From Streptomyces flavochromogenes (GTDB taxonomy: Bacteria > Actinomycetota > Actinomycetes > Streptomycetales > Streptomycetaceae), in the NCBI RefSeq assembly GCF_000717595.1, contig NZ_JNZO01000039.1, positions 8,965-72,964 on the forward strand: 64,000 bases of DNA, given 5' to 3'. The notes under the pieces were generated by a model, which was not told the origin of the DNA, made no database searches, and worked only from the letters and a program-made list of their open reading frames with translations. This document shows, piece by piece, positions 1-64,000 of the stretch (its first letter is position 1; the number at the start of each line of letters is the position of its first letter). A program made the translations under genes and the position numbers.

Positions 1-2747
1 TGACCAACTGGCGCGACGGCTCGATCAACTTCGAGCAGCGTGGCGTCGAGTTCCCCGACTTCTGGTCGGTGAACGCGGTCAACATCGTCACCAGCAAGTA
101 CTTCCGCGGGGCCGTCGGCACCCCGCAGCGCGAGACCGGTCTCAAGCAGCTCATCGACCGGATCGTGAAGACGTACACGAAGGCCGGCGAGGAGTACGGC
201 TACTTCGCCTCGCCCGCCGACGCCGAGATCTTCGAGCACGAGCTGGCCTACGCCCTCCTGCACCAGATCTTCAGCTTCAACTCGCCGGTCTGGTTCAACG
301 TCGGCACGCCCCAGCCCCAGCAGGTCTCCGCCTGCTTCATCCTTGCCGTCGACGACTCCATGGAGTCCATCCTCGACTGGTACAAGGAAGAGGGCATGAT
401 CTTCAAGGGCGGCTCCGGCGCCGGCCTGAACCTCTCCCGCATCCGCTCCTCCAAGGAGCTGCTCTCCTCCGGCGGCAACGCCTCCGGCCCGGTCTCGTTC
501 ATGCGCGGCGCCGACGCGTCCGCCGGAACGATCAAGTCGGGCGGCGCGACCCGCCGCGCGGCCAAGATGGTCATCCTCGACGTCGACCACCCTGACATCG
601 AGGACTTCATCGAGACCAAGGTCAAGGAGGAGGAGAAGATCCGCGCCCTCCGTGACGCGGGCTTCGACATGGACCTGGGCGGCGACGACATCACGTCCGT
701 CCAGTACCAGAACGCCAACAACTCCGTCCGCGTGAACGACACGTTCATGAAGGCCGTCGAGTCCGGGGGCAAGTTCGGTCTCACCTCCCGCATGACCGGC
801 GAGGTCATCGAGGAGGTCGACGCCAAGTCGCTCTTCCGCAAGATGGCCGAGGCCGCGTGGGCCTGTGCCGACCCGGGCATCCAGTACGACGACACGATCA
901 ACCACTGGCACACCTGCCCCGAGTCCGGCCGTATCAACGGCTCGAACCCGTGCAGCGAGTACATGCACCTGGACAACACGTCCTGCAACCTCGCCTCGCT
1001 GAACCTGATGAAGTTCCTCAAGGACGACGGCAAGGGCAACCAGTCCTTCGAGGTCGAGCGCTTCGCCAAGGTCGTCGAGCTCGTCATCACCGCGATGGAC
1101 ATCTCCATCTGCTTCGCCGACTTCCCCACCGAGAAGATCGGCGAGAACACCCGCGCCTACCGCCAGCTCGGCATCGGCTACGCCAACCTCGGTGCCCTGC
1201 TGATGGCGACCGGCCACGCGTACGACTCCGACGGCGGCCGCGCCCTCGCCGGTGCCATCACCTCCCTGATGACCGGCACCTCGTACAAGCGCTCCGCCGA
1301 GCTCGCCGCGGTCGTCGGCGCGTACGACGGCTACGCCCGCAACGCCGAGCCGCACCAGCGCGTCATGCAGCAGCACGCCGACGAGAACACCAAGGCCGTC
1401 CGCATGGACGACCTGGACTCGCCGATCTGGGCCGCCGCCACGGAGGCCTGGCAGGACGTGATCCGCCTCGGCGCCAAGAACGGCTTCCGCAACGCCCAGG
1501 CCTCGGTCATCGCCCCGACCGGCACCATCGGTCTCGCGATGTCCTGCGACACCACCGGCCTCGAGCCCGACCTCGCCCTGGTCAAGTTCAAGAAGCTCGT
1601 CGGCGGCGGCTCGATGCAGATCGTCAACGGCACCGTCCCGCAGGCCCTGCGCCGCCTGGGCTACCAGGAGGAGCAGATCGAGGCGATCGTCGCCCACATC
1701 GCCGAGAACGGCAACGTGATCGACGCCCCCGGCCTGAAGACCGAGCACTACGAGGTCTTCGACTGCGCCATGGGCGAGCGCTCCATCTCCGCGATGGGCC
1801 ACGTCCGCATGATGGCCGCCATCCAGCCGTGGATCTCGGGCGCCCTCTCCAAGACCGTGAACCTGCCGGAGACGGCCACGGTCGAGGACGTCGAAGAGGT
1901 CTACTTCGAGGCCTGGAAGATGGGCGTCAAGGCGCTCGCGATCTACCGCGACAACTGCAAGGTCGGCCAGCCCCTCTCCGCCAAGAAGAAGGAGGAGGAG
2001 AAGGTCGAGGTCACCGCGAAGACCGAGGCGACGATCCGCGAGGCCGTCGAGAAGGTCGTCGAGTACCGTCCGGTCCGCAAGCGTCTGCCCAAGGGCCGCC
2101 CGGGGATCACCACCTCCTTCACCGTCGGTGGCGCCGAGGGTTACATGACCGCCAACTCCTACCCGGACGACGGTCTCGGCGAGGTCTTCCTCAAGATGTC
2201 CAAGCAGGGTTCGACGCTCGCCGGCATGATGGACGCCTTCTCCATCGCCGTCTCCGTCGGTCTGCAGTACGGTGTCCCGCTCGAGACGTACGTCTCGAAG
2301 TTCACCAACATGCGCTTCGAGCCGGCCGGTATGACGGACGACCCGGACGTGCGGATGGCGCAGTCGATCGTCGACTACATCTTCCGCCGCCTGGCGCTGG
2401 ACTTCCTGCCCTTCGAGACCCGCTCCGCGCTCGGCATCCACTCGGCCGAGGAGCGTCAGCGCCACCTGGACACCGGCTCGTACGAGCAGTCCGACGAGGA
2501 CGAGGTCGACGTCGAGGGGCTGGCCCAGTCCGCGCCCCGCGCCCAGGAGCTGAAGGCCGTCGCGGCCCCGGCCCCGAAGATCGAGGTCCCGGCCCCGAAG
2601 CAGGCGCACACCTCGGCGGAGCTCGTCGAGATGCAGCTCGGCATCAGCGCCGACGCCCCGCTCTGCTTCTCCTGCGGGACGAAGATGCAGCGCGCCGGCT
2701 CCTGCTACATCTGCGAGGGCTGCGGCTCGACCAGCGGCTGCAGCTGA
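1..2747 (+). CDS. nrdJ: Adenosylcobalamin-dependent (class II) ribonucleotide reductase, 5' end missing
   Basis: Reduces ribonucleotides to deoxyribonucleotides with a cobalamin-generated radical. The reading frame is open from base 3, so the gene begins outside the window; 914 residues are visible and roughly 40-50 are probably missing. The frame shows the SACFIL cysteine segment, the NPCSEY radical-cysteine motif followed by NTSCNLASLN, and a cysteine-rich tail (CFSCG, CYICEGCG, SGCS) typical of actinobacterial NrdJ. A lysine/glutamate-rich linker lies around bases 1980-2090. A strong hairpin 20 bases past the stop ends transcription. Actinobacterial nrdJ genes are often controlled by a B12 riboswitch and NrdR, but any such element would lie upstream of the window. 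Confidence 0.97.
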   Translation, partial: TNWRDGSINFEQRGVEFPDFWSVNAVNIVTSKYFRGAVGTPQRETGLKQLIDRIVKTYTKAGEEYGYFASPADAEIFEHELAYALLHQIFSFNSPVWFNVGTPQPQQVSACFILAVDDSMESILDWYKEEGMIFKGGSGAGLNLSRIRSSKELLSSGGNASGPVSFMRGADASAGTIKSGGATRRAAKMVILDVDHPDIEDFIETKVKEEEKIRALRDAGFDMDLGGDDITSVQYQNANNSVRVNDTFMKAVESGGKFGLTSRMTGEVIEEVDAKSLFRKMAEAAWACADPGIQYDDTINHWHTCPESGRINGSNPCSEYMHLDNTSCNLASLNLMKFLKDDGKGNQSFEVERFAKVVELVITAMDISICFADFPTEKIGENTRAYRQLGIGYANLGALLMATGHAYDSDGGRALAGAITSLMTGTSYKRSAELAAVVGAYDGYARNAEPHQRVMQQHADENTKAVRMDDLDSPIWAAATEAWQDVIRLGAKNGFRNAQASVIAPTGTIGLAMSCDTTGLEPDLALVKFKKLVGGGSMQIVNGTVPQALRRLGYQEEQIEAIVAHIAENGNVIDAPGLKTEHYEVFDCAMGERSISAMGHVRMMAAIQPWISGALSKTVNLPETATVEDVEEVYFEAWKMGVKALAIYRDNCKVGQPLSAKKKEEEKVEVTAKTEATIREAVEKVVEYRPVRKRLPKGRPGITTSFTVGGAEGYMTANSYPDDGLGEVFLKMSKQGSTLAGMMDAFSIAVSVGLQYGVPLETYVSKFTNMRFEPAGMTDDPDVRMAQSIVDYIFRRLALDFLPFETRSALGIHSAEERQRHLDTGSYEQSDEDEVDVEGLAQSAPRAQELKAVAAPAPKIEVPAPKQAHTSAELVEMQLGISADAPLCFSCGTKMQRAGSCYICEGCGSTSGCS

Positions 2748-2767
2748 CAACGAGTAGGTGCTTCATG

Positions 2768-2797
2768 AAGGGGACCGGCCTTGCGCCGGTCCCCTTT
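2768..2797. terminator. Bidirectional terminator between nrdJ and the TerD gene
   Basis: Perfect 12-bp inverted repeat (AAGGGGACCGGC and complement) with a 5-base loop, A-rich on one flank and T-rich on the other. It sits between two convergent genes. Confidence 0.85.
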
Positions 2798-2865
2798 GCC
2801 GTGGCCAGGGCTCGTGCCGCGTCCGGGCGCGTGCGCTGCCGTGTCCGGGCGCGTGCGTCAGGGCT

Positions 2866-3396
2866 TCAGGCCCGTATGGAACCCAGCACGGTGCCGAACA
2901 CCTGGGGGTCGGCGTCGAAGCCGTGGCTGATCGGGCGGTACGTCCACCCGTCGGCGCCGTCCCGCGTGAACTCCACGACCGTCGCCGCGAGGGCGTCCGG
3001 CACGTCGGCGAAGTCGTGGACCAGCAGGTCCGTGTAGCCCTCGCGGACCCGTACGCCCGTGTTCGCCACGTCGCCGAAGGACCGCCGCCCTCCGCCCTGC
3101 TGTATGGCGACGCCCACCACCACGCGCGCGTAGCGCGGTGCCAGGCGGTCGAGCTCCAGAGTCATGGCCTCGTCGTAGCCGAATCCCTGGCCCGTGCGGC
3201 TGTCCCGGTGCAGCGTGATCGTGCCGTCGGGGGACCGACTGCCGAAGTGCACCAGCTGAACCGGGGCCCCATGGGGATCGTCCGCGTCGAAGACACCTGC
3301 GACGATGTCCAGGTCGTGGGCCGGCGCGCCGATCGGGGCAGGGTCCCACCTGAGCGTGACCTCGACCCGGCCCACCCCCTTGTTGAGTCCGCTCAT
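2866..3396 (-). CDS. TerD family stress protein
   Basis: A 176-residue protein of the TerD/TerZ family, Ca2+-binding proteins linked to tellurite and general stress resistance. Family features are the start MSGLNKG, an N-terminal beta-rich segment with VEVTLRWDP and DLDIVAGVFDADD (acidic residues of the Ca2+ site), and the central VVVGVAIQQ stretch. The ATG at 3396 was chosen because it follows a GGAGAGGGGAAG ribosome site and matches family N-termini; an in-frame extension to 3459 has no such site. It stands alone, convergent with nrdJ and divergent from the acetyltransferase gene, rather than in a multi-gene ter cluster. Confidence 0.9.
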   Translation of the reverse strand: MSGLNKGVGRVEVTLRWDPAPIGAPAHDLDIVAGVFDADDPHGAPVQLVHFGSRSPDGTITLHRDSRTGQGFGYDEAMTLELDRLAPRYARVVVGVAIQQGGGRRSFGDVANTGVRVREGYTDLLVHDFADVPDALAATVVEFTRDGADGWTYRPISHGFDADPQVFGTVLGSIRA

Positions 3397-3538
3397 GGTG
3401 CTTCCCCTCTCCGCGTACGCCCCCGCGCACGCCTCGCGTCGAACCGTCCATCCGCTCAAAAGCCCTTGGTCGCGGGCCGATTGCTCATGGTGTCATGGGG
3501 CTACGACAGTGGACCCGGGGGTTGAGGGGGAGAACGGT

Positions 3539-4369
3539 TTGTGGAGTGGTGAGGAGCTGGATCTCGATGCATATCTGGCTCGAATCGGATACGAGGTCGA
3601 ACGGGATGGAGAACTCGCCCCTGATCTCAGGACATTGACGGCCCTTCATCGGGCGCACGTTCGCGCGGTGCCCTTCGAGAACCTCGACGTCGCCCTCGGG
3701 CGGCCTGTTCCGCTGGATCTCAAGAGCCTTCAGGCCAAGCTCGTCGAGCGACGCCGTGGAGGCTACTGCTACGAGCAGAACTCCCTGTTCGCCGCGGTGC
3801 TCGAACGGATCGGCTTCACGGTGACCGCGCGCGGGGCCCGAAACCGTTCGCGAGGCGCGGCGTTGCCGCCCGTCACGCACGCGCTTCTCGTCGTCACGAT
3901 CGAGGGTGAACAGTGGCTCGCCGACGTGGGGTTCGGCTGGCAGGGACCACTGGAGCCGGTGCCCCTGCGTGACGGGGTGCGCGTCGAGCAGAGCGGCTGG
4001 ACGTTCGGGATGGTCGTGGAGGACGAGGGCATCCGTGTGCTGCGGTCCCTGCGCCCGCAGGGGTGGACCGATCTGTACGCCTTCTCCCCGCAGACCCTGT
4101 ACCCGGGTGACTTCACCGTCATGAACCACTACAGCTCCAGCCATCCGCAGTCGCGCTTCCTCGGCCAGGTCGTGGCCCAGTGGCCGGGTGCGGACGAGCG
4201 CAGGGCGCTGGTGCGCGACACGCTGACGACAGTACGGACGGACGGTGTCGTCGAGGAACGTGTCGTACCCGTGGACGAGTTGATCGCGACGCTGGAGAGC
4301 CGGTTCGGGATCGAACTGGACGACGAGGAGCGCACGGGACTCGAGCGCATGCACCCGGCGGGACACTGA
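3539..4369 (+). CDS. Arylamine N-acetyltransferase (NAT family)
   Basis: Acetyl-CoA-dependent N-acetyltransferase of 276 residues, cytoplasmic. The cysteine-protease-like triad is visible as Cys in RRGGYCYE (about residue 77), His in VTHALLV (about 114) and Asp in LADVGFG (about 129). The conserved FENLDV segment is present near residue 46. The likely start is TTG at 3539: it is preceded by AGGGGGAGA and gives the family-like N-terminus MWSGEELDLDAYLARIGY. The frame stays open upstream, but no other start has both a ribosome site and family agreement. In family members acting in secondary metabolism it can amidate or cyclise aryl amines; nothing nearby shows the substrate here. Confidence 0.88.
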   Translation: MWSGEELDLDAYLARIGYEVERDGELAPDLRTLTALHRAHVRAVPFENLDVALGRPVPLDLKSLQAKLVERRRGGYCYEQNSLFAAVLERIGFTVTARGARNRSRGAALPPVTHALLVVTIEGEQWLADVGFGWQGPLEPVPLRDGVRVEQSGWTFGMVVEDEGIRVLRSLRPQGWTDLYAFSPQTLYPGDFTVMNHYSSSHPQSRFLGQVVAQWPGADERRALVRDTLTTVRTDGVVEERVVPVDELIATLESRFGIELDDEERTGLERMHPAGH

Positions 4370-4399
4370 CGGGGTCTGCCGGGGCGGTCTCCGGGCCCG

Positions 4400-4412
4400 T
4401 ACGATGGCGCGG
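4400..4412 (+). promoter_or_regulatory. -10 element TACGAT placed for a leaderless transcript
   Basis: TACGAT at 4400-4405 is followed by six bases and then the GTG start at 4412, so the message would begin at or next to the start codon. There is no ribosome-binding site. No convincing -35 hexamer is seen. Confidence 0.5.
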
Positions 4413-5017
4413 TGCTGGTCAAGTGGATTCGCTGCACCGTGATGGACCGTCGAGGGTTCGAGCGGGGACAGCGGAAATGGGCGGGGCTGCTCGGTGAGCC
4501 GGGATTCCGGGGGCAGGGCGGCGGGTGGAGCCGGGCTCGGCCGGATGTCGCCCATGTCTTCGGGTTCTGGGAGAGCCGCGCCTTCTACGACTCGTTCATG
4601 GCGCGTTCGCATGATCGACTGGCGGCCGCGCAGGTGGGCACGTACAAAGACATCCAGGTCAAGCTGTTCGACCACCGCTTCGATGTGAAGACCGGGTTCG
4701 AGCCGAAGTTCTCCGACGCCGATGTGGCGAGGGTGGCGCACTGTCGTGTCCACGAGGACCGTGCCGAGCACTTCGCGCTGATGCAGGAGAAGGTGTGGAA
4801 CCCGGCGATGGCCGGGTCCCCCGGCATGCTGAGGGGCCTGTTCGGCGAGGCGCCCGGCAGCGAGTTCCTGGTGCTGTCGATGTGGCAGTCCGCCGCGGAG
4901 CACGGGAAGTACCGGGTGGAGCGCATCGAGCGGCTCGGGCTCCGGGCCAGGACCGCGGCCGATGTGGCGGCGCTGGCCGGGGACGTGGTGCAGCTCGAGT
5001 CGGCCTGGACGGTCTGA
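4412..5017 (+). CDS. DUF4937 domain protein (ABM-like fold, unknown role)
   Basis: A 201-residue protein made of two halves that look like dimeric alpha-beta barrel (ABM) segments. The N-terminal MLVKWIRCTVMDRRGFERGQRKW is typical of the DUF4937 group found across Streptomyces, and the second half has VARVAHCRVHEDRAEHFALMQEKVW. No catalytic motif, signal peptide or membrane segment is seen. The GTG start at 4412 is supported by the -10 element six bases upstream. It follows the acetyltransferase by 42 bases but probably has its own promoter. I cannot assign a reaction. Confidence 0.8.
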   Translation: MLVKWIRCTVMDRRGFERGQRKWAGLLGEPGFRGQGGGWSRARPDVAHVFGFWESRAFYDSFMARSHDRLAAAQVGTYKDIQVKLFDHRFDVKTGFEPKFSDADVARVAHCRVHEDRAEHFALMQEKVWNPAMAGSPGMLRGLFGEAPGSEFLVLSMWQSAAEHGKYRVERIERLGLRARTAADVAALAGDVVQLESAWTV

Positions 5018-5155
5018 GCGGATTCGGGCGGGCCGCTCGGCGTGTGGACCCGGGGCGGCCGATCGATCTGAGCGGACCCGGGCCGGCCGATCGGCCCGAG
5101 TGGCTTCGGCCGCCCGCAGGGCCTGAGAGGCCCGGCGCGTCGAGGCCGAGGAGGG
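5018..5155. other. Short intergenic region with degenerate GC-rich repeats
   Basis: Between convergent genes. It contains two rough copies of a GCCGATCGATCTGAGCGG / GCCGATCGGCCCGAGTGG-type segment. No open frame with coding character and no clear terminator. Confidence 0.4.
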
Positions 5156-5785
5156 CTACGCCGGGACGTACGCGCCCGCTTCGACCCCCGCCAGAACGGC
5201 GCGTGCCGCCTGGTCCGCGAGCGCGCCGTCGATCGGTTCGCGGGTGATGAAGAGCCGCAGGAACAGGGGTGCGGAGACTCCCTGGACGACCGCGTTCGCG
5301 TCGGTGCCCCACGGTGCCTCGCCGCGGGCGACGGCCCGGGTGACGACGACCTCGCAGCGCCGGAAGCGCTCGGTGTAGAAGGCGTGCAGGGCCTCCGCTG
5401 CCCGCGGGGACTGGAACGCCGCGCCGATGAACGCGGTGGGGGCTGCGCCTGCGGCCGGATCGCCGAAGGCGCCGACGACCTCGTGCGCGAGTGCGCGCAG
5501 ATCTCCGGAGAGGCTCCCGGTGTCCGGTGGCGTCCAGGCGTCCTCGCTCGCCAGGTCGAGCGCGTCGGCGAGGAGGCCTTCGACGCTGCCCCAGCGGCGG
5601 TAGAGCGTCGTCTTGTGGACGCCCGAGTGCTCCGCGACGTATTCCACGGTCAGGGCCGGGTACCCGTGCTCGGACAGACCGGTCAGGACGGCGTCGCGGA
5701 CGGCAGCCCGGGTGCGGGCGGTGCGGCCGCCGGGGCGCGTGTTGCCGGGCGCCGGGGTCGGGCGCTCCTCGATCGAGTCATTCAA
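5156..5785 (-). CDS. TetR/AcrR family transcriptional regulator
   Basis: A 209-residue repressor-type protein. The N-terminal helix-turn-helix is clear (VEYVAEHSGVHKTTLYRRWGSVEGLLADAL, about residues 47-76), followed by an all-helical C-terminal ligand domain ending in an FLRLFITREPID segment common in TetR proteins. The start is TTG at 5785, preceded by GGGAG. It is divergent from an ABC-F ATPase gene, and the gap between them carries an 8-bp perfect inverted repeat, so it most likely controls itself and the ABC-F gene. The ligand is unknown; a ribosome-targeting or other toxic compound is a guess from the neighbour. Confidence 0.9.
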   Translation of the reverse strand: MNDSIEERPTPAPGNTRPGGRTARTRAAVRDAVLTGLSEHGYPALTVEYVAEHSGVHKTTLYRRWGSVEGLLADALDLASEDAWTPPDTGSLSGDLRALAHEVVGAFGDPAAGAAPTAFIGAAFQSPRAAEALHAFYTERFRRCEVVVTRAVARGEAPWGTDANAVVQGVSAPLFLRLFITREPIDGALADQAARAVLAGVEAGAYVPA

Positions 5786-5797
5786 CTGCTACTCCCG

Positions 5798-5839
5798 TTG
5801 CATTAGTGGGTCGAGTCTGCCACACTCGGCTTAATGCAA
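5798..5839. promoter_or_regulatory. Inverted repeat TTGCATTA-N26-TAATGCAA, candidate TetR operator
   Basis: Perfect 8-bp arms at 5798-5805 and 5832-5839 lie in the divergent promoter region between the TetR gene and the ABC-F gene. The 26-bp spacing is long for one TetR dimer, so the arms may instead be two separate promoter elements. Confidence 0.4.
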
Positions 5840-5878
5840 TTGAAGTTGTGTTTGGCCGATATGCTCCTGGAGGCGCCC

Positions 5879-7489
5879 TTGCCCACTCAGATCTCGCTGC
5901 ACGACGTCGTCGTATCCCGTGGTGAACGACTGCTCCTCGACCAGGTCTCGCTCTCCGTGCGCCCCGGGGAGCGGATCGGGATCGTGGGGGAGAACGGCGC
6001 GGGGAAGTCGACTCTGCTGCGTCTCCTCGCCGGGGTGGAGCAGCCCGACGAGGGCAGTGTCGTCACCGTCGCCGACGGTGGTCTGCGGATGCTCGCCCAG
6101 ACACCCGACCTGCCTCCCGGCGCCACCGTCGGCGACGCGATCGACGCCGCGCTCGCCGAGCTCCGCGCCATGGAACGGCGGCTGCGCGCACTCGAAGCCG
6201 GGCTCGACACGGCGGACGGGGCGGAGCTCGACGCGTACGGCGAACTCCTCACCGCCTACGAACTGCGGGGCGGATACGAGGCGGACGCCCGGGTCGACAA
6301 GGCTCTTCACGGACTGGGGCTCGCGGGCACCGGTCGTGAGCGGATACTCGGCAGCCTCTCCGGCGGCGAGCTGGCCCGGCTCGGCATCGCCTGCGCGGTC
6401 GCGGCCGGCCCCGAGGTGCTCCTGCTCGACGAACCCACCAACCACCTCGACGCGCAGGCGCTGGACTGGCTGGAGGGCGCCCTCCGCGCGCACCGCGGGA
6501 CCGTCGTGGCCGTCTCCCACGACCGGACCTTCCTGGAGCGCGTCGCCACCACGATCGTCGAGGTGGACGCCGACCGTCGGGCGCTCGTGCGGTACGGCGA
6601 CGGATACGCCGGCTACCGCGCGGCACGAGCGGCCGCTCGGCGGCGCTGGGAGGAGGCCTACGAGGAGTGGTGCGAGGAGACGGCCCGGCTGGAGGTGTAC
6701 GCCGCGACCACGGCGCACGGAGTCGCACCCGGAAGGGAGATGAAGGACAACAACAAAATGGCCTTCGACCGGGCGGCGGGCCGCGTCCAGGCCTCTGTCT
6801 CGGGGCGCGTCCGCAATGCCCGGGAGCGACTGAGACGACTCCGCGACGAGCCCGTGCCTCCGCCGCCTCCGCCCCTCTCCTTCTCCGCCCGCCCCCTGGC
6901 GGGCGGAGCCGAGGGAGAGCTCGTCACTCTGACCGGGGTGCGGGTCGCGGACCGTCTCTCCGTGGACACGCTCACCGTGCGGGCGGGGGAGCGGCTGCTC
7001 GTCCACGGCGGCAACGGCGCGGGGAAGTCCACCTTGCTGAGGGTCATGGCAGGGACGGTCGGCCCCGACGCCGGGGACGTCCGGCGCGCCGGACGGGTCG
7101 GGTACCTGGCCCAGGACGTCACCGTCCGGCGGCCGGAGGAGCGACTGCTGGCCTGTTTCGGCCGCGGGCTCGCCCTCGCCGACGACGAGCGGGCCGAACT
7201 GCTCCTGTCGTACGGACTGTTCCGCCCGGCCGACCTGAGCGTGCCGGTAGGCGGCCTCTCCGCGGGGCAGCTCCGTCGGCTGGCGCTCGCGCGGCTGCTG
7301 GCCCGGCCCGCCGACCTCCTCCTGCTCGACGAGCCCGGCAACCACCTGGCCCCGGGGCTCGTGGAGGAGCTGGAAGCCGCGCTGGAGCAGTGGACCGGAG
7401 CCCTAGTGGTGGTCTCGCACGACCGTGCGCTGCGCCGTCGCTTCACCGGGCACATACGCCGGATGGACTCCGGACGCCTCCTCGGCTGA
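5879..7489 (+). CDS. ABC-F family ATPase (antibiotic-resistance / ribosome-protection type)
   Basis: A soluble protein of 536 residues with two ABC ATPase domains and no membrane segments, as in ABC-F proteins that act on the ribosome. Domain 1 has Walker A GENGAGKSTLL, signature LSGGELARLG and Walker B VLLLDEPTNHLD. Domain 2 has GGNGAGKSTLL, signature LSAGQLRRLA (one change from LSGGQ) and LLLLDEPGNHLA. They are joined by a charged linker rich in Arg and Glu. TTG at 5879 was chosen because GGAG lies six bases upstream; ATG codons at 5834 and 5861 lack a site. Divergent from a TetR regulator, the usual arrangement for inducible resistance. Some ABC-F proteins have translation roles unrelated to drugs. 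Confidence 0.88.
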   Translation: MPTQISLHDVVVSRGERLLLDQVSLSVRPGERIGIVGENGAGKSTLLRLLAGVEQPDEGSVVTVADGGLRMLAQTPDLPPGATVGDAIDAALAELRAMERRLRALEAGLDTADGAELDAYGELLTAYELRGGYEADARVDKALHGLGLAGTGRERILGSLSGGELARLGIACAVAAGPEVLLLDEPTNHLDAQALDWLEGALRAHRGTVVAVSHDRTFLERVATTIVEVDADRRALVRYGDGYAGYRAARAAARRRWEEAYEEWCEETARLEVYAATTAHGVAPGREMKDNNKMAFDRAAGRVQASVSGRVRNARERLRRLRDEPVPPPPPPLSFSARPLAGGAEGELVTLTGVRVADRLSVDTLTVRAGERLLVHGGNGAGKSTLLRVMAGTVGPDAGDVRRAGRVGYLAQDVTVRRPEERLLACFGRGLALADDERAELLLSYGLFRPADLSVPVGGLSAGQLRRLALARLLARPADLLLLDEPGNHLAPGLVEELEAALEQWTGALVVVSHDRALRRRFTGHIRRMDSGRLLG

Positions 7490-7510
7490 GCCCGCCCAGG
7501 ACCGGCGATC

Positions 7511-7523
7511 TAGGGTCGAGGTA
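7511..7523 (+). promoter_or_regulatory. -10 element TAGGGT placed for a leaderless transcript
   Basis: TAGGGT at 7511-7516 is followed by six bases and the ATG at 7523, so the transcript would begin at the start codon. Confidence 0.5.
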
Positions 7524-8182
7524 TGGCACGACCGCGGCGCATCGTTCTCGTACGGCACGGAGAGTCCGAGGGCAATGTCGATGACACGGTGTACGAACGG
7601 GAGCCCGACCACGCCCTGCGGCTCACGGAGACCGGGTGGCGACAGGCGGAGGAGACGGGGGAGCGGCTGCGGGAACTCTTCGGCGACGAGGCGGTGAGCG
7701 TCTACGTCTCGCCGTACCGACGCACCCACGAGACCCTTCGCGCCTTCCGGCTGCCTCCGGAGCAGGTCAGGGTGCGGGAGGAGCCCCGGCTGCGGGAGCA
7801 GGACTGGGGCAACTGGCAGGAGCGGGAGGACGTACGACTGCAGAAGGCCTACCGAGACGCGTACGGGCACTTCTTCTACCGCTTCGCCCAGGGCGAGTCG
7901 GGGGCCGACGTGTACGACAGGGTCGGAGCGTTCCTGGAGAGCCTCTACCGCAGCTTCGAGGCACCCGACCATCCGGACAACGTCCTGATCGTCACCCACG
8001 GGCTGACCATGCGGCTGTTCTGCATGCGCTGGTTCCACTGGACGGTCGCGGACTTCGAATCGCTGTCGAACCCCGGCAACGCCGAGACCCGCATGCTCCT
8101 GCTCCACGCGGACGGGCGATACCGACTGGACAGGCCGTTCGAACGCTGGCGTACTCCGGAACCGTACGGCCCTACCGGATAG
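7523..8182 (+). CDS. Histidine phosphatase family protein (phosphoglycerate-mutase-like)
   Basis: Cytoplasmic phosphomonoesterase of the branch-1 histidine phosphatase superfamily, 219 residues. The catalytic RHGE is at residues 11-14 (VRHGESEGN), the second arginine is in SPYRRTHET, and the proton-donor and second-histidine region is IVTHGLTMRLF. The substrate cannot be told from sequence: the family covers phosphoglycerate mutases, alpha-ribazole phosphatases and broad-range phosphatases. It lies 33 bases after the ABC-F gene but has its own apparent promoter. The ADP-ribosylglycohydrolase gene begins 12 bases after its stop, suggesting partial cotranscription. Confidence 0.88.
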   Translation: MARPRRIVLVRHGESEGNVDDTVYEREPDHALRLTETGWRQAEETGERLRELFGDEAVSVYVSPYRRTHETLRAFRLPPEQVRVREEPRLREQDWGNWQEREDVRLQKAYRDAYGHFFYRFAQGESGADVYDRVGAFLESLYRSFEAPDHPDNVLIVTHGLTMRLFCMRWFHWTVADFESLSNPGNAETRMLLLHADGRYRLDRPFERWRTPEPYGPTG

Positions 8183-8194
8183 AGTGGCGGACCG

Positions 8195-9103
8195 ATGACC
8201 GCTGACTCCTCATTCGACCGGCGCTTCGACCGCGCCCTGGCCAGCCTGCGCGGGCTGTCCGTGGGAGACGCCCTGGGCTCCCAGTTCTTCGTACCCGCCA
8301 ACTATCCCCTGCTGAAGCGGCGCGAGCTGCCCGACGGCCCCTGGCAGTGGACCGACGACACCGAGATGGCCTGCTCCGTCCTGGCCGTCCTCGCCCGCCA
8401 CGAACGGATCGACCAGGACTCCCTGGCCATGTCCTTCGCTCGGCACCACGACTTCGACCGGGGCTACGGCCCCGCGGTCAACCGCATGCTCCGGCTCATC
8501 CGGGAGGGGGGCGACTGGCGGGAACTGGCCGCCGCGCTCTTCCAGGGGCAGGGCTCCTGGGGCAACGGCGCCGCGATGCGGATCGCACCGCTCGGAGCCT
8601 GGTACGCGGACGACCCGGAGCAGGCGACGCACCAGGCCGAGATCTCCGCCTACACGACCCACCAGCACCGTGAGGCCGTGGTGGGTGCCATGGCGGTGGC
8701 CGCCGCGGCCGCCCTGGTCGCCGACCCTGCCGGGCCGCCCACTCCGGAGGCACTGCTCGACGGAGTCGTCGCCCTGGTGCCACGCAGTGCGGTCGGGGCG
8801 GGACTGCGCCGCGCGCGCGACATGCTCGACTACGGCGACGCGGGCACGGTCGCCGCGGTCCTCGGCAGCGGCCGGCGGACGAGCGCACACGACACGGTTC
8901 CGTTCGCGCTCTGGTCGGCGGCCCGCGGCCTCGGGGACTTCGAGCGGGTGTTCTGGACGACTGCCCAGGTCGGTGGCGATGTCGACACGACCTGTGCCAT
9001 CGCCGGAGGCGTGGTGGCCGCGGCGGCGACCGGTGCGCCGCCGGCTGACTGGCTGCGGCAGACCGAGGACCTCCCGGAGTGGGTTCCGGTCGAGACGGCC
9101 TGA
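8195..9103 (+). CDS. ADP-ribosylglycohydrolase family protein
   Basis: Removes ADP-ribose from modified proteins or small molecules using a binuclear Mg2+ centre; 302 residues. The DraG-like motifs are GDALGSQF near the start, WTDDTEMA (metal aspartates) around residue 53, and the C-terminal GGDVDTTCAIAGGVV with the second pair of metal ligands. Length fits the family. It follows the phosphatase gene closely and ends at a hairpin shared with the convergent efflux gene. No paired ADP-ribosyltransferase gene is present in the window, so its target is unknown. Confidence 0.9.
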   Translation: MTADSSFDRRFDRALASLRGLSVGDALGSQFFVPANYPLLKRRELPDGPWQWTDDTEMACSVLAVLARHERIDQDSLAMSFARHHDFDRGYGPAVNRMLRLIREGGDWRELAAALFQGQGSWGNGAAMRIAPLGAWYADDPEQATHQAEISAYTTHQHREAVVGAMAVAAAAALVADPAGPPTPEALLDGVVALVPRSAVGAGLRRARDMLDYGDAGTVAAVLGSGRRTSAHDTVPFALWSAARGLGDFERVFWTTAQVGGDVDTTCAIAGGVVAAAATGAPPADWLRQTEDLPEWVPVETA

Positions 9104-9112
9104 AACGGCACG

Positions 9113-9147
9113 ATGGCCCCTGAACCCGGAAGGGATTCAGGGGCCAT
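9113..9147. terminator. Bidirectional terminator
   Basis: Perfect 12-bp arms (ATGGCCCCTGAA and complement) with an 11-base loop between convergent genes. Confidence 0.8.
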
Positions 9148-9157
9148 CGGCGCGTTC

Positions 9158-10711
9158 TCAGGCCACCGGCCCCGCGGCCTCCGCCCGGCCGCTGAGCGCT
9201 TCCAGGTCGCTCTTGCGGACCCGGATCACCAGGACGGCCGTCACCAGCGCGATCAGCACCATCGCGACGGCGGCCGTGAAGGCCGAGGAGATACCCGAGG
9301 TCAGCACCTCGTGGCCCCATGGTGGGGGCAGCTCCTGCGTCTTCATCGCCGCGGCCTGCTGCTCGGGCGTCGAGTTCGCGAGGAATCCGGGCAGCTGCTT
9401 CTCGCCCTCCTCGCGGCTCGCCGTGCCGAAGATCGTGACCAGGATGGAAAGGCCCAGCGAACCGCCGACCTGCTGCGTGGCGTTGAGCAGGCCCGACGCG
9501 GCTCCCGCCTCGTGCTGAGCCACTCCGGAGACGGCCGTGAGCGTGAGCGTCACGAAGTTGAGGCCCATGCCGAAGCCGAAGAGGATCATCGGTCCGAGCA
9601 CACCGCTCACGTAGCTGCTGTCCGAGCTGATGAACGTCAGCCAGAACAGACCCGTGCCGGTGATCGCCGCACCGCTCACCATGAACGGCTTGGGGCCGAG
9701 CACCGGCAGCAGCCGCTGGGCGAGCCCCGCGCCGGCGCCGATCGCGAAGGTCACGGGAAGGAAGGCGAGGCCGGACTGGATCGGGGTGTAGCCCAGGACG
9801 TTCTGGACCCAGAGCACGATGAAGAAGAACATGCCGAACATGGCGGCCGCCAGGCTGAGCATGATGACGTAGGTGCCCGAGCGGTTGCGGTCCGCGAACA
9901 TCCGGAGCGGGGTGATCGGTTCCTTCGCGCGGGACTCCACGACCGCGAAGGCGACGAGCAGGATGACGGCGGAGACGAAGGAACCGATGGTCAGCGCGTC
10001 CTTCCAGCCCTTCTCGGACGCGCGGATGAATCCGTAGACCAGCGCCGCCATACCGAGTGTCGAGGTCGCGGCCCCGGCGATGTCGAACCGGCCGGGGTGA
10101 CGCTCGGACTCCGCGATGTAGCGCGGGGTCAGGAAGGCGATCAGCAGACCGATCGGGACGTTCACGAAGAGGACCCAGCGCCAGTCCAGCCATTCCGTGA
10201 GGACGCCGCCGGCGAGCAGACCGATCGCGCCGCCACCGGCGGAGACGGCGGCGAACACGCCGAACGCCCGGTTGCGCTCCGGCCCTTCGGGGAACGTCGT
10301 GGTGATCAGCGCGAGCGAGGTGGGCGAGGCGATGGCGCCGCCGACGCCCTGCAGGGCCCGCGCGGCGAGGAGGTGCCAGGGCTCCTGGGCGAAGCCGCCG
10401 AGCAGTGAGGCGAAGGTGAAGAGCAGGATGCCTGCCATGAACACCCGGCGGCGGCCCAGGATGTCCCCGGCCCGCCCGCCGAGGAGCAGCAGACCGCCGA
10501 AGGTGAGCGTGTAGGCGCTGAGCACCCACGACAGGTCGGTGGTCGAGAAGGAGAGCGCGTCCTGGATGTGCGGCAGGGCGATGTTCACGATGGTGGCGTC
10601 GAGGACGACCATCAGCTGGCAGGCGGCGATGACCGTCAAGGCGATACCCGGCCGTCCTCCGGCGCGGGCTGGTCCGTCCTTGGTCTGTGTGTCGACCGGA
10701 GAAGTTGTCAC
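9158..10711 (-). CDS. MFS multidrug efflux transporter, DHA2 (14-TM) family
   Basis: Proton-driven exporter in the cytoplasmic membrane, 517 residues, with about 14 hydrophobic helices. The DHA2 motifs are visible: VVLDATIVNIALPHIQDAL (TM1), the loop motif LLLGGRAGDILGRRRVFMAG, LQGVGGAIASPTSLALI and the WRWVLFVNVPIG segment. The start is GTG at 10711, preceded by GGGGGAT. It is divergent from a TetR gene; two copies of a 20-bp palindrome lie between the starts. This pairing indicates ligand-induced efflux, probably of an antibiotic or lipophilic toxin. Confidence 0.93.
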   Translation of the reverse strand: MTTSPVDTQTKDGPARAGGRPGIALTVIAACQLMVVLDATIVNIALPHIQDALSFSTTDLSWVLSAYTLTFGGLLLLGGRAGDILGRRRVFMAGILLFTFASLLGGFAQEPWHLLAARALQGVGGAIASPTSLALITTTFPEGPERNRAFGVFAAVSAGGGAIGLLAGGVLTEWLDWRWVLFVNVPIGLLIAFLTPRYIAESERHPGRFDIAGAATSTLGMAALVYGFIRASEKGWKDALTIGSFVSAVILLVAFAVVESRAKEPITPLRMFADRNRSGTYVIMLSLAAAMFGMFFFIVLWVQNVLGYTPIQSGLAFLPVTFAIGAGAGLAQRLLPVLGPKPFMVSGAAITGTGLFWLTFISSDSSYVSGVLGPMILFGFGMGLNFVTLTLTAVSGVAQHEAGAASGLLNATQQVGGSLGLSILVTIFGTASREEGEKQLPGFLANSTPEQQAAAMKTQELPPPWGHEVLTSGISSAFTAAVAMVLIALVTAVLVIRVRKSDLEALSGRAEAAGPVA

Positions 10712-10734
10712 TATGGATCCCCCACGGAAGAATT

Positions 10735-10800
10735 AGTGAACGCACCCGTTCACTGTTCATCACGGTAGTGAGTCCCCCTCAGTGAACGCAACCGTTCACT
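10735..10800. promoter_or_regulatory. Tandem palindromic operators for the adjacent TetR regulator
   Basis: Two 20-bp palindromes, AGTGAACGCACCCGTTCACT at 10735-10754 and AGTGAACGCAACCGTTCACT at 10781-10800, differ at one central base and are spaced 46 bp centre to centre. They occupy the divergent promoter region of the MFS gene and its TetR gene. The half-site AGTGAACG with symmetric complement is typical of TetR operators. Confidence 0.85.
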
Positions 10801-10844
10801 GGGCACTGCCGACGACGTGACACTGCCTCAACGGAGAGATCCTG

Positions 10845-11462
10845 ATGGTTACTTCGCGCTCCACGGCCGCCGCCCGGCCGGCAGGGGTGGCACTGCGACG
10901 CCGTGGCCCCGTACTCGAACGGGCCATCCTGGAGGCCACGCTCGAGCAGCTGGGCAGCGTCGGATGGAACGGTCTGACGATGGAAGGTGTCGCAGTCGGC
11001 GCGCAGACGGGTAAAGCCGCGGTGTACCGGCGATGGCCCTCGAAGGAAGACCTCGTCGCCGACGCGCTCCAGGCCGGACTTCCGGCCCTCGACGAGGCCC
11101 CGGATCTGGGAAGTGTGCGCGAGGAGCTGTACGAGCTGTGCCGTCGCGTCCGGGACGTCATGTACTCCAAGCCCGGGTTCGCCCTGCGTGCCGTCCTTCA
11201 CGAATGCGATGCCGACGCCGCCGAGCGGTTCCACGGCCTGATCGTCACCGGGGTGGTCGAGCCCTCGGCCCGGCTCTTCCGGGATGTGCTGCGCCGTGGA
11301 ATCGCAAGGGGTGAGGTGCGCGCGGACGCGAACAACGACCTGGTAGTCGACGTCGTACCCGCGATGATGATGTATCGCTCGAAAGTGTGCGCGAGCGAAT
11401 GGCCGGACCGTGAGATCGCCGATCTGATCGACCGGATCATGGTGCCGCTGCTGCGTGCCTGA
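10845..11462 (+). CDS. TetR/AcrR family regulator of the divergent efflux gene
   Basis: A 205-residue DNA-binding repressor. The helix-turn-helix is MEGVAVGAQTGKAAVYRRWPSKEDLVADAL (about residues 46-75). The C-terminal helical region resembles the TetR_C_11-type ligand domain. It starts with GTG or ATG near 10845 behind a weak GGAGAG site. Its position, divergent from a DHA2 efflux gene across duplicated palindromes, makes it the likely repressor of both genes. The ligand is not predictable from sequence. Confidence 0.9.
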   Translation: MVTSRSTAAARPAGVALRRRGPVLERAILEATLEQLGSVGWNGLTMEGVAVGAQTGKAAVYRRWPSKEDLVADALQAGLPALDEAPDLGSVREELYELCRRVRDVMYSKPGFALRAVLHECDADAAERFHGLIVTGVVEPSARLFRDVLRRGIARGEVRADANNDLVVDVVPAMMMYRSKVCASEWPDREIADLIDRIMVPLLRA

Positions 11463-11588
11463 GCGGGCCGGGCGGCCTCCGAGGGGTGATGCGCACCGGC
11501 CCGGGGGTGCACTGCGACGGCCCCTCGGGCGCCCGGCGGGAATCCGGGTATCGCACCCGGCACCTACCGGCGTAACCTGTCAGGCGCC

Positions 11589-12299
11589 ATGCCGTACGAA
11601 CCACCCACCCACACCGTCGAGCGATCGCTCCGAGCCACCACCGGCGCCAAGATCGTTGCCGGAGTCGACGAGGTCGGACGCGGGGCGTGGGCCGGCCCCG
11701 TCACCGTGTGCGCCGCCGTCACCGGACTGCGCCGGGCGCCCGAAGGGCTCACCGACTCCAAACTGCTCACCCCCAAGCGCCGTACCGCGCTCGCCGCGGA
11801 ACTGGAGCACTGGGTCACGGCGTACGCCCTGGGCGACGCCTCTCCGCAGGAGATAGACGAGCTCGGCATGACCGCCGCGCTGCGACTCGCGGCCGTCCGG
11901 GCCCTGGAAGGCCTCCCCGTGCGGCCCGACGCGGTGATCCTCGACGGCAAGCACGACTACCTCGGCAGCCCCTGGCAGGTCCGTACGGTGATCAAGGGCG
12001 ACCAGTCCTGCATCGCCGTGGCCGCCGCCTCCGTGATCGCCAAGGTCCGGCGGGATGCCGCCATGGCGGAGCTGGGCGTCGACGGCGAGGACTATGGGGC
12101 GTACGCCTTCGCTGCCAACGCGGGCTACCCTTCGCCGGTCCACAAAGCGGCGCTCGAAGAGCTGGGGCCCACCCCGCACCACCGTCTCTCCTGGTCGTAC
12201 CTGGACGCGATGCCCAGGTGGTGCCACCTCAAAAAGGTCCGCCTCTCCGCCGAGGCGGTCGCGCTGGAAAGCGGGGGCCAACTCGGCTTCGACTTCTGA
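11589..12299 (+). CDS. rnhB: Ribonuclease HII
   Basis: Removes ribonucleotides embedded in DNA and RNA from RNA-DNA hybrids; cytoplasmic, 236 residues. The catalytic DEDD set is apparent: [13 protein letters not shown] (Asp and Glu), [17 protein letters not shown] and the later KVRRDA segment with SVIAKV. Length and motif order fit bacterial RNase HII. ATG at 11589 is the only start near the family N-terminus, with a weak upstream ribosome site. The next gene starts about 118 bases downstream on the same strand. Confidence 0.95.
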
Positions 12300-12416
12300 A
12301 CTTCCGGTCGCGGGATCCCGGCCCTGTCCAAGGAGCGGGTCTTCCGCGCGACCGGGGTGCACATGTGTGCCCACCCGCCGGTGCCTCGCGCAGCGGCGTT
12401 TGATAGACATCCACTC

Positions 12417-13049
12417 ATGCCTCTCATCCCCGAGGAGCCTCAGATTCACGAGAGCGCCCAGGGTCCCCGCGCCACCGCGGCCGCCGGCCGCCCCGCGTCG
12501 ACCCCCCGTCCCGTACCCGGCCCGCGTACCGCGGCCTCACCGCGCCCCGGACGCCCCGTTCCCGGGCCTGCCAGGCCCGCGGCGCCGCGCCCGCACCCCG
12601 GTCCCGCGCCGTCTTCGGCGAACACCCCGGAGAATCGTTCCGAGCAGCGATCCGCGCCGCAGCTCCAGCTGATCCCGGCCTCCGTCGACGGCGCGCTCGA
12701 CGCCGCCGAAGAGGCCCTGGACCTGCTCCTGGAGAGCGGACGGGCGCCGGGCGAGGTCCTGGTGCTCACCACCGGCGACCCGCACCCGTGGGCCACGCAC
12801 GAGCTGTCCTTCGGCGAGCCCGCCTACTGGGCCCAGCAGGACACCGGTGACGACGTGTTCTTCGCGCACGCCGCCGCCGTGGAGCGGGCGACCGCCCGCC
12901 CCGTGGTGATCGTCGCCGTCAACGGCGGAGACGACGAGACGGCCGCCAAGGCCCTGCCGTCGGCCATGGCCCGCGCCGGAGCCCTGCTCGTCGTCTGCGG
13001 TGACCCGCAGCGCGTCACGGCGCTCCTCGGAACGGGCGCCGGAGTCTGA
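12417..13049 (+). CDS. Conserved actinobacterial protein with proline-rich N-terminus
   Basis: Predicted 210 residues. The first 75 or so are low-complexity Pro/Ala/Arg. The remainder is an ordered alpha/beta domain starting at LQLIPASVDGALDAAEEALDLLLE and ending at LLVVCGDPQRVTALLGTG. No signal peptide, membrane helix or catalytic motif is seen. ATG at 12417 gives MPLIPEEPQIHE; the frame is open upstream but those codons look non-coding. It sits downstream of rnhB on the same strand and ends at a terminator shared with a convergent gene. Function unknown. Confidence 0.75.
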   Translation: MPLIPEEPQIHESAQGPRATAAAGRPASTPRPVPGPRTAASPRPGRPVPGPARPAAPRPHPGPAPSSANTPENRSEQRSAPQLQLIPASVDGALDAAEEALDLLLESGRAPGEVLVLTTGDPHPWATHELSFGEPAYWAQQDTGDDVFFAHAAAVERATARPVVIVAVNGGDDETAAKALPSAMARAGALLVVCGDPQRVTALLGTGAGV

Positions 13050-13055
13050 CGAACG

Positions 13056-13089
13056 CCCCTCCGCCGGACCGCACCGGGTCCGGCGGGGG
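13056..13089. terminator. Bidirectional terminator
   Basis: A 10-bp perfect stem (CCGCCGGACC and complement at 13061-13070 and 13077-13086), extended by C- and G-runs, between convergent genes. Confidence 0.75.
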
Positions 13090-13107
13090 CCGACGTCGTC
13101 CGCGCGA

Positions 13108-13737
13108 TCAGCGCGCGGCGGCCCGACGCAGGGGCTCGGTCGCGCCGCTCGCGGTTCGCGGCGTCAGTCGGCCGAGCTCGGCCGGACCCTCGCCGAGCGG
13201 CAGGGGAAGCGAATCGGAACTCGGACGACGGCCACCGCGGCCTTCACCGAGCACCTGCCAACCGGCTCGGGTCAGCGAGATGTACGCGCCGCAGCGGAGA
13301 CCGTGCAGGGTGCAGGCGTCGCGGAGCCCCCACATCCAGGCTCCGTCCTCCTCGGTCCAGCGCTCGTCGCCCTCACGGCAGTACATCAGCACCGCGGTCC
13401 GTACGGGTGTGCGCCTGCGGAGGTCGTGCGGAATGACCCGCCGCAGATGGGCGAGCAGTGCGTTGCGGAACTCCCAGCCGTCCGCCGGCGTGGGACGGCG
13501 GACGAACGAGGCGCTGGCGGCGATCCGTTCCTCGTGGTCCAGGATCGCGAGGACCGCCATCGAGGGCGTGGGCGTGTGGCGTGAGTGCAGTCCGCCGACG
13601 ATCTCGCGCGGATTGCTCAACAGGGGGATCCCCGCCGCGGCCCACTCGGCCGGTTCGAGTATCCGAGCGAGGCGGTTGGCGGACTCGGACGACGATCTGA
13701 GCGAGGCGGCTGTGGGCGGAGCGAATCCGAGGGTCAC
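13108..13737 (-). CDS. Conserved hypothetical protein
   Basis: A 209-residue soluble protein I do not recognise at family level. Visible features are a helical N-terminus (ASLRSSSESANRLARILEP), a conserved-looking block WEFRNALLAHLRRVIPHDLRRR, and DGAWMWGLRDACTLHGLRCGAYISLTRAGWQVL. GTG at 13737 was chosen because AAGGGAGGA lies immediately upstream; the open frame continuing to 13872 has no such site. It is downstream of, and on the same strand as, the recQ-like gene but separated by 228 bases that contain direct GTTCAC/GTTTCAC-type repeats. Confidence 0.7.
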   Translation of the reverse strand: MTLGFAPPTAASLRSSSESANRLARILEPAEWAAAGIPLLSNPREIVGGLHSRHTPTPSMAVLAILDHEERIAASASFVRRPTPADGWEFRNALLAHLRRVIPHDLRRRTPVRTAVLMYCREGDERWTEEDGAWMWGLRDACTLHGLRCGAYISLTRAGWQVLGEGRGGRRPSSDSLPLPLGEGPAELGRLTPRTASGATEPLRRAAAR

Positions 13738-13939
13738 GGTCCTCCCTTCGGATACGCGCCCGCAAGGCGGGCAAGGTCGGGTGAGGGCGCACCACAGCAC
13801 AGCCCGTCCGGACCGCTGGCGGGGCGTGCGAGGCGGTTTCCCAATTCTTGCGGGCCCGTGGGCGAGCGGCAACGAGCAATTGAGGCCGCTGACGGGATTG
13901 CGGCGGTATGCCTTTCATATCCCTGCCCAGTTGCCCATT

Positions 13940-13972
13940 GTTCACTCCCCGTTCCCCCTCCCGTTTCACCCC
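13940..13972. promoter_or_regulatory. Possible PHO-box-like direct repeats
   Basis: Three segments in 11-base register, GTTCACTCCCC, GTTCCCCCTCC and CGTTTCACCCC, overlap the 3' end of the recQ-like gene. They resemble the spacing of PhoP direct repeats in Streptomyces, but match is partial and orientation relative to the downstream gene is not ideal. Confidence 0.25.
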
Positions 13973-16149
13973 TGGACGGCAAGTACCAGCGGATACACCC
14001 CTTCCGCTCCGGCCCGTCGCAGCAGCCGCGCCGCCACCGCCAAGGTCCAACCGCTGTCGGACAGATCGTCGACGAGCAGTACCGGCCCGCCCGCCGCGGC
14101 CAGCCGCTCGCCCAGTTCGGCGGAGACCGTCAGGGTTCGCTGCAGCCCCACCACCCGCTGGGCGCTGTTGGTCCGGGACAGTCGGACATCCTCCGCCTCG
14201 GGCACGTACTCCACCGCACCGAGCAGGGGCATTCTGCCGATCTCGGCGATCCGCTGTCCGAGTGAACCCACCAGTCGAGGCCTCCGATGGGAGGCGACCG
14301 TGACCACCCCTGCCGGCCGGGCAGGTGCGTCCGGCGCTCCGGAGGCCCAACCGCCGGGCCCCTTCGCCCAGTCGGCGAGCACGTGCACCACCGCCTGCAC
14401 GACATCGTCCGGAACCGGACCATCGGCGGCGGTGTCGGCCAGCAGAGGACGCAGCCGGTTGCCCCAGCCGATGTCCGAGAGCCGTCCCAGAGCGCGCCCG
14501 CCGAAAGCCTGCTCGCCGGCCGGGATACGACCCTTCAGATCGACCCCGACCGCTGCGAGTCCGGTCGGCCACATCTTCCGCGGCTCGACCTCCACACCCG
14601 GCCGGCCCAGCTCGCCCTTCGCCGCGTCCAGTGCCGCGTCGGAGACCTTCGGATCGAAGCGACTCCCCGCGCAGTTGTCGCAGCGACCGCACGGCGCGGC
14701 CTCCTCGTCGTCCAACTGACGGCGCAGGAACTCCATCCGGCACCCCGACGACGCCGCGTAGTCGCGCATCGCCTGCTGCTCGGCCTCCCGCTGCCGCGCC
14801 ACCCAGGCGTACCGCTCGGTGTCGTACACCCAGGGGCGGCCGGTACTTTCCCAGCCGCCCTTCACCCGTCGCACCGCGCCGTCCACGTCGAGGACCTTGA
14901 GCATCGTCTCCAGACGGGTCCTGCGCAGCTCCACCAGAGGCTCCAGTGCGGGCAGGGACAAGGGCCTGCCCGCCTGTGCGAGCACGTCGATCGTGCGACG
15001 CACCTGCTCCTCCGGCGGGAAGGCGACCGAGGCGAAGTAGCGCCAGATCGCCTCGTCCTCCTGCCCCGGCAGCAGCAGCACCTCGGCATGCTCCACACCT
15101 CGCCCGGCACGGCCGACCTGCTGGTAGTACGCGATCGGGGAGGACGGCGACCCGAGGTGCACCACGAACCCCAGGTCGGGCTTGTCGAAGCCCATGCCGA
15201 GGGCAGAGGTCGCCACGAGGGCCTTGACCCGGTTGGCCTGGAGATCGTCCTCCGCCTGCTGACGGTCGGCGTTCTCCGTACGGCCCGTGTACGAGGAGAC
15301 CGTGTGACCGCACTGGCGCAGATAGGCCGTGACCTCGTCCGCCGCGGCGACCGTCAGCGTGTAGATGATGCCGGAACCGGGCAGCTCGCCGATGTGGTCG
15401 GCCAGCCAGGCCAGCCGGTGGGCCGCGTCCGGCAGCCGGACCACGCCAAGGCTAAGGCTCTCCCGGTCCAGCGCGCCGCGCAGAACCAGGGCGTCCGTGC
15501 CGGCGCCCGTACCGAGCTGCTCGGCCACGTCCGCCGTCACCCGGGCGTTCGCCGTGGCCGTGGTGGCGAGCACCGGAACCCCGGACGGCAGGTCCGCCAG
15601 CATCGTGCGCAGCCGGCGGTAGTCGGGCCGGAAGTCGTGCCCCCAGTCCGAGATGCAGTGCGCCTCGTCGACCACGAGCAGCCCGGTGGCGGCAGCGAGC
15701 CGGGGCAGCACCTGGTCACGAAAATCCGGATTGTTGAGCCGCTCGGGGCTCACCAGGAGTACATCCACGTCGCCGGCGGCCACCTCCTCCTGGACGGTGT
15801 CCCACTCCTCCGTGTTCGACGAGTTGATCGTGCGGGCGCGGATGCCTGCCCGAGCGGCCGCCTGCACCTGGTTGCGCATCAGTGCGAGCAGCGGGGAGAC
15901 GATCACGGTCGGGCCGCTGCCGCGCCCACGCAGCAGCGAGGTCGCCACGAAGTACACGGCCGACTTGCCCCAGCCCGTCCGCTGCACCACCAGGGCCCGG
16001 CGCCGGTCCGCGACCAGGGCCTCGATGGCCCGCCACTGGTCCTCGCGCAGTCTCGCCGTCCCGGTCGGGTCCGAGACGAGACGGGCGAGCACGGCATCGG
16101 CGGCGGTCCGGAGCGCGGCGCGGTCTTCCAGGGGGTCTGCGTGGGTCAT
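13966..16149 (-). CDS. recQ: RecQ family DNA helicase with C-terminal phosphoribosyltransferase-like domain
   Basis: ATP-dependent 3'-5' DNA helicase of 727 residues. Walker A is VQRTGWGKS (about 55-63), the DEAH box is [22 protein letters not shown] (from 159), the helicase C-terminal motif is [13 protein letters not shown] with [11 protein letters not shown], and the RecQ zinc site is C-x(n)-CGRCDNC near residue 505. The last 150 or so residues are not HRDC-like. They include [14 protein letters not shown] and [18 protein letters not shown], which reads as a PRPP-loop motif of type-I phosphoribosyltransferases (compare ComF). ATG at 16149 gives MTHADPLED. Divergent from a DUF4192 gene across a region with two DnaA boxes. 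The domain fusion is visible; any activity of the tail is inferred. Confidence 0.9.
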
Positions 16150-16199
16150 GACTCCATGCAACCCGATCCCTCGGACATCGCGCGAATGAGCGCCGAACC

Positions 16200-16250
16200 T
16201 GTGGACAACTCGACAGGCCGACGGAAGCCCCGTTCCGGGAGTTATCCACA
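16200..16250. promoter_or_regulatory. Pair of inverted DnaA boxes
   Basis: TGTGGACAA at 16200-16208 (TTGTCCACA on the minus strand, the Streptomyces consensus) and TTATCCACA at 16242-16250 on the plus strand (the E. coli R-box consensus). They lie in the 141-bp divergent gap between recQ and the DUF4192 gene. Confidence 0.6.
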
Positions 16251-16290
16251 GGGGTTTCGGAATTCGGGAGATCACGAGACCGTCCTGACC

Positions 16291-17709
16291 ATGAACGCGA
16301 ATCACCACGAATCCAGTGACCTCACCCGTACCCGGATCACCCTGCGCGGCCCGGCGGAACTGGCCGACGCCCTGCCGTTCGTGCTGGGCTTCCACCCCAC
16401 CGACTCCGTCGTCCTGGTCGCCCTCCACGGCGAGCACGGCCGCTTCGGAGGTCGCGTCAGGCTGGGCATTCCCAGCTCGCCCAGCGAATGGGCGTCCACT
16501 GCCGATCACCTGGCCGAATGCCTCGTGGAGGGAAGCAGCAGGAGCGGCACCCGACCCGACGGCATCGTCGTCTTCCTCTGCCAGGACCCCGCAGCGGGCG
16601 AGACGGGCCGCAGGGTCATGGAACGACTGCGCCCGTTCGCGCAGCGGCTGCGCACGGCGTGCGGCGCTCTCGACATCCCCGTCTACGAGGCACTCTGCAT
16701 CTCCGACGGTCTCTTCTTCTCCTACTGCTGCCCCGACGCCCGCTGTTGCCCGCCCGACGGCACCCCGCTCGCCCTCAGCGGTACGTCGGTGATGGCGGCG
16801 ACCGCGGCGTACGCCGGAGTCCAGGTGCGGGGGTCCCTGCGGGACATGGAGAGGCGGTTCCAGCCCGCCGGCGGCCCCCGGGAGGAAGAACAGCGCGCGG
16901 CACTCGACGCGAGCGCCGCCGAGATCGTCCCCCGTATCCTCGAGGACGCCGAGGGCAAGGGGCGGGATGAGGTGCGCGAGACGACTCTGCGCCTGGCACG
17001 GCAGGTCCTCCGCCGCTTCGTCAATCCGCCGGGGGAGGCCGGGCCGACCGGCCGGACCGCCGGCTCGACCGCCCCGAGGACCGTGCGGGCGGGCATCGCA
17101 GGCACCGCCGAGAGCGACGCGGCCGACGACGCGCTGGTCGAGACCGGCGAAGCGGCCGCGCTGATCCTCGGTCTCCAGGACCGGGCGACCCGGGACCGCG
17201 CCGCCGAATGGATGGAGGGCTGGGAGGGCGCTGCCGCCCTGCGCCTCTGGCGCGTGCTTGCCCGGCGCTGCGTCGCCCCCTACCAGGAGCACGCCGCCGC
17301 ACCGCTCACCCTCGCGGGCTGGACCGCCTGGTCCGCCGGCGACGAGCCGACCGCCCGGGTCGCCCTCGGGCTCGCACTCGACATCGACCCCGAGTACGTG
17401 TTCGCCCGGCTGCTGCACCAGGCGTGCAACGAGGGGCTCGACCCCGAGTCTCTCCGCTCCTGTCTGCGGGCCGAGCGGGACAGCCGGATCGCCTCGGACG
17501 AGACCGCCTCGGGCACATCACTGCAGGTCCGGACACGCGTCGCCCACCCGCGGAGCAGTCGGCAGACCCTGAGGAAGCCCGGTCGCCAGACCCGTGGGGC
17601 GGAGCGTCGTTCCGCGGCGGGCGTCCGGCCCGCTGGGCCCGCCGCGGGCAAGCCGGGGAGCGGAAGTCCGAGGCGCGGCGGCCGGCGCGACACCAGGAGC
17701 GGACGATGA
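16291..17709 (+). CDS. DUF4192 domain protein
   Basis: A 472-residue actinobacterial protein. The DUF4192 core covers about residues 14-375, beginning [29 protein letters not shown]. It ends with a repeat-like segment [40 protein letters not shown]. The final 70 residues are Arg/Gly/Pro-rich and probably disordered. Function is unknown; it is not membrane-bound and has no recognised catalytic motif. ATG at 16291 fits the family N-terminus, though no strong ribosome site precedes it. It lies opposite recQ, sharing the DnaA-box intergenic region. Confidence 0.85.
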
Positions 17710-17824
17710 CGACCGTGACCCGGCCGCCCGTCGGCGCGTTCAGCTCTCTGGCGGAGCCGTCCGAACGGTCCCGCCGACACCTCGCCGGCCGCCCGGTCCG
17801 CACAGAGAGCACCCCGTACCCGCC

Positions 17825-19921
17825 ATGGCCCTCAGCCCCGTCCCGGCCCCCGGCCGCCCCACCGGCCCTCCGATCGGCCACGCGCCGGGACGCCCTGCCG
17901 GGCGCCAACCCGGGGCCGCTGCCGGTATCGGCGCCGCGCCACCGCGCGCGGCGCGGCCCGCAGAGCTCCCCTCGGTGCACAACGCGCTTCTCTGCGTGGC
18001 CCTGCCCGCTCTCGCCGTCTGCGCCGAGCACGGCCAGCTCACCGGCGAGGGACCCGAGGGCGTGTACACGGCGGGGCGACGGCTCCTCTCCCGCTGCGTC
18101 CTGCGCGTGGCGGGGCGTGAGCCGGTCGCCCTCCAGGGCCGAATGGCGGCCGCGGACCGGGCGGTGTTCCTCGGAGCCGTCCGCGTCCCCGGGGACATGG
18201 GCCCCGATCCCGGGCTCGCCGTCGAACGCACACGGAGCGCCGACGGCACCGAACGGATCACCCTCCGCAGCGCCGTCGCCCGCCCCCTCCGGCTCCCCCT
18301 GGAAATCGCTCTGGGGTCGGATCTCGCGGACCTGGGCGCGGTGGCGTCCGGCCGGCCCGGACCCGAGCTCACTGCGAGCGTCCACGGCACCGGCCTGCGC
18401 TGGACCGGCGGCGGCGGGCGATCCGTCACCGTCACGGCGGATCCGCCGCCCATGGACGCCCTGGCGGCGGCGGGCGTCCTCCGCTGGGAGGCAGAGCTGG
18501 CGCCCGGGGGCACGTTCACGGTCCGGTTGCGGGTACACGACGGCTCGCCCGGGCGGCCCACCGGCGCTCCGGGCGGTGCGGGGCGGCCCGGAGGCCACGT
18601 CCTCGCCGAAGCCCTCGCCGAGGGCGACGACACCCGTCCCGGGGAGCTTCTGCGCGCCTCCGTCGAGGACCTGCGGGCCCTGCTCCAGCGCGACCCGGCG
18701 CACCCGGCGGACGTCCACCTCGCCGCAGGCGTCCCCTGGCGCTGCGGACCCGTCACCGCCGAGGCCCTCTGGGCGGCACGGATGGCCCTGCCCCTCGGCA
18801 CCCGGCTCGCCGTCACCACCCTGCGCGCCCTCGGGCGCACCCAACTCTCCGGCGGCGGAGCCGAGTCCGGCCGCATCCTGGGACCTCTCAGGGACGCCGG
18901 CCCGCACCTGCCGCCCCGCTGCACCGGCATCGAGGCCACCCTCGCCTGTCCGGTCGTGCTCGCCGAGGCCCGCCGCTGGGGACTGCCGGCGGCGGACCTC
19001 GAAGAGCTGCTGCCCGTGGCGGAGCGCTGCCTCGACTGGCTGCGCCGGACGGCCGGCGCGAGCGGGCTGGTGCCGGACCCGGGGCCCGCCGGGCCCTGGC
19101 GCGCCGAGACACAGGCACACGCGCATCGCGCGGCGCTGCTCGGCGCGGACCTGCTCGACGCCTGCGGCAGGCCCGGGGGAGACGCACTGCGCGATGCGGC
19201 AGAGACCCTGCGCGAGCGCTTCCGGAGGGAGTTCTGGCTCGACGACCGGGCCGGCGGCCGGCCTGCCGTCGCCCGTGGACCGGACGGGCGGACCTGGTCC
19301 CAGCTCGGTGGCTGGGCCGCGCACCTGCTCGACACCGGGCTGCTGGGCGGCGGCCGACTCGCCCACGGGCTGCTGGACAGGACGGAGACCGAACAGGTGG
19401 CGAGACTGCTCGGGACCCCTGCCCTGGACTCCGGCTGGGGGCTGCGCAGTCTGGGCGCCAAGGAGCCGGGACACAACCCCTTCGGCCACCGTGCGGGTGC
19501 GGTGCGGGTGCACGAGACGGCGGTCGCCGTGGCAGGACTCGCCGCCCTCGGCCACGAGAAGGAGGCCGCCTCACTGCTCCGCGGGCTGCTCGACGCGGCG
19601 GAGGCCTTCACGTACCGGCTGCCCGAGATGTACGCGGGGGAGCAGCGCACGGCGGGCGGGCGACCGGTGCCGCACCCCGCCGCGTGCCGGCCGGCGGCGG
19701 TCGCGGCAGCCGGAGCCGTCCACGCGCTGCTCGCCCTCGCCGGAATCCGGCCGGACGCGCCGGGCCGGTCCGTGACGACGCATCCCCTGAGGTCGGCGCC
19801 GCTCGGAGCGATCCGGTTCTCGGGGCTCGTGGTCGCGGGTGAGCCGTTCGCCGTGCGGGTCGGCAGGCTCGGTCTCGGTATGGTCGAGGAGGCCGCAGAG
19901 GGCCTTCAACTGGGGGTGTGA
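17825..19921 (+). CDS. Glycogen-debranching-like protein (amylo-alpha-1,6-glucosidase type)
   Basis: About 698 residues. An N-terminal beta-rich segment (residues 60-260, from LLCVALPALAVCAEHGQL) corresponds to the glycogen-debranching N-terminal domain. It is followed by an alpha/alpha barrel-like part with GVPWRCGPVTAEALWAARMALPLGT and WLDDRAGGRPAVARGPDG, TWSQLGGWAAHLLDTGLL and RVHETAVAVAGLAALG. Similar proteins act on alpha-1,6 branches of glycogen or trehalose-derived glucans, but the catalytic acids are not certain here. The start is uncertain: ATG 17825 follows a Pro-rich stretch with no clear ribosome site. A different-frame ATG at 17706 overlaps the previous stop but does not lead into this domain. 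Confidence 0.72.
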   Translation: MALSPVPAPGRPTGPPIGHAPGRPAGRQPGAAAGIGAAPPRAARPAELPSVHNALLCVALPALAVCAEHGQLTGEGPEGVYTAGRRLLSRCVLRVAGREPVALQGRMAAADRAVFLGAVRVPGDMGPDPGLAVERTRSADGTERITLRSAVARPLRLPLEIALGSDLADLGAVASGRPGPELTASVHGTGLRWTGGGGRSVTVTADPPPMDALAAAGVLRWEAELAPGGTFTVRLRVHDGSPGRPTGAPGGAGRPGGHVLAEALAEGDDTRPGELLRASVEDLRALLQRDPAHPADVHLAAGVPWRCGPVTAEALWAARMALPLGTRLAVTTLRALGRTQLSGGGAESGRILGPLRDAGPHLPPRCTGIEATLACPVVLAEARRWGLPAADLEELLPVAERCLDWLRRTAGASGLVPDPGPAGPWRAETQAHAHRAALLGADLLDACGRPGGDALRDAAETLRERFRREFWLDDRAGGRPAVARGPDGRTWSQLGGWAAHLLDTGLLGGGRLAHGLLDRTETEQVARLLGTPALDSGWGLRSLGAKEPGHNPFGHRAGAVRVHETAVAVAGLAALGHEKEAASLLRGLLDAAEAFTYRLPEMYAGEQRTAGGRPVPHPAACRPAAVAAAGAVHALLALAGIRPDAPGRSVTTHPLRSAPLGAIRFSGLVVAGEPFAVRVGRLGLGMVEEAAEGLQLGV

Positions 19922-20000
19922 CGGGATGCCGGGCACAGACACGACGGAAGCCTCGCGGCCAGGCGTGGAAGTCAGCGTGGATGCCCCCGAGGGGCGTGCT

Positions 20001-20031
20001 TATCGTCAGGAAGACGACTATGATCGCGGCA
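20001..20031 (+). promoter_or_regulatory. Leaderless promoter with overlapping candidate operator
   Basis: TATGAT at 20019-20024 is a good -10 element and lies six bases before the ATG at 20031. Immediately upstream, TCGTC-AGGAA-GACGA (20003-20017) is a perfect 5-bp inverted repeat, extendable with mismatches to TATCGTC and GACGACTA. It overlaps the promoter, a position suited to repression. Confidence 0.5.
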
Positions 20032-20870
20032 TGCCTCCCTACGACCCGTCGGCCTTTCCGCCCTTCGCCGTGACCGTCGATCTGGTCGTGCTCACCGTGC
20101 GCCGCCATGCGCTCTGCACCCTGGTCGTGCGACGGGGAGAGGCGCCGTACCAGGGGCGTTGGGCGCTGCCCGGCGGCTTCGTGCGTGAGGACGAGGACCT
20201 CAGTGGTGCCGCCGCGCGCGAGTTGGTCGAGGAGACGGGCCTCTGCGCCCACGACCCGGCCGCCCCGCCGCCCGTGCCGAGCAACGGCGCACACCTGGAG
20301 CAGCTGGCGACCTACGGGGCGCCCGACCGTGACCCCCGCATGCGGGTGGTCAGCGTCGCGCACCTGGCGCTCGCCCCGGACCTTCCCGCGCCGCGGGCCG
20401 GGGGCGACGCGAACAGCGCCCGGTGGGCACCCGTCGAGGAGCTGCTCGGAGAAGACGTGCTCGCCGGGACCGCGGAGGCCATCGGAGTGGCCCATGGCGC
20501 CGGCGCTGCCGGGGACTCCGGTGACATGGCGGGTGGCGAGAAGCAAGGCGGCCCGGTGGCGCTCGCCTTCGACCATGCCCGCATCCTCGCCGACGGGGTG
20601 GAGCGGGCCCGCTCCAAGATCGAGTACTCCTCCCTGGCCACGGCCTTCTGCCCGCCGGAGTTCACGGTCGGAGAGCTGCGGCGCGTCTACGAGGCCGTCT
20701 GGGGTGTGGCCCTGGATCCGCGCAACTTCCATCGGAAGGTGACCGGCACGCCCGGCTTCCTCGTGCCGGCCGGTGGCACCACGACTCGTCAGGGCGGACG
20801 CCCGGCCCAGCTCTTCAGGGCAGGTGGGGCCACTCTCCTCAACCCGCCGATGTTGCGCCCCGAGGTCTGA
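20031..20870 (+). CDS. Nudix-domain transcriptional regulator, NrtR-like
   Basis: Predicted 279 residues. The N-terminal half is a Nudix hydrolase domain with an intact box, starting GGFVRED and ending RELVEETGL, that keeps the G-x5-E-x7-RE-x2-EE-x-G pattern. The C-terminal part has a winged-helix segment, IEYSSLATAFCPPEFTVGELRRVYEAVWG followed by NFHRKVTGTPGFLVP, as in the NrtR regulators of NAD synthesis. ATG at 20031 is preferred over 19926 because a -10 element lies six bases before it. NrtR proteins usually have a degenerate Nudix box and sense ADP-ribose; the full box here may mean retained hydrolase activity. No NAD gene is adjacent, so the regulon must be elsewhere. Confidence 0.82.
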   Translation: MPPYDPSAFPPFAVTVDLVVLTVRRHALCTLVVRRGEAPYQGRWALPGGFVREDEDLSGAAARELVEETGLCAHDPAAPPPVPSNGAHLEQLATYGAPDRDPRMRVVSVAHLALAPDLPAPRAGGDANSARWAPVEELLGEDVLAGTAEAIGVAHGAGAAGDSGDMAGGEKQGGPVALAFDHARILADGVERARSKIEYSSLATAFCPPEFTVGELRRVYEAVWGVALDPRNFHRKVTGTPGFLVPAGGTTTRQGGRPAQLFRAGGATLLNPPMLRPEV

Positions 20871-20992
20871 CAGACCGGTGTTTCCGGCGCTCCTGGGCGC
20901 CAACCCTACGCCGAAAGTCCGAAATGTAGCGTTATCTTGCTGCGGTAGCGCCGCCCTGCCGCGGAGCGGTGTCATCTACCGCGAGAGAAGCG

Positions 20993-22825
20993 ATGCTCCA
21001 GGCAATCGGACTGACCAGCACCCCCCGCCGCGATCGCCCACCCGCCGTGGACGATCTGACGTTCGAGGCCCGGCCGGGTACCGTGACGGCTCTCCTCGGT
21101 ACCGCGGGCTCCGGCAAGACCACCGCGCTCCGGCTCATGCTCGAACTCGAGCCGGGCCGCGGGATCACCTACTTCCGGGGTCGGCCGCTGCACCGCATCG
21201 CCCACCCCCCGCGCGAGGTCGGCGTTCTCCTCGGCGACATCCCCGGGCACCCCTCCCGCACACTCCGGGGCCAGCTGCGGATGCTCTGCGCCGCCACGGG
21301 GGTTCCCGCCTCTCGGGCCGGGGAACTGTCCCGGGTCGTCGGTCTCGACGGCCTGGAGCGCCGGCGGATCGGCACCCTGCCGATCGGGGCCGATCGCCGA
21401 CTCGGCCTCGCCTCCGCCCTGTTGGGTGACCCGCACACCCTGCTGCTCGACGAGCCGGGCGCCGGCCTCTCCGTATCCGAGAGCGCCTGGCTGTACGAGC
21501 TGCTGCGGGCGCACGCGGACGACGGGGGAACCGTGCTGTACACCACGGCGGATCCCAAGGACGCGGTGCGCAACGCCGACCGGGTCGTGACGCTCGACGG
21601 TGGGCGACTCGTCGCCGACCAGGACGTCACCGAGTTCGCCCGTACCCGGCTGCGCCCCCGCGTCGCCGTCCGCACCCCGCAGGCCGCACGGCTCGCCGCG
21701 GTCGTGACCCAGGAGGCCAGGGCCGCACGTCGGCCGGTCGAGGTCGTCGCCGAGGACGGCAACCGGCTGTCCGTCTACGGGAGCGACTGCGCGGCCGTCG
21801 GCGACACGGCGTTCCGCCATGGCGTACCGATCCACCTGCTCGCCGCCGAGACCGGCGACATCGACGGCATGGCCGGCAGTTTGCCCGTTCGGCGTACCCC
21901 GACGGGAGAGGCCGGCCCGGTATCCGGCTCCGGGCGTGCGGTCGAAGTCGGCGGCTCCGTGACCGGTGACCCCGTACCCACGGACTCCGTACCCCCTGCT
22001 GCCGTGACCGGTGACCCCGCTGCCGGGGAGCGGGGTGGGGCCCGGAGGCCCGCCCGCTCGCCCCTGCGGCCGTTGCGGTACGAGATCCATCGCCTCCTGG
22101 GCGTGCCGTCCACGCCGCTCGTCGCGGCGGCCGTCCTGCTCGGCTCCGTGACCATCGCCCTCCTCCTCGGACGGGGCGGGAGCGCCGCCGTGCCCGCGGT
22201 CGTGGCCGGCTGGCCCGCGCTCTTCCCGCTGCCGCCCGCGGCGCTCGGGGCCGGACTGCTCGGCGCCTTCTCCTTCGGTGAGGAGTACCGCTATCCCGCG
22301 CTCACCACGGGCCGGGGAGCGGTTCCGCGCAGACCCGGCCTGCTGCTGGCGAAACTGACCGTGGCGGCGGCCGTCGCCCTGGTGCTCGGGGCGGCCGTCG
22401 CTGTGGTGGATCTTGAGGCTCTGAGGTTCGTCTACGGCGGAGAGTTGATCGCCGTACCGAAGAACTGGCCGACTCTCTGCGCGAGTTGGCTGGGGCTGAT
22501 GGTCGGCTGCGCCTGGGCCGGAGTCCTCGGCGCCGGGGTGTTCCGGGCGGCCGCGGCCGGTGTGGCGGCGGTCCTCGCGGTTCCGGTCGCCTTCGTCCCG
22601 CTGCTCCAGAAGGTGCTGACCGGACCTTCGGTGCGGTCGGCCGCCGGACTTCCGGCGCGGCTCCGGGAGTTCGCCGGTCCGCAGTGGTCCCCGGCGGTGG
22701 ATCGCTGGCTGGCGGGCGCGCTGCGGGTGCTCGGGCAGCCCGCGGGAGTGGCTCTCTCTCTGACGTTGACCGGATTGCTCTGCGCCTATGTGTTCACCGG
22801 CCTTCGTCGTAAGGCGCGTTGGTGA
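20993..22825 (+). CDS. ABC transporter ATPase fused to membrane domain
   Basis: A 610-residue protein. Residues 1-220 are an ABC ATPase with Walker A LLGTAGSGKTTALR and Walker B TLLLDEPGAG. The signature region is LPIGADRRLGLASALLG rather than LSGGQ. After a Gly/Pro-rich linker (about 300-355), the C-terminal 250 residues form about six membrane helices (VAAAVLLGSVTIALLLG, LPPAALGAGLLGAFSFG, LTVAAAVALVLGAAVAVV and others). ATG at 20993 follows GAGAGAAG. The fused ABC-2-like layout suggests a half-transporter or export system; the substrate is unknown. In S. coelicolor a comparable gene sits next to whiH, from memory. Confidence 0.83.
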   Translation: MLQAIGLTSTPRRDRPPAVDDLTFEARPGTVTALLGTAGSGKTTALRLMLELEPGRGITYFRGRPLHRIAHPPREVGVLLGDIPGHPSRTLRGQLRMLCAATGVPASRAGELSRVVGLDGLERRRIGTLPIGADRRLGLASALLGDPHTLLLDEPGAGLSVSESAWLYELLRAHADDGGTVLYTTADPKDAVRNADRVVTLDGGRLVADQDVTEFARTRLRPRVAVRTPQAARLAAVVTQEARAARRPVEVVAEDGNRLSVYGSDCAAVGDTAFRHGVPIHLLAAETGDIDGMAGSLPVRRTPTGEAGPVSGSGRAVEVGGSVTGDPVPTDSVPPAAVTGDPAAGERGGARRPARSPLRPLRYEIHRLLGVPSTPLVAAAVLLGSVTIALLLGRGGSAAVPAVVAGWPALFPLPPAALGAGLLGAFSFGEEYRYPALTTGRGAVPRRPGLLLAKLTVAAAVALVLGAAVAVVDLEALRFVYGGELIAVPKNWPTLCASWLGLMVGCAWAGVLGAGVFRAAAAGVAAVLAVPVAFVPLLQKVLTGPSVRSAAGLPARLREFAGPQWSPAVDRWLAGALRVLGQPAGVALSLTLTGLLCAYVFTGLRRKARW

Positions 22826-22866
22826 TCACTTGCGGACCTAAAGGTTCCGGTTCGCGGTCAACTCTC

Positions 22867-22893
22867 TTGAAATGTGCCCGTTATGTCCGATAA
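22867..22893 (+). promoter_or_regulatory. Candidate sigma-WhiG promoter of whiH
   Basis: TCCGATAA at 22886-22893 matches the FliA/WhiG -10 consensus GCCGATAA at seven of eight bases. Fifteen bases upstream is TTGA at 22867-22870, a weak match to the TAAA -35. whiH is known to depend on sigma-WhiG in S. coelicolor, which supports the call. Confidence 0.55.
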
Positions 22894-22985
22894 ATCGTCA
22901 ATTGTGTAGGGGGTGCCGATCACCCTTTCGTGTGCTTTTCACCAAAGACCTCAAGGGTCACGGAGGCAGCGCCGACAAAGGATGC

Positions 22986-23873
22986 GTGAGTACCCTTGCG
23001 CACACCATGATGACCGCCGCCCGCTCCGTCGACTCCGGCCTCGGCGCCCCGGGCGATCTCGACCGCTACCCCTACGCGGAGGCGCCCGCCGCCGGCCGCG
23101 TGGGCCCGCCCTCCTGGGAGGGGGTGGACACCGACCTGGGCCGCGTCGGCCGCCGCAGCGCCGGCAACCGCGGGCGCGGGCTCCACGGCCAGCTCGTCCA
23201 GCAGCTCGGCCAGATGATCGTCTCCGGCGATCTCGGCGCCGACCGCCCGCTCGTCCCCGAGGAGATCGGTCAGCGGTTCGAGGTCTCGCGCACCGTCGTC
23301 CGGGAGTCGCTGCGCGTGCTCGAGGCCAAGGGGCTCGTCAGCGCCCGCCCGAACGTCGGCACCCGCGTCAGGCCCGTCAGCGACTGGAACCTGCTCGACC
23401 CCGACATCATCGAGTGGCGCGCCTTCGGCCCGCAGCGCGACGACCAGCGCCGTGAGCTGAACGAGCTGCGCTGGACGATCGAGCCCCTGGCCGCCCGCCT
23501 CGCCGCCGGGCACGGTCGCGAGGACGTGCAGCAGCGTCTCGCCGACATGGTCGAGATCATGGGCCACGCGTTCGCCCAGGGGGACGGCATCACGTTCTCC
23601 CGCGCCGACACCGAGTTCCACTCGCTCCTCATCCAGCTCGCCGGGAACCGGATGCTGGAGCACCTCTCCGGCATCGTCGGCGCGGCGCTCCAGGTGTCCG
23701 GCGGCCCCGTCACGGGCTGTGACCGCCCGAGCGAGGCCTGTCTCGGGCACCACGCGCGGATCGTGGACGCGCTCGCCGCGGGCGACGCCCTCGGAGCCGA
23801 GACGGCGATGCGAGCCCTGCTCACGGTCCACCCCGAGGTGGAGCGCGTCGTCCCCGCCCCTCGCGAACACTGA
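22986..23873 (+). CDS. whiH: Sporulation transcription factor WhiH (GntR/FadR family)
   Basis: A 295-residue regulator needed in Streptomyces for sporulation septation of aerial hyphae. The N-terminal 60 residues are variable. The winged helix-turn-helix is at about 65-140 (LVQQLGQMIVSGDLGADRPLVPEEIG, FEVSRTVVRESLRVLEAKGLV, NVGTRVRP), followed by an FCD ligand-binding domain (ELRWTIEPLAARLAA, DTEFHSLLIQLAGNRML, HHARIVDALAAGDA). GTG at 22986 follows AAAGGA and gives MSTLAHTMM; ATG codons at 23007 and 23010 are alternatives. Its position beside hrdB and behind a WhiG-like promoter confirms the identity. Family FCD domains bind small acids; the WhiH ligand is not known. Confidence 0.93.
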   Translation: MSTLAHTMMTAARSVDSGLGAPGDLDRYPYAEAPAAGRVGPPSWEGVDTDLGRVGRRSAGNRGRGLHGQLVQQLGQMIVSGDLGADRPLVPEEIGQRFEVSRTVVRESLRVLEAKGLVSARPNVGTRVRPVSDWNLLDPDIIEWRAFGPQRDDQRRELNELRWTIEPLAARLAAGHGREDVQQRLADMVEIMGHAFAQGDGITFSRADTEFHSLLIQLAGNRMLEHLSGIVGAALQVSGGPVTGCDRPSEACLGHHARIVDALAAGDALGAETAMRALLTVHPEVERVVPAPREH

Positions 23874-24250
23874 CCCGCGGGCCGTGGCCGGGAGCGCGGA
23901 GGCGTGGACATCGCGCGCCGCCGGGTCCGAGCGCCGCCCGGGGAGCCCGGAAGGGTTTCCCCGGCCGGTGCCAGGATTCGGGCGGAGTGAATGTACGCTG
24001 ATATATCCCTCTGCGTTGATTTGTCGCACATGAGGTGTGACTCGGGCCACGAAGATTGGGCGTAACACTCCTCCGAGCCGTGCGATGACCTAAGAGGTGA
24101 CAGCCGAGGAAGGAATACAGCAGCCGATGGAGGCGCTGTGCAGTTCCCCGGTCCAGCCCGCGCCGTCGGCACATTCCCCGTCGACGGTCGTCGGCTCCAG
24201 CCCTCCAGGGCGGGGCCGGAAGCCGTTTCCATCGTTCCGAGAGGTTGTTC
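23874..24250 (+). other. 377-base whiH-hrdB intergenic region
   Basis: Holds the ECF-like hrdB promoter (24038-24066) and a long 5' leader of about 180 bases with no coding pattern. An AT-rich GTACGCTGATATATCCC segment at about 23993-24009 is unusual for this genome and could be a further promoter or binding site. No gene seen. Confidence 0.5.
24038..24066 (+). promoter_or_regulatory. ECF-type promoter for hrdB
   Basis: TGACTC at 24038-24043, 17-base spacer, CGTAAC at 24061-24066. This is ECF-sigma geometry rather than a HrdB-type TTGACA/TANNNT promoter. hrdB of S. griseus and S. coelicolor is known to be transcribed mainly by the ECF factor ShbA, which this site would suit. Confidence 0.5.
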
Positions 24251-25798
24251 GTGTCGGCCAGCACATCCCGTACGCTCCCGCCGGAGATCGCCGAGTCCGA
24301 GTCTGTGATGGCGCTCATCGAGCGGGGAAAGGCTGATGGGCAGATCGCCGGCGATGACGTGCGTCGGGCCTTCGAGGCTGACCAGATTCCGCCAACCCAG
24401 TGGAAGAATGTTCTGCGCAGCCTCAATCAGATCCTCGAGGAAGAGGGTGTGACGCTGATGGTCAGTGCAGCGGAGTCGCCGAAGCGCGCCCGCAAGAGCG
24501 TCGCCGCGAAGAGCCCGGCCAAGCGCACCGCCACCAAGACCGTCACCGCCAGGACGACCGTGACGAAGACGACCGTCACGGCCGCCACGGCCTCCGCGGC
24601 AGAGGGCGACGACCCGGCCGACGAGGCCGGATCCGCCGCCAAGAAGGCGGCTGCGAAGAAGACCGTCGCCAAGAAGACGGTGGCCAAGAAGACCGTCGCC
24701 AAGAAGACGGCGGCCAAGAAGACCGCGTCCAAGAAGGACGCCGACGAAGCCGTCGAGGGCGAAGAGCTGCTCGAGGACGTCGCGCCCGGCAAGGGCGAGG
24801 AAGAAGAGACCGAGGGCGAGAGCAAGGGCTTCGTCCTGTCCGACGAGGACGAGGACGACGCTCCGGCGCAGCAGGTCGCCGTCGCCGGTGCCACCGCCGA
24901 CCCGGTCAAGGACTACCTCAAGCAGATCGGCAAGGTCCCGCTCCTCAATGCCGAGCAGGAGGTCGAGCTCGCCAAGCGCATCGAGGCCGGCCTGTTCGCC
25001 GAGGACAAGCTCGCGAACTCGGACAAGCTCGCGCCGAAGCTCAAGCGCGAGCTGGAGATCATCGCCGAGGACGGCCGCCGGGCCAAGAACCACCTCCTGG
25101 AGGCCAACCTCCGTCTGGTGGTCTCGCTGGCCAAGCGCTACACCGGCCGCGGCATGCTCTTCCTGGACCTGATCCAGGAGGGCAACCTGGGTCTGATCCG
25201 CGCGGTCGAGAAGTTCGACTACACCAAGGGCTACAAGTTCTCCACGTACGCCACCTGGTGGATCCGTCAGGCGATCACCCGCGCCATGGCCGACCAGGCC
25301 CGCACCATCCGTATCCCGGTGCACATGGTCGAGGTCATCAACAAGCTCGCGCGTGTGCAGCGTCAGATGCTCCAGGACCTGGGCCGTGAGCCCACCCCGG
25401 AGGAGCTGGCCAAGGAGCTCGACATGACCCCTGAGAAGGTCATCGAGGTCCAGAAGTACGGTCGTGAGCCGATCTCCCTCCACACCCCGCTGGGTGAGGA
25501 CGGCGACAGCGAGTTCGGCGACCTGATCGAGGACTCCGAGGCGGTCGTTCCGGCCGACGCGGTGAGCTTCACGCTTCTCCAGGAGCAGCTGCACTCCGTG
25601 CTCGACACGCTCTCCGAGCGTGAGGCCGGCGTCGTCTCGATGCGCTTCGGCCTCACCGACGGTCAGCCGAAGACGCTGGACGAGATCGGCAAGGTCTACG
25701 GCGTGACCCGCGAGCGGATCCGCCAGATCGAGTCGAAGACCATGTCGAAGCTGCGCCACCCGTCGCGCTCGCAGGTGCTGCGCGACTACCTCGACTGA
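24251..25798 (+). CDS. hrdB: Principal RNA polymerase sigma factor HrdB
   Basis: The vegetative sigma-70 (group 1) factor, 515 residues. After a short conserved N-terminus ([16 protein letters not shown]) comes a Lys/Ala/Thr-rich region with tandem AKKTV units (about residues 130-160) and an acidic stretch. Region 1.2 follows ([16 protein letters not shown]), then region 2 ([45 protein letters not shown]), region 3, and region 4 ([20 protein letters not shown]). GTG at 24251 gives the family N-terminus behind GAGAGG; TTG at 24245 is in frame but unlikely. It ends at a strong hairpin and is transcribed from an ECF-like promoter. Confidence 0.98.
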
Positions 25799-25854
25799 TC
25801 CGTGCCTCGGACGTCCGTGAGAGTGACGGACACGAGGCAGGAGCGGTATGCGGA

Positions 25855-25887
25855 AGGGCCCGGTTCCCCGAGGGGGAGCCGGGCCCT
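25855..25887. terminator. Terminator of hrdB
   Basis: Long hairpin, 9-bp outer arms AGGGCCCGG and complement extended inward by CCCC/GGGG pairing, 57 bases after the hrdB stop. Confidence 0.8.
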
Positions 25888-25967
25888 CCGGCTGTGTGCG
25901 GGGTGCACCGCGGGGCCGTGTGCTGGACTCTGGGTGAAGCGACATCACCGGAGAGTCAGGAGGCTCC

Positions 25968-26786
25968 ATGCGTGGTTCCCTCACCCGAGCATTGACGGGT
26001 GCTCTGGGCCTGATCGCGGCGGCGGCGGGACAGCTGGCCACGGCCGCACCCGTGGCCGCCGACAGCGTCGTGGTGGGCGGCCGGCAGGCCCAGATCACGG
26101 ACGCGCCCTGGGTCGTGGCGCTGTCCAGCCGTGACCGGTTCGGAGGTACGCGCGCGGGGCAGTTCTGCGGCGGCGTGCTCGTGGCGCCGACCAAGGTGCT
26201 CACGGCGGCCCACTGCCTGGGGCGTGAGGTCCTCGGCGGCGAACCGTGGGAGGTGCGCGATTTCGTCGTCATCGCGGGCCGCGCCGCGCTGCGCGGGCAG
26301 GGCGGGCAGGAGGTGCGGATCTCGGACACCTGGGTCAATCCCGACTACGACCCGACGACGAACTCGGGTGACCTCGCGGTACTGACGCTGGTGAGCGCGC
26401 TGCCGCAGTCGTACGTGATCGGCGTCGCCCGCACGGGAGACGCGGCGTACACGCCCGGCACGGAGGCGGACGTCTACGGCTGGGGCGACACCACCGGCAG
26501 CGGGACCTATGCCTCCGCGCTGCGGACGGCGCGGGTCCAGGTGCTGCCGGACGGCGCGTGCGAGCGAGCGTACCCGGGAGGGTTCGGCGTCCCCTACCGG
26601 GGCGACACCATGCTGTGCGCGGGCGACCCGCGCGGCGGCAAGGACGCGTGCCAGGGCGACAGCGGAGGCCCGCTCGTGGCGAAGGGGCTCCTCGTCGGCC
26701 TGGTGTCCTGGGGCAGCGGCTGTGGGCAGGCGGAGAACCCGGGGGTCTACACCCGCGTCTCCGCGGTCCTGCCGGAGAGCTTCTGA
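25968..26786 (+). CDS. Secreted trypsin-like serine protease (S1 family)
   Basis: A 272-residue exported endopeptidase. It has a signal peptide with two arginines and a hydrophobic core (TGALGLIAAAAGQLATAAPVAA, cleavage near residue 31). The mature start VVVGGRQAQITDAPW resembles IVGG of activated trypsins. The triad is His82 (LTAAHC), Asp134 (NSGDLAVLTL) and Ser231 (QGDSGGPLV). The S1-pocket aspartate lies six residues before the serine (KDACQGDSGG), which predicts cleavage after Arg or Lys. Cysteines at CGG/HC and CAGD/CQGD suggest standard disulfides. It is a single-gene unit with terminators on both sides and a position next to hrdB. Confidence 0.93.
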   Translation: MRGSLTRALTGALGLIAAAAGQLATAAPVAADSVVVGGRQAQITDAPWVVALSSRDRFGGTRAGQFCGGVLVAPTKVLTAAHCLGREVLGGEPWEVRDFVVIAGRAALRGQGGQEVRISDTWVNPDYDPTTNSGDLAVLTLVSALPQSYVIGVARTGDAAYTPGTEADVYGWGDTTGSGTYASALRTARVQVLPDGACERAYPGGFGVPYRGDTMLCAGDPRGGKDACQGDSGGPLVAKGLLVGLVSWGSGCGQAENPGVYTRVSAVLPESF

Positions 26787-26814
26787 TCCACAGCGGACAG
26801 TGGCGGTACGAGAA

Positions 26815-26854
26815 CGGGCGGCCACCCCCCTGCGAGTGCGGGGGTGGCCGCCCG
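26815..26854. terminator. Bidirectional terminator after the protease gene
   Basis: A 15-bp perfect stem (CGGGCGGCCACCCCC and complement) with a 10-base loop, between convergent genes. Confidence 0.85.
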
Positions 26855-26900
26855 TTGTCCGGTCATTGGCCGGATCTGGGCTCGTCGTGGAGGCGAGACG

Positions 26901-27131
26901 TCAGTGGTCGTCGCCCTGCGTGCGGGCCGGCACGTCCGTCAGGCGGTCCGTCTCATCCTGTATCTCAACGGCGATCTTCTTGAGTTCCGGCTCGAACTTA
27001 CGTCCGTGGTGGGCGCAGAAGAGCAAGTCACCTCCGCTGGTCAGGACGACACGCAGGTAAGCCTGGGCGCCGCAGCGGTCGCAACGGTCAGCGGCCGTCA
27101 GGGGGCTCGCGGGGGTCAGAACAGTAGTCAC
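26901..27131 (-). CDS. DUF7455 small zinc-ribbon-like protein
   Basis: A 76-residue protein conserved in actinobacteria. It has a CDRCGAQAYLRV pair of cysteines followed by FCAHHGRKFEPEL, giving a C-x2-C / C-x-H-H pattern likely to bind zinc. The C-terminal helix is charged (LKKIAVEIQDETDRL). No catalytic residues or export signal are seen. ATG at 27131 follows GAGAAGAGGCGAC. It is divergent from parE with 432 bases between the starts. Function unknown; small zinc proteins of this type often bind RNA polymerase or nucleic acid, but that is speculation. Confidence 0.82.
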   Translation of the reverse strand: MTTVLTPASPLTAADRCDRCGAQAYLRVVLTSGGDLLFCAHHGRKFEPELKKIAVEIQDETDRLTDVPARTQGDDH

Positions 27132-27563
27132 GTCGCCTCTTCTCTAGCTCGACGAGCTGTCGTACCAGGGTCAACATCCAACCAGGCCGAAAACGTTCCC
27201 GCTCGCGGCTTTTCCTTCAAACTTCTTCGCAGGTGGCTGTCTGCTGCCGGTTGGCGGCGAATGAGCCGTATTGCGTCGCTCTACGGATTTCGCGTTGCTT
27301 GTGTCGGTCGATCCTCCCGGCGTGGTTGCCGGTTGTTCATGAGGACGTGCCCGGAGCCTAAATGGTTCATGCGCGGAAGGGAACGTGATGTTCGCGTCAC
27401 CCCATCGAGGGATCGAACATCCATGCGACTCTGGACTAGCATGAGGAATAGGGGAGGGTGGCGTAACAACGGCTCTACCAGGCATCGGTACCCTCTGACG
27501 GGTGACCGACGCCGGGCCTTACCCCACTGGGCCAGATTTCAAATTCAGCGAGGAGCGAACCGC
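27132..27563. other. 432-base divergent intergenic region upstream of parE
   Basis: Lower GC than its flanks. Contains a perfect inverted repeat GATGTTCG-N19-CGAACATC (27387-27394 and 27414-27421), a possible -10 TAGCAT at 27437-27442, and a GAGG-rich ribosome site before the GTG of parE. Any coding frame across it lacks Streptomyces codon bias. I see no gene. Confidence 0.55.
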
Positions 27564-29681
27564 GTGACCGCCGAAACGTCCGTGCCGTCCAGTGCGCTGC
27601 TGACCGCAGACCGTGACGCTTCCAACTACACCGCGCGGCACCTGCTCGTACTCGAAGGGCTCGAAGCGGTCCGCAAGCGCCCCGGTATGTACATCGGGTC
27701 CACCGACAGCCGCGGCCTGATGCACTGCATCTGGGAGATCATCGACAACTCCGTCGACGAGGCCCTCGGGGGCTACTGCGACCACATCGAGGTCATCCTC
27801 CACGACGACGGCTCCGTCGAGGTCCAGGACAACGGCCGGGGCATCCCGGTCGACGTGGAGCCGAAGACCGGACTCTCCGGAGTCGAGGTCGTCATGACCA
27901 AGCTGCACGCCGGCGGAAAGTTCGGCGGCGGATCGTACGCCGCGTCCGGCGGTCTGCACGGCGTCGGCGCCTCCGTGGTCAACGCGCTGTCGGCTCGCCT
28001 CGACGTCGAGGTCGACCGGAACAGCGCCACGCACACGATCAGCTTCCGCCGGGGTGTGCCGGGCATCTTCACGGAGCAGGGCCCCGACAGCCCCTTCGAT
28101 CCGGGCAACGGTCTGCGCAAGGGCAAGCGCGTCCCCAAGACCCGCACCGGCACGCGCGTGCGCTACTGGGCGGACCGGCAGATCTTCCTCAAGGACGCCA
28201 AGCTCTCCCTGGAGACGCTGCACCAGCGCGCCCGGCAGACCGCCTTCCTCGTGCCCGGCCTCACCATCGTCGTCCGCGACGAGCGGGATCTGGCGGGGGT
28301 CGGCAAGAGCGAGGAGACCTTCCGCTTCGACGGCGGCATCAGCGAGTTCTGCGAGTACCTCGCGCAGGACAAGGCCGTCTGCGACATCCAGCGCCTCACC
28401 GGCCAGGGCACCTTCAAGGAGACCGTCCCGGTCCTCGACGAGCGTGGCCACATGACCCCGACCGAGGTCACGCGTGAGCTCGCCGTCGACGTGGCGCTGC
28501 GCTGGGGCACCGGCTACGACAGCACGGTCAAGTCCTTCGTCAACATCATCGCCACGCCCAAGGGCGGCACCCACGTCTCGGGCTTCGAGCAGGCCGTCAC
28601 CAAGACGGTGAACGAAGTGCTGCGCTCCTCGAAGATGCTGCGCGTCGCCGAGGACGACATCGTCAAGGACGACGCCCTCGAGGGCCTCACCGCCGTCGTG
28701 ACGGTGCGCCTCGCCGAGCCGCAGTTCGAGGGGCAGACCAAGGAGGTCCTCGGCACGTCCGCGGCCCGCCGGATCGTGGCGAACGTGGTCGCGAAGGAGC
28801 TCAAGGCCTTCCTCACCTCGACCAAGCGGGACGCCAAGGCGCAGGCCCGTGCCGTCCTGGACAAGGCCGTCGCCGCCGCCCGCACGCGCATCGCCGCCCG
28901 CCAGCACAAGGAGGCGCAGCGCAGGAAGACCGCTCTGGAGTCCTCCTCGCTGCCGGCGAAGCTGGCCGACTGCCGCAGCGACGACGTGGAGCGCAGCGAG
29001 CTCTTCATCGTCGAGGGGGACTCGGCCCTCGGTACGGCCAAGCTCGCTCGCAACAGCGAGTTCCAGGCCCTGCTGCCGATCCGCGGCAAGATTCTCAACG
29101 TTCAGAAGTCGTCCGTCTCGGACATGCTGAAGAACGCCGAGTGCGGGGCGATCATCCAGGTCATAGGAGCGGGGTCGGGCCGCACCTTCGACATCGACGC
29201 GGCCCGCTACGGGAAGATCGTCCTCCTGGTCGACGCCGACGTCGACGGCGCCCACATCCGCTGTCTGCTGCTGACGCTCTTCCAGCGCTACATGCGGCCG
29301 ATGGTCGAGGCCGGGCGGGTCTTCGCCGCCGTGCCCCCGCTGCACCGGATCGAGCTCGTCCAGCCCAAGAAGGGCCAGGACAAGTACGTCTACACGTACT
29401 CGGACAACGAGCTGCGCCAGACCCTGCTGGAGTACCAGCGCAAGGGAGTCCGCTACAAGGACTCCATCCAGCGCTACAAGGGTCTGGGCGAGATGGACGC
29501 CGACCAGCTCGCGGAGACCACGATGGACCCGCGCCACCGCACCCTGCGCCGGATCAACATCGGCGACCTGGACGCGGCGGAGCAGGTCTTCGACCTCCTC
29601 ATGGGCAACGACGTGGCGCCCCGCAAGGAGTTCATCACCGGCTCCGCGGCGACCCTCGACCGTTCGCGCATCGACGCCTGA
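27564..29681 (+). CDS. parE: DNA topoisomerase IV subunit B
   Basis: ATPase subunit of the type IIA topoisomerase that decatenates chromosomes, 705 residues. The GHKL ATPase shows EIIDNSVDEALGG, DNGRGIPVDV and GGLHGVGASVVNALS. The transducer domain follows, then TOPRIM with EGDSALGTAKLARN and DADVDGAHIRCLL, and a C-terminal IQRYKGLGEMDADQL. The 165-residue insert of some GyrB proteins is absent. GTG at 27564 follows AGGAG and gives MTAETSVPSS. parC lies 8 kb downstream on the opposite strand, the Streptomyces arrangement. Gyrase B itself is normally beside dnaN near oriC, which supports ParE here. Confidence 0.93.
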   Translation: MTAETSVPSSALLTADRDASNYTARHLLVLEGLEAVRKRPGMYIGSTDSRGLMHCIWEIIDNSVDEALGGYCDHIEVILHDDGSVEVQDNGRGIPVDVEPKTGLSGVEVVMTKLHAGGKFGGGSYAASGGLHGVGASVVNALSARLDVEVDRNSATHTISFRRGVPGIFTEQGPDSPFDPGNGLRKGKRVPKTRTGTRVRYWADRQIFLKDAKLSLETLHQRARQTAFLVPGLTIVVRDERDLAGVGKSEETFRFDGGISEFCEYLAQDKAVCDIQRLTGQGTFKETVPVLDERGHMTPTEVTRELAVDVALRWGTGYDSTVKSFVNIIATPKGGTHVSGFEQAVTKTVNEVLRSSKMLRVAEDDIVKDDALEGLTAVVTVRLAEPQFEGQTKEVLGTSAARRIVANVVAKELKAFLTSTKRDAKAQARAVLDKAVAAARTRIAARQHKEAQRRKTALESSSLPAKLADCRSDDVERSELFIVEGDSALGTAKLARNSEFQALLPIRGKILNVQKSSVSDMLKNAECGAIIQVIGAGSGRTFDIDAARYGKIVLLVDADVDGAHIRCLLLTLFQRYMRPMVEAGRVFAAVPPLHRIELVQPKKGQDKYVYTYSDNELRQTLLEYQRKGVRYKDSIQRYKGLGEMDADQLAETTMDPRHRTLRRINIGDLDAAEQVFDLLMGNDVAPRKEFITGSAATLDRSRIDA

Positions 29682-29684
29682 GGC

Positions 29685-29723
29685 GCTCCACCCGTGGGTG
29701 GAGCCACACGCTCCACCCACGGG
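29685..29723. terminator. Terminator of parE with two alternative hairpins
   Basis: GCTCCACCCGTGGGTGGAGC at 29685-29704 is a perfect palindrome. The right half also pairs perfectly over 14 bp with 29710-29723 (5-base loop). The two hairpins exclude each other. Confidence 0.7.
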
Positions 29724-29778
29724 CCGATCACACGCCCTTCGACTCTCCGTAGCATGGATGTGACGGAGGGGGACAGGC

Positions 29779-30993
29779 ATGAACGAGAAGCGCGAGCGGG
29801 CGGACGGGAGGACCGGCACGGCCCAGGAAAGCTCCTGGAGCTCCTGGCCCTCGCGGGAGGCGCTCACCCGGCTGGGAGTGCCCCGGGGCCGGATCGTCCT
29901 GGACTACAGCATGATCACGGCCCTGAGTGTCTGGGTGCTCGCCGGCTGCTACACCTCGGGCGGGTTCGACGGCTGGTACACGCCGCTGCCTCCCCTCGGC
30001 TTCGGGCTCTGTGTGGCGGCGGCGCTCGGCTACCACCACACGACCCTCGACCACCGGCTCGCGGCCTCGCTGGGGCTGCTCGGGGTGATAGCCCTGTGCG
30101 GCCTCGGGGCCTACGCGGCCGGGGCGCCCACACCCGCGACCGTCATGTGGATAGTCGTCTCGATCATGGCGATGGAACGGCTGCCGCTGCCCTTCGCCCT
30201 GGCCACCGTGGTCGTGCTCGTCCCCGGCTTCGTGGAGGCGGACGAGACCGGGATCCTGGGAGCCGGCCTCACGACCGGGGCCGTGCTGCTCGCGGGTTAC
30301 TCGCTCCGGCTGGACGCCCACGCCCGCGGGGCGGGGTTCCAGCTGCTCGCTCAGGAGCGGCTCGCCCGGGAGGCCGAGGCCGCGTCGGCCGCGCTGGCCG
30401 AGAGAGCCAGGATCGCCCGCGAGATACACGACGTGCTCGCCCACAGCCTCTCCGCCCAGATGGTGCACCTGGAGGTCGCACGGCTCCAGATCGAGGCGGG
30501 TGCGGACCGGAGTGAGATCCTCAAGCTCGTCACCTCGGCCCGCTCCATGGCCAGAGAGGGGCTCGCGGAGACCCGGCACGCGCTGTCGGCACTGCGCGGT
30601 GACATGGTGCCCGTCGAGGAGTACCTGCGGGAGCTGGCGCGGCAGGACCGTGCCGAGGTCGATGTCAGCGGAGAACGTCGGAACCTGCCGGCAGAGGCCT
30701 CTCAGGCGGTGCGACGGGTCGCGCAGGAGGCGCTGACGAACGTGCGCAAGCACGCCCCCGGCGCCCGGACCCGGATCCGGTTCGCGTACGAGGCCGATGA
30801 GATCGCCCTGGAGATATGTGACTCCGGGCCACCTGTCACGGCCGAGGGTGGGGGAGAGGGGTACGGGCTCGGCTCGTCCGGCTCCGGGTACGGACTCGTC
30901 GGGATGAGGGAGCGGGCGGAACTGCTCGGCGGCAGTCTGGACGCGGGGCCGGACGGGCCGGGATTCGCCGTGCGGCTGCGGGTGCCGGCATGA
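29779..30993 (+). CDS. Two-component sensor histidine kinase, NarL/DesK type
   Basis: Membrane sensor of 404 residues. About five helices span residues 45-180, followed by a HisKA_3 dimerisation domain with the phosphorylated histidine in RIAREIHDVLAHSLSAQMVHLE. The HATPase domain is shortened and has GYGLVGMRERAELLGG. ATG at 29779 follows GGAGGGGGACAG. The response regulator gene overlaps by four bases (ATGA), so they are translationally coupled. There is no large extracellular domain, so the signal is probably sensed in or near the membrane. Target genes are unknown; the DUF485/symporter operon downstream is the nearest candidate. Confidence 0.9.
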   Translation: MNEKRERADGRTGTAQESSWSSWPSREALTRLGVPRGRIVLDYSMITALSVWVLAGCYTSGGFDGWYTPLPPLGFGLCVAAALGYHHTTLDHRLAASLGLLGVIALCGLGAYAAGAPTPATVMWIVVSIMAMERLPLPFALATVVVLVPGFVEADETGILGAGLTTGAVLLAGYSLRLDAHARGAGFQLLAQERLAREAEAASAALAERARIAREIHDVLAHSLSAQMVHLEVARLQIEAGADRSEILKLVTSARSMAREGLAETRHALSALRGDMVPVEEYLRELARQDRAEVDVSGERRNLPAEASQAVRRVAQEALTNVRKHAPGARTRIRFAYEADEIALEICDSGPPVTAEGGGEGYGLGSSGSGYGLVGMRERAELLGGSLDAGPDGPGFAVRLRVPA

Positions 30994-31787
30994 GGGCCGA
31001 GGAGAGGGCCGGGGGTCTGTCGCGGCCGGAGGAGATCGATTTCCGGGAGGGGGCTCGGGCGGTGCGGGTGGTGGTCGCCGACGATCAGGCCGTGGTGCGT
31101 GAGGGGATCGTGATGCTGCTCGGGCTCCTTGCCGGGGTCGAGGTCGTCGGGTCCGCACGGGACGGGGAGGAGGCGGTCGCGCTGACCGCAGAACTCGCGC
31201 CCGACGTGGTCCTGATGGATCTGCGCATGCCGCGTTGCGACGGTGTCGAGGCCACCCGACGGATCCGTGAGGGGCACCCCGGGACGGAGATCGTGGTGCT
31301 CACCACCTACGCCGACGACGACTCGCTGTTCCCGGCGCTGCGGGCCGGGGCGCGCGGGTACCTGACCAAGGACGCGGACGGGGACGAGATCGTACGGGCC
31401 CTGCGGGACGTGACCGACGGGCGGGCGGGGCTTTCCCCCACGGTGCAGCGGCGGTTGCTGGAGCAGCTGTTGGAACGGAGGGAGGGGCCCGAGCGGGCGG
31501 GCCCGTCGGGTGGGGCCGGCCCCGGGTCGGCGGATCCGGACGCGCCCGCCGCGCCCGTGGCCCCGGAGGCCGACGGGCTCACCGAGCGGGAGACGGAGGT
31601 GCTCGTGCTCGTCGCCGACGGGCTCTCCAACCAGGAGATCGCCGGGCGGCTGCGGATCTCCACGGCCACCGTGAAGACCCATATCAACAACCTCTTCGCC
31701 AAGACGGGGGTGCGCGACCGGGCGCAGGCCGTGCGGTACGCATATCAGCACGGTCTGGTCAGGGCACCTGGGCGGAGAGTCACCTGA
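30990..31787 (+). CDS. LuxR/NarL-family response regulator
   Basis: Partner of the upstream kinase, 265 residues. The receiver domain begins at VRVVVADDQAVVREGIVMLL with the phospho-acceptor Asp in VVLMDLRMPRCDG and the switch Lys in GYLTKDAD. A Pro/Gly/Ala linker is followed by a LuxR-type HTH (LTERETEVLVLVADGLSNQEIAGRLRISTATVKTHINNLF). The ATG at 30990 overlaps the kinase stop; it adds about 25 residues before the receiver, so a later start such as GTG near 31062 is also possible. It probably binds DNA as a phosphorylated dimer. Confidence 0.92.
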   Translation: MRAEERAGGLSRPEEIDFREGARAVRVVVADDQAVVREGIVMLLGLLAGVEVVGSARDGEEAVALTAELAPDVVLMDLRMPRCDGVEATRRIREGHPGTEIVVLTTYADDDSLFPALRAGARGYLTKDADGDEIVRALRDVTDGRAGLSPTVQRRLLEQLLERREGPERAGPSGGAGPGSADPDAPAAPVAPEADGLTERETEVLVLVADGLSNQEIAGRLRISTATVKTHINNLFAKTGVRDRAQAVRYAYQHGLVRAPGRRVT

Positions 31788-31797
31788 TGGGGTGAAC

Positions 31798-31830
31798 AGC
31801 GGGAGGAGAAGAGTCCGGGATCTTCCCGCT
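31798..31830 (+). terminator. Possible hairpin after the response regulator gene
   Basis: AGCGGGA at 31798-31804 pairs with TCCCGCT at 31824-31830 across a 19-base loop, with no T-run. It could be a weak terminator or a processing site before the DUF485 gene. Confidence 0.3.
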
Positions 31831-31886
31831 CTGTCCATCCTTGGGCACGCGGCCGAAACGGTTCGCTTGACAAGGAGAGTTGGCCG

Positions 31887-32372
31887 GTGGAGCAGGTGGA
31901 CAGGCAGGAGGGGCTCGACGCTTCGGCGGTGCCCTTCGACGACCCCTGGTACGACGCGACGGCCTCCGGCCGGGACGAGCGCGTCGGGGCCGGGGCTCCC
32001 GGTGACGGCCGCCCCGACGCGGTGCCGCGACAGCGGGTCCACAGCGCGGCGGAGATCTATCTGGAAGTGCAGCGGAGTCCTGCCTTCCAGGAGGTGCGCA
32101 GCCGCTACCGCCGGTTCGTCTTCCCGGCCGCCCTGGCGTTCCTCCTCTGGTACCTCGCCTACGTTGTGGCGGCGACCGCCGCTCCCGGGCTCATGGCGCG
32201 GCCGGTCGCCGGGGTGGTCAACGTGGCGATGGTCGCGGGGCTCGGGCAGTTCCTCACCACCTTCCTGCTGACCTGGGCGTACGCGCGCCACGCGCGGCTG
32301 CGACGGGACCGGGCCGCGCTCGACCTGCGCTGGGACACCCAGGAGATGACCCGAGGGGTGACGCAGCCGTGA
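31887..32372 (+). CDS. DUF485 membrane protein, symporter partner
   Basis: A 161-residue protein. The first 50 residues are polar. The DUF485 core follows (SAAEIYLEVQRSPAFQEVRSRYRRFVFPAALAFLLWYLAYVVA) with two membrane helices, and a charged C-terminus (YARHARLRRDRAALDLRWDTQE). GTG at 31887 has AAGGAGAG upstream. Its stop overlaps the start of the symporter gene by four bases. DUF485 proteins are the small partners of ActP-like acetate/pyruvate symporters, so the two probably work together in carboxylate uptake. Confidence 0.92.
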   Translation: MEQVDRQEGLDASAVPFDDPWYDATASGRDERVGAGAPGDGRPDAVPRQRVHSAAEIYLEVQRSPAFQEVRSRYRRFVFPAALAFLLWYLAYVVAATAAPGLMARPVAGVVNVAMVAGLGQFLTTFLLTWAYARHARLRRDRAALDLRWDTQEMTRGVTQP

Positions 32373-33961
32373 CCGCGAACCACCAGACACTGGCGCTCGT
32401 GCTGTTCAGCGTCTTCATCGCCGTCACCCTGGGGATCACCACCTGGGTGAGCCGCAACCGGCGCGGTTCGGCAGAGGAGTTCTACGCCGGGGGCCGGCTC
32501 TTCTCGCCCCTGGAGAACGGCTTCGCCATCGCCGGCGACTACATGTCCGCGGCGTCGTTCCTCGGTATCTCCGGGCTGATCGCCCTCTACGGCTACGACG
32601 GCATGCTGTACTCCGTCGGGTTCCTGGTCGCCTGGCTGGTCGTGCTGCTGCTCGTGGCCGAACTGGTCCGCAACTGCGGGCGGTTCACCCTCGCCGACGT
32701 CGTCGCCGCGCGGATGGCCGAGCGCCCGGTGCGGATCGCCGCGGGCACGTCCTCGGTGGCCGTCTCCGTGCTGTACCTGGTGGCCCAGATGGTGGGAGCC
32801 GGAAGCCTGGTCGCGCTGCTGCTCGGCGGCACCAGTGAGGCGGCCCGCTCCTGGACCGTGATCGGTGTCGGCGCGCTGATGGTGATCTACGTGTCGCTCG
32901 GCGGCATGCGGGCCACCACCTGGATCCAGATCGTCAAGGCGGTCCTGCTCATGGCGGGCACGATCGCGCTCACCGTGCTGGTCCTGCTGCGGTTCCACGG
33001 AGATGTGAACAGCCTGCTCTCCACGGCGGCCGAACGCAGTGGTCACGGCCTGGACTTCCTCGCTCCCGGGCTCCGTTATGGCGGCGACTGGACGTCCCGC
33101 CTCGACTTCATGAGCCTCGGCCTCGCCCTGGTCCTCGGCACGGCGGGTCTGCCCCACATCCTGTCGCGCTTCTACACCGTGCCGACCGCCCGCGCCGCCA
33201 GACGTTCGGTCGTCTGGTCCATCGGGCTCATCGGCAGCTTCTACCTGATGACCATCGTGCTGGGCTTCGGCGCGGCCGCCCTGATCGGCCCCGACGAGGT
33301 CCGCGCGTCCAACGCGTCGGGGAACACCGCCGTACCGCTGCTCGCCCTCGACCTCGGCGGCGGCGCGGGCTCCACCGGCGGCACCGTGCTCTTCGCGATC
33401 GTCGCGGCCGTCGCCTTCGCGACCATCCTCGCCGTCGTCGCGGGGATCACCCTCGCCTCCTCGGCCTCTGTCGCCCATGACCTGTACGCCTCGCTGCGCC
33501 GCCGGCACGCGAAGCAGTACAGCGAGGTGGCCGTGGCCCGGGTCGCCGCCGCGGGGATCGGCGCGGCCGCGATCGGCCTGGGGCTGCTCGCCCGCGACCT
33601 CAACGTGGCCTTCCTCGTCGGACTGGCCTTCGCGGTCGCGGCCTCCGCCAATCTGCCGGTGCTGCTCTACTCGCTGTTCTGGCGGAGGTTCACCACTCGG
33701 GGTGCGGTCTGGTCGGTGTACGGCGGTCTGATCCCGGCCGTGCTGCTCGTCCTGGTCTCGCCGGTGGTCTCCGGCAGTCCCGAATCACTGTTCCCCGGTG
33801 TCGACTTCCACCTCTTCCCGCTGCAGAACCCGGGAGCGGTCTCCATTCCGCTGGGCTTCCTCGCCGGGTGGATCGGGACCGTGACGTCGACCGAGCCGTC
33901 CGACGAGGCGCGGCACGCCGAGACCGAGGTCCGGTCGCTGACCGGCGCCGGTGCCGCCTGA
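32369..33961 (+). CDS. Sodium/solute symporter (SSS family), ActP-like cation/carboxylate symporter
   Basis: A membrane transporter of 530 residues with about 13 helices. Family signatures are FYAGGRLFSPLENGFAIAGDYMSAASFLGISGLIALYGYDGM near the N-terminus, the central YLVAQMVGAGSLVALLLG and the conserved GTAGLPHILSRFYTVPTARAARRS segment. GTG at 32369 overlaps the DUF485 stop, indicating one operon. ActP-type members carry acetate, propionate, pyruvate or glycolate with Na+ or H+. A CitA/DcuS-type kinase-regulator pair is convergent just downstream and may sense the same class of substrate. Confidence 0.93.
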   Translation: MTANHQTLALVLFSVFIAVTLGITTWVSRNRRGSAEEFYAGGRLFSPLENGFAIAGDYMSAASFLGISGLIALYGYDGMLYSVGFLVAWLVVLLLVAELVRNCGRFTLADVVAARMAERPVRIAAGTSSVAVSVLYLVAQMVGAGSLVALLLGGTSEAARSWTVIGVGALMVIYVSLGGMRATTWIQIVKAVLLMAGTIALTVLVLLRFHGDVNSLLSTAAERSGHGLDFLAPGLRYGGDWTSRLDFMSLGLALVLGTAGLPHILSRFYTVPTARAARRSVVWSIGLIGSFYLMTIVLGFGAAALIGPDEVRASNASGNTAVPLLALDLGGGAGSTGGTVLFAIVAAVAFATILAVVAGITLASSASVAHDLYASLRRRHAKQYSEVAVARVAAAGIGAAAIGLGLLARDLNVAFLVGLAFAVAASANLPVLLYSLFWRRFTTRGAVWSVYGGLIPAVLLVLVSPVVSGSPESLFPGVDFHLFPLQNPGAVSIPLGFLAGWIGTVTSTEPSDEARHAETEVRSLTGAGAA

Positions 33962-34024
33962 CGAACCTCGGGAACCAGACCTCCACCGGCGGACGGCATC
34001 AGCCGGCGGCAGGCGAGGTGGGCC

Positions 34025-34714
34025 TCAGCCGTGGGGCGGCGAGGTCGCCCAGGCGTAGCGGTGTTCCGGGCGGCCCGTCTCGCCGTACCGGAGCGAGAGG
34101 CGGACCCTGCCGGTGCGTTCGAGGAGTTTGAGGTAGCGCTGGGCGGTCTGGCGGCTGACGCCGGCCCGCTCGGCGATCTCCTGGGCGGACAGCGCCCCAC
34201 CGGCGGCGAGCAGCACCTGGCGGACCAGCTCGGCCGTCGTGGGGGAGTGCCCCTTCGGCAGGTCGGGGGCCACGGAGCCCGCCGAGAGGACTCCGAAGAT
34301 CCTGTCCACCTCGGCCTGCTCCGCCTCGCCCCCGCACTCCAGGGTGCGGCGCAGCGTCGCGTACGCCTCCAGCTTGGCGCGCAGCCCGGCGAAGTTGAAC
34401 GGCTTGACCAGGTACTGGAGGGCGCCGTGCCGCATCGCCGCCTGCACGGTGGCCACGTCCCGCGCAGCCGTCACCATGATCACGTCGCACTGGTGACCAC
34501 GCGCGCGGAGCTCCCGTACGGCGGCCAGCCCGTTCTCGTCGGGCAGGTAGTGGTCCAGGAGGATCAGGTCCACCGGCTGCTGGTCCAGGGCGGCGAGCGC
34601 CTCGGCGGTCGAGTGGGCGGTGGCGGCGACGCGGAAGCCGGGCACCTTGGCGACGTAGGCGGCGTTGATCCGGGCGACCAGCACATCGTCGTCGACGACC
34701 AGGACGTCGATCAT
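34025..34714 (-). CDS. Response regulator, CitB/DcuR family
   Basis: A 229-residue regulator. The receiver domain has the acidic pocket VVDDD, phospho-Asp at residue 54 (LILLDHYLPDENG) and Lys in YLVKPFNF. The C-terminus is a winged HTH (LSAQEIAERAGVSRQTAQRYLKLLERTGRV) of the CitB type. Its start overlaps the stop of the kinase gene by four bases. Members control uptake of citrate, fumarate and related acids. The convergent DUF485/symporter operon is a plausible target. Confidence 0.93.
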   Translation of the reverse strand: MIDVLVVDDDVLVARINAAYVAKVPGFRVAATAHSTAEALAALDQQPVDLILLDHYLPDENGLAAVRELRARGHQCDVIMVTAARDVATVQAAMRHGALQYLVKPFNFAGLRAKLEAYATLRRTLECGGEAEQAEVDRIFGVLSAGSVAPDLPKGHSPTTAELVRQVLLAAGGALSAQEIAERAGVSRQTAQRYLKLLERTGRVRLSLRYGETGRPEHRYAWATSPPHG

Positions 34715-36426
34715 CGGGCCTCCTCGACGGACCCCGCAGCCGGCCCCCGTACAGCCGCGTCCGGTTCGGGCTCCGGTCCCCGGACAGCCAGGTCCGGCTC
34801 CGGCTCGGTCAGGGCGTCCGGGAGGACGACCGTGAACTCCGCGCCTCCGTCGAGCCCGTCGGTCACCCGCGCGGAGCCGCCACGCCGCTCGGCGAGCCGG
34901 CGTACCAGCGCGAGACCGAGGCCGCGCTTTCCGTGCGACGGAAGAGCCTTCGTCGACCAGCCCTCGGTGAAGATCAGCTCTCGGCGCTCCTCGGGAACCC
35001 CCGGACCGCTGTCCGCGACCCGCAGCACGACCGTACGCCCCTCGGTGCGGAACGAGACGTCGATGCGGGCGCCCGGGGTGCCGGCGACGGCGTCCAGGGC
35101 GTTGTCGACCAGGTTGCCGACGACGGTGACCAGCTCGCGCGGGTCGACGAGCCGGTCCGGCAGCAGCGAGTCGGGGGTGAGCCGCAGCGAGGCGCCCCGC
35201 TCGGCGGCGACGGTCGCCTTGCCGACCAGGAGCGCCGCGAGGAGCGGGTCGTGGACCTTCTCCGTGACCTGCTCGGCGGTGGCCCGGTGCACGCCGACCA
35301 CCTCGGTGACGAACTCGACCGCCTCCTCGTGCATCTCCAGCTCCAGGAGCCCCAGGAGGGTGTGCATCCGGTTGGCGTGCTCGTGGTCCTGGGCACGGAG
35401 CGCGTCGATCAGGCCCCGGGTGGAGTCCAGCTCGCGCCCGAGCCGCTCCAGCTCCGTGCGGTCGCGGAGGGTCGCCACGGCGCCGCCGTCGTCCGTCGGC
35501 ATCCGGTTGGCGATGAGCACCCGGTGTCCGCGGACGGTGAGCAGGTCCTCGCCCGTCACCCGGCCCGCCAGGACGTCGGCCGTACGGCCCCGGCCGAGGA
35601 CCTCGTCGAGCGGTCGGCCCGCCGCCTCGGGGCCGAGGCCCAGGAGCCGCTGAGCCTCGTCGTTCATCAGCCGGACGGAGCCGTTGCGGTCCAGGGCCAC
35701 GACCCCCTCGCGGATGCCGTGCAGCATGGCCTCGCGTTCGGCGAGCAGCGCCGAGATGTCGGAGAACGCCAGGTCGTGGGTCTGCCGCTGAAGGCGCCGG
35801 GAGATCAGGTACGCGGCCAGGGCGCCGGCCGCGAGCGCCCCGCCCGCGTAGGCGAGGAGGCCCGGGATCGCGGCGAGGAGCCGGTCACGGACGCTGTCGT
35901 ACTCGATGCCGACCGAGACCGCGCCGACGATCCGCCCGTCCGCGTCCCGCAGCGGCATCTTGCCGCGCGCCGAGCGGCCCAGGGTGCCGCTGTCGATCTC
36001 CATGACCTCGTGCCCGGCGAGGACGTCGGACGGATCGGTGGACACGCGCCTGCCGATCGCGGCGGGATCGGTGTGCGACCAGCGCACCCCGCGCGTGTCC
36101 ATGACGACGACGTACTCGGCTCCCGTGGAGGTCCGGATCCGCTCGGCCTCCGTCTGCACCGGCCCCCGCGCCGACGGCCGTGTGCCGGTGAGGTCCGCGG
36201 CCAGCCGGGGTGACGCCGTGGTCCCCGCGATGGCCAGGGCGCGCCGCATCGCCTGGTCGTCCAGCTGGGCGCTGAGCGGGGCAAGGAAGAGCCCGGTGGC
36301 GAGGACGGTGACACCGGTCGCGATGGCCAGCTGCATCAGCAGGACCTGCGAGAACACCCGCTGCGGCCAGCCGAACCGCCGACGGCGCGCACGCGGGCGC
36401 GGGGGGCTGGTCTGTGCGGGGCTCAT
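34711..36426 (-). CDS. Sensor histidine kinase, CitA/DcuS type
   Basis: A membrane kinase of 571 residues. TM1 (VFSQVLLMQLAIATGVTVLATGLFLAPL) leads to an extracytoplasmic sCache-like sensor of about 130 residues (AMRRALAIAGTTA to GAVSVGIEY), then TM2 and a cytoplasmic PAS domain (ILLAEREAMLHGIREGVVALDRNGSVRLMN). The SPOB-type phospho-acceptor segment is LRAQDHEHANRMHTLLGLLELEMHEEA, and the HATPase has VGNLVDNALDAVAG and GKRGLGLALVRRLAERRGG. ATG at 36426 gives MSPAQTSPPRP. Citrate- or C4-dicarboxylate-type ligands are known for the family; the ligand here is not proven. Confidence 0.92.
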   Translation of the reverse strand: MSPAQTSPPRPRARRRRFGWPQRVFSQVLLMQLAIATGVTVLATGLFLAPLSAQLDDQAMRRALAIAGTTASPRLAADLTGTRPSARGPVQTEAERIRTSTGAEYVVVMDTRGVRWSHTDPAAIGRRVSTDPSDVLAGHEVMEIDSGTLGRSARGKMPLRDADGRIVGAVSVGIEYDSVRDRLLAAIPGLLAYAGGALAAGALAAYLISRRLQRQTHDLAFSDISALLAEREAMLHGIREGVVALDRNGSVRLMNDEAQRLLGLGPEAAGRPLDEVLGRGRTADVLAGRVTGEDLLTVRGHRVLIANRMPTDDGGAVATLRDRTELERLGRELDSTRGLIDALRAQDHEHANRMHTLLGLLELEMHEEAVEFVTEVVGVHRATAEQVTEKVHDPLLAALLVGKATVAAERGASLRLTPDSLLPDRLVDPRELVTVVGNLVDNALDAVAGTPGARIDVSFRTEGRTVVLRVADSGPGVPEERRELIFTEGWSTKALPSHGKRGLGLALVRRLAERRGGSARVTDGLDGGAEFTVVLPDALTEPEPDLAVRGPEPEPDAAVRGPAAGSVEEAR

Positions 36427-36547
36427 GCCGGAAACGGTAAGCGGCCACGCCCCGGGACCGGAAACGGCGTCGGCGCGGGTGTCCGTGCGGAAACCTATTC
36501 TGGGGATCCCACAGCCGTGGGACCCGAAGGAACCGGAGGCACGTCCC

Positions 36548-37621
36548 TTGACCACGCAGCAGATCCCCGTCGTCGTCCTGGCCGGGTTTCTCGGCGCAGG
36601 GAAGACCACGCTCCTCAACCATCTGCTGCGCAGTTCCCGGGGGACCCGTATCGGCGTGATGGTCAACGACTTCGGCGACATCGGCATCGACGCGATGAGA
36701 ATCGCCGGGCAGGTCGGCTCCACCGTCTCCCTCGGCAACGGCTGTCTGTGCTGCGCCGTCGACGTGAGCGAGCTCGACGAGTACCTGGAGGTCCTCACCC
36801 GCCCCGAGTCGCGGCTCGACGTGATCGTGATCGAGGCGAGCGGGCTCGCCGAGCCGCAGGAACTGGTCCGGATGGTCCTCGCCAGCGAGAACGACCGGAT
36901 CGTGTACGGCGGGCTCGTCCAGGTCGTCGACGCGGCCGAGTTCTCCGCGACCCGGGAGCGCCACCCCGAGACCGACCGGCACCTGCCGATCGCCGACCTC
37001 GTGGTCGTGAACAAGACCGACCGGGTTTCCGGGGCCGAGCTGCTCGCCGTCCACGAGACGGTGGCGGGACTCGCCGGGAAGGCCGTGGTCGTCGACGCCA
37101 CGCACGGGCGGATCGACCCGGAGCTGCTCTTCGACCGTGTGGTCCCCGAGGGCGAGATCGAGGGCCAGATGTCGATCGAGGACATCCTGTACGGGGACGG
37201 GGACGGGGACGGGGACGGGGACGGGGACCCGCGGGCCCACACCCACACGTCGTACGAGACCGTCTCCCTGACCGCGGCCACCCCGCTCCACCCGCGCCGG
37301 CTGATGGCCTTCCTCGACGCGCGGCCGGAGGGTCTCTACCGGATCAAGGGCTTCGTCGACTTCGGCGCCGCCGACCCGGACAACCGCTATGCCGTGCACG
37401 CGGTCGGCCGTTTCCTGCGCTTCTACCCCGAGCGATGGCCCGGGGGCGAGGAGCGGCTCACCCAGCTCGTCCTCATCGGCTCCGGCGTCGACGCGGCCGG
37501 CCTGCGCAAGGAGCTCGCGGAGTGCGAGCAGAACGGACCGCAGGACGCCCCCGACGAACACAGCATGTGGGGCGTCCTGCGGTACGTACAGCAGACGGAG
37601 GAGGAGCCGGAGGCGCCGTAG
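36548..37621 (+). CDS. CobW/COG0523 family GTPase metallochaperone
   Basis: A 357-residue P-loop GTPase that delivers metal (Zn or Co in known members). It has Walker A AGFLGAGKTTLLNHLL, the metal-binding GNGCLCCAV (CxCC) motif, EASGLAEPQ and NKTD. A C-terminal CobW domain follows (HPRRLMAFLDARPEGLYRIKGFVDF). TTG at 36548 with GGAGG eight bases upstream is the start. Between the GTPase and C-terminal domains the protein has a (DG)n run coded by six copies of GGGGAC, then HTHTS. The acidic run occupies the place where many family members carry His-rich metal loops. Divergent from the CitA-type kinase gene. Confidence 0.92.
   Translation: MTTQQIPVVVLAGFLGAGKTTLLNHLLRSSRGTRIGVMVNDFGDIGIDAMRIAGQVGSTVSLGNGCLCCAVDVSELDEYLEVLTRPESRLDVIVIEASGLAEPQELVRMVLASENDRIVYGGLVQVVDAAEFSATRERHPETDRHLPIADLVVVNKTDRVSGAELLAVHETVAGLAGKAVVVDATHGRIDPELLFDRVVPEGEIEGQMSIEDILYGDGDGDGDGDGDPRAHTHTSYETVSLTAATPLHPRRLMAFLDARPEGLYRIKGFVDFGAADPDNRYAVHAVGRFLRFYPERWPGGEERLTQLVLIGSGVDAAGLRKELAECEQNGPQDAPDEHSMWGVLRYVQQTEEEPEAP
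37193..37228 (+). repeat. In-frame (GGGGAC)6 microsatellite inside the COG0523 gene
   Basis: Six perfect tandem copies of GGGGAC code for alternating Gly-Asp. Because the unit is six bases, changes in copy number keep the frame and lengthen or shorten an acidic loop by Gly-Asp pairs. Confidence 0.9.
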
Positions 37622-37632
37622 GACGCCTCCGG
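37607..37632. terminator. Bidirectional terminator overlapping the COG0523 stop codon
   Basis: Perfect 9-bp arms CCGGAGGCG and complement with an 8-base loop that contains the TAG stop. It also serves the convergent parC gene, whose stop is eight bases away. Confidence 0.75.
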
Positions 37633-37639
37633 GCCCCGG

Positions 37640-40099
<2,460 letters not shown>

Positions 40100-40280
40100 C
40101 GCGGCTGCGGCTCCTTCACCAACAAGGTTGATCTGACGCGGACCATTGTGGACCGTGCCACCGACAACGCCGACCGCGACCCGGAAGAGGGACATCTCCC
40201 GGGGGCGGGAACTTCGCCAGGTGTCGGCGCGCTTGCATACAGTGGCAGGACTTTTTCACATCGCGATCGAAGGGACGTAC

Positions 40281-41639
40281 ATGCCCATGGGTCACACGGC
40301 CACGGCCGAGGCCGGCTCCGGCGGCCTGACAGCGACCGAGCACCGGTTGGCGAACGGCCTGCGGGTGGTGCTCTCGGAGGACCACCTGACCCCGGTCGCC
40401 GCGGTCTGCCTCTGGTACGACGTCGGCTCGCGGCACGAGGTCCCGGGCCGCACGGGCCTCGCCCACCTCTTCGAGCACCTGATGTTCCAGGGTTCGAAGC
40501 AGGTCCACGGGAACGGGCACTTCGAGCTCGTGCAGGGCGCCGGCGGCTCGCTCAACGGCACGACGAGCTTCGAGCGCACCAACTACTTCGAGACCATGCC
40601 CACGCACCAGCTGGAGCTCGCGCTCTGGCTGGAGGCCGACCGCATGGGCTCGCTGCTCGCCGCCCTGGACGACGAGTCCATGGAGAACCAGCGGGACGTC
40701 GTCAAGAACGAGCGCCGCCAGCGCTACGACAACGTGCCGTACGGCACGGCCTTCGAGAAGCTGACCGCCCTGGCCTACCCGGACGGGCACCCGTACCACC
40801 ACACGCCGATCGGCTCGATGGCCGACCTGGACGCGGCCACCCTGGAGGACGCGCGGAACTTCTTCCGCACGTACTACGCCCCGAACAACGCCGTGCTGTC
40901 GGTCGTCGGCGACATCGACCCGGAGCAGACCCTCGCCTGGGTCGAGAAGTACTTCGGCTCCATCCCCGGCCACGACGGCAAGCCGGCACCGCGCTCCGGC
41001 GACCTGCCCGAGGTCATCGGCGAGCAGCTGCGCGAGGTCGTCGAGGAGGAGGTCCCGGCCCGTGCGCTGATGGCCGCCTACCGGCTGCCGCACGACGGCA
41101 CGCGCGCGTGCGACGCCGCCGACCTGGCCCTGACGGTCCTCGGCGGCGGCGAGTCCTCCCGGCTGCACAACCGCCTGGTACGCCGCGACCGTACGGCCGT
41201 GGCCGCCGGCTTCGGCATGCTGCGGCTCGCCGGCGCGCCCTCGCTCGGCTGGCTGGACGTGAAGACCTCCGGCGGGGTCGAGGTCCCGCAGATCGAGGCG
41301 GCCGTCGACGAGGAGCTCGCCCGGTTCGCCGCCGAGGGCCCCACGCCCGAGGAGATGGAGCGCGCGCAGGCCCAGTTGGAGCGCGAGTGGCTCGACCGGC
41401 TCGGCACCGTCGCGGGCCGCGCCGACGAACTGTGCCGGTACGCCGTGCTGTTCGGCGACCCGCAGCTCGCGCTGACCGCCGTCGACCGGGTCCTGGCGAT
41501 CACCGCCGACGAGGTGCAGGCGGTGGCCGCCGCCACGCTGCGCCCCGACAACCGCGCGGTGCTGGTCTACGAGCCCCTGGCGACCGAACAGAGCGACAAC
41601 GCCGACGGCGACGACGAGGAAGAGGGAGCGGACCAGTGA
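40281..41639 (+). CDS. M16 family zinc metallopeptidase (catalytic subunit)
   Basis: A 452-residue pitrilysin/insulinase-family peptidase. The inverted zinc motif HxxEH is HLFEH at residues 62-66, with the third ligand glutamate in the ENQRDVVKNERRQRYDN segment. The C-terminal half carries the second M16 domain. ATG at 40281 follows AAGGGA. Its stop overlaps the start of a second M16 gene by four bases. The pair resembles two-gene M16 systems, an active subunit followed by an inactive partner. No signal peptide is seen, so it is probably cytoplasmic. Substrates in Streptomyces are not known to me. Confidence 0.93.
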   Translation: MPMGHTATAEAGSGGLTATEHRLANGLRVVLSEDHLTPVAAVCLWYDVGSRHEVPGRTGLAHLFEHLMFQGSKQVHGNGHFELVQGAGGSLNGTTSFERTNYFETMPTHQLELALWLEADRMGSLLAALDDESMENQRDVVKNERRQRYDNVPYGTAFEKLTALAYPDGHPYHHTPIGSMADLDAATLEDARNFFRTYYAPNNAVLSVVGDIDPEQTLAWVEKYFGSIPGHDGKPAPRSGDLPEVIGEQLREVVEEEVPARALMAAYRLPHDGTRACDAADLALTVLGGGESSRLHNRLVRRDRTAVAAGFGMLRLAGAPSLGWLDVKTSGGVEVPQIEAAVDEELARFAAEGPTPEEMERAQAQLEREWLDRLGTVAGRADELCRYAVLFGDPQLALTAVDRVLAITADEVQAVAAATLRPDNRAVLVYEPLATEQSDNADGDDEEEGADQ

Positions 41640-43033
41640 CCGACGCCGCCGCGTCTTTGACGAGCATGGACTTCCACCCGCAGCCGACGCCCGGCACCGC
41701 CCGGCCCTGGGCCTTCCCGGCCCCGGACCGCGGCGCCCTGGACAACGGCCTGACGGTGCTCACCAGCCACCGCCCCGGCCAGCAGGTGGTGGCCGTGGAG
41801 ATCTTCCTGCCGGCCCCGCTGGACGCCGAGCCCGCGGGTCTCGACGGTGTAGCCACCATCATGGCCCGCGCGCTCTTCGAGGGCACGGACCAGCAGAGCG
41901 CCGAGGAGTTCGCGGCCGAGCTGGAGCGCTGCGGCGCCACGCTCGACGCGCACGCCGACCACCCGGGCGTACGGGTCTCCCTCGAGGTTCCCGTCTCCCG
42001 GCTGCCCAAGGCGCTCGGTCTGGTCTCCGAGGCCCTGATCGCGCCGGCCTTCCTCGAGACCGAGGTCGAGCGCCTGGTGCGCAACCGCCTCGACGAGATC
42101 CCGCACGAGACGGCCAACCCGTCCCGCCGCGCCGCCAAGCAGCTCTCCAAGGAGCTCTTCCCGGCCGAGGCCCGGATGTCCCGGCCGCGCCAGGGCACCG
42201 AGGAGACCGTCGAGGCGATCGACGCCGCCGCTGTCCGCGCCTTCTACGAGGCGCACGTCCGGCCCGCCACGGCCACCGCCGTGGTCGTCGGCGACCTCAC
42301 CGGTGTCGACCTGGACAAGGTCCTCGCCGAGACCCTGGGCGCCTGGACCGGCGAGCCGGCCGAGCCGCTCCCGATGCCGCCGATCACCGCCGACGACACC
42401 GGACGGGTCGTGATCGTGGACCGTCCCGGCGCCGTCCAGACCCAGTTGCTGATCGGCCGGGTCGGACCCGACCGCCACGACAGCGTCTGGCCGGCCCAGG
42501 TCCTGGGCACGTACTGCCTCGGTGGCACCCTCACCTCGCGGCTCGACCGGGTCCTGCGCGAGGAGAAGGGCTACACGTACGGCGTGCGCGCCTTCGGGCA
42601 GGTGCTCCGCTCGGACGGCCGGGGGAACGGCGCGTCGATGCTCGCCATCAGCGGCTCCATCGACACGCCCAACACCGGCCCGGCTCTTGACGACCTGTGG
42701 AAGGTGCTGCGGACGCTGGCCGCGGAGGGTCTCACCGACGCCGAGCGGGAGACGGCCGTGCAGAACCTGGTGGGCGTCGCGCCGCTCAAGTACGAGACCG
42801 CCGCATCCGTCGCCGGGACGCTCTCCGACCAGGTCGAGCAGCACCTCCCGGACGACTACCAGGCCCAGTTGTACGCGCGGCTGGCCGAGACCGGCACGGT
42901 CGAGGCGACCGCGGCCGTGGTCAGTGCCTTCCCCGTGGACCGGCTCGTCACGGTGCTCGTCGGTGACGCGGCGCAGATCGCGGAGCCGGTGCGCGCGCTC
43001 GGGATCGGTGAAGTGACCGTCGTGACCGGCTGA
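41636..43033 (+). CDS. M16 family peptidase-like protein, inactive partner
   Basis: A 465-residue M16 homologue translationally coupled to the preceding gene (GTGA overlap). At the zinc-site position it has MARALFEGTDQQS, with no HxxEH, so it probably cannot hydrolyse peptides. The C-terminal domain keeps the R-Y pair region (LREEKGYTYGVRAFGQ) that helps bind substrate in M16B enzymes. It most likely forms a heterodimer with the active subunit, like the beta partner of mitochondrial-type processing peptidases. It ends at a clear hairpin. Confidence 0.92.
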   Translation: MTDAAASLTSMDFHPQPTPGTARPWAFPAPDRGALDNGLTVLTSHRPGQQVVAVEIFLPAPLDAEPAGLDGVATIMARALFEGTDQQSAEEFAAELERCGATLDAHADHPGVRVSLEVPVSRLPKALGLVSEALIAPAFLETEVERLVRNRLDEIPHETANPSRRAAKQLSKELFPAEARMSRPRQGTEETVEAIDAAAVRAFYEAHVRPATATAVVVGDLTGVDLDKVLAETLGAWTGEPAEPLPMPPITADDTGRVVIVDRPGAVQTQLLIGRVGPDRHDSVWPAQVLGTYCLGGTLTSRLDRVLREEKGYTYGVRAFGQVLRSDGRGNGASMLAISGSIDTPNTGPALDDLWKVLRTLAAEGLTDAERETAVQNLVGVAPLKYETAASVAGTLSDQVEQHLPDDYQAQLYARLAETGTVEATAAVVSAFPVDRLVTVLVGDAAQIAEPVRALGIGEVTVVTG

Positions 43034-43057
43034 TTCACGCCGCCGACACGGCAAGCG

Positions 43058-43089
43058 AGGGCCCCGACGGCATAGTTCGTCGGGGTCCT
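43058..43089. terminator. Terminator of the M16 operon
   Basis: Stem AGGGCCCCGACG / CGTCGGGGTCCT (one mismatch) with an 8-base loop, followed by CCCCTTT. Confidence 0.8.
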
Positions 43090-43159
43090 CCCCTTTGTCC
43101 GTATTGGGATCAAGGGTGGTCGTATGCCCTGTGGCATGTCTTACAAAATGCGTGTCCGG

Positions 43160-43189
43160 TTGGTGATTGAAAGACGATCCGCATAGCGT
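43160..43189 (+). promoter_or_regulatory. Promoter of the riboswitch-peptidase unit
   Basis: TTGGTG at 43160-43165, 18-base spacer, TAGCGT at 43184-43189, about 50 bases before the riboswitch core. Confidence 0.5.
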
Positions 43190-43243
43190 CGGTGCGTCTG
43201 TTCGTCAGTTGCACGTGCCGCACCCGCGGCATCGGACAGACAT

Positions 43244-43386
43244 CGCCGAGTCCCCGTCAGGCGCGAGCCTGGGGAGCCGGGGACCCACACGTAGTCCCTG
43301 GGGTGAATCGGGTGCCTTCGTCTCGTACGGAGGGGCCCGTAGGAGACCTTCCTGCTCCGAACCCGTCAGCTAACCCGGTAGGCGAG
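43244..43386 (+). promoter_or_regulatory. ydaO/yuaA-type cyclic di-AMP riboswitch
   Basis: RNA element in the 5' leader of a cell-wall peptidase gene. The conserved landmarks read in order: CCGAGTCCCCGTCAGGCGCGA near 43246, a long paired stem with GGGGAGCCGGGGACCCAC, TGGGGTGAATCGGG, and the diagnostic 3' segment CCGTCAGCTAACCCGGTAGGCG at about 43362-43384. In actinobacteria the class represses resuscitation-promoting factor and peptidase genes when c-di-AMP is bound. The exact boundaries are approximate. Confidence 0.85.
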
Positions 43387-43411
43387 AGGGAAGGAAAGGA
43401 TCAGCCCCTAC

Positions 43412-44182
43412 ATGGCGTTCACCCGTGCCACCGGGAAGCATCGTGCTCCGAGCCGGATGGCGCGCCGCGGCGTGGGCATCGCCGGCGCGGCGACGCTCGC
43501 CACCACCGGCGTCATCGGAACCCTGGCTTCCCCGGCGCTCGCCGCCGACACGGACAACCGCTCGCTCGAGGACACCGGTCTCACCAAGGTGATCACCGAG
43601 GACTCCCTCGCCGAGCGCATCGACGCCCAGGCCGCCGCCCAGGAGCAGGAGGCCTTCGAGGTCGCCGCCAAGGCGAAGGCCAAGGCCGAGGCGAAGCGCA
43701 AGGCCGAGGCCCGTGCCAAGGAGATCCGCGAGGCCGAGCAGCGTGCGGCCCGTGAGGCCGAGCGTCGCCGCCTGGCCTCCTTCCAGCTGCCCGTCGAGGG
43801 CTCGTACGTGTCCACCGGCTACCAGACCGGCGGCTCGCTCTGGTCCTCCGGCAGCCACTCCGGCATCGACTTCCACGCCGCATACGGCAGCAGCGTCGTC
43901 TCCGTCGGCTCGGGCACCGTCGTCGAGGCCGGCTGGGGCGGCGCGTACGGCAACAACATCGTCATCCGGATGAACGACGGCACGTACACCCAGTACGGTC
44001 ACCTCTCCTCCATCGGGGTCTACGTCGGTCAGAGCGTCGAGCCGGGAGAGCGGATAGGCATCTCGGGCTCGACCGGGAACTCGACCGGCCCCCACCTCCA
44101 CTTCGAGGCGCGGACGACGTCGGAGTACGGCTCCGACATCAACCCGATCTCGTACCTGCGTGCCCGCGGCGTCAACGTCTGA
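43412..44182 (+). CDS. Secreted M23 family peptidoglycan endopeptidase
   Basis: A 256-residue exported cell-wall hydrolase. A signal sequence with RMARRG and a hydrophobic stretch ends at SPALAAD (about residue 45). A long Lys/Ala/Glu helix follows (residues 75-120), probably a coiled coil that reaches through the wall. The LytM/M23 domain has Zn ligands in SHSGIDFHA (H-x3-D), and HLHFEA (HxH) near residue 232. It cleaves peptide cross-links if active. Expression is under a c-di-AMP riboswitch, tying lytic activity to cell-wall and osmotic state. It ends at a perfect hairpin with a T-run. Confidence 0.95.
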   Translation: MAFTRATGKHRAPSRMARRGVGIAGAATLATTGVIGTLASPALAADTDNRSLEDTGLTKVITEDSLAERIDAQAAAQEQEAFEVAAKAKAKAEAKRKAEARAKEIREAEQRAAREAERRRLASFQLPVEGSYVSTGYQTGGSLWSSGSHSGIDFHAAYGSSVVSVGSGTVVEAGWGGAYGNNIVIRMNDGTYTQYGHLSSIGVYVGQSVEPGERIGISGSTGNSTGPHLHFEARTTSEYGSDINPISYLRARGVNV

Positions 44183-44231
44183 TCCAGGACGTCCCTCGCA
44201 CAGGCCGGCGGCTCCGCCGCCCCCGCATCGC

Positions 44232-44264
44232 AAAAGCCCCGGCTCGGACAGAGCCGGGGCTTTT
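44232..44264 (+). terminator. Rho-independent terminator of the M23 gene
   Basis: AAAAGCCCCGGCT and complement with a 7-base loop, followed by TTTT. A textbook intrinsic terminator. Confidence 0.9.
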
Positions 44265-44299
44265 CGTCGGTCGTGGGACCTCGATATTCCACCGGGGCA

Positions 44300-44328
44300 T
44301 CGGAAATTCCGGCGCGCTGCAATAGAGT
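44300..44328 (+). promoter_or_regulatory. Candidate promoter of the GntR gene
   Basis: TCGGAA at 44300-44305, 17-base spacer, TAGAGT at 44323-44328. The flanking TATTCC and GGAAATTCC segments could be operator half-sites. Confidence 0.35.
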
Positions 44329-44393
44329 CGCAGATCGGGCGCAGAACAGGCGCCGTCGGAATTGACTCGCGCAGACCAAGGCGGAGGTCGGAC

Positions 44394-45077
44394 ATGCGCA
44401 TTCCCGCGCACTCGGTATGCACGGCGATCCGGGACGACATCGTCTCCGGCGTCTTCGAGCGGGGCAGCCGGCTGACCGAGGATCAGCTGGCCCGCCGGTA
44501 CGGGGTCTCCCGCGTCCCGGTCCGCGAGGCCCTGCGCACCCTGGAGTCCGAGGGTTTCGTCGTCTCCCGCCGCCACGCCGGGGCGCATGTCGCCGAGCCC
44601 ACCGAGCAGGAGGCGGCCGATCTGCTGGACATGCGGGCGCTGCTCGAACCGCTGGGGGCGGCCCGCGCCGCCCAGCGGCGCACGGAGGCTCATCTCAAGG
44701 TGCTGCGCGGCCTGGTCAGGCTGGGGCAGGAGCGGGCCAGGCGCGGGCAGGGCGAGGATCTGCGCTCCCTCGGAGGCTGGTTCCACGAGACGCTCGCGCA
44801 GGCCTCCGGCAGCCCGGCCCTGACGGCGCTGCTGACCCAGCTGAGGCACAAGATCGCCTGGATGTACGCGGTCGAGGAGCCCGAGCGGCCGGTGGACGCC
44901 TGGGCCGAGCACGGCGCGATCGTGGACGCCGTGGCGCGCGGGGACGCCGAGCGGGCGCGGACGCTGACCGCGCTGCACGCGGAGCGCTCGCAGTCGCTGC
45001 ACCGCCTCAAGCGGCAGGACCGCGGTCGTGTGAGGGTTTCGCAACATGCAGTCAACACGGCGGGTTCCCGGAATTAA
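44394..45077 (+). CDS. GntR family regulator, FadR/FCD subfamily
   Basis: A 227-residue regulator. The winged HTH is at residues 5-70 (IRDDIVSGVFERGSRLTEDQLARRYGVSRVPVREALRTLESEGFV), followed by an FCD ligand domain of about 125 residues with DMRALLEPLGAARAA and WFHETLAQASGSPAL. ATG at 44394 gives MRIPAHSVCTAIRDD behind GGAGG. FCD regulators sense small carboxylates and sugar acids. It is not DasR, which belongs to the HutC subfamily, although a DasR-type operator lies nearby at ptsH. It stands alone between two terminators; target unknown. Confidence 0.92.
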   Translation: MRIPAHSVCTAIRDDIVSGVFERGSRLTEDQLARRYGVSRVPVREALRTLESEGFVVSRRHAGAHVAEPTEQEAADLLDMRALLEPLGAARAAQRRTEAHLKVLRGLVRLGQERARRGQGEDLRSLGGWFHETLAQASGSPALTALLTQLRHKIAWMYAVEEPERPVDAWAEHGAIVDAVARGDAERARTLTALHAERSQSLHRLKRQDRGRVRVSQHAVNTAGSRN

Positions 45078-45154
45078 CGCGCGCATCGTATACATGGAAT
45101 AGGAATTCGGCGCCGTTGCTTCGTGCTGCCCGAAAGAGGGGCAGTGGAAAAGCG

Positions 45155-45194
45155 AAAGGCCGTGACCACCGGAATTCCGGCGGTCACGGCCTTT
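45155..45194. terminator. Bidirectional terminator
   Basis: Inverted repeat AAAGGCCGTGACC and complement around a palindromic GGAATTCC centre, with T-runs on both strands, between convergent genes. Confidence 0.85.
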
Positions 45195-45221
45195 TCGTCG
45201 TACAGAGGGGGACGACCCGGA

Positions 45222-45503
45222 TCAGACGGTCTCGGGAAGCTCGTCCAGACCCTCGGCGACCAGCTTCGCCAGACGGTCCAGCGCGGCCTCGGCGCCGTCG
45301 GCCTCCGAGGCGAGGACGATCTCCTCGCCGCCCTGCGCGCCCAGGCCGAGCACCGCGAGCATGGAGGCGGCGTTCACCGGGGTGCCGTCGGACTTGGCGA
45401 TCGTCACCGGAACGCCGGAAGCCGTGGCGGCACGGACGAAGATGGACGCGGGGCGGGCGTGCAGGCCCTCGGCCCAGCCGACGTTGACGCGGCGCTCAGC
45501 CAT
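45222..45503 (-). CDS. ptsH: Phosphocarrier protein HPr
   Basis: General phosphotransferase-system carrier, 93 residues, cytoplasmic. The active histidine is exactly His15 (EGLHARPAS), accepting phosphate from enzyme I and passing it to IIA proteins. The Ser46-equivalent region is NAASMLAVLGLGA. ATG at 45503 follows GAAGGG and gives MAERRVNVG; an in-frame extension to 45518 is not needed. A DasR-type operator lies about 25 bases upstream of the start, consistent with known DasR control of pts genes in S. coelicolor. A single-gene unit with its own terminator. Confidence 0.95.
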   Translation of the reverse strand: MAERRVNVGWAEGLHARPASIFVRAATASGVPVTIAKSDGTPVNAASMLAVLGLGAQGGEEIVLASEADGAEAALDRLAKLVAEGLDELPETV

Positions 45504-45528
45504 GGTGTTGCCCTTCAAGTCTCAAGCG

Positions 45529-45544
45529 GGTTGTCTAGACCAGT
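45529..45544 (-). promoter_or_regulatory. DasR-type operator (dre site) upstream of ptsH
   Basis: On the ptsH strand it reads ACTGGTCTAGACAACC, a near-palindrome around GTCTAGAC that closely matches the DasR-responsive element consensus. It sits 26-41 bases before the ptsH start codon. DasR links N-acetylglucosamine signalling to PTS expression in Streptomyces. Confidence 0.75.
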
Positions 45545-45733
45545 CTCTCACGGGATGCTGCGTGCTCGCGCCGACCTTCGGCCCGGATCGGACCGCCGTT
45601 CGGCCCTCCCCGCCGTGCGCGGCGTGCTCCCTACCTTGCACGGCCGACCTCCGCCGCGCGAGCGGTGCCGCCGCCGTGTCGCGGCCGGTGTCATCGCCGT
45701 GCCGCGACCCGTGCCACCGCCGTGCAGCGGCCG

Positions 45734-45746
45734 TAGGCTGACCCCA
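45734..45746 (+). promoter_or_regulatory. -10 element TAGGCT placed for a leaderless transcript
   Basis: TAGGCT at 45734-45739 is a near-ideal Streptomyces -10, with six bases before the ATG at 45746. Confidence 0.5.
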
Positions 45747-48700
45747 TGCAGAGCGCGTCGGACCAGCTGCCGGAGCACGACTACCCCGACCACTGGGAAG
45801 CGGACGTGGTGCTCCGCGACGGCGGCACCGCACGCATCCGGCCCATCACGGCCGACGACGCCGACCGCCTCGTCAGCTTCTACGAGCAGGTCTCGGACGA
45901 GTCGAAGTACTACCGCTTCTTCGCCCCCTACCCGCGGCTGTCCGCCAAGGACGTGCACCGATTCACGCACCACGACTTCGTGGACCGGGTCGGCCTCGCG
46001 GCGACCGTGGGCGGCGAGTTCATCGCCACCGTGCGCTACGACCGCATCGACGACCGGGGCATGCCCGCCTCCGCACCGGCCGACGAGGCCGAGGTCGCCT
46101 TCCTCGTCCAGGACGCCCACCAGGGACGCGGCGTCGCCTCCGCCCTGCTCGAACACATCGCGGCCGTCGCGCGCGAGCGGGACATCCGGCGCTTCGCCGC
46201 CGAGGTGCTCCCCGCCAACACCAAGATGATCAAGGTGTTCACCGACGCGGGCTACACCCAGAAGCGCAGTTTCGAGGACGGGTCCGTACGGCTCCACCTC
46301 GACCTCGAACCCACCGACCGCTCCCTCGCCGTCCAGCGCGCACGGGAGCAGCGTGCCGAGGCCCGCTCCGTGCAGCGCCTCCTCACGCCCCGGTCCGTCG
46401 CCGTCGTCGGCGCCGGACGCACACCCGGCGGCGTCGGCCGGACCGTCCTGCGCAACCTCCTCGGGGCCGGGTTCGCCGGACGCGTGTACGCGGTCAACGC
46501 CGCGCTCGCCGGGAACGACGGGCCCGTCGAGTTCGACGGCGTCCCCGCCCACCCCTCCGTCGCGGCCATCGGCGAGCCCGTCGACCTCGCGATCGTCGCC
46601 GTCCCCGCCGAACGGGTGCCGGAAGTCGTCGCCGACTGCGGCGAGCACGGCGTCCAGGGCCTGGTCGTCCTCTCCGCCGGATACGCCGAGAGCGGGGCGG
46701 ACGGGCGCGAGCGGCAGCGTCAGCTGGTCCGGCAGGCACGCTCGTACGGCATGCGGATCATCGGGCCGAACGCCTTCGGGATCATCAACACCACCGCCGA
46801 CGTCCGGCTCAACGCCTCCCTCGCCCCGCAGATGCCGGCCGCCGGTCGGATCGGGCTCTTCACCCAGTCCGGCGCGATCGGCATCGCCCTCCTCGCAGGA
46901 CTGCACCGGCGGGGCGCCGGGCTCTCCTCCTTCATCTCGGCCGGCAACCGCGCCGACGTCTCCGGCAACGACTTCCTCCAGCACTGGTACGACGATCCCG
47001 GCACCGACGTCGTCCTGCTCTACCTGGAGTCGATCGGCAACCCCCGGAAGTTCACCCGGCTCGCGCGCCGCACCGCCGCCGTCAAGCCGGTCGTCGTCGT
47101 CAAGGGGGCCCGGCACAGCGGCAGCGCGCCGCCCGGACACCGGGTGCCCGTCACCCGCATCCCGCACGCCACGGTCTCCGCGCTGCTCCGCCAGGCCGGC
47201 GTCATCCGCGTCGACACCGTCACCGAGCTGGTGGACGCCGGACTGCTGCTCGCCGCCCAGCCGCTGCCCGCCGGGCCCCGGGTCGCGATCCTCGGCAACT
47301 CCGAGTCCCTCGGCCTTCTCACGTACGACGCCTGCCTGACGGAGGGGCTGCGCCCGCTGCGACCGCTCGACCTCACCACGGCGGCGGAGCCGGCGGACTT
47401 CCGGGACGCCCTCGTGGCGGCGCTCGCGGACGAGACGTCCGACGCGGTCGTCGTGAACGCGATCCCCTGGGTCGGCGAGAACGGCGCCACCGAGTTCGGC
47501 GACGGAGAGGTCCTCGCGGCCTCCCTCCGCGAGGCCGTCGCCTCCGCCCCGGCCCCCACGAAGCCGGTCGTCGTCGTCCATGTCGAGATGGGCGGCCTCG
47601 CGGAGGCCCTCGCGGTCGCCACGAGCACGCGCCCGACGGCACCGGGACGCGCTGCGGCCACCGCCTCGGGACCCCGGCCGACCGGACTCCCGACCGCCCC
47701 GGGGTCCGAGCCCGGGGCAGGGCCCGGCGGCCTCCGGCCCGCCACCCGGACGGCCGGCCCCGGACCGTCCGGCCAGGGAACGGGCGCCGCCGTGTCCGCC
47801 CCCGGCGTCCCGGGAGCGACCCCGCCCGCAGCGGCACCGGCCCCCGCGTCCGGCACCGCTGCCGTCGGCGCCGAGGGCGACCCGGCCCCCGCGTCCGTCC
47901 CCGCCCCGCCCGCCACCATCCCCTCCTACCCCGCCGCCGAGCGGGCCGTGCGGGCGCTGGCCGAGGCCGTCCGGTACGGGCAGTGGCGGCGTCAGGCCGC
48001 CGATCCCGGGCGGGTGCCCGAGTACGACGACATCGACGAGGCGGCGGCCGCCGCGCTCATCGAGCGGGTGCTCGGCGGCGACGACGCCGACCCGCGCGGT
48101 GTGACCCTCGACACCGCGCAGGCGGGGGAGCTGCTCGCCCGGTACGGCATCACCGTCCTGCCCACGCTGCCCGCCCCCGCCCCCGACGCCGCCGTCGCGG
48201 CCGCCGGCCGGCTCGGTTACCCGGTGGCCCTCAAGACGACCGCGCCCCACCTCCGCCACCGCCCCGACCTCGGGGGCGTACGGCTCGATCTGGCGTCCGA
48301 GGAACAGCTCCGGACGGCCTACGCCGAGCTGACCGAGGTTCTCGGCAAGCCCGAGGAGCTCCAGCCGGTCGTCCAGGCGATGGTGCCCCGTGGGGTCGAC
48401 ACCGTCGTCCGCTCCGCCATCGACCCGGCCGTCGGCGCCGTCCTCTCCTTCGGCCTCGCGGGAGCGGCGTCCGAGCTGCTCGGCGACACGGCCCACCGGC
48501 TGGTGCCGGCCACCGACCGGGACGTCGCCGAACTGGTCCGGTCCCTCCGCACGGCCCCGCTGCTGTTCGGCTGGCGCGGCTCCGCCCCCGTCGACACCCC
48601 GGCCCTCGAAGAGGTCCTGCTCCGGGTGTCCCGCCTGGTCGACGACCACCCCGAGGTGGTCGCCGTCTCCCTGGAGCCGGTGGTCGTGGCGCCGCGCGGG

Positions 48701-48784
48701 CTGTCCGTCCTCGGCGCCACCGTCCGGCTGGCCCCGCCGCCGCCCCGCACCGACCTCGGCCCGCGCAGCCTGCCGAGTTACTGA
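45746..48784 (+). CDS. GNAT acetyltransferase fused to NDP-forming acyl-CoA synthetase
   Basis: A 1012-residue protein-lysine acetyltransferase of the PatA/Pat group. Residues 20-190 are a GNAT domain, with the acetyl-CoA site in FLVQDAHQGRGVASALLEH. Residues 205-600 are CoA-binding and ligase domains (VAVVGAGRTPGGVGRTVLRNLL, LFTQSGAIGIALL, VKPVVVVKGARHSG). Residues 600-735 are a Pro/Ala/Gly-rich spacer of about 130 residues. The rest is an ATP-grasp domain (LLARYGITVLPTLPAP, GYPVALKTTAPHLRHRPDLGGVRLD). The acetyltransferase is N-terminal, unlike enteric PatZ/Pka. Such proteins acetylate and switch off acetyl-CoA synthetases. In many of them the synthetase half only senses acetyl-CoA. Confidence 0.93.
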   Translation: MQSASDQLPEHDYPDHWEADVVLRDGGTARIRPITADDADRLVSFYEQVSDESKYYRFFAPYPRLSAKDVHRFTHHDFVDRVGLAATVGGEFIATVRYDRIDDRGMPASAPADEAEVAFLVQDAHQGRGVASALLEHIAAVARERDIRRFAAEVLPANTKMIKVFTDAGYTQKRSFEDGSVRLHLDLEPTDRSLAVQRAREQRAEARSVQRLLTPRSVAVVGAGRTPGGVGRTVLRNLLGAGFAGRVYAVNAALAGNDGPVEFDGVPAHPSVAAIGEPVDLAIVAVPAERVPEVVADCGEHGVQGLVVLSAGYAESGADGRERQRQLVRQARSYGMRIIGPNAFGIINTTADVRLNASLAPQMPAAGRIGLFTQSGAIGIALLAGLHRRGAGLSSFISAGNRADVSGNDFLQHWYDDPGTDVVLLYLESIGNPRKFTRLARRTAAVKPVVVVKGARHSGSAPPGHRVPVTRIPHATVSALLRQAGVIRVDTVTELVDAGLLLAAQPLPAGPRVAILGNSESLGLLTYDACLTEGLRPLRPLDLTTAAEPADFRDALVAALADETSDAVVVNAIPWVGENGATEFGDGEVLAASLREAVASAPAPTKPVVVVHVEMGGLAEALAVATSTRPTAPGRAAATASGPRPTGLPTAPGSEPGAGPGGLRPATRTAGPGPSGQGTGAAVSAPGVPGATPPAAAPAPASGTAAVGAEGDPAPASVPAPPATIPSYPAAERAVRALAEAVRYGQWRRQAADPGRVPEYDDIDEAAAAALIERVLGGDDADPRGVTLDTAQAGELLARYGITVLPTLPAPAPDAAVAAAGRLGYPVALKTTAPHLRHRPDLGGVRLDLASEEQLRTAYAELTEVLGKPEELQPVVQAMVPRGVDTVVRSAIDPAVGAVLSFGLAGAASELLGDTAHRLVPATDRDVAELVRSLRTAPLLFGWRGSAPVDTPALEEVLLRVSRLVDDHPEVVAVSLEPVVVAPRGLSVLGATVRLAPPPPRTDLGPRSLPSY

Positions 48785-48811
48785 AGGGCCTGAGGGGGGC
48801 CGACAGCCCCG

Positions 48812-48825
48812 TAGGATGGAGTCCA
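48812..48825 (+). promoter_or_regulatory. -10 element TAGGAT placed for a leaderless transcript
   Basis: TAGGAT at 48812-48817 with seven bases before ATG 48825. The alternative ATG at 48816 lies inside this element, favouring 48825 as the true start. Confidence 0.45.
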
Positions 48826-49421
48826 TGGCGAAGACCGGTACGACGACCCAGGGGCTGCGCGCGGCGATCGAGCGCAGCGGCTACTACCCGGCCCTCGTGG
48901 CCGAGGCGGTGGAGGCCGCTGTCGGCGGCGAGGCCGTCGCGTCGTACGTCGTGCACCAGGAGACCACGTTCGACGCCAACGAGGTCCGGCGCCATGTCAC
49001 CGTCCTCGTCCTGACGCCGCACCGCTTCATCGTCAGCCACACCGACGAGCAGGCCGCGGACACCAGCTCCCCGACGCCGTACGCCACGACGTCCACCGAG
49101 TCCGTGAAGCTCGACCGGATCTCGTCGGTCGTCGTGAGCCGTGTCGTCGCCAACCCGGAGTCGTACACCCCCGGCACGCTGCCCCGCGAGGTGGTCCTCA
49201 CCATCGGCTGGGGCGCCGTCTCCCGCATCGACCTGGAGCCCGCCGCCTGCGGCGACGCGAACTGCGACGCCGACCACGGTTACACGGGCAACGCCACCGC
49301 CGACGACCTCAGCCTCCGGGTGAGCGAGGCCGGGGACGGCCCGGACACCGTCCGGCAGACCCTCGTCTTCGCCCAGGCCCTGTCCGAAGCCATCGCGGCC
49401 ACCGCCGCCCCCACCCGCTGA
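48825..49421 (+). CDS. DUF5998 family protein
   Basis: A 198-residue soluble actinobacterial protein. It begins MAKTGTTTQGLRAAIERSGYYPALVAEAVEAAVGGE, followed by a beta-rich block (RRHVTVLVLTPHRFIVSHTDE, ISSVVVSRVVANPESY, VVLTIGWGAVSRIDLEPA) and two cysteines in CGDANCDADHGYTG. A PH-like fold is possible but I cannot confirm it. It is coupled to the following phosphodiesterase gene by a TGATG stop/start overlap, so the two likely share a task. Function unknown. Confidence 0.83.
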   Translation: MAKTGTTTQGLRAAIERSGYYPALVAEAVEAAVGGEAVASYVVHQETTFDANEVRRHVTVLVLTPHRFIVSHTDEQAADTSSPTPYATTSTESVKLDRISSVVVSRVVANPESYTPGTLPREVVLTIGWGAVSRIDLEPAACGDANCDADHGYTGNATADDLSLRVSEAGDGPDTVRQTLVFAQALSEAIAATAAPTR

Positions 49422-50626
49422 TGGTGCAGCCGACCGCCGTGACCCACGGCTGGCCCGACGACCCGGTTCCGCTCGCCCCGGACACCGCTCCGGTCCCCGA
49501 GTACACCTTCGGCTCGCTCGGTGACGTGCTGCCGACGCTCGTCGCCGGTCAGGACGTGCCCGGGTTCGACGCCCGGATCGCCGAGCTCTCCCCGGCCGAC
49601 CGCAACTGCGTCTTCCTGATCGACGGGCTGGGCTGGGAGCAGATCAAGGCCCACCCGGACGAGGCCCCCTTTCTGACCTCGCTCCTCGGCTCCTCGCGCG
49701 GGGGCACCGGCCGTCCGATCACCGCCGGCTTCCCCGCGACCACGGCGACCTCGCTCGCCTCGGTCGGCACCGGCCGCTACCCCGGTACGCACGGGCTGCC
49801 CGGCTACACCGTGCGCAACCCCGACACCGGCGAGCTGATGAACCAGCTCCGCTGGAAGCCGTGGACCGCGCCGCACGTCTGGCAGCCGTACCCCACCGTC
49901 TTCCAGCTCGCCCACAAGGCCGGGATCCACACCGCCCAGGTCTCCTCCCCGATCTTCGAGCAGACCCCGCTCACCAAGGTCGCGCTCAGCGGCGGAACGT
50001 TTCACGGGCGGCTCTCCGGCGAGGAGCGCATGGACTTCGCCGCCGAGCAGCTCGCCGCCGGCGACCGCTCGCTGGTCTACACGTACTACAGCGAACTCGA
50101 CGGCGCCGGCCACCGCTTCGGCATCGACTCCGACGCCTGGCGCGGCCAGCTGATGTTCGTCGACCGGCTCGTGCAGCGGCTCGCCGAGCAGCTGCCGCCC
50201 CGCTCGGCGCTGTACGTCACGGCCGACCACGGCATGGTGGACATCCCCTTCGACGAGCAGCACCGCATCGACTTCGACGAGGACTGGGAGCTCCGCGCGG
50301 GCGTCGCCCTCCTGGGCGGCGAGGGACGTGCCCGGCATGTCTACGCCGTGCCCGGCGCCGAGGCGGACGTCCTCACCTGCTGGCGCGAGGTGATCGGCGA
50401 GCAGTTCTGGGTCGCGAGCCGCGATGAGGCGATCTCGCTCGGCTGGTTCGGGGACGACATCGACGAGCGCGTGTACGGGCGGATCGGCGACGTCGTCGCC
50501 GCGGCCCACGACGACGTGGCGATCACCGCCTCCGTGAACGAGCCTCACGAGTCCGCGATGGCAGGCATGCACGGATCCATGACCTCTGCGGAGCAGCTCG
50601 TCCCGCTGCTCGAAGTCCGCTCCTGA
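49421..50626 (+). CDS. Alkaline-phosphatase-superfamily phosphodiesterase (nucleotide pyrophosphatase type)
   Basis: A 401-residue metal-dependent phosphodiesterase. The first metal ligand is in VFLIDGLGWEQ, the nucleophilic threonine is in FPATTATSLASVGTG, and later ligands are in YYSELDGAGHRFG and YVTADHGMVDIP. The fold is that of type I phosphodiesterase/nucleotide pyrophosphatase enzymes. No signal peptide is seen, so it is probably cytoplasmic. ATG at 49421 shares a base with the upstream stop (TGATG). Substrate may be a nucleotide sugar, dinucleotide or phosphonoacetate; sequence does not decide. Confidence 0.9.
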   Translation: MVQPTAVTHGWPDDPVPLAPDTAPVPEYTFGSLGDVLPTLVAGQDVPGFDARIAELSPADRNCVFLIDGLGWEQIKAHPDEAPFLTSLLGSSRGGTGRPITAGFPATTATSLASVGTGRYPGTHGLPGYTVRNPDTGELMNQLRWKPWTAPHVWQPYPTVFQLAHKAGIHTAQVSSPIFEQTPLTKVALSGGTFHGRLSGEERMDFAAEQLAAGDRSLVYTYYSELDGAGHRFGIDSDAWRGQLMFVDRLVQRLAEQLPPRSALYVTADHGMVDIPFDEQHRIDFDEDWELRAGVALLGGEGRARHVYAVPGAEADVLTCWREVIGEQFWVASRDEAISLGWFGDDIDERVYGRIGDVVAAAHDDVAITASVNEPHESAMAGMHGSMTSAEQLVPLLEVRS

Positions 50627-50693
50627 ACCCTCCGGAACCCCGGCCCCCCGGAAGCCCGTCCCCCTCCACGACCTGAAAGGTCCCCGTCCCGTC

Positions 50694-51341
50694 ATGCCCG
50701 AGCTGGTCTTCTTCTCCGGAACCATGGATTGCGGGAAGAGCACCCTGGCCCTCCAGATCGCCCACAACCGTGACGCGCGAGGGCTCCAGGGCGTGATCTT
50801 CACCCGTGACGACCGGGCGGGCGAGGGCAAGCTCTCCTCCCGGCTCGGTCTGGTGACGGAGGCGGTCGAGGCGCCGCAGGGCATGGACCTGTACGCGTAC
50901 CTCGTCGCCCAGCTCTCCCAGGGCGGCAAGGCCGACTACGTGATCGTCGACGAGGCCCAGTTCCTCGCCCCGGAGCAGATCGACCAGCTCGCCCGGGTCG
51001 TCGACGACCTCGGTCTCGACGTCTTCGCCTTCGGCATCACCACCGACTTCAGGACCAAGCTCTTCCCCGGCTCGCAGCGGCTCATCGAGCTGGCGGACCG
51101 CATCGAGCAGCTCCAGGTCGAGGCGCTGTGCTGGTGCGGCGCCCGCGCCACCCACAACGCCCGCACGGTGGGCGGCGTGATGGTCGTCGAGGGCGAGCAG
51201 GTGGTCGTCGGCGACGTGAACCGCCCGGCCGAGGAGATCGGTTACGAGGTGCTGTGCCGGCGCCACCACCGGCGCCGGATGACCTCCGCCTCGGCCCGTG
51301 CGGGGGCCCTCTCCCCGGACGTGCTGCCGGTCACCGGCTGA
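50694..51341 (+). CDS. tdk: Thymidine kinase (type II)
   Basis: Phosphorylates thymidine in nucleotide salvage, 215 residues. The P-loop is FFSGTMDCGKSTLALQ (GTMDCGKS). The Walker B-like DEAQF is in YVIVDEAQFLAPEQ, and the lasso region is CWCGARATHNARTV with zinc-type cysteines, plus later CRRHH. ATG at 50694 is preceded by a weak GAAAGG site. It is the last gene of the core-genome segment; accessory content begins just downstream. Confidence 0.93.
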   Translation: MPELVFFSGTMDCGKSTLALQIAHNRDARGLQGVIFTRDDRAGEGKLSSRLGLVTEAVEAPQGMDLYAYLVAQLSQGGKADYVIVDEAQFLAPEQIDQLARVVDDLGLDVFAFGITTDFRTKLFPGSQRLIELADRIEQLQVEALCWCGARATHNARTVGGVMVVEGEQVVVGDVNRPAEEIGYEVLCRRHHRRRMTSASARAGALSPDVLPVTG

Positions 51342-51444
51342 GCACGCGGGGGGCCCGGCCCGTACGGCGGGACCGGAGCGGGAGAGAAACGGTATCGGGG
51401 CGCTCGACTCTGGCGGAGTAGTTCTCTGCAGGAGGAGTCTTTCG

Positions 51445-51879
51445 ATGAAACATCCCCCGGACCGGATCGACGTGGCCGAGGGGCTGCGCCACATCCTTCA
51501 GGAGCTGTCCGCCATCGAGCGGTCGGTCGAGGGTGAACGCGCGGGCCTGCCGGATGCCCGTACGGACGGAGAGGGGTCCTGGGACGGGCCCGGGTTCACC
51601 GTCGAGACCGTCAGCGACAACAGCATGCACACCGTGGTGGACATCAGGGCGCTGCGCGGTCCCGGCCGGCCCTTGCCCGACCGTGCCGGGCCCGACGAGG
51701 AAGAGGCCGCCGCGCTGCGCGCAACCGTGCGCGCGCTGCTCGACCTGGCGGACATCGGATCCGGGCGCGCGTGTACCACGGTGGTCCTCACCGAGCGGGG
51801 GCCACGGGTGGTCAGTTGCCGGCTGGGCGGCGGCGCGACCGTGTTCGCGCGCGAGCCGGGGCCGGGAGGAGTGGGCTGA
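51445..51879 (+). CDS. Hypothetical protein
   Basis: A 144-residue soluble protein I do not recognise. The N-terminus is helical (DVAEGLRHILQELSAIERSVEGE), with a middle part GFTVETVSDNSMHTVVDIRAL, a helix RATVRALLDLADI, and a C-terminal beta-like TTVVLTERGPRVVSCRLGGGATVF. No membrane segment or catalytic motif. ATG at 51445 follows GGAGGAG, a strong ribosome site. It lies between tdk and the repeat-protein gene, at the border of the accessory region. Confidence 0.7.
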   Translation: MKHPPDRIDVAEGLRHILQELSAIERSVEGERAGLPDARTDGEGSWDGPGFTVETVSDNSMHTVVDIRALRGPGRPLPDRAGPDEEEAAALRATVRALLDLADIGSGRACTTVVLTERGPRVVSCRLGGGATVFAREPGPGGVG

Positions 51880-51881
51880 GC

Positions 51882-51935
51882 GGGGCCGCCGGGGCCGCCG
51901 GGGCCGCCGGGGTCGCCGGGGTCGCCGGGGTCGTA
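51882..51935. repeat. Six tandem 9-bp units, GGGGYCGCC
   Basis: Three copies of GGGGCCGCC, two of GGGGTCGCC and one of GGGGTCGTA follow the stop of the preceding gene directly. They are not within a supported gene. Confidence 0.85.
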
Positions 51936-52116
51936 CGGGGCGGGCCGAGCGGGATTCGGTAGGACGGTTGTACCCGGGCTGACCTGGCGTTCCCGGGTGC
52001 GTTCCCGTGCCCTGCCGGAAGGCGGTATCGGCTCGGGAACGGTCCGGGAACGGGTCGCCGGAGAGTACGTGGTGTCGGGAAGCAGAACCGAAGAAACCAC
52101 GTAAAGGGGATAGGCC

Positions 52117-52422
52117 ATGGGACGCAAGTCGACTGGACTCGCCGGGATCGTCGTCGCCGCCGCTCTCGCCCTCGGGCTCGGGATCACGGTGGAGACGGGT
52201 CACGGGCAGAGCCGGCCGGCCGGCGTGCAGGTCCAGGCCGACGACCAGGGCCCGACGGTGATCGGCAAGGGTGGCGTGGTTCGGGTCGGCGCGACCGATG
52301 ACCAGGGTCCGACCGTCATCGGGTCCGGGGTCGTCCAGGCGGGTGCCACCGACGACCAGGGCCCGACGGTGATCGGCAAGGGCGCGCCCGCCGCCGGCGG
52401 TCAGAGCGTCTTCGCCGCCTGA
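52117..52422 (+). CDS. Small exported protein with three DDQGPTVIG repeats
   Basis: A 101-residue protein. Residues 7-27 are hydrophobic (GLAGIVVAAALALGLGITV), a signal peptide or membrane anchor. The rest is three copies of an 18-19-residue unit starting DDQGPTVIG[K/S]G, separated by VV..VGAT or VVQAGAT. There are no cysteines or catalytic motifs. ATG at 52117 follows AAGGGG. The gene is convergent with a large AfsR-like regulator; AfsR of S. coelicolor is also next to a small repeat protein (AfsS), but the repeat sequences differ and I do not claim homology. Role unknown. Confidence 0.75.
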   Translation: MGRKSTGLAGIVVAAALALGLGITVETGHGQSRPAGVQVQADDQGPTVIGKGGVVRVGATDDQGPTVIGSGVVQAGATDDQGPTVIGKGAPAAGGQSVFAA

Positions 52423-52481
52423 TTCCCCGCCCGTACGTCGGCCACGTCGCCGGCCCGGCCACGTCGGCCACGTCGGTGACG

Positions 52482-55400
52482 TCAGCTGCGACGGCGTTCC
52501 GCCGGGACGCCCATCTCGCCGAACAGGTCCTCCGCCGAGCGCTCGTTGCGCGCCGCCTCCTCCGAGAGGCCGAGGGCGGCCTGGGCGCGGGCCATGCCGG
52601 ACAGGGCGTAGGCCATCTCGATGCGGAAGTCGAGGGAGTGCGCCACCTCGTGGGCGCTCTCGTGCAGCCCGAGCGCCGCCACGTACTCCTTGCGCTTGTA
52701 GAGATAGCGGCCGACGGTGTTCTCGACCTTGGCCCGGCGCAGTGGAGAAACGTTTGGCCCGATGGTTTCCATGGCTCGGTCCGCGTACCGGACGGCCTGA
52801 TCGTCCCTGCCGAGACGCTGGGCGACCTCCGCGAGCAGCGCGAGGGCCAGGGCCACCTGCCCCGGGTCGCTGTTCTCGGTGCACAGCGCACGCGCCCGCG
52901 CGAGGGACAAGTCGGCGGCCTCGTTGTCGCCGAGGCAGGCGTGGGCGAACGCCAGGTCCGTGAAGGCCACCAACTTGTTCTCGTGCTGGCCCAGTTCGTC
53001 GCAGAGCGCGATCGCCCGACGGGCCGCCGACGCCGCCTCCTCGTGCCGCCCCCACTGCTCGTACAACGTGCTGAGCAGGGTGAGGCTCTCGGCCTCCGCC
53101 CGGCTGGCGCCCAGCTCCCGCTGGTGCGCGATCGACTTCTCCAGATGGGACAGCGCCTGCGGGAACCGGCCGAGCAGACTGTTCAGCTGGCCGAGGGCGC
53201 CCTCGCTGTGGGCCAAGGTCTGGACGTCCCCCAGCCGTTCGGCGACGTCCCGGCCCTCCGTGGCCACCTCGATGCCCTCGGCGAAACGGCCCAGCTTCCA
53301 GCACGCCACACCCAGATTGGACAGGCTCACACCCAGCAGCGGCAGTTCGCCGAGCCGGCGCGCGGCCGCCACCGCCAGCAGCCCCATCGAGCGGAACTCC
53401 TCCAACTGGCCCCGCGCACTGAGCTGGAAGGCCAGATTGCGGCTCAGGAACACGGTGTGGCGGTCGTGTCCGAGCCGGTCCGCCAGGCCCACCGTCCCGA
53501 GCAGGGACCCCTGCTCCCGCGCGAACCACTGCTCGGCCTGCTCGCTCTCCGCGAACCGCGGCAGCCGCATGAGCCACGCGTCCGCGTCCTCCACCTCCGC
53601 CACCTCGGTGGGGATGCGGCGCCGGCCCGGGAACATCACCTGGCAGGCCGACTCCGTCGCCGCCAGGTAGTAGTCGAGCAGCCGGCGCGTCGACGCGGAG
53701 TCGTCCTCCTCCGTCGCCGTCGACCTGAGGCTCTGCGCGAAACTGCGCACCAGGTCGTGGAAGGTGTACAGGCCGATCTCCGGCTGCTGCAACAGATGGA
53801 CGTCCAGGAGGAGTTCCAGGATGTCCTCGGCGTCGGCCGGATCGGTCTCCAGGAGAGCGGCCGCCGCGTACACGTCGAGGTCGCCGCCGGGATGCAGTGC
53901 CAGGCTGCGGAACGCGGTCCGGCAGTCCTGCTCCAGGGCCTGGTACGACAGGCGCAGGGTGGCGGCGACGCTGCGCTGCCCCGAACTCAGCTCGTCCAGA
54001 CGGCGCGTCTCGTCGCGCAGCCGGTCGGCCAGGTAACGTAACGTCCAGCGCGGCCTGTTGCGCAGCCGGGCGGTCGCGATCCGCAGCGCCAGCGGAAGAT
54101 GACCGCACAGCCGCGCCAGTTCGGCCGCCGCCTCCGGCTCCGCCGCGTACCGCCGTTCGCCCAGGGTCTCCGCCATCAGTGCCGCGCACTCCGCCGGCGA
54201 CATCACGTCGATCGAGATCCACTGTGCCGAGTCGAGGTCCACGAGCCGGGCCCGGCTGGTGACGAGGACCAGGCAGCCCGGGGTGGTCGGCAGCAGCGGT
54301 CGCACGCCGTCGGCGTCGGCGGCGTTGTCGAGGAGCAGCAGCAGACGCTTCCCGGTGACGGTCGACCGCCACAGCGCCGTACGACCCGCGAGGTCCTCCG
54401 GAATGCGCGAGCCCGGCACACCCAGGGCGCGTAACAGGCTGTCGAGCGCTCCGCCGGCGGTCACCGGCTGCTCGCCGGGCGTGTAGCCGCGCAGGTCGAT
54501 GTAGAGCTGGCCGTCGGGGAACTCGGAGGCCAGCGAGTGCGCCGCGTGCACGGCCAGAGAGGTCTTGCCGCTGCCGCCCATGCCGTCCAGGGACACGATC
54601 CGGGAATGCCGCGCGCAGTCCCGGCCCGCCGAGTCGAGCAGCTCCCGCAGTTCGTCACCGCGGCCGGTGAAGTCCGCCAGGTCGTACGGCAGGGTGCACG
54701 GTGCCTCGGTGGGCGCCGCCGCCGTCAAGACCACCGGGGCCGCGACGGGCGGGGGGACGGGGGCGGCCAGCTCCGGGCTGTCGCGCAGGATCCCCTCGTA
54801 CACCTTGGTCAGCCGGGGGCCCGGGTCGACGCCCAGCTCCTCCACCAGGAGCTCGCGGACCCGGCTGTACTCCTCAAGGGCCTCCGCCTGCCGGCCCGAG
54901 CGGTACAGGGCGAGCATCAACTGGGCGCGCAGCGACTCGTGCAGGGGATGCGCCTGCACCAGATCCCGCAGATCGACGACGAGTTCCGCCGTCTCGCCGA
55001 GACCGAGGCGGAGATCGAAGAGCTGCTCCGCGGCGGCGAGCCTGCGCTCCTCCAGCGCGGTGGCCGCCGCCTCGATCACCGGGCCGCCCGCCCCCGACAG
55101 GATCGGGCCCCGCCACAGGCCGAGGGCCCGGCGCAGCGCCTCCACCGCGTCGACCGTCCGGCCCTCGCCCGGGGCGTCCCGGGCCGATTTCACAAGACTG
55201 CCGAACTCCGTCAGGTCGAGCTGCTCCGGAGCGAGGGCCACCCGGTATCCGGGGCCGTCGGTGACGATGACCTCGCTGCCCGCGGGGATGCGCCGACGCA
55301 GATCCGCGACCGCCTTGCGGACCTGGTGCGAGGCGGTCGCCGGCGGGTCCTCGGCCCAGGCCGACTCCACGAGCCGGCCGATCGTCAGGACCCTTCCGGG

Positions 55401-55529
55401 CTCCAGGAGCAGCGTACCGAGCACGCGTTCCTGGATGAGGCCCCCCAGCCTCAGCCGGGAACCGTCGGCCCAGCCCTCGAGGGGGCCCAGCACGTTGAAT
55501 CTCAGCGATTGCTCCTCGGCAGCGGTCAT
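52482..55529 (-). CDS. AfsR-like SARP transcriptional regulator (wHTH-BTAD-NB-ARC-TPR)
   Basis: A 1015-residue activator of the Streptomyces antibiotic regulatory protein family. In order: OmpR-type winged helix (residues 9-100, [23 protein letters not shown]), BTAD (105-250, [50 protein letters not shown]), NB-ARC ATPase (290-560; Walker A [13 protein letters not shown] at 315-326, Walker B [10 protein letters not shown]), and C-terminal tetratricopeptide repeats. ATG at 55529 gives [11 protein letters not shown]; no strong ribosome site precedes it. Large SARPs switch on adjacent biosynthetic clusters, so it probably controls the NRPS operon beginning at 59.1 kb. Confidence 0.92.
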   Translation of the reverse strand: [1015 protein letters not shown]

Positions 55530-55723
55530 TGCCGCGAGCACCCCCCCAGGTCTCCCGGCCACGCCCTCGGCGCCGGTGTTTGCGGATCCTAGCCCGTTCC
55601 CGTGACCCCCGGGAACGAGGCGGTACGGGATCGGTAAGTGGTCCCGCCACCGTATGACCCACGAGGCCGACTCCTTCACGGCCCTCGCGACTGAGGACCC
55701 CCCATGCAGCAAGGAGACTGGTC

Positions 55724-57109
55724 ATGACCGAACAGGCATCGCCGGACGGGCTCGCCGAGCAGCTGCGGGCGGCACGGCAGTGGGCCGGCATCACCCAGGA
55801 GCAGCTGGCCGGCCTGTCGACCGTCAGCGTGCGGGCCATCCGGGATCTGGAGCAGGGACGGGTGCGGCACCCGCGCCGGGAGACGCTCCGGCTGCTCGCC
55901 GGCGCCATGCGGCTGAGCGACGCCCGCCGCGCCGCCCTGGAGCTGGCCGTCGAAGGGGCGGAGGCCGGCACGGTGATGCGCGAGGCGTACGGGGCCGAAC
56001 TTGCGCCGCCGCCCCAGCCGTTGCGCAGACTCGTCGGCCGCACCGAGGAACTCCGCTCCCTGACCAGTCTGTTGGCCACCGAGCATGAGCGGCTCCTCAG
56101 CGTGGTGGGCCTGGCCGGTGTGGGCAAGACACGACTGGCCCAGGAAGCCGCCCTGATGCTCCACGGCCGCGACCGGACCCCCGTCGTCTGGGTCGACATG
56201 ACCGGGACCGCACCGCAGCCCGCCGGACCCGCCGGGACCCGCAGCCCGCGGTCCGCGCTGACGGGCTGGGCCCGCTCCCTGGCCCTCGGCGGCCGGGGGC
56301 TGGACGAGCTCGCCTCCGTGATACGCGGCCGGGCCACCCTGCTGGTCCTCGACGGCCACGACACCGGCCCCCACCTCACGCCCCCGCTCCTGGAACTGCT
56401 GCACGTCTGCGAGCGGCTCAAGGTGCTGATCACCACGCGCGAGCCGCACCGCACCCCGGGCAACCGGATGCTGCCGCTCGGCCCGCTGCCGGTACCCGCC
56501 CCGGAGCCCCCGGAGTTCCCGGGCGGGGCCGCGGCGCCCGGCGCCTCCCTGACCGCCGGGCAGCCCGCCGTCGAGCTCATGCTGTCGTACGTCGGTCACA
56601 TGCGCCCGGACCTGATGCCCGGCGACTCGCTGGTGCGCACGGTGGCGCGGATCAGCCGGGCCCTCGACGGTGTGCCGCGGGCGATGGAGGCGGCCGCCTC
56701 CTGGCTGCTGCTGCGTTCTCCCGCGGAACTGCTGCGGATCGCGCACAGCACGCCGCTCGACGTCGTCGACGACGTGACCGGGGACGCCGGTGGCGACGGG
56801 GGTGGCGAGGGACTCGCCGCGCTGCTCGCGGCGGCCGTGGCCCGGCTCGACGACGGGCCCGCGGCGCTGCTCGGTGACCTGAGCCTCCTCCCCGACGGCT
56901 GGAGCGCCGACGAGGCCGCCGCCGGCCTGTCCGCGACCCCGGCCTCCGTGGTGCGCGACGTCCACGCGCTGATGCTGCGCGGTCTGGTACGACGCCTTCC
57001 CGGCGAGGAGGACGGAGCCCCGCGGTTCGGGGTGCTCAACCTGGTGCGCCGGCTCGCCGCCGAGCGCGCCGCCTCGCTCGTACCGGCGACGGCCCTCGTC
57101 TCCTCCTGA
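55724..57109 (+). CDS. XRE-type HTH / NB-ARC regulator without repeat domain
   Basis: A 461-residue STAND-like protein. Residues 9-66 are a Cro/C1-type helix-turn-helix (LRAARQWAGITQEQLAGLSTVSVRAIRDLEQG). The NB-ARC ATPase begins near residue 100 with LRRLVGRTEELRSL and has Walker A VVGLAGVGKTRLAQ, an acidic Walker B (LLVLDGHD), and an ITTREPHRTPG motif. It ends soon after the ATPase, lacking the TPR or WD sensor region that STAND regulators usually have. ATG at 55724 follows AAGGAG. Divergent from the SARP gene across a 194-bp gap. It is likely a pathway-specific regulator of the adjoining cluster. Confidence 0.85.
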   Translation: MTEQASPDGLAEQLRAARQWAGITQEQLAGLSTVSVRAIRDLEQGRVRHPRRETLRLLAGAMRLSDARRAALELAVEGAEAGTVMREAYGAELAPPPQPLRRLVGRTEELRSLTSLLATEHERLLSVVGLAGVGKTRLAQEAALMLHGRDRTPVVWVDMTGTAPQPAGPAGTRSPRSALTGWARSLALGGRGLDELASVIRGRATLLVLDGHDTGPHLTPPLLELLHVCERLKVLITTREPHRTPGNRMLPLGPLPVPAPEPPEFPGGAAAPGASLTAGQPAVELMLSYVGHMRPDLMPGDSLVRTVARISRALDGVPRAMEAAASWLLLRSPAELLRIAHSTPLDVVDDVTGDAGGDGGGEGLAALLAAAVARLDDGPAALLGDLSLLPDGWSADEAAAGLSATPASVVRDVHALMLRGLVRRLPGEEDGAPRFGVLNLVRRLAAERAASLVPATALVSS

Positions 57110-57117
57110 ACAGACCC

Positions 57118-57175
57118 CGCTCTCCCTGCGCTTCCTCTTCCCGCTCCCTTCCGCTTCCTCCTCTCCCTCCTCGAA
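57118..57175 (+). other. Pyrimidine-rich leader before the carbamoyltransferase gene
   Basis: An almost uninterrupted C/T tract (few purines) in the gap before the ATG at 57192. It is unlike the purine-rich leaders nearby. Role unknown. Confidence 0.4.
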
Positions 57176-57191
57176 GAAAGGCCCGTCCGCC

Positions 57192-58115
57192 ATGCGCAAC
57201 CTGATCTCGCTCGCCGACCTCAAGCCCGAGCAGCTCGCCCGTATCGTCGCCCGCGCCGTCGAGTTCGGCACCGGCGGCGTCGACGACAAGCCGCTGGCCG
57301 GACGCCAGGTCGGTGTCTACTTCCGCAAGTCGTCCACCCGGACCCGGACCTCGTTCTGGAGCGGAGCCACCCGGCTGGGCGCCGACGTCATCACCTTCGG
57401 TCCCGACGAACTCCAGCTGACCACCGGCGAGACCGTGGAGGACACCAGCAGGGTCCTCGGCCAGTACCTCGACGCGCTCGTCGTCCGCACCAACGGCGAC
57501 GTGGCGGAGATGCGCCGCCTCGGCGGCAGCCCGGACCTCGCGGTGGTGAACGCCCTCAGCCTCGACGAGCACCCGACCCAGGCGATCGCCGACCTGACCA
57601 CGCTCGCCGAGCACTTCGGGAAGCTCGCCGGGCTCCATGTGCTCGTCGTCGGCGAGGGCAACAGCTCCGGCGCGGCCCTCGCACTGGCCGGCGCGCTCAC
57701 CCCCGGGCTGCGGATCACCCTGCTGAGCCCCGAGGGGTACGAGGTGCCCAAGAGCACCATGGACCTCGTGGACGAACTGAGCGGCGGCGAGCACCAGGTG
57801 CGCCGGATCACCGACCCGGCCGAGGTCGACGGCCCCGTCGACGCGGTCTACACGAGCCGCTGGCAGACCATGGGCGTGCCGAAGGCCGACCCCCACTGGC
57901 TGGAGGCGTTCGAGGGGTTCGCCATCGACCGCGCGTTCTTCGAGCGCTACAGCGGTCCCGACACCGTCTTCCTGCACGACCTGCCCGCCGTGCGCGGCCA
58001 GGAGGTCGCCGACGAGGTCCTCGACGGCGAGCGCAGCCTCGCGTGGCGGCAGGCCCACCACAAGATGACCGCGGCGATGGCCGTACTGGAGTGGTGCGTG
58101 GTCGGCGAGAACTGA
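57192..58115 (+). CDS. Aspartate/ornithine carbamoyltransferase-family protein
   Basis: A 307-residue enzyme of the carbamoyltransferase family, which transfers the carbamoyl group of carbamoyl phosphate to an amine. The phosphate-binding STRTR is at residues 48-52 (RKSSTRTRTSF, nearer ATCase than OTCase in the following TSF). HPTQ is at 127-130. The usual OTCase HCLP is HDLP at 262-265, and the ornithine loop SMG is TMG in RWQTMGVP. These changes suggest a different acceptor from ornithine. ATG at 57192 has GAAAGG upstream. Placement between the regulators and MbtH indicates a cluster enzyme rather than primary arginine synthesis. Confidence 0.85.
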   Translation: MRNLISLADLKPEQLARIVARAVEFGTGGVDDKPLAGRQVGVYFRKSSTRTRTSFWSGATRLGADVITFGPDELQLTTGETVEDTSRVLGQYLDALVVRTNGDVAEMRRLGGSPDLAVVNALSLDEHPTQAIADLTTLAEHFGKLAGLHVLVVGEGNSSGAALALAGALTPGLRITLLSPEGYEVPKSTMDLVDELSGGEHQVRRITDPAEVDGPVDAVYTSRWQTMGVPKADPHWLEAFEGFAIDRAFFERYSGPDTVFLHDLPAVRGQEVADEVLDGERSLAWRQAHHKMTAAMAVLEWCVVGEN

Positions 58116-58137
58116 GCGGCACAGGTCCGAAACGGAC

Positions 58138-58187
58138 GGGGGCGGCGTCGGTACGGGTTCGTGGAACCCGGTACCGACGCCGCCCCC
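58138..58187. terminator. Strong bidirectional terminator
   Basis: Very long hairpin (about 24-bp arms with one bulge, 3-base loop) between the convergent carbamoyltransferase and MbtH genes. Confidence 0.9.
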
Positions 58188-58205
58188 GCGTGTGAGCGAC
58201 GGTCG

Positions 58206-58418
58206 TCAGCCGCCCATCGCGGCGACCACCGAACGGGGCCGCAGATCCGTCCAGTTGGCCTCGATGTACTCGGCGCACTCCTGCTTGCCGCCCTCCTCGC
58301 GGACCAGCTGCCAGCCCTCAGGGCGGCGGATCCGGGCGGGCCACAGCGAGTGCTGGCCCTCGTCGTTGGCCAGGACGACGAAACGGCCGTCGGCGTCGTC
58401 GAACGGATTGGTTGCCAT
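58206..58418 (-). CDS. MbtH-like NRPS chaperone
   Basis: A 70-residue activator of adenylation domains. It has NPFDD at the N-terminus, SLWPARIRRPEGW (the conserved LWP-x5-P-x-GW core), and CAEYIEANWTDLRPRSV at the C-terminus, all diagnostic. ATG at 58418 follows AGAGGTGAAG. It probably supports the NRPS beginning at 63.4 kb, although it is on the opposite strand and in a different operon. Confidence 0.95.
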   Translation of the reverse strand: MATNPFDDADGRFVVLANDEGQHSLWPARIRRPEGWQLVREEGGKQECAEYIEANWTDLRPRSVVAAMGG

Positions 58419-58575
58419 GGCTTCACCTCTGTGGGTTCCGTGGAACGGGGATCCGGTGCCGCACCGGTGCCTCGACGCTACGAGACCGTGTCCGCCGGTT
58501 CGGGCAGCCGGAGCGGCAGTTGGGCGGCAGCCCGCCCGGGCCTCCTGCCCGGCGGCCGGCCCCGCGCGTGGCGTC

Positions 58576-58845
58576 CTAGACGAGGACGCGGGACACCTCG
58601 TTGGCGCGGGTGACGGCGATGCCGGTGGCGACGGCGGCGGCCCGTACCGAGCCGAGCGCCTCGCGCAGCAGCTCCGTGCGCAGCAGGGGCTGGTCCGCCA
58701 GCTCCGGCCGGTCGGCGTCGATCAACTGCACCGCCGCCTCCAGTACGGCGAACTTGGCCTCGCCCAGGGGCTCGTGGCGGTCGGCATCGGTCATGACGTC
58801 GCGCAGGGCCGCGGCCAGTTCCGCGGCGGGGGCGATCTGGGACAT
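58576..58845 (-). CDS. Small helical protein of unknown function
   Basis: An 89-residue, largely helical protein (ELAAALRDVMTDADRHEPLGEAKFAVLEAAVQLIDADRPEL). No cysteine, signal peptide or known motif. ATG at 58845 follows GAGGAG. It lies upstream of mbtH on the same strand with a 157-base gap, and divergent from the glutamate-mutase operon. Small proteins of this sort occur in NRPS clusters, sometimes as accessory or carrier-binding factors, but no role can be shown from sequence. Confidence 0.65.
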   Translation of the reverse strand: MSQIAPAAELAAALRDVMTDADRHEPLGEAKFAVLEAAVQLIDADRPELADQPLLRTELLREALGSVRAAAVATGIAVTRANEVSRVLV

Positions 58846-59103
58846 GGGTCCACTCCTCAGGGTTCTCGGACGCGCGTGCTCCCGCGTTCCGCTCCGGCCC
58901 ACGGGGCTTCGGAGCGGCGGATTTCGACTGTAGGGCGGGCCGGGAGGGCGGCGGCGACAGGCGCCGGCAACTGCCGCCCGGCTGCCGCCCGGGGCGCCGG
59001 TCGGCGCGGTCCCGCGTTCCTACGATCGATGCCGAAGGGATGTTCCGAGCGATCCAGGACCTCCTTCTCCCACTTGTCATCCCACGATGTGGACGAAGAA
59101 GTG

Positions 59104-59682
59104 ATGATGCAGACTGCGGAATGGGCGTCCCGAGAGCGATCCGGGCCGCTGGACGTCGTTGTCACCGGACTGCCGTCCGATGCGCACACCTGGAACCTCG
59201 TATTCATCCAGCTGCTGATCGAGGACCTGGGACACCACGTCATCAACCTGGGCCCGTGCGTCCCCCAGGACGAGATCGTCGAATCCTGCGGCAAGTACCA
59301 GCCCGACCTGCTCGTGGTCAGCACCGTCAACGGCCACGGCTTCCAGGACGCCGACCAGCTCATCCGGGCGATCCGCTCGCGCTGGGAGCTGGCGGGCCTG
59401 CCCGCCGTCATCGGCGGCAAGCTGGGCGTCCTCGGCACCGAGCAGCGCGCCGGGCACGGCCGCCGGCTCCGCGAGGCGGGCTTCGACGCGGTGTTCCAGG
59501 ACGACCCGGAGCAGGGCCAGGGCGCGGGCCTCGGCGCGTTCGAGGCGTTCATCGCCCGACTGGACGCCGAGCGCGGCCCGGCCGCCCCGCTCGCGGCCGA
59601 CGACGCCGCGGCCGCCGACCGCGTCCCCGCCGGCCTGGCCCCGGTGGCTTCCGCCGCCTCCCTCGAAGAGGTGGCAGGGTGA
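59104..59682 (+). CDS. Glutamate (methylaspartate) mutase, cobalamin-binding S subunit
   Basis: A 192-residue B12-binding protein that forms adenosylcobalamin-dependent glutamate mutase with the next gene product, rearranging L-glutamate to (2S,3S)-3-methylaspartate. The cobalt-ligand motif DxHxxG is SDAHTWN: the histidine is kept and the glycine is replaced by asparagine. ISSLYG is VVSTVNGHG, and the GG motif is VIGGKLGV. The last 40 residues are Ala/Asp-rich. ATG at 59104 is preferred; GTG 59101 and ATG 59107 are possible and the ribosome site is weak. The E-subunit gene overlaps its stop by four bases. Confidence 0.92.
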   Translation: MMQTAEWASRERSGPLDVVVTGLPSDAHTWNLVFIQLLIEDLGHHVINLGPCVPQDEIVESCGKYQPDLLVVSTVNGHGFQDADQLIRAIRSRWELAGLPAVIGGKLGVLGTEQRAGHGRRLREAGFDAVFQDDPEQGQGAGLGAFEAFIARLDAERGPAAPLAADDAAAADRVPAGLAPVASAASLEEVAG

Positions 59683-60986
59683 CGTCCTTCGGCCGGTTCG
59701 TGGCCGCGGCCCACGCGCGGGGTGCCCTCGTGGTCCAGCCCCGCATGGGCTTCTCCGAGCCCGCCCGGATGAGGACCGGGCTCGCGGCCACCAAGGCCGC
59801 CACGGACGCCGTCGCCGGCACCCTCACCATCGACAGCTACACCCGGGTCTGCGACGAGCCCTCGGCCGTCCGCGCCCTGGGCGACGGCATCCCGCTCAAC
59901 GGCTACCCCCTCACCTCCTACAGCCCGAGCACCTCGCACTGGGTCCTGGAAGGTCTCGCGGACGAGACCTTCCCCGTCCAGGTCCGGCACGGCTCGGCCA
60001 GGCCGCAGCGGATCGTCGCCGCCCTCGCCCGGCTCGGCCTCACCGCGACCGAGGGCGGACCCGTCTCGTACTGCCTGCCCTACGGCCGTACCCCGCTGGA
60101 GGACTCCGTCCGCAACTGGACGGAGACCTGCCGGCAGTTGGCCGCCCTGCGCGCCGACGGCGCGGAACCCCACCTGGAGAGCTTCGGCGGCTGCATGCTC
60201 GGCCAGCTCTGCCCGCCGGGACTCCTCGTCGCCATCAGCGCCCTGGAGGGACTCTTCTTCCACCGGGCGGGACTGCGGTCCGTCTCGCTCAGCTACGCCC
60301 AGCAGACCAACCCCGAGCAGGACCGGCAGGCAGTGCGCGCGCTGCGCCGGCTCGCGTCCGAACTCCTGCCGGACACCGACTGGCACGTCGTCGTCTACAC
60401 CTACATGGGCGTCTACCCGCGGACCACGCGCGGAGCCCACGCCCTCCTGGTGGACTCCGCCGAGCTCGCGGTCCGGGCCGGCGGGCAGCGGCTCATCGTG
60501 AAGACCGCCGCCGAGGCCCACCGCATCCCGACCGTCGCCGAGAACGTCCGCGCCCTGCGCATCGCGACGGAGGCGGCCCGCCGTGCCGCCGCGGCCGCGG
60601 GCGCCGAGGAGGGGGACGACGAGGCCGACAACCCCGTCTACGCGGAGGCCCGCGCCCTCGTGGACGCCGTACTCGACCTGCACACCGACCTCGGCAGCGC
60701 GCTCCTGAAGGCCTTCGAGCGCGGCTACCTGGACGTCCCCTACTGCCTGCACCCCGACAACGCCGGCCGCTCCCGCAGCCACATCGACGCGGCGGGCCGC
60801 CTGACCTGGTCGAACATCGGGGCCATGCCCATCGGTCGGGTCGCCGGACGCAGCGGCGCCCGGCTCACCGCGACCGGTCTCCACGACGCGCTGACCTTCG
60901 TGCAGCGCCGGTACGACCACCTCGACACCCGCACCGAGGACGTCGACCACACCCCCGTCGACGCCCCTCTCCTCCAGGAGGTATGA
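59679..60986 (+). CDS. Glutamate (methylaspartate) mutase, epsilon (E) subunit
   Basis: Catalytic TIM-barrel subunit, 435 residues. It matches the E-subunit pattern in VVQPRMGFSEPARMRTGLAA, TLTIDSYTRV, LNGYPLTSYSP, QVRHGSARPQRIVAALARLG, EGGPVSYCLPYGRTPLEDSVRNWTE and FGGCMLGQLCPPGLLVAISALEG. The GTG at 59679 overlaps the S-subunit stop (GTGA), and its own stop overlaps the next start (ATGA). Similar pairs supply 3-methylaspartate to friulimicin, streptolydigin and vicenistatin-type pathways. No MutL gene is present here, so the cluster uses the two-subunit form only. Confidence 0.93.
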   Translation: MTSFGRFVAAAHARGALVVQPRMGFSEPARMRTGLAATKAATDAVAGTLTIDSYTRVCDEPSAVRALGDGIPLNGYPLTSYSPSTSHWVLEGLADETFPVQVRHGSARPQRIVAALARLGLTATEGGPVSYCLPYGRTPLEDSVRNWTETCRQLAALRADGAEPHLESFGGCMLGQLCPPGLLVAISALEGLFFHRAGLRSVSLSYAQQTNPEQDRQAVRALRRLASELLPDTDWHVVVYTYMGVYPRTTRGAHALLVDSAELAVRAGGQRLIVKTAAEAHRIPTVAENVRALRIATEAARRAAAAAGAEEGDDEADNPVYAEARALVDAVLDLHTDLGSALLKAFERGYLDVPYCLHPDNAGRSRSHIDAAGRLTWSNIGAMPIGRVAGRSGARLTATGLHDALTFVQRRYDHLDTRTEDVDHTPVDAPLLQEV

Positions 60987-62005
60987 CCATGACCGTCACC
61001 ATCGCCGAGGCCGTGGACGAGGCTCTCCTGCCGTTCCCGTCCTCGCCCGACGCGCATCTGACCGATCCGCTGACCCGGGCCACCCTGCGCGTGCAGAGCC
61101 ACATGCTCACCGCCACCCGCGCCTTCCTGACCGCCCGCGGTTTCCAGGAGCTGCTGCCGCCCATCATCGGTCCGGTCACCGACCCCGGCATCCGCGGCTC
61201 CAAGCAGGTGGACGTCGACTTCTACGGCCACAAGTACAAGATGATGACGAGCGCGATCCTCTACAAGCAGGCCTCGCTCCTCGCCTTCGACAAGATCTTC
61301 TACATCGCCCCCAACGTCCGGCTCGAACCCCTCGAAACGGCCGTCACGCACCGCCACCTCGCCGAGTTCCACCAGATCGACGTCGAGATCCGCGACGCCC
61401 GCCGCGAGGACGCGATGGACCTCGCCGAGCAGCTCGTCACCCATGTCGTCGCCGAGGTCGTGTCCCGCATGCCGGCCGAACTCGACCTGCTCGGCCGGGA
61501 CACCGCCGCCCTGCGCGGGATCTTCGCGAGTGCCTTCGGACGCGTCGGCCACCAGGAGGCCACCACCGAGCTGATCGGCCTGGGCCACCCCCAGGACCCC
61601 GCCGCCGAGATCGACTGGCAGGGCGAGGAGATCGTCTCCGCCCGCGCGGACCGCCCCTTCTTCATCACCGACTACCCCAAGGGATCCCGCGGCTTCTACG
61701 ACAAGGAGAACCCCGAACAGCCGGGTGTACTGCGGAACTTCGACCTCATCGCCCCCGAGGGGTACGGCGAGCTCGCCAGCGGCAGCGAGCGGGAGCACGA
61801 CTACGCCACCCTCGTCACCCGCATGCGGGAGACCGGCGAGAACCCCGCCAAGTACGGCTGGTACCTGGACCTGGCGCGCCGCGGCATCCCCGCCAGTTCC
61901 GGCTTCGGCATCGGCCTGGAGCGCTTCACCCGCTATGTCACCGGACGGCAGGCCGCCTGGCAGGCCAGCGCCTACCCGAAGCTCCCCGGGGTGGTGTCGG
62001 CGTGA
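60983..62005 (+). CDS. Asparaginyl-tRNA-synthetase-like enzyme lacking the anticodon-binding domain
   Basis: A 340-residue class II synthetase catalytic domain. Motif 1 region is ATRAFLTARGFQELLPPII, motif 2 is APNVRLEP then THRHLAEFHQIDVEI, and motif 3 is GFGIGLERF at residues 307-315. The N-terminal OB-fold that binds tRNA in AsnRS/AspRS is missing; the protein starts at the catalytic core. The same architecture is known in archaeal asparagine synthetase-like AS-AR. It likely makes an acyl-adenylate of aspartate or 3-methylaspartate, perhaps amidated by ammonia. It is translationally coupled to the mutase and to the following flavoprotein. A charging role on tRNA is not supported. Confidence 0.82.
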   Translation: MTMTVTIAEAVDEALLPFPSSPDAHLTDPLTRATLRVQSHMLTATRAFLTARGFQELLPPIIGPVTDPGIRGSKQVDVDFYGHKYKMMTSAILYKQASLLAFDKIFYIAPNVRLEPLETAVTHRHLAEFHQIDVEIRDARREDAMDLAEQLVTHVVAEVVSRMPAELDLLGRDTAALRGIFASAFGRVGHQEATTELIGLGHPQDPAAEIDWQGEEIVSARADRPFFITDYPKGSRGFYDKENPEQPGVLRNFDLIAPEGYGELASGSEREHDYATLVTRMRETGENPAKYGWYLDLARRGIPASSGFGIGLERFTRYVTGRQAAWQASAYPKLPGVVSA

Positions 62006-63297
62006 GCACCGCACTCGTCGCGGACGGCTTTCCCGAGGAGCAGGTCCGGCAGCGCGCCCGGCACGGCGCCGGGGCCGTCTTCCCCGCAGAGGCGGGCTAC
62101 GGCACCGGACTGCTCGGCGCCGTTCCGGCCCCGTCCTCGGAGCGGGCCGGGTACGACCCGGACGACCTGCTGGAGCGGATCCGGATCGTGCCGCCCGTCT
62201 TCATGCCCGAGCGGCTGAAGAAGCTCATCGACCTCGCCCGCGAACCCCTCTACAGCGACGTCGAACTCGACTCCGTCGTCGGCGGGTTCACCAGCCGGCT
62301 GCCGCTCTACGTGTCGGCCTTCGGGTCCACCCGGGCAGCGAGCCACGACCTGGGCGAGGCCGCCGGGCGGCAGGCCGGAGCACTCGGCATTCCCCTGGTC
62401 ATCGGCGAGAACGTCGTCCCCGTCAACGGCTACCGCAGCGCCGGCGAGGCCGGTGCCTCCCCGCTGCTCGGCAGGATCGCCGCCTACGCCGAGGCCGCCG
62501 ACGACGAGCACGGCGGCGTCGTCGTCCAGCAGTCCACCGAGGACGCCGACGCCGAGGTCTGGAACCTCGTCTACAGCGACCCCGTCACGGAGCCCCTGCT
62601 CGCCACCGGCCGCCTCGCCTTCGAGCTCAAGGTCGGCCAGGGTGCCAAGCCCGGCCTCGGCGGGCTCACCCTGCTCGACCGGGAGACCGCGGGCCAGGTC
62701 GCCGAGCAGTACTCCCTCGACGAGGTGTTCGGCGCCGGCAGCGGCCAGGTGCTCCGGGTCGCCAGCCCCGGCACCTTCACCGAGGAGATCCTGCGTCAGC
62801 AGATCCGCCTCATGCGCAACAACTTCCCCCGGGCCCGGGTATGGGTGAAGCTCCACCCCGGCCGGGACGTGGCCCACGCCGCGGCCACCGCCTGGGCGGC
62901 CGGCGCGGACTCCGTCACCGTCGACGGCGCGGAGGGCGGCACCGCCTGGGCCCCCACCGGCTTCCTCACCCACGTCGGCCTGCCCCTCGCCGACTGCCTG
63001 CGCCGCGTCGGCCGCACCGACCACTGCCTCCTCGCCAGCGGACGCATGTGGGAGGGCACCCGCGCCGTCAAGGCCCTCGCCCTCGGCGCCCGCGCCGTCG
63101 GCCTCGGCCGCGCCGCGCTGCTCGCCGTCGACGAGGACCGCGAGGCCGGCCTGACCCGGCTCGTCGAAGCCCTCGCCCTCGAACTGCGGATGCTGACCAG
63201 TGCGGTCGGCAAGTACCACGTCAACGCCCTGGCCCCGGAGGACCTGCTCCTGCCGGACCGGTGGGAGCAGCCCCCGGCCGCCCCCGGCGCCGCCTAG
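62002..63297 (+). CDS. Stand-alone glutamate-synthase FMN-domain protein, no Fe-S cysteines
   Basis: A 431-residue flavoprotein resembling the FMN-binding barrel of glutamate synthase. Family segments: FELKVGQGAKPGLGGLTL (substrate/FMN loop), VWVKLHPGRDVAHAAATAWAAGADSVTVDGAEGGTAWAPTGFL (FMN-phosphate binding) and ALGARAVGLGRAAL. Glutamate synthases place a cysteine triad for a [3Fe-4S] cluster after this; here there are only two cysteines in the whole protein, in ADCLRR and DHCLLAS. So electrons must come from another donor or the enzyme acts differently. GTG at 62002 overlaps the preceding stop. Possible roles are reductive amination or imine/alkene redox of a precursor. Confidence 0.8.
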   Translation: MSTALVADGFPEEQVRQRARHGAGAVFPAEAGYGTGLLGAVPAPSSERAGYDPDDLLERIRIVPPVFMPERLKKLIDLAREPLYSDVELDSVVGGFTSRLPLYVSAFGSTRAASHDLGEAAGRQAGALGIPLVIGENVVPVNGYRSAGEAGASPLLGRIAAYAEAADDEHGGVVVQQSTEDADAEVWNLVYSDPVTEPLLATGRLAFELKVGQGAKPGLGGLTLLDRETAGQVAEQYSLDEVFGAGSGQVLRVASPGTFTEEILRQQIRLMRNNFPRARVWVKLHPGRDVAHAAATAWAAGADSVTVDGAEGGTAWAPTGFLTHVGLPLADCLRRVGRTDHCLLASGRMWEGTRAVKALALGARAVGLGRAALLAVDEDREAGLTRLVEALALELRMLTSAVGKYHVNALAPEDLLLPDRWEQPPAAPGAA

Positions 63298-63402
63298 CCC
63301 GCCTCAGCACCACCTACGCGATTCCCAGTCGTGGCCGTACGGGATGTCCGGCACGCCGCGAGACCCGTACCCGCCCGAACCTTCGAGAATGGTGTCGAGA
63401 AG

Positions 63403-64000
63403 ATGTCTCACCAGCACTCCGTCCTGGCTCCCGCCGTCGACATCGACGCGTACAACAGCACCGCCGTGCGGCTCCCCGAGGGCGCCCTGCACGAGTTGTT
63501 CGCCGCCCAGGCCGCACGGACGCCGGACGCCGTTGCGCTGGTGTGCGGGGAACGCGAACTCACCTACCGCGAGCTGGACTCGGCCGCCACGGTCCTGGCG
63601 CACCGCCTGCGGGACCGGGGCGTCCGGCCCGGCGACGCCGTAGGTCTCTTCCAGGACCGCTCCCTCGCCTACGTCGTCGCGATGCTCGCGGTGCTCAAGG
63701 CGGGTGGCGCCTACGTGCCGCTGGACCCGCGTCAGCCGGAGGAGCGGCGGGCGTTCATCCTCGCCGACACCGGGGCCGTACTCCTCCTCACCGACCGCGA
63801 CGAGCGGGAGGCGGCCTTCGCCGGCGACCTGCCGGTGCTGCGGCTGACGGAGGACGTGACGGTTCCGGAGGGGGACGGCGCGGCGGCCCTCGACGTGGCC
63901 GTCCATCCTGACCAGTTGGCGTACGTGATGTACACGTCGGGTTCGAGTGGGGTGCCGAAGGGTGTGGCGAACACCCATCGGAACGTGGTGGAGCTGGCGT
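63403..64000 (+). CDS. Non-ribosomal peptide synthetase, adenylation domain, 3' end outside window
   Basis: The frame is open to the window edge, giving 199 residues. After about 20 residues comes the start of an adenylation domain (LHELFAAQAARTPDAVALV, ELTYRELD). Core A1/A2 are AVLKAGGAYVPLDPRQPEE, and A3 is YVMYTSGSSGVPKGV near the edge. There is no condensation domain before it, so this is probably an initiating module or a separate A-domain protein. ATG at 63403 follows GAGAAG. The specificity-conferring pocket lies beyond the window. It begins 105 bases after the flavoprotein gene, in the same direction. Confidence 0.92.
   Translation, partial: MSHQHSVLAPAVDIDAYNSTAVRLPEGALHELFAAQAARTPDAVALVCGERELTYRELDSAATVLAHRLRDRGVRPGDAVGLFQDRSLAYVVAMLAVLKAGGAYVPLDPRQPEERRAFILADTGAVLLLTDRDEREAAFAGDLPVLRLTEDVTVPEGDGAAALDVAVHPDQLAYVMYTSGSSGVPKGVANTHRNVVELA

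Follow-up and report, generated by a model that had tools for sequence, protein, structure and literature searches.

Organisation of the locus

The window, a stretch of 64,000 nucleotides from Streptomyces flavochromogenes, carries near its end four genes that run head to tail on the forward strand. The first (59104-59682, 192 aa) encodes GlmS, which resembles the B12-binding small subunit of glutamate mutase, and it is followed by the gene for a GlmE-like catalytic subunit (59679-60986, 435 aa). The third gene, asnL (60983-62005, 340 aa), encodes an asparagine-synthetase-A type protein, an asparaginyl-tRNA synthetase (AsnRS) catalytic core without the anticodon domain, while the fourth, gltL (62002-63297, 431 aa), encodes a stand-alone barrel like that of glutamate synthase (GltS), which is probably of the FMN type. 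The three junctions, GTGA, ATGA and GTGA, are each a 4-base overlap, bearing out the initial annotation, in which the genes formed one coupled operon. They had also been placed immediately ahead of an NRPS, and the start of an NRPS gene does follow gltL directly (63403-64000, forward strand, PF00501). This NRPS, which most likely starts at 63403, opens with an A domain that has no preceding C domain, has six-module homologues in genomes G243 and G162, and is truncated by the end of its contig (C39), where the window also ends.

Upstream, an ornithine-carbamoyltransferase-like gene (57192-58115, forward strand) matched PF02729 and PF00185, fell under the equivalog cut-offs and belongs to the close relatives of this cluster, with more than 60% identity in 19 of 80 related loci. 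It is followed on the reverse strand by an MbtH-like protein of 70 aa (58206-58418), recognised from its sequence and its conserved place in relatives, and by a small ORF of 108 aa (58576-58902) with no assigned function that is conserved in the close relatives. An HTH regulator (55724-57109, forward strand) was above the cut-offs of PF13560 and PF01381, with a weak AAA match under its cut-off, and 28 of 92 loci carry genes related to it. An AfsR/SARP-like regulator (52482-55679, reverse strand), named by recognition from the gene call and sequence and found at a similar place in relatives, likely lies near the border of the cluster. No RNA elements were found above the Rfam cut-offs between 52000 and 64000.

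The probable glutamate mutase subunits

GlmS matched PF02310 (42.4 bits; cut-off 32.1) and GlmE matched PF06368 (269.6 bits; cut-off 26.6). Both missed the NCBIfam methylaspartate-mutase equivalogs (52.4 against 110 for GlmS, 152.9 against 390.1 for GlmE), so they are divergent relatives and their function has to be argued from residue conservation. In an alignment of GlmE with the solved mutase 1cb7, counted by hand, R22, R56, R103, E125, Y131 and Y135 correspond to R66, R100, R149, E171, Y177 and Y181, which we take to be the glutamate-binding residues, and all six were invariant in the 10 aligned GlmE rows. Aligned with 1i9c, the B12 motif of GlmS reads SDAHTWN, that is DxHxxN instead of DxHxxG, with the aspartate and histidine kept and the last glycine replaced by asparagine. 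A second copy of GlmE in the same genome (contig C49, 54% identity) was considered as a partner and rejected as part of a different module, as there was no AsnL or GltL within the 13.9 kb around it.

AsnL and GltL

AsnL scored 182.3 bits against PF00152 (cut-off 25) and 443.9 against NF005052, 'asparagine synthetase A', for which the cut-off is 368. Its match to the asparaginyl-tRNA synthetase 1x54 was limited to approximately residues 119-431; the absence of the anticodon domain rules out a true asparaginyl-tRNA synthetase and agrees with the earlier description of a tRNA-independent enzyme. K95, Q96, R113 and R314 were invariant across 12 aligned rows, and at two places AsnL sides with archaeal AsnA against AsnRS (LYKQ/LHKQ versus LYLE, and PASSGFG/KPSAGAG versus PHSGFG). 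It had been proposed that 3-methylaspartate is 'adenylated or amidated'; because AsnL falls within the asparagine-synthetase-A family, amidation is the better of these alternatives.

GltL was above the cut-off of PF01645 (74.4 bits; cut-off 20.4) and carries the motifs FELKxGQGAKPGxGG, WVK and DGAEGGT. The match covers only the FMN part of GltS; the glutaminase domain is not present, which fits the GltS-type FMN barrel originally described and rules out a whole glutamate synthase subunit. There is no cysteine beyond residue 376, where the GltS match ends, and the ligands of the 3Fe-4S cluster in GltS are presumably placed after the barrel. The DGAEGGT motif (308-314) has no histidine, and by motif comparison, as distinct from superposition, the catalytic-histidine motif of the hydroxy-acid oxidases is missing. 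By profile and fold GltL is as near to type 2 IPP isomerase as to the FMN domain of GltS. No glutamate synthase was among the best 50 structure matches listed, to which we give no weight as evidence, and some GltL relatives are named in one source after subunit C of a methylamine-glutamate enzyme.

Distribution of the four genes

Of 394 genomes from the Streptomycetaceae, to which S. flavochromogenes belongs, 66 contain GltL, and 312 relatives were present in one-genome-per-species data. The neighbourhood search that had been suggested for the four homologues found them all together in 68 of the 80 loci retrieved by GltL from relatives in the Actinobacteria, so the set is widespread and not special to this window. 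AsnL was within the locus in all 80, as a same-strand neighbour of GltL in 77 and with a 4-base overlap in 75. GlmS and/or GlmE were missing in 12 of the 80, some of which are contig ends (L069, L077 and L095 were counted as lacking the genes, and L079 and L091 gave no GltL in gene calls). GlmE and AsnL were adjacent in only 55 of 70 loci; in four (L083, L089, L092 and L104) they are fused as a single reading frame, taking the frames of the public assemblies as given.

In whole genomes, AsnL was present in 22/22 GltL-positive and 0/33 GltL-negative genomes, all hand-picked: the former from the 66, mostly without the A-domain motif described below, and the latter from 328, comprising 13 with that motif and 20 taken from the head of the listing. 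In the same samples a close GlmE was missing from three GltL-positive genomes (none in G176 and G135, only one of 32% identity in G124), and a GlmE of at least 53% identity was present in six GltL-negative ones.

The module recurs next to many different actinobacterial peptide-type clusters, and also in loci in which no NRPS was seen (L114, for which the whole locus was listed). Among proteins of 100-800 aa, the next most common family after the four genes was a regulator, found in 28 of 92 loci, a set in which G173 and L096 are one record, so that counts may be one too high. The surroundings differ between loci, which points to a portable amino-acid supply module.

A domains and neighbouring cluster genes

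An A-domain motif of the SPVSWDA type was found in 43 of 66 GltL-positive genomes, compared with 13 of 328 GltL-negative genomes, and a backward-pattern control gave one match. It was missing in 23 of the 66, including the genome studied here, where the NRPS is broken by contig ends. The approximate specificity codes, read with crude patterns that misread several, were valine-like with W at position 278 changed to Q, H or Y. Reading by eye showed Asn-type codes next to the cassette of G241 and that of G250, and the clusters with the cassette carry several types of A domain.

Nine distinct loci also had a Gln-type stand-alone A protein, a TauD-like oxygenase and a thioesterase, which could be the parts expected for hydroxyglutamine. 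Identification as a lipopeptin cluster was considered and rejected, as G173 and G196 have hydroxyglutamine-type genes and the cassette but an A-domain order unlike that of lipopeptin; in this comparison G065 and G289 were too fragmented to exclude, and the end of G271 and the start of G208 were left out.

Proposed pathway and alternatives

The four genes are coupled, they belong to the families above with conserved residues, and AsnL and GltL are paired in the tested genomes. Neither this locus nor any of those retrieved has a product known to us; the amino acid is therefore predicted, and all of the chemical steps below are inferred. In our best reading, which we consider evenly balanced between right and wrong, the genes would be a portable supply module for an amino acid of the beta-methylasparagine type used by peptide assembly lines. 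In the first step, for which the case is strongest, GlmS and GlmE would act as a coenzyme-B12 glutamate mutase converting L-glutamate to L-threo-3-methylaspartate. AsnL would then, with fair confidence, adenylate the side-chain carboxylate and amidate it with ammonia, giving 3-methylasparagine. The case for the last two steps is weak: GltL might edit 3-methylasparagine at C2/C3, and a valine-like A domain whose pocket holds a polar residue might load the product. Our first choice for GltL would be a C3 epimerisation by way of a short-lived 2-imino/enamine intermediate; the second would be a net oxidation to the 2-imino/2-oxo acid, in which the amide would keep a beta-carbonyl acid from decarboxylating. 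The best reading draws hints from the valine-like A domains with their polar residue, from the fusions of GlmE to AsnL and from the peptides in which beta-methylasparagine is known. GltL would be superfluous for plain 3-methylasparagine, yet it is constant, and this counts against our best reading, as do the loci and genomes without a close GlmE and the low equivalog scores of GlmS and GlmE.

More tentatively, and with somewhat more doubt than belief, GltL could be a new FMN activity on beta-methylated asparagine, either a C3-epimerase or an amide-protected C2 dehydrogenase, and AsnL-GltL could be a general module marking a large and so far unstudied group of peptides from actinobacteria, made with NRPSs, ATP-grasp ligases and hydrazine-type pathways.

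An alternative, unlikely but deserving to be weighed, is that AsnL and GltL are a general amide/oxidation pair acting on 3-substituted aspartates or malates from various routes, with glutamate mutase as one supplier among several. GltL would then work as a dehydrogenase or oxidase at C2, and a transaminase would re-aminate the resulting 2-oxo or 2-imino succinamate. This could explain why AsnL-GltL is constant (80/80 loci; 22/22 genomes) while GlmS/GlmE is sometimes missing. A LeuA-type gene takes the place of GlmS/GlmE in four loci (G176, L103, L105 and L136), so 3-methylaspartate may not be the substrate of AsnL/GltL in every case, and L136 also has LeuC, LeuD and a branched-chain aminotransferase above their cut-offs. 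Decarboxylation is expected of a 3-alkyl oxaloacetate, and by established chemistry an amide would prevent it. Such transaminases were found in seven of the 92 loci, and GlmS/GlmE is present in five of these seven. They were, however, absent from the stretches examined of the other 85; the A domains resemble those for alpha-amino acids, and by motif comparison GltL is missing the catalytic-histidine motif of hydroxy-acid oxidases.

It is improbable that GltL acts on a carrier-bound or released peptide, for example to form a dehydro-methylasparagine residue, with AsnL perhaps also acting late. AsnL and GltL may act in either order and on substrates that need not be free, and FMN enzymes of this fold take varied substrates, but AsnL-GltL also occurs in L114-type loci with no listed NRPS. 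The formation of the alpha-epimer, D-3-methylasparagine, by GltL ahead of loading is likewise improbable: by pattern there was no epimerisation domain in the NRPSs of G243, G257, G162 and G316, but the condensation domains after the candidate modules scored 387-605 bits against post-valine ones and 76-105 bits against post-epimerisation ones (two D-type references only, with valine references from the same clusters), which disfavours a D-epimerase.

Comparison with known systems

No description of the four-gene set was found in the open-access literature, to which the search was confined, subscription papers being outside its scope; two papers picked out for asparaginyl-tRNA synthetase carry that term solely in the title of a cited work. 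Beta-methylasparagine is contained in omnipeptin (PMC6710260) and, together with beta-hydroxyglutamine, in lipopeptins (PMC10172682), and the available parts of these two sources describe no route to it. If the proposed pathway is true, it would provide that biosynthetic route and a so far uncharacterised FMN reaction, while asnL-gltL, usually with its 4-base overlap, would serve as a two-gene marker for finding peptide clusters.

Friulimicin retains a free side-chain acid, and we know of no AsnL or GltL partner in its cluster. The vicenistatin-type route turns its building block into a 3-aminoisobutyrate starter for a polyketide, and to our knowledge it includes no partner resembling AsnA or GltS. 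What these systems have in common with the four-gene module is glutamate mutase: according to the parts of the sources available, friulimicin GlmA/GlmB is, like GlmS/GlmE, a two-subunit mutase, and feeds 3-methylaspartate to an NRPS (PMC9113097), and a glutamate mutase takes part in the building-block route of vicenistatin-type macrolactams (PMC11284099).

GltL has the same kind of barrel, marked by K..QGAKPG.GG and GG motifs, as the FMN domain of glutamate synthase and N-methylglutamate synthase subunit C, but unlike glutamate synthase it stands alone, with the glutaminase part absent. AsnL is alike to archaeal asparagine synthetase A, the paralogue of AsnRS (3p8t, 1nnh), in being an AsnRS core without the anticodon domain and in its common active-site positions. 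Unlike the archaeal enzyme, it is encoded within biosynthetic operons, where its gene is coupled with those of glutamate mutase or fused to one of them, and its substrate is probably 3-methylated.

Organisation and distribution of the glmS-glmE-asnL-gltL module

Gene calling, Pfam and NCBIfam located a run of GlmS-like, GlmE-like, AsnL and GltL genes at positions 59104-63297 (+). The four-base overlaps proposed in the initial annotation were confirmed at all three junctions, with every gene on the forward strand. Both Pfam and NCBIfam placed the products as a B12-binding GlmS-like protein, MutE/GlmE, a class II D/K/N synthetase core (AsnL) and a GltS/FMN-dehydrogenase barrel (GltL). A non-ribosomal peptide synthetase (NRPS) gene starts about 100 bases 3' of gltL and is truncated by the end of contig C39.

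When 394 genomes of the window's family, probably Streptomycetaceae, were searched, GltL was matched in 66, our own included, at E 3.4e-46 or better, while the next-best match was at E 9.5e-17 with 36% identity. A further scan, with each species represented by a single genome, gave 312 GltL relatives, of which the best 80, all titled as Actinobacteria, were kept; as these loci were retrieved via GltL, its presence there is by construction. Among these best 80 of 312, AsnL was found in all 80 and the complete four-gene set in 68. AsnL and GltL were adjacent on one strand in 77 (with a four-base overlap in 75), GlmS and GlmE in 64/68 (overlapping in 63), and GlmE and AsnL in 55/70 (overlapping in 28). 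In four loci GlmE and AsnL were fused into a single reading frame.

Association was tested independently of GltL retrieval by whole-genome AsnL searches of hand-chosen genomes, 22 GltL-positive and 33 GltL-negative. AsnL was present in 22/22 of the former at 59-82% identity (as partial frames only in G074 and G124, and apart from GltL in G065, G289 and G176) and in 0/33 of the latter, where the best match was at E 6.3e-25 with 31% identity. GlmE at 53% identity or more was found in 19/22 versus 6/33, one of the six being a fragment. Counting proteins of 100-800 aa, without fused and merged frames, the four families were present in 90, 81, 74 and 73 of 92 loci (one record, G173 and L096, being counted twice), and the next commonest family, a regulator, in 28. 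The module is therefore a self-contained unit that occurs in different clusters.

A second GlmE with GlmS lies elsewhere in our genome (contig C49, 27654-28808 (-); locus L005); this GlmE is 54% identical, and no AsnL or GltL was found within the surrounding stretch examined.

Genomic contexts

The cassette was found beside NRPS clusters of several architectures. In other loci the complete cassette, or AsnL and GltL alone, occurred with accessory proteins whose names were assigned by recognition: two ATP-grasp-like ligases and a PP-loop-like enzyme (L114, L120, L127, L130; no NRPS among the genes listed there), or ATP-grasp-like and decarboxylase-like proteins (L083, L095, L115, L132). Of the latter group, all but L083 have a small carrier protein as well, and all but L115 a KASIII-like protein. 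In a third group (L099, L121, L128, L135) the neighbours, again named by recognition, are a MetRS-like protein, a cupin and an N-monooxygenase-like protein; such a set is associated with hydrazine formation, making N-N bond chemistry probable in these clusters.

A LeuA-type gene was present in four loci (G176, L103, L105, L136), in which GlmE was not found. AsnL and GltL are therefore the constant pair, and glutamate mutase is the usual supplier. L136 also carries LeuC, LeuD, an aminotransferase and an M20 amidohydrolase.

The end of contig C20 of our genome resembles the opposite end of related clusters, with an NRPS tail followed by GHMP-kinase-like, SbnA-like, ATP-grasp-like, ArgH-like, MFS-like and phosphopantetheinyl-transferase-like genes. 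The ArgH-like gene is 85% identical to its homologue in genome G243, whose homologues gave SbnA-, ATP-grasp- and ArgH-type NCBIfam matches, every one under cut-off, and no NCBIfam match for the kinase-like gene; the remaining names were assigned by recognition. By analogy with friulimicin and pacidamycin, these genes may lead to 2,3-diaminobutyrate.

Other genes were seen around the cassette. A carbamoyltransferase-like gene (57192-58115 (+)) has relatives of over 60% identity in 19/80 loci, namely those closely related to this cluster, and a 49% identical homologue in G196 about 30 kb away from the cassette. An exported-looking 101-aa peptide with three DDQGPTVIG repeats (52117-52422 (+)), which may be processed to a short signal peptide, has relatives with four to seven DD[QKR]GP repeats adjoining close cassette clusters (L038, L040, L044, L062, L063, L075). 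Lentzea clusters (L113, L117, L119, L122) have a different small peptide near 6000 (-) with four or five SNPWN repeats, which in L113 adjoins a large AfsR-like regulator.

The candidate monomer

An SPVSWDA-type adenylation (A) domain, sought as a DNA pattern (the backward pattern, used as control, gave one match), was found in 43/66 GltL-positive versus 13/328 GltL-negative genomes (Fisher 4.4e-29, related clusters being non-independent). G133 and G382, which belong to these 13, are each assembled into about 800 contigs and have a close GlmE. The codes of these domains and of the first module in close relatives (about D-S-Y-Y-W-G-A-V-F; our own module is cut), which are approximate as several automatic readings were wrong, are valine-like except that Q, H or Y takes the place of W at position 278. 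One polar position in an otherwise valine-like pocket would fit an amino acid with a carboxamide in place of one valine methyl. Asn-type A domains, read by eye, stand beside the cassette in two clusters, G241 and G250.

Condensation (C) domains after the candidate modules scored 387-605 bits against the type that follows valine modules and 76-105 bits against the type following epimerisation domains, which makes an L configuration at the alpha carbon probable. In G173, G196, G271 and L080-type loci, some NRPSs have a pair of C-domain motifs separated by about 570 residues, which suggests that one module lacks an A domain of its own. A stand-alone Gln-type A protein and a TauD-like oxygenase are encoded in G173, G196 and G271 as well.

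Proposed mechanism and comparison with known systems

Glutamate mutase and asparagine synthetase are predicted to yield 3-methylasparagine. GltL would not be required for this and should change the configuration or oxidation state of the product. Its kin include a hydride-transfer enzyme as well as a redox-neutral FMN isomerase, so epimerisation at C3 and oxidation at C2 could both be envisaged. Epimerisation at C3 is tentatively preferred, as a possible rather than a probable assignment, because the NRPS requires an alpha-amino acid and a D residue is disfavoured by the C-domain comparison.

Omnipeptin is described, to its authors' knowledge, as the first beta-methylasparagine-containing product of a bacterial NRPS (PMC6710260). 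In the lipopeptins MeAsn was assigned alongside hydroxyglutamine, and their gene cluster was reported to be still awaiting identification (PMC10172682). In the open-access literature searched, itself seen in part, no description of the glmS-glmE-asnL-gltL set was found. The glutamate mutase part is already known from friulimicin (PMC9113097), while GltL is possibly a new enzyme.
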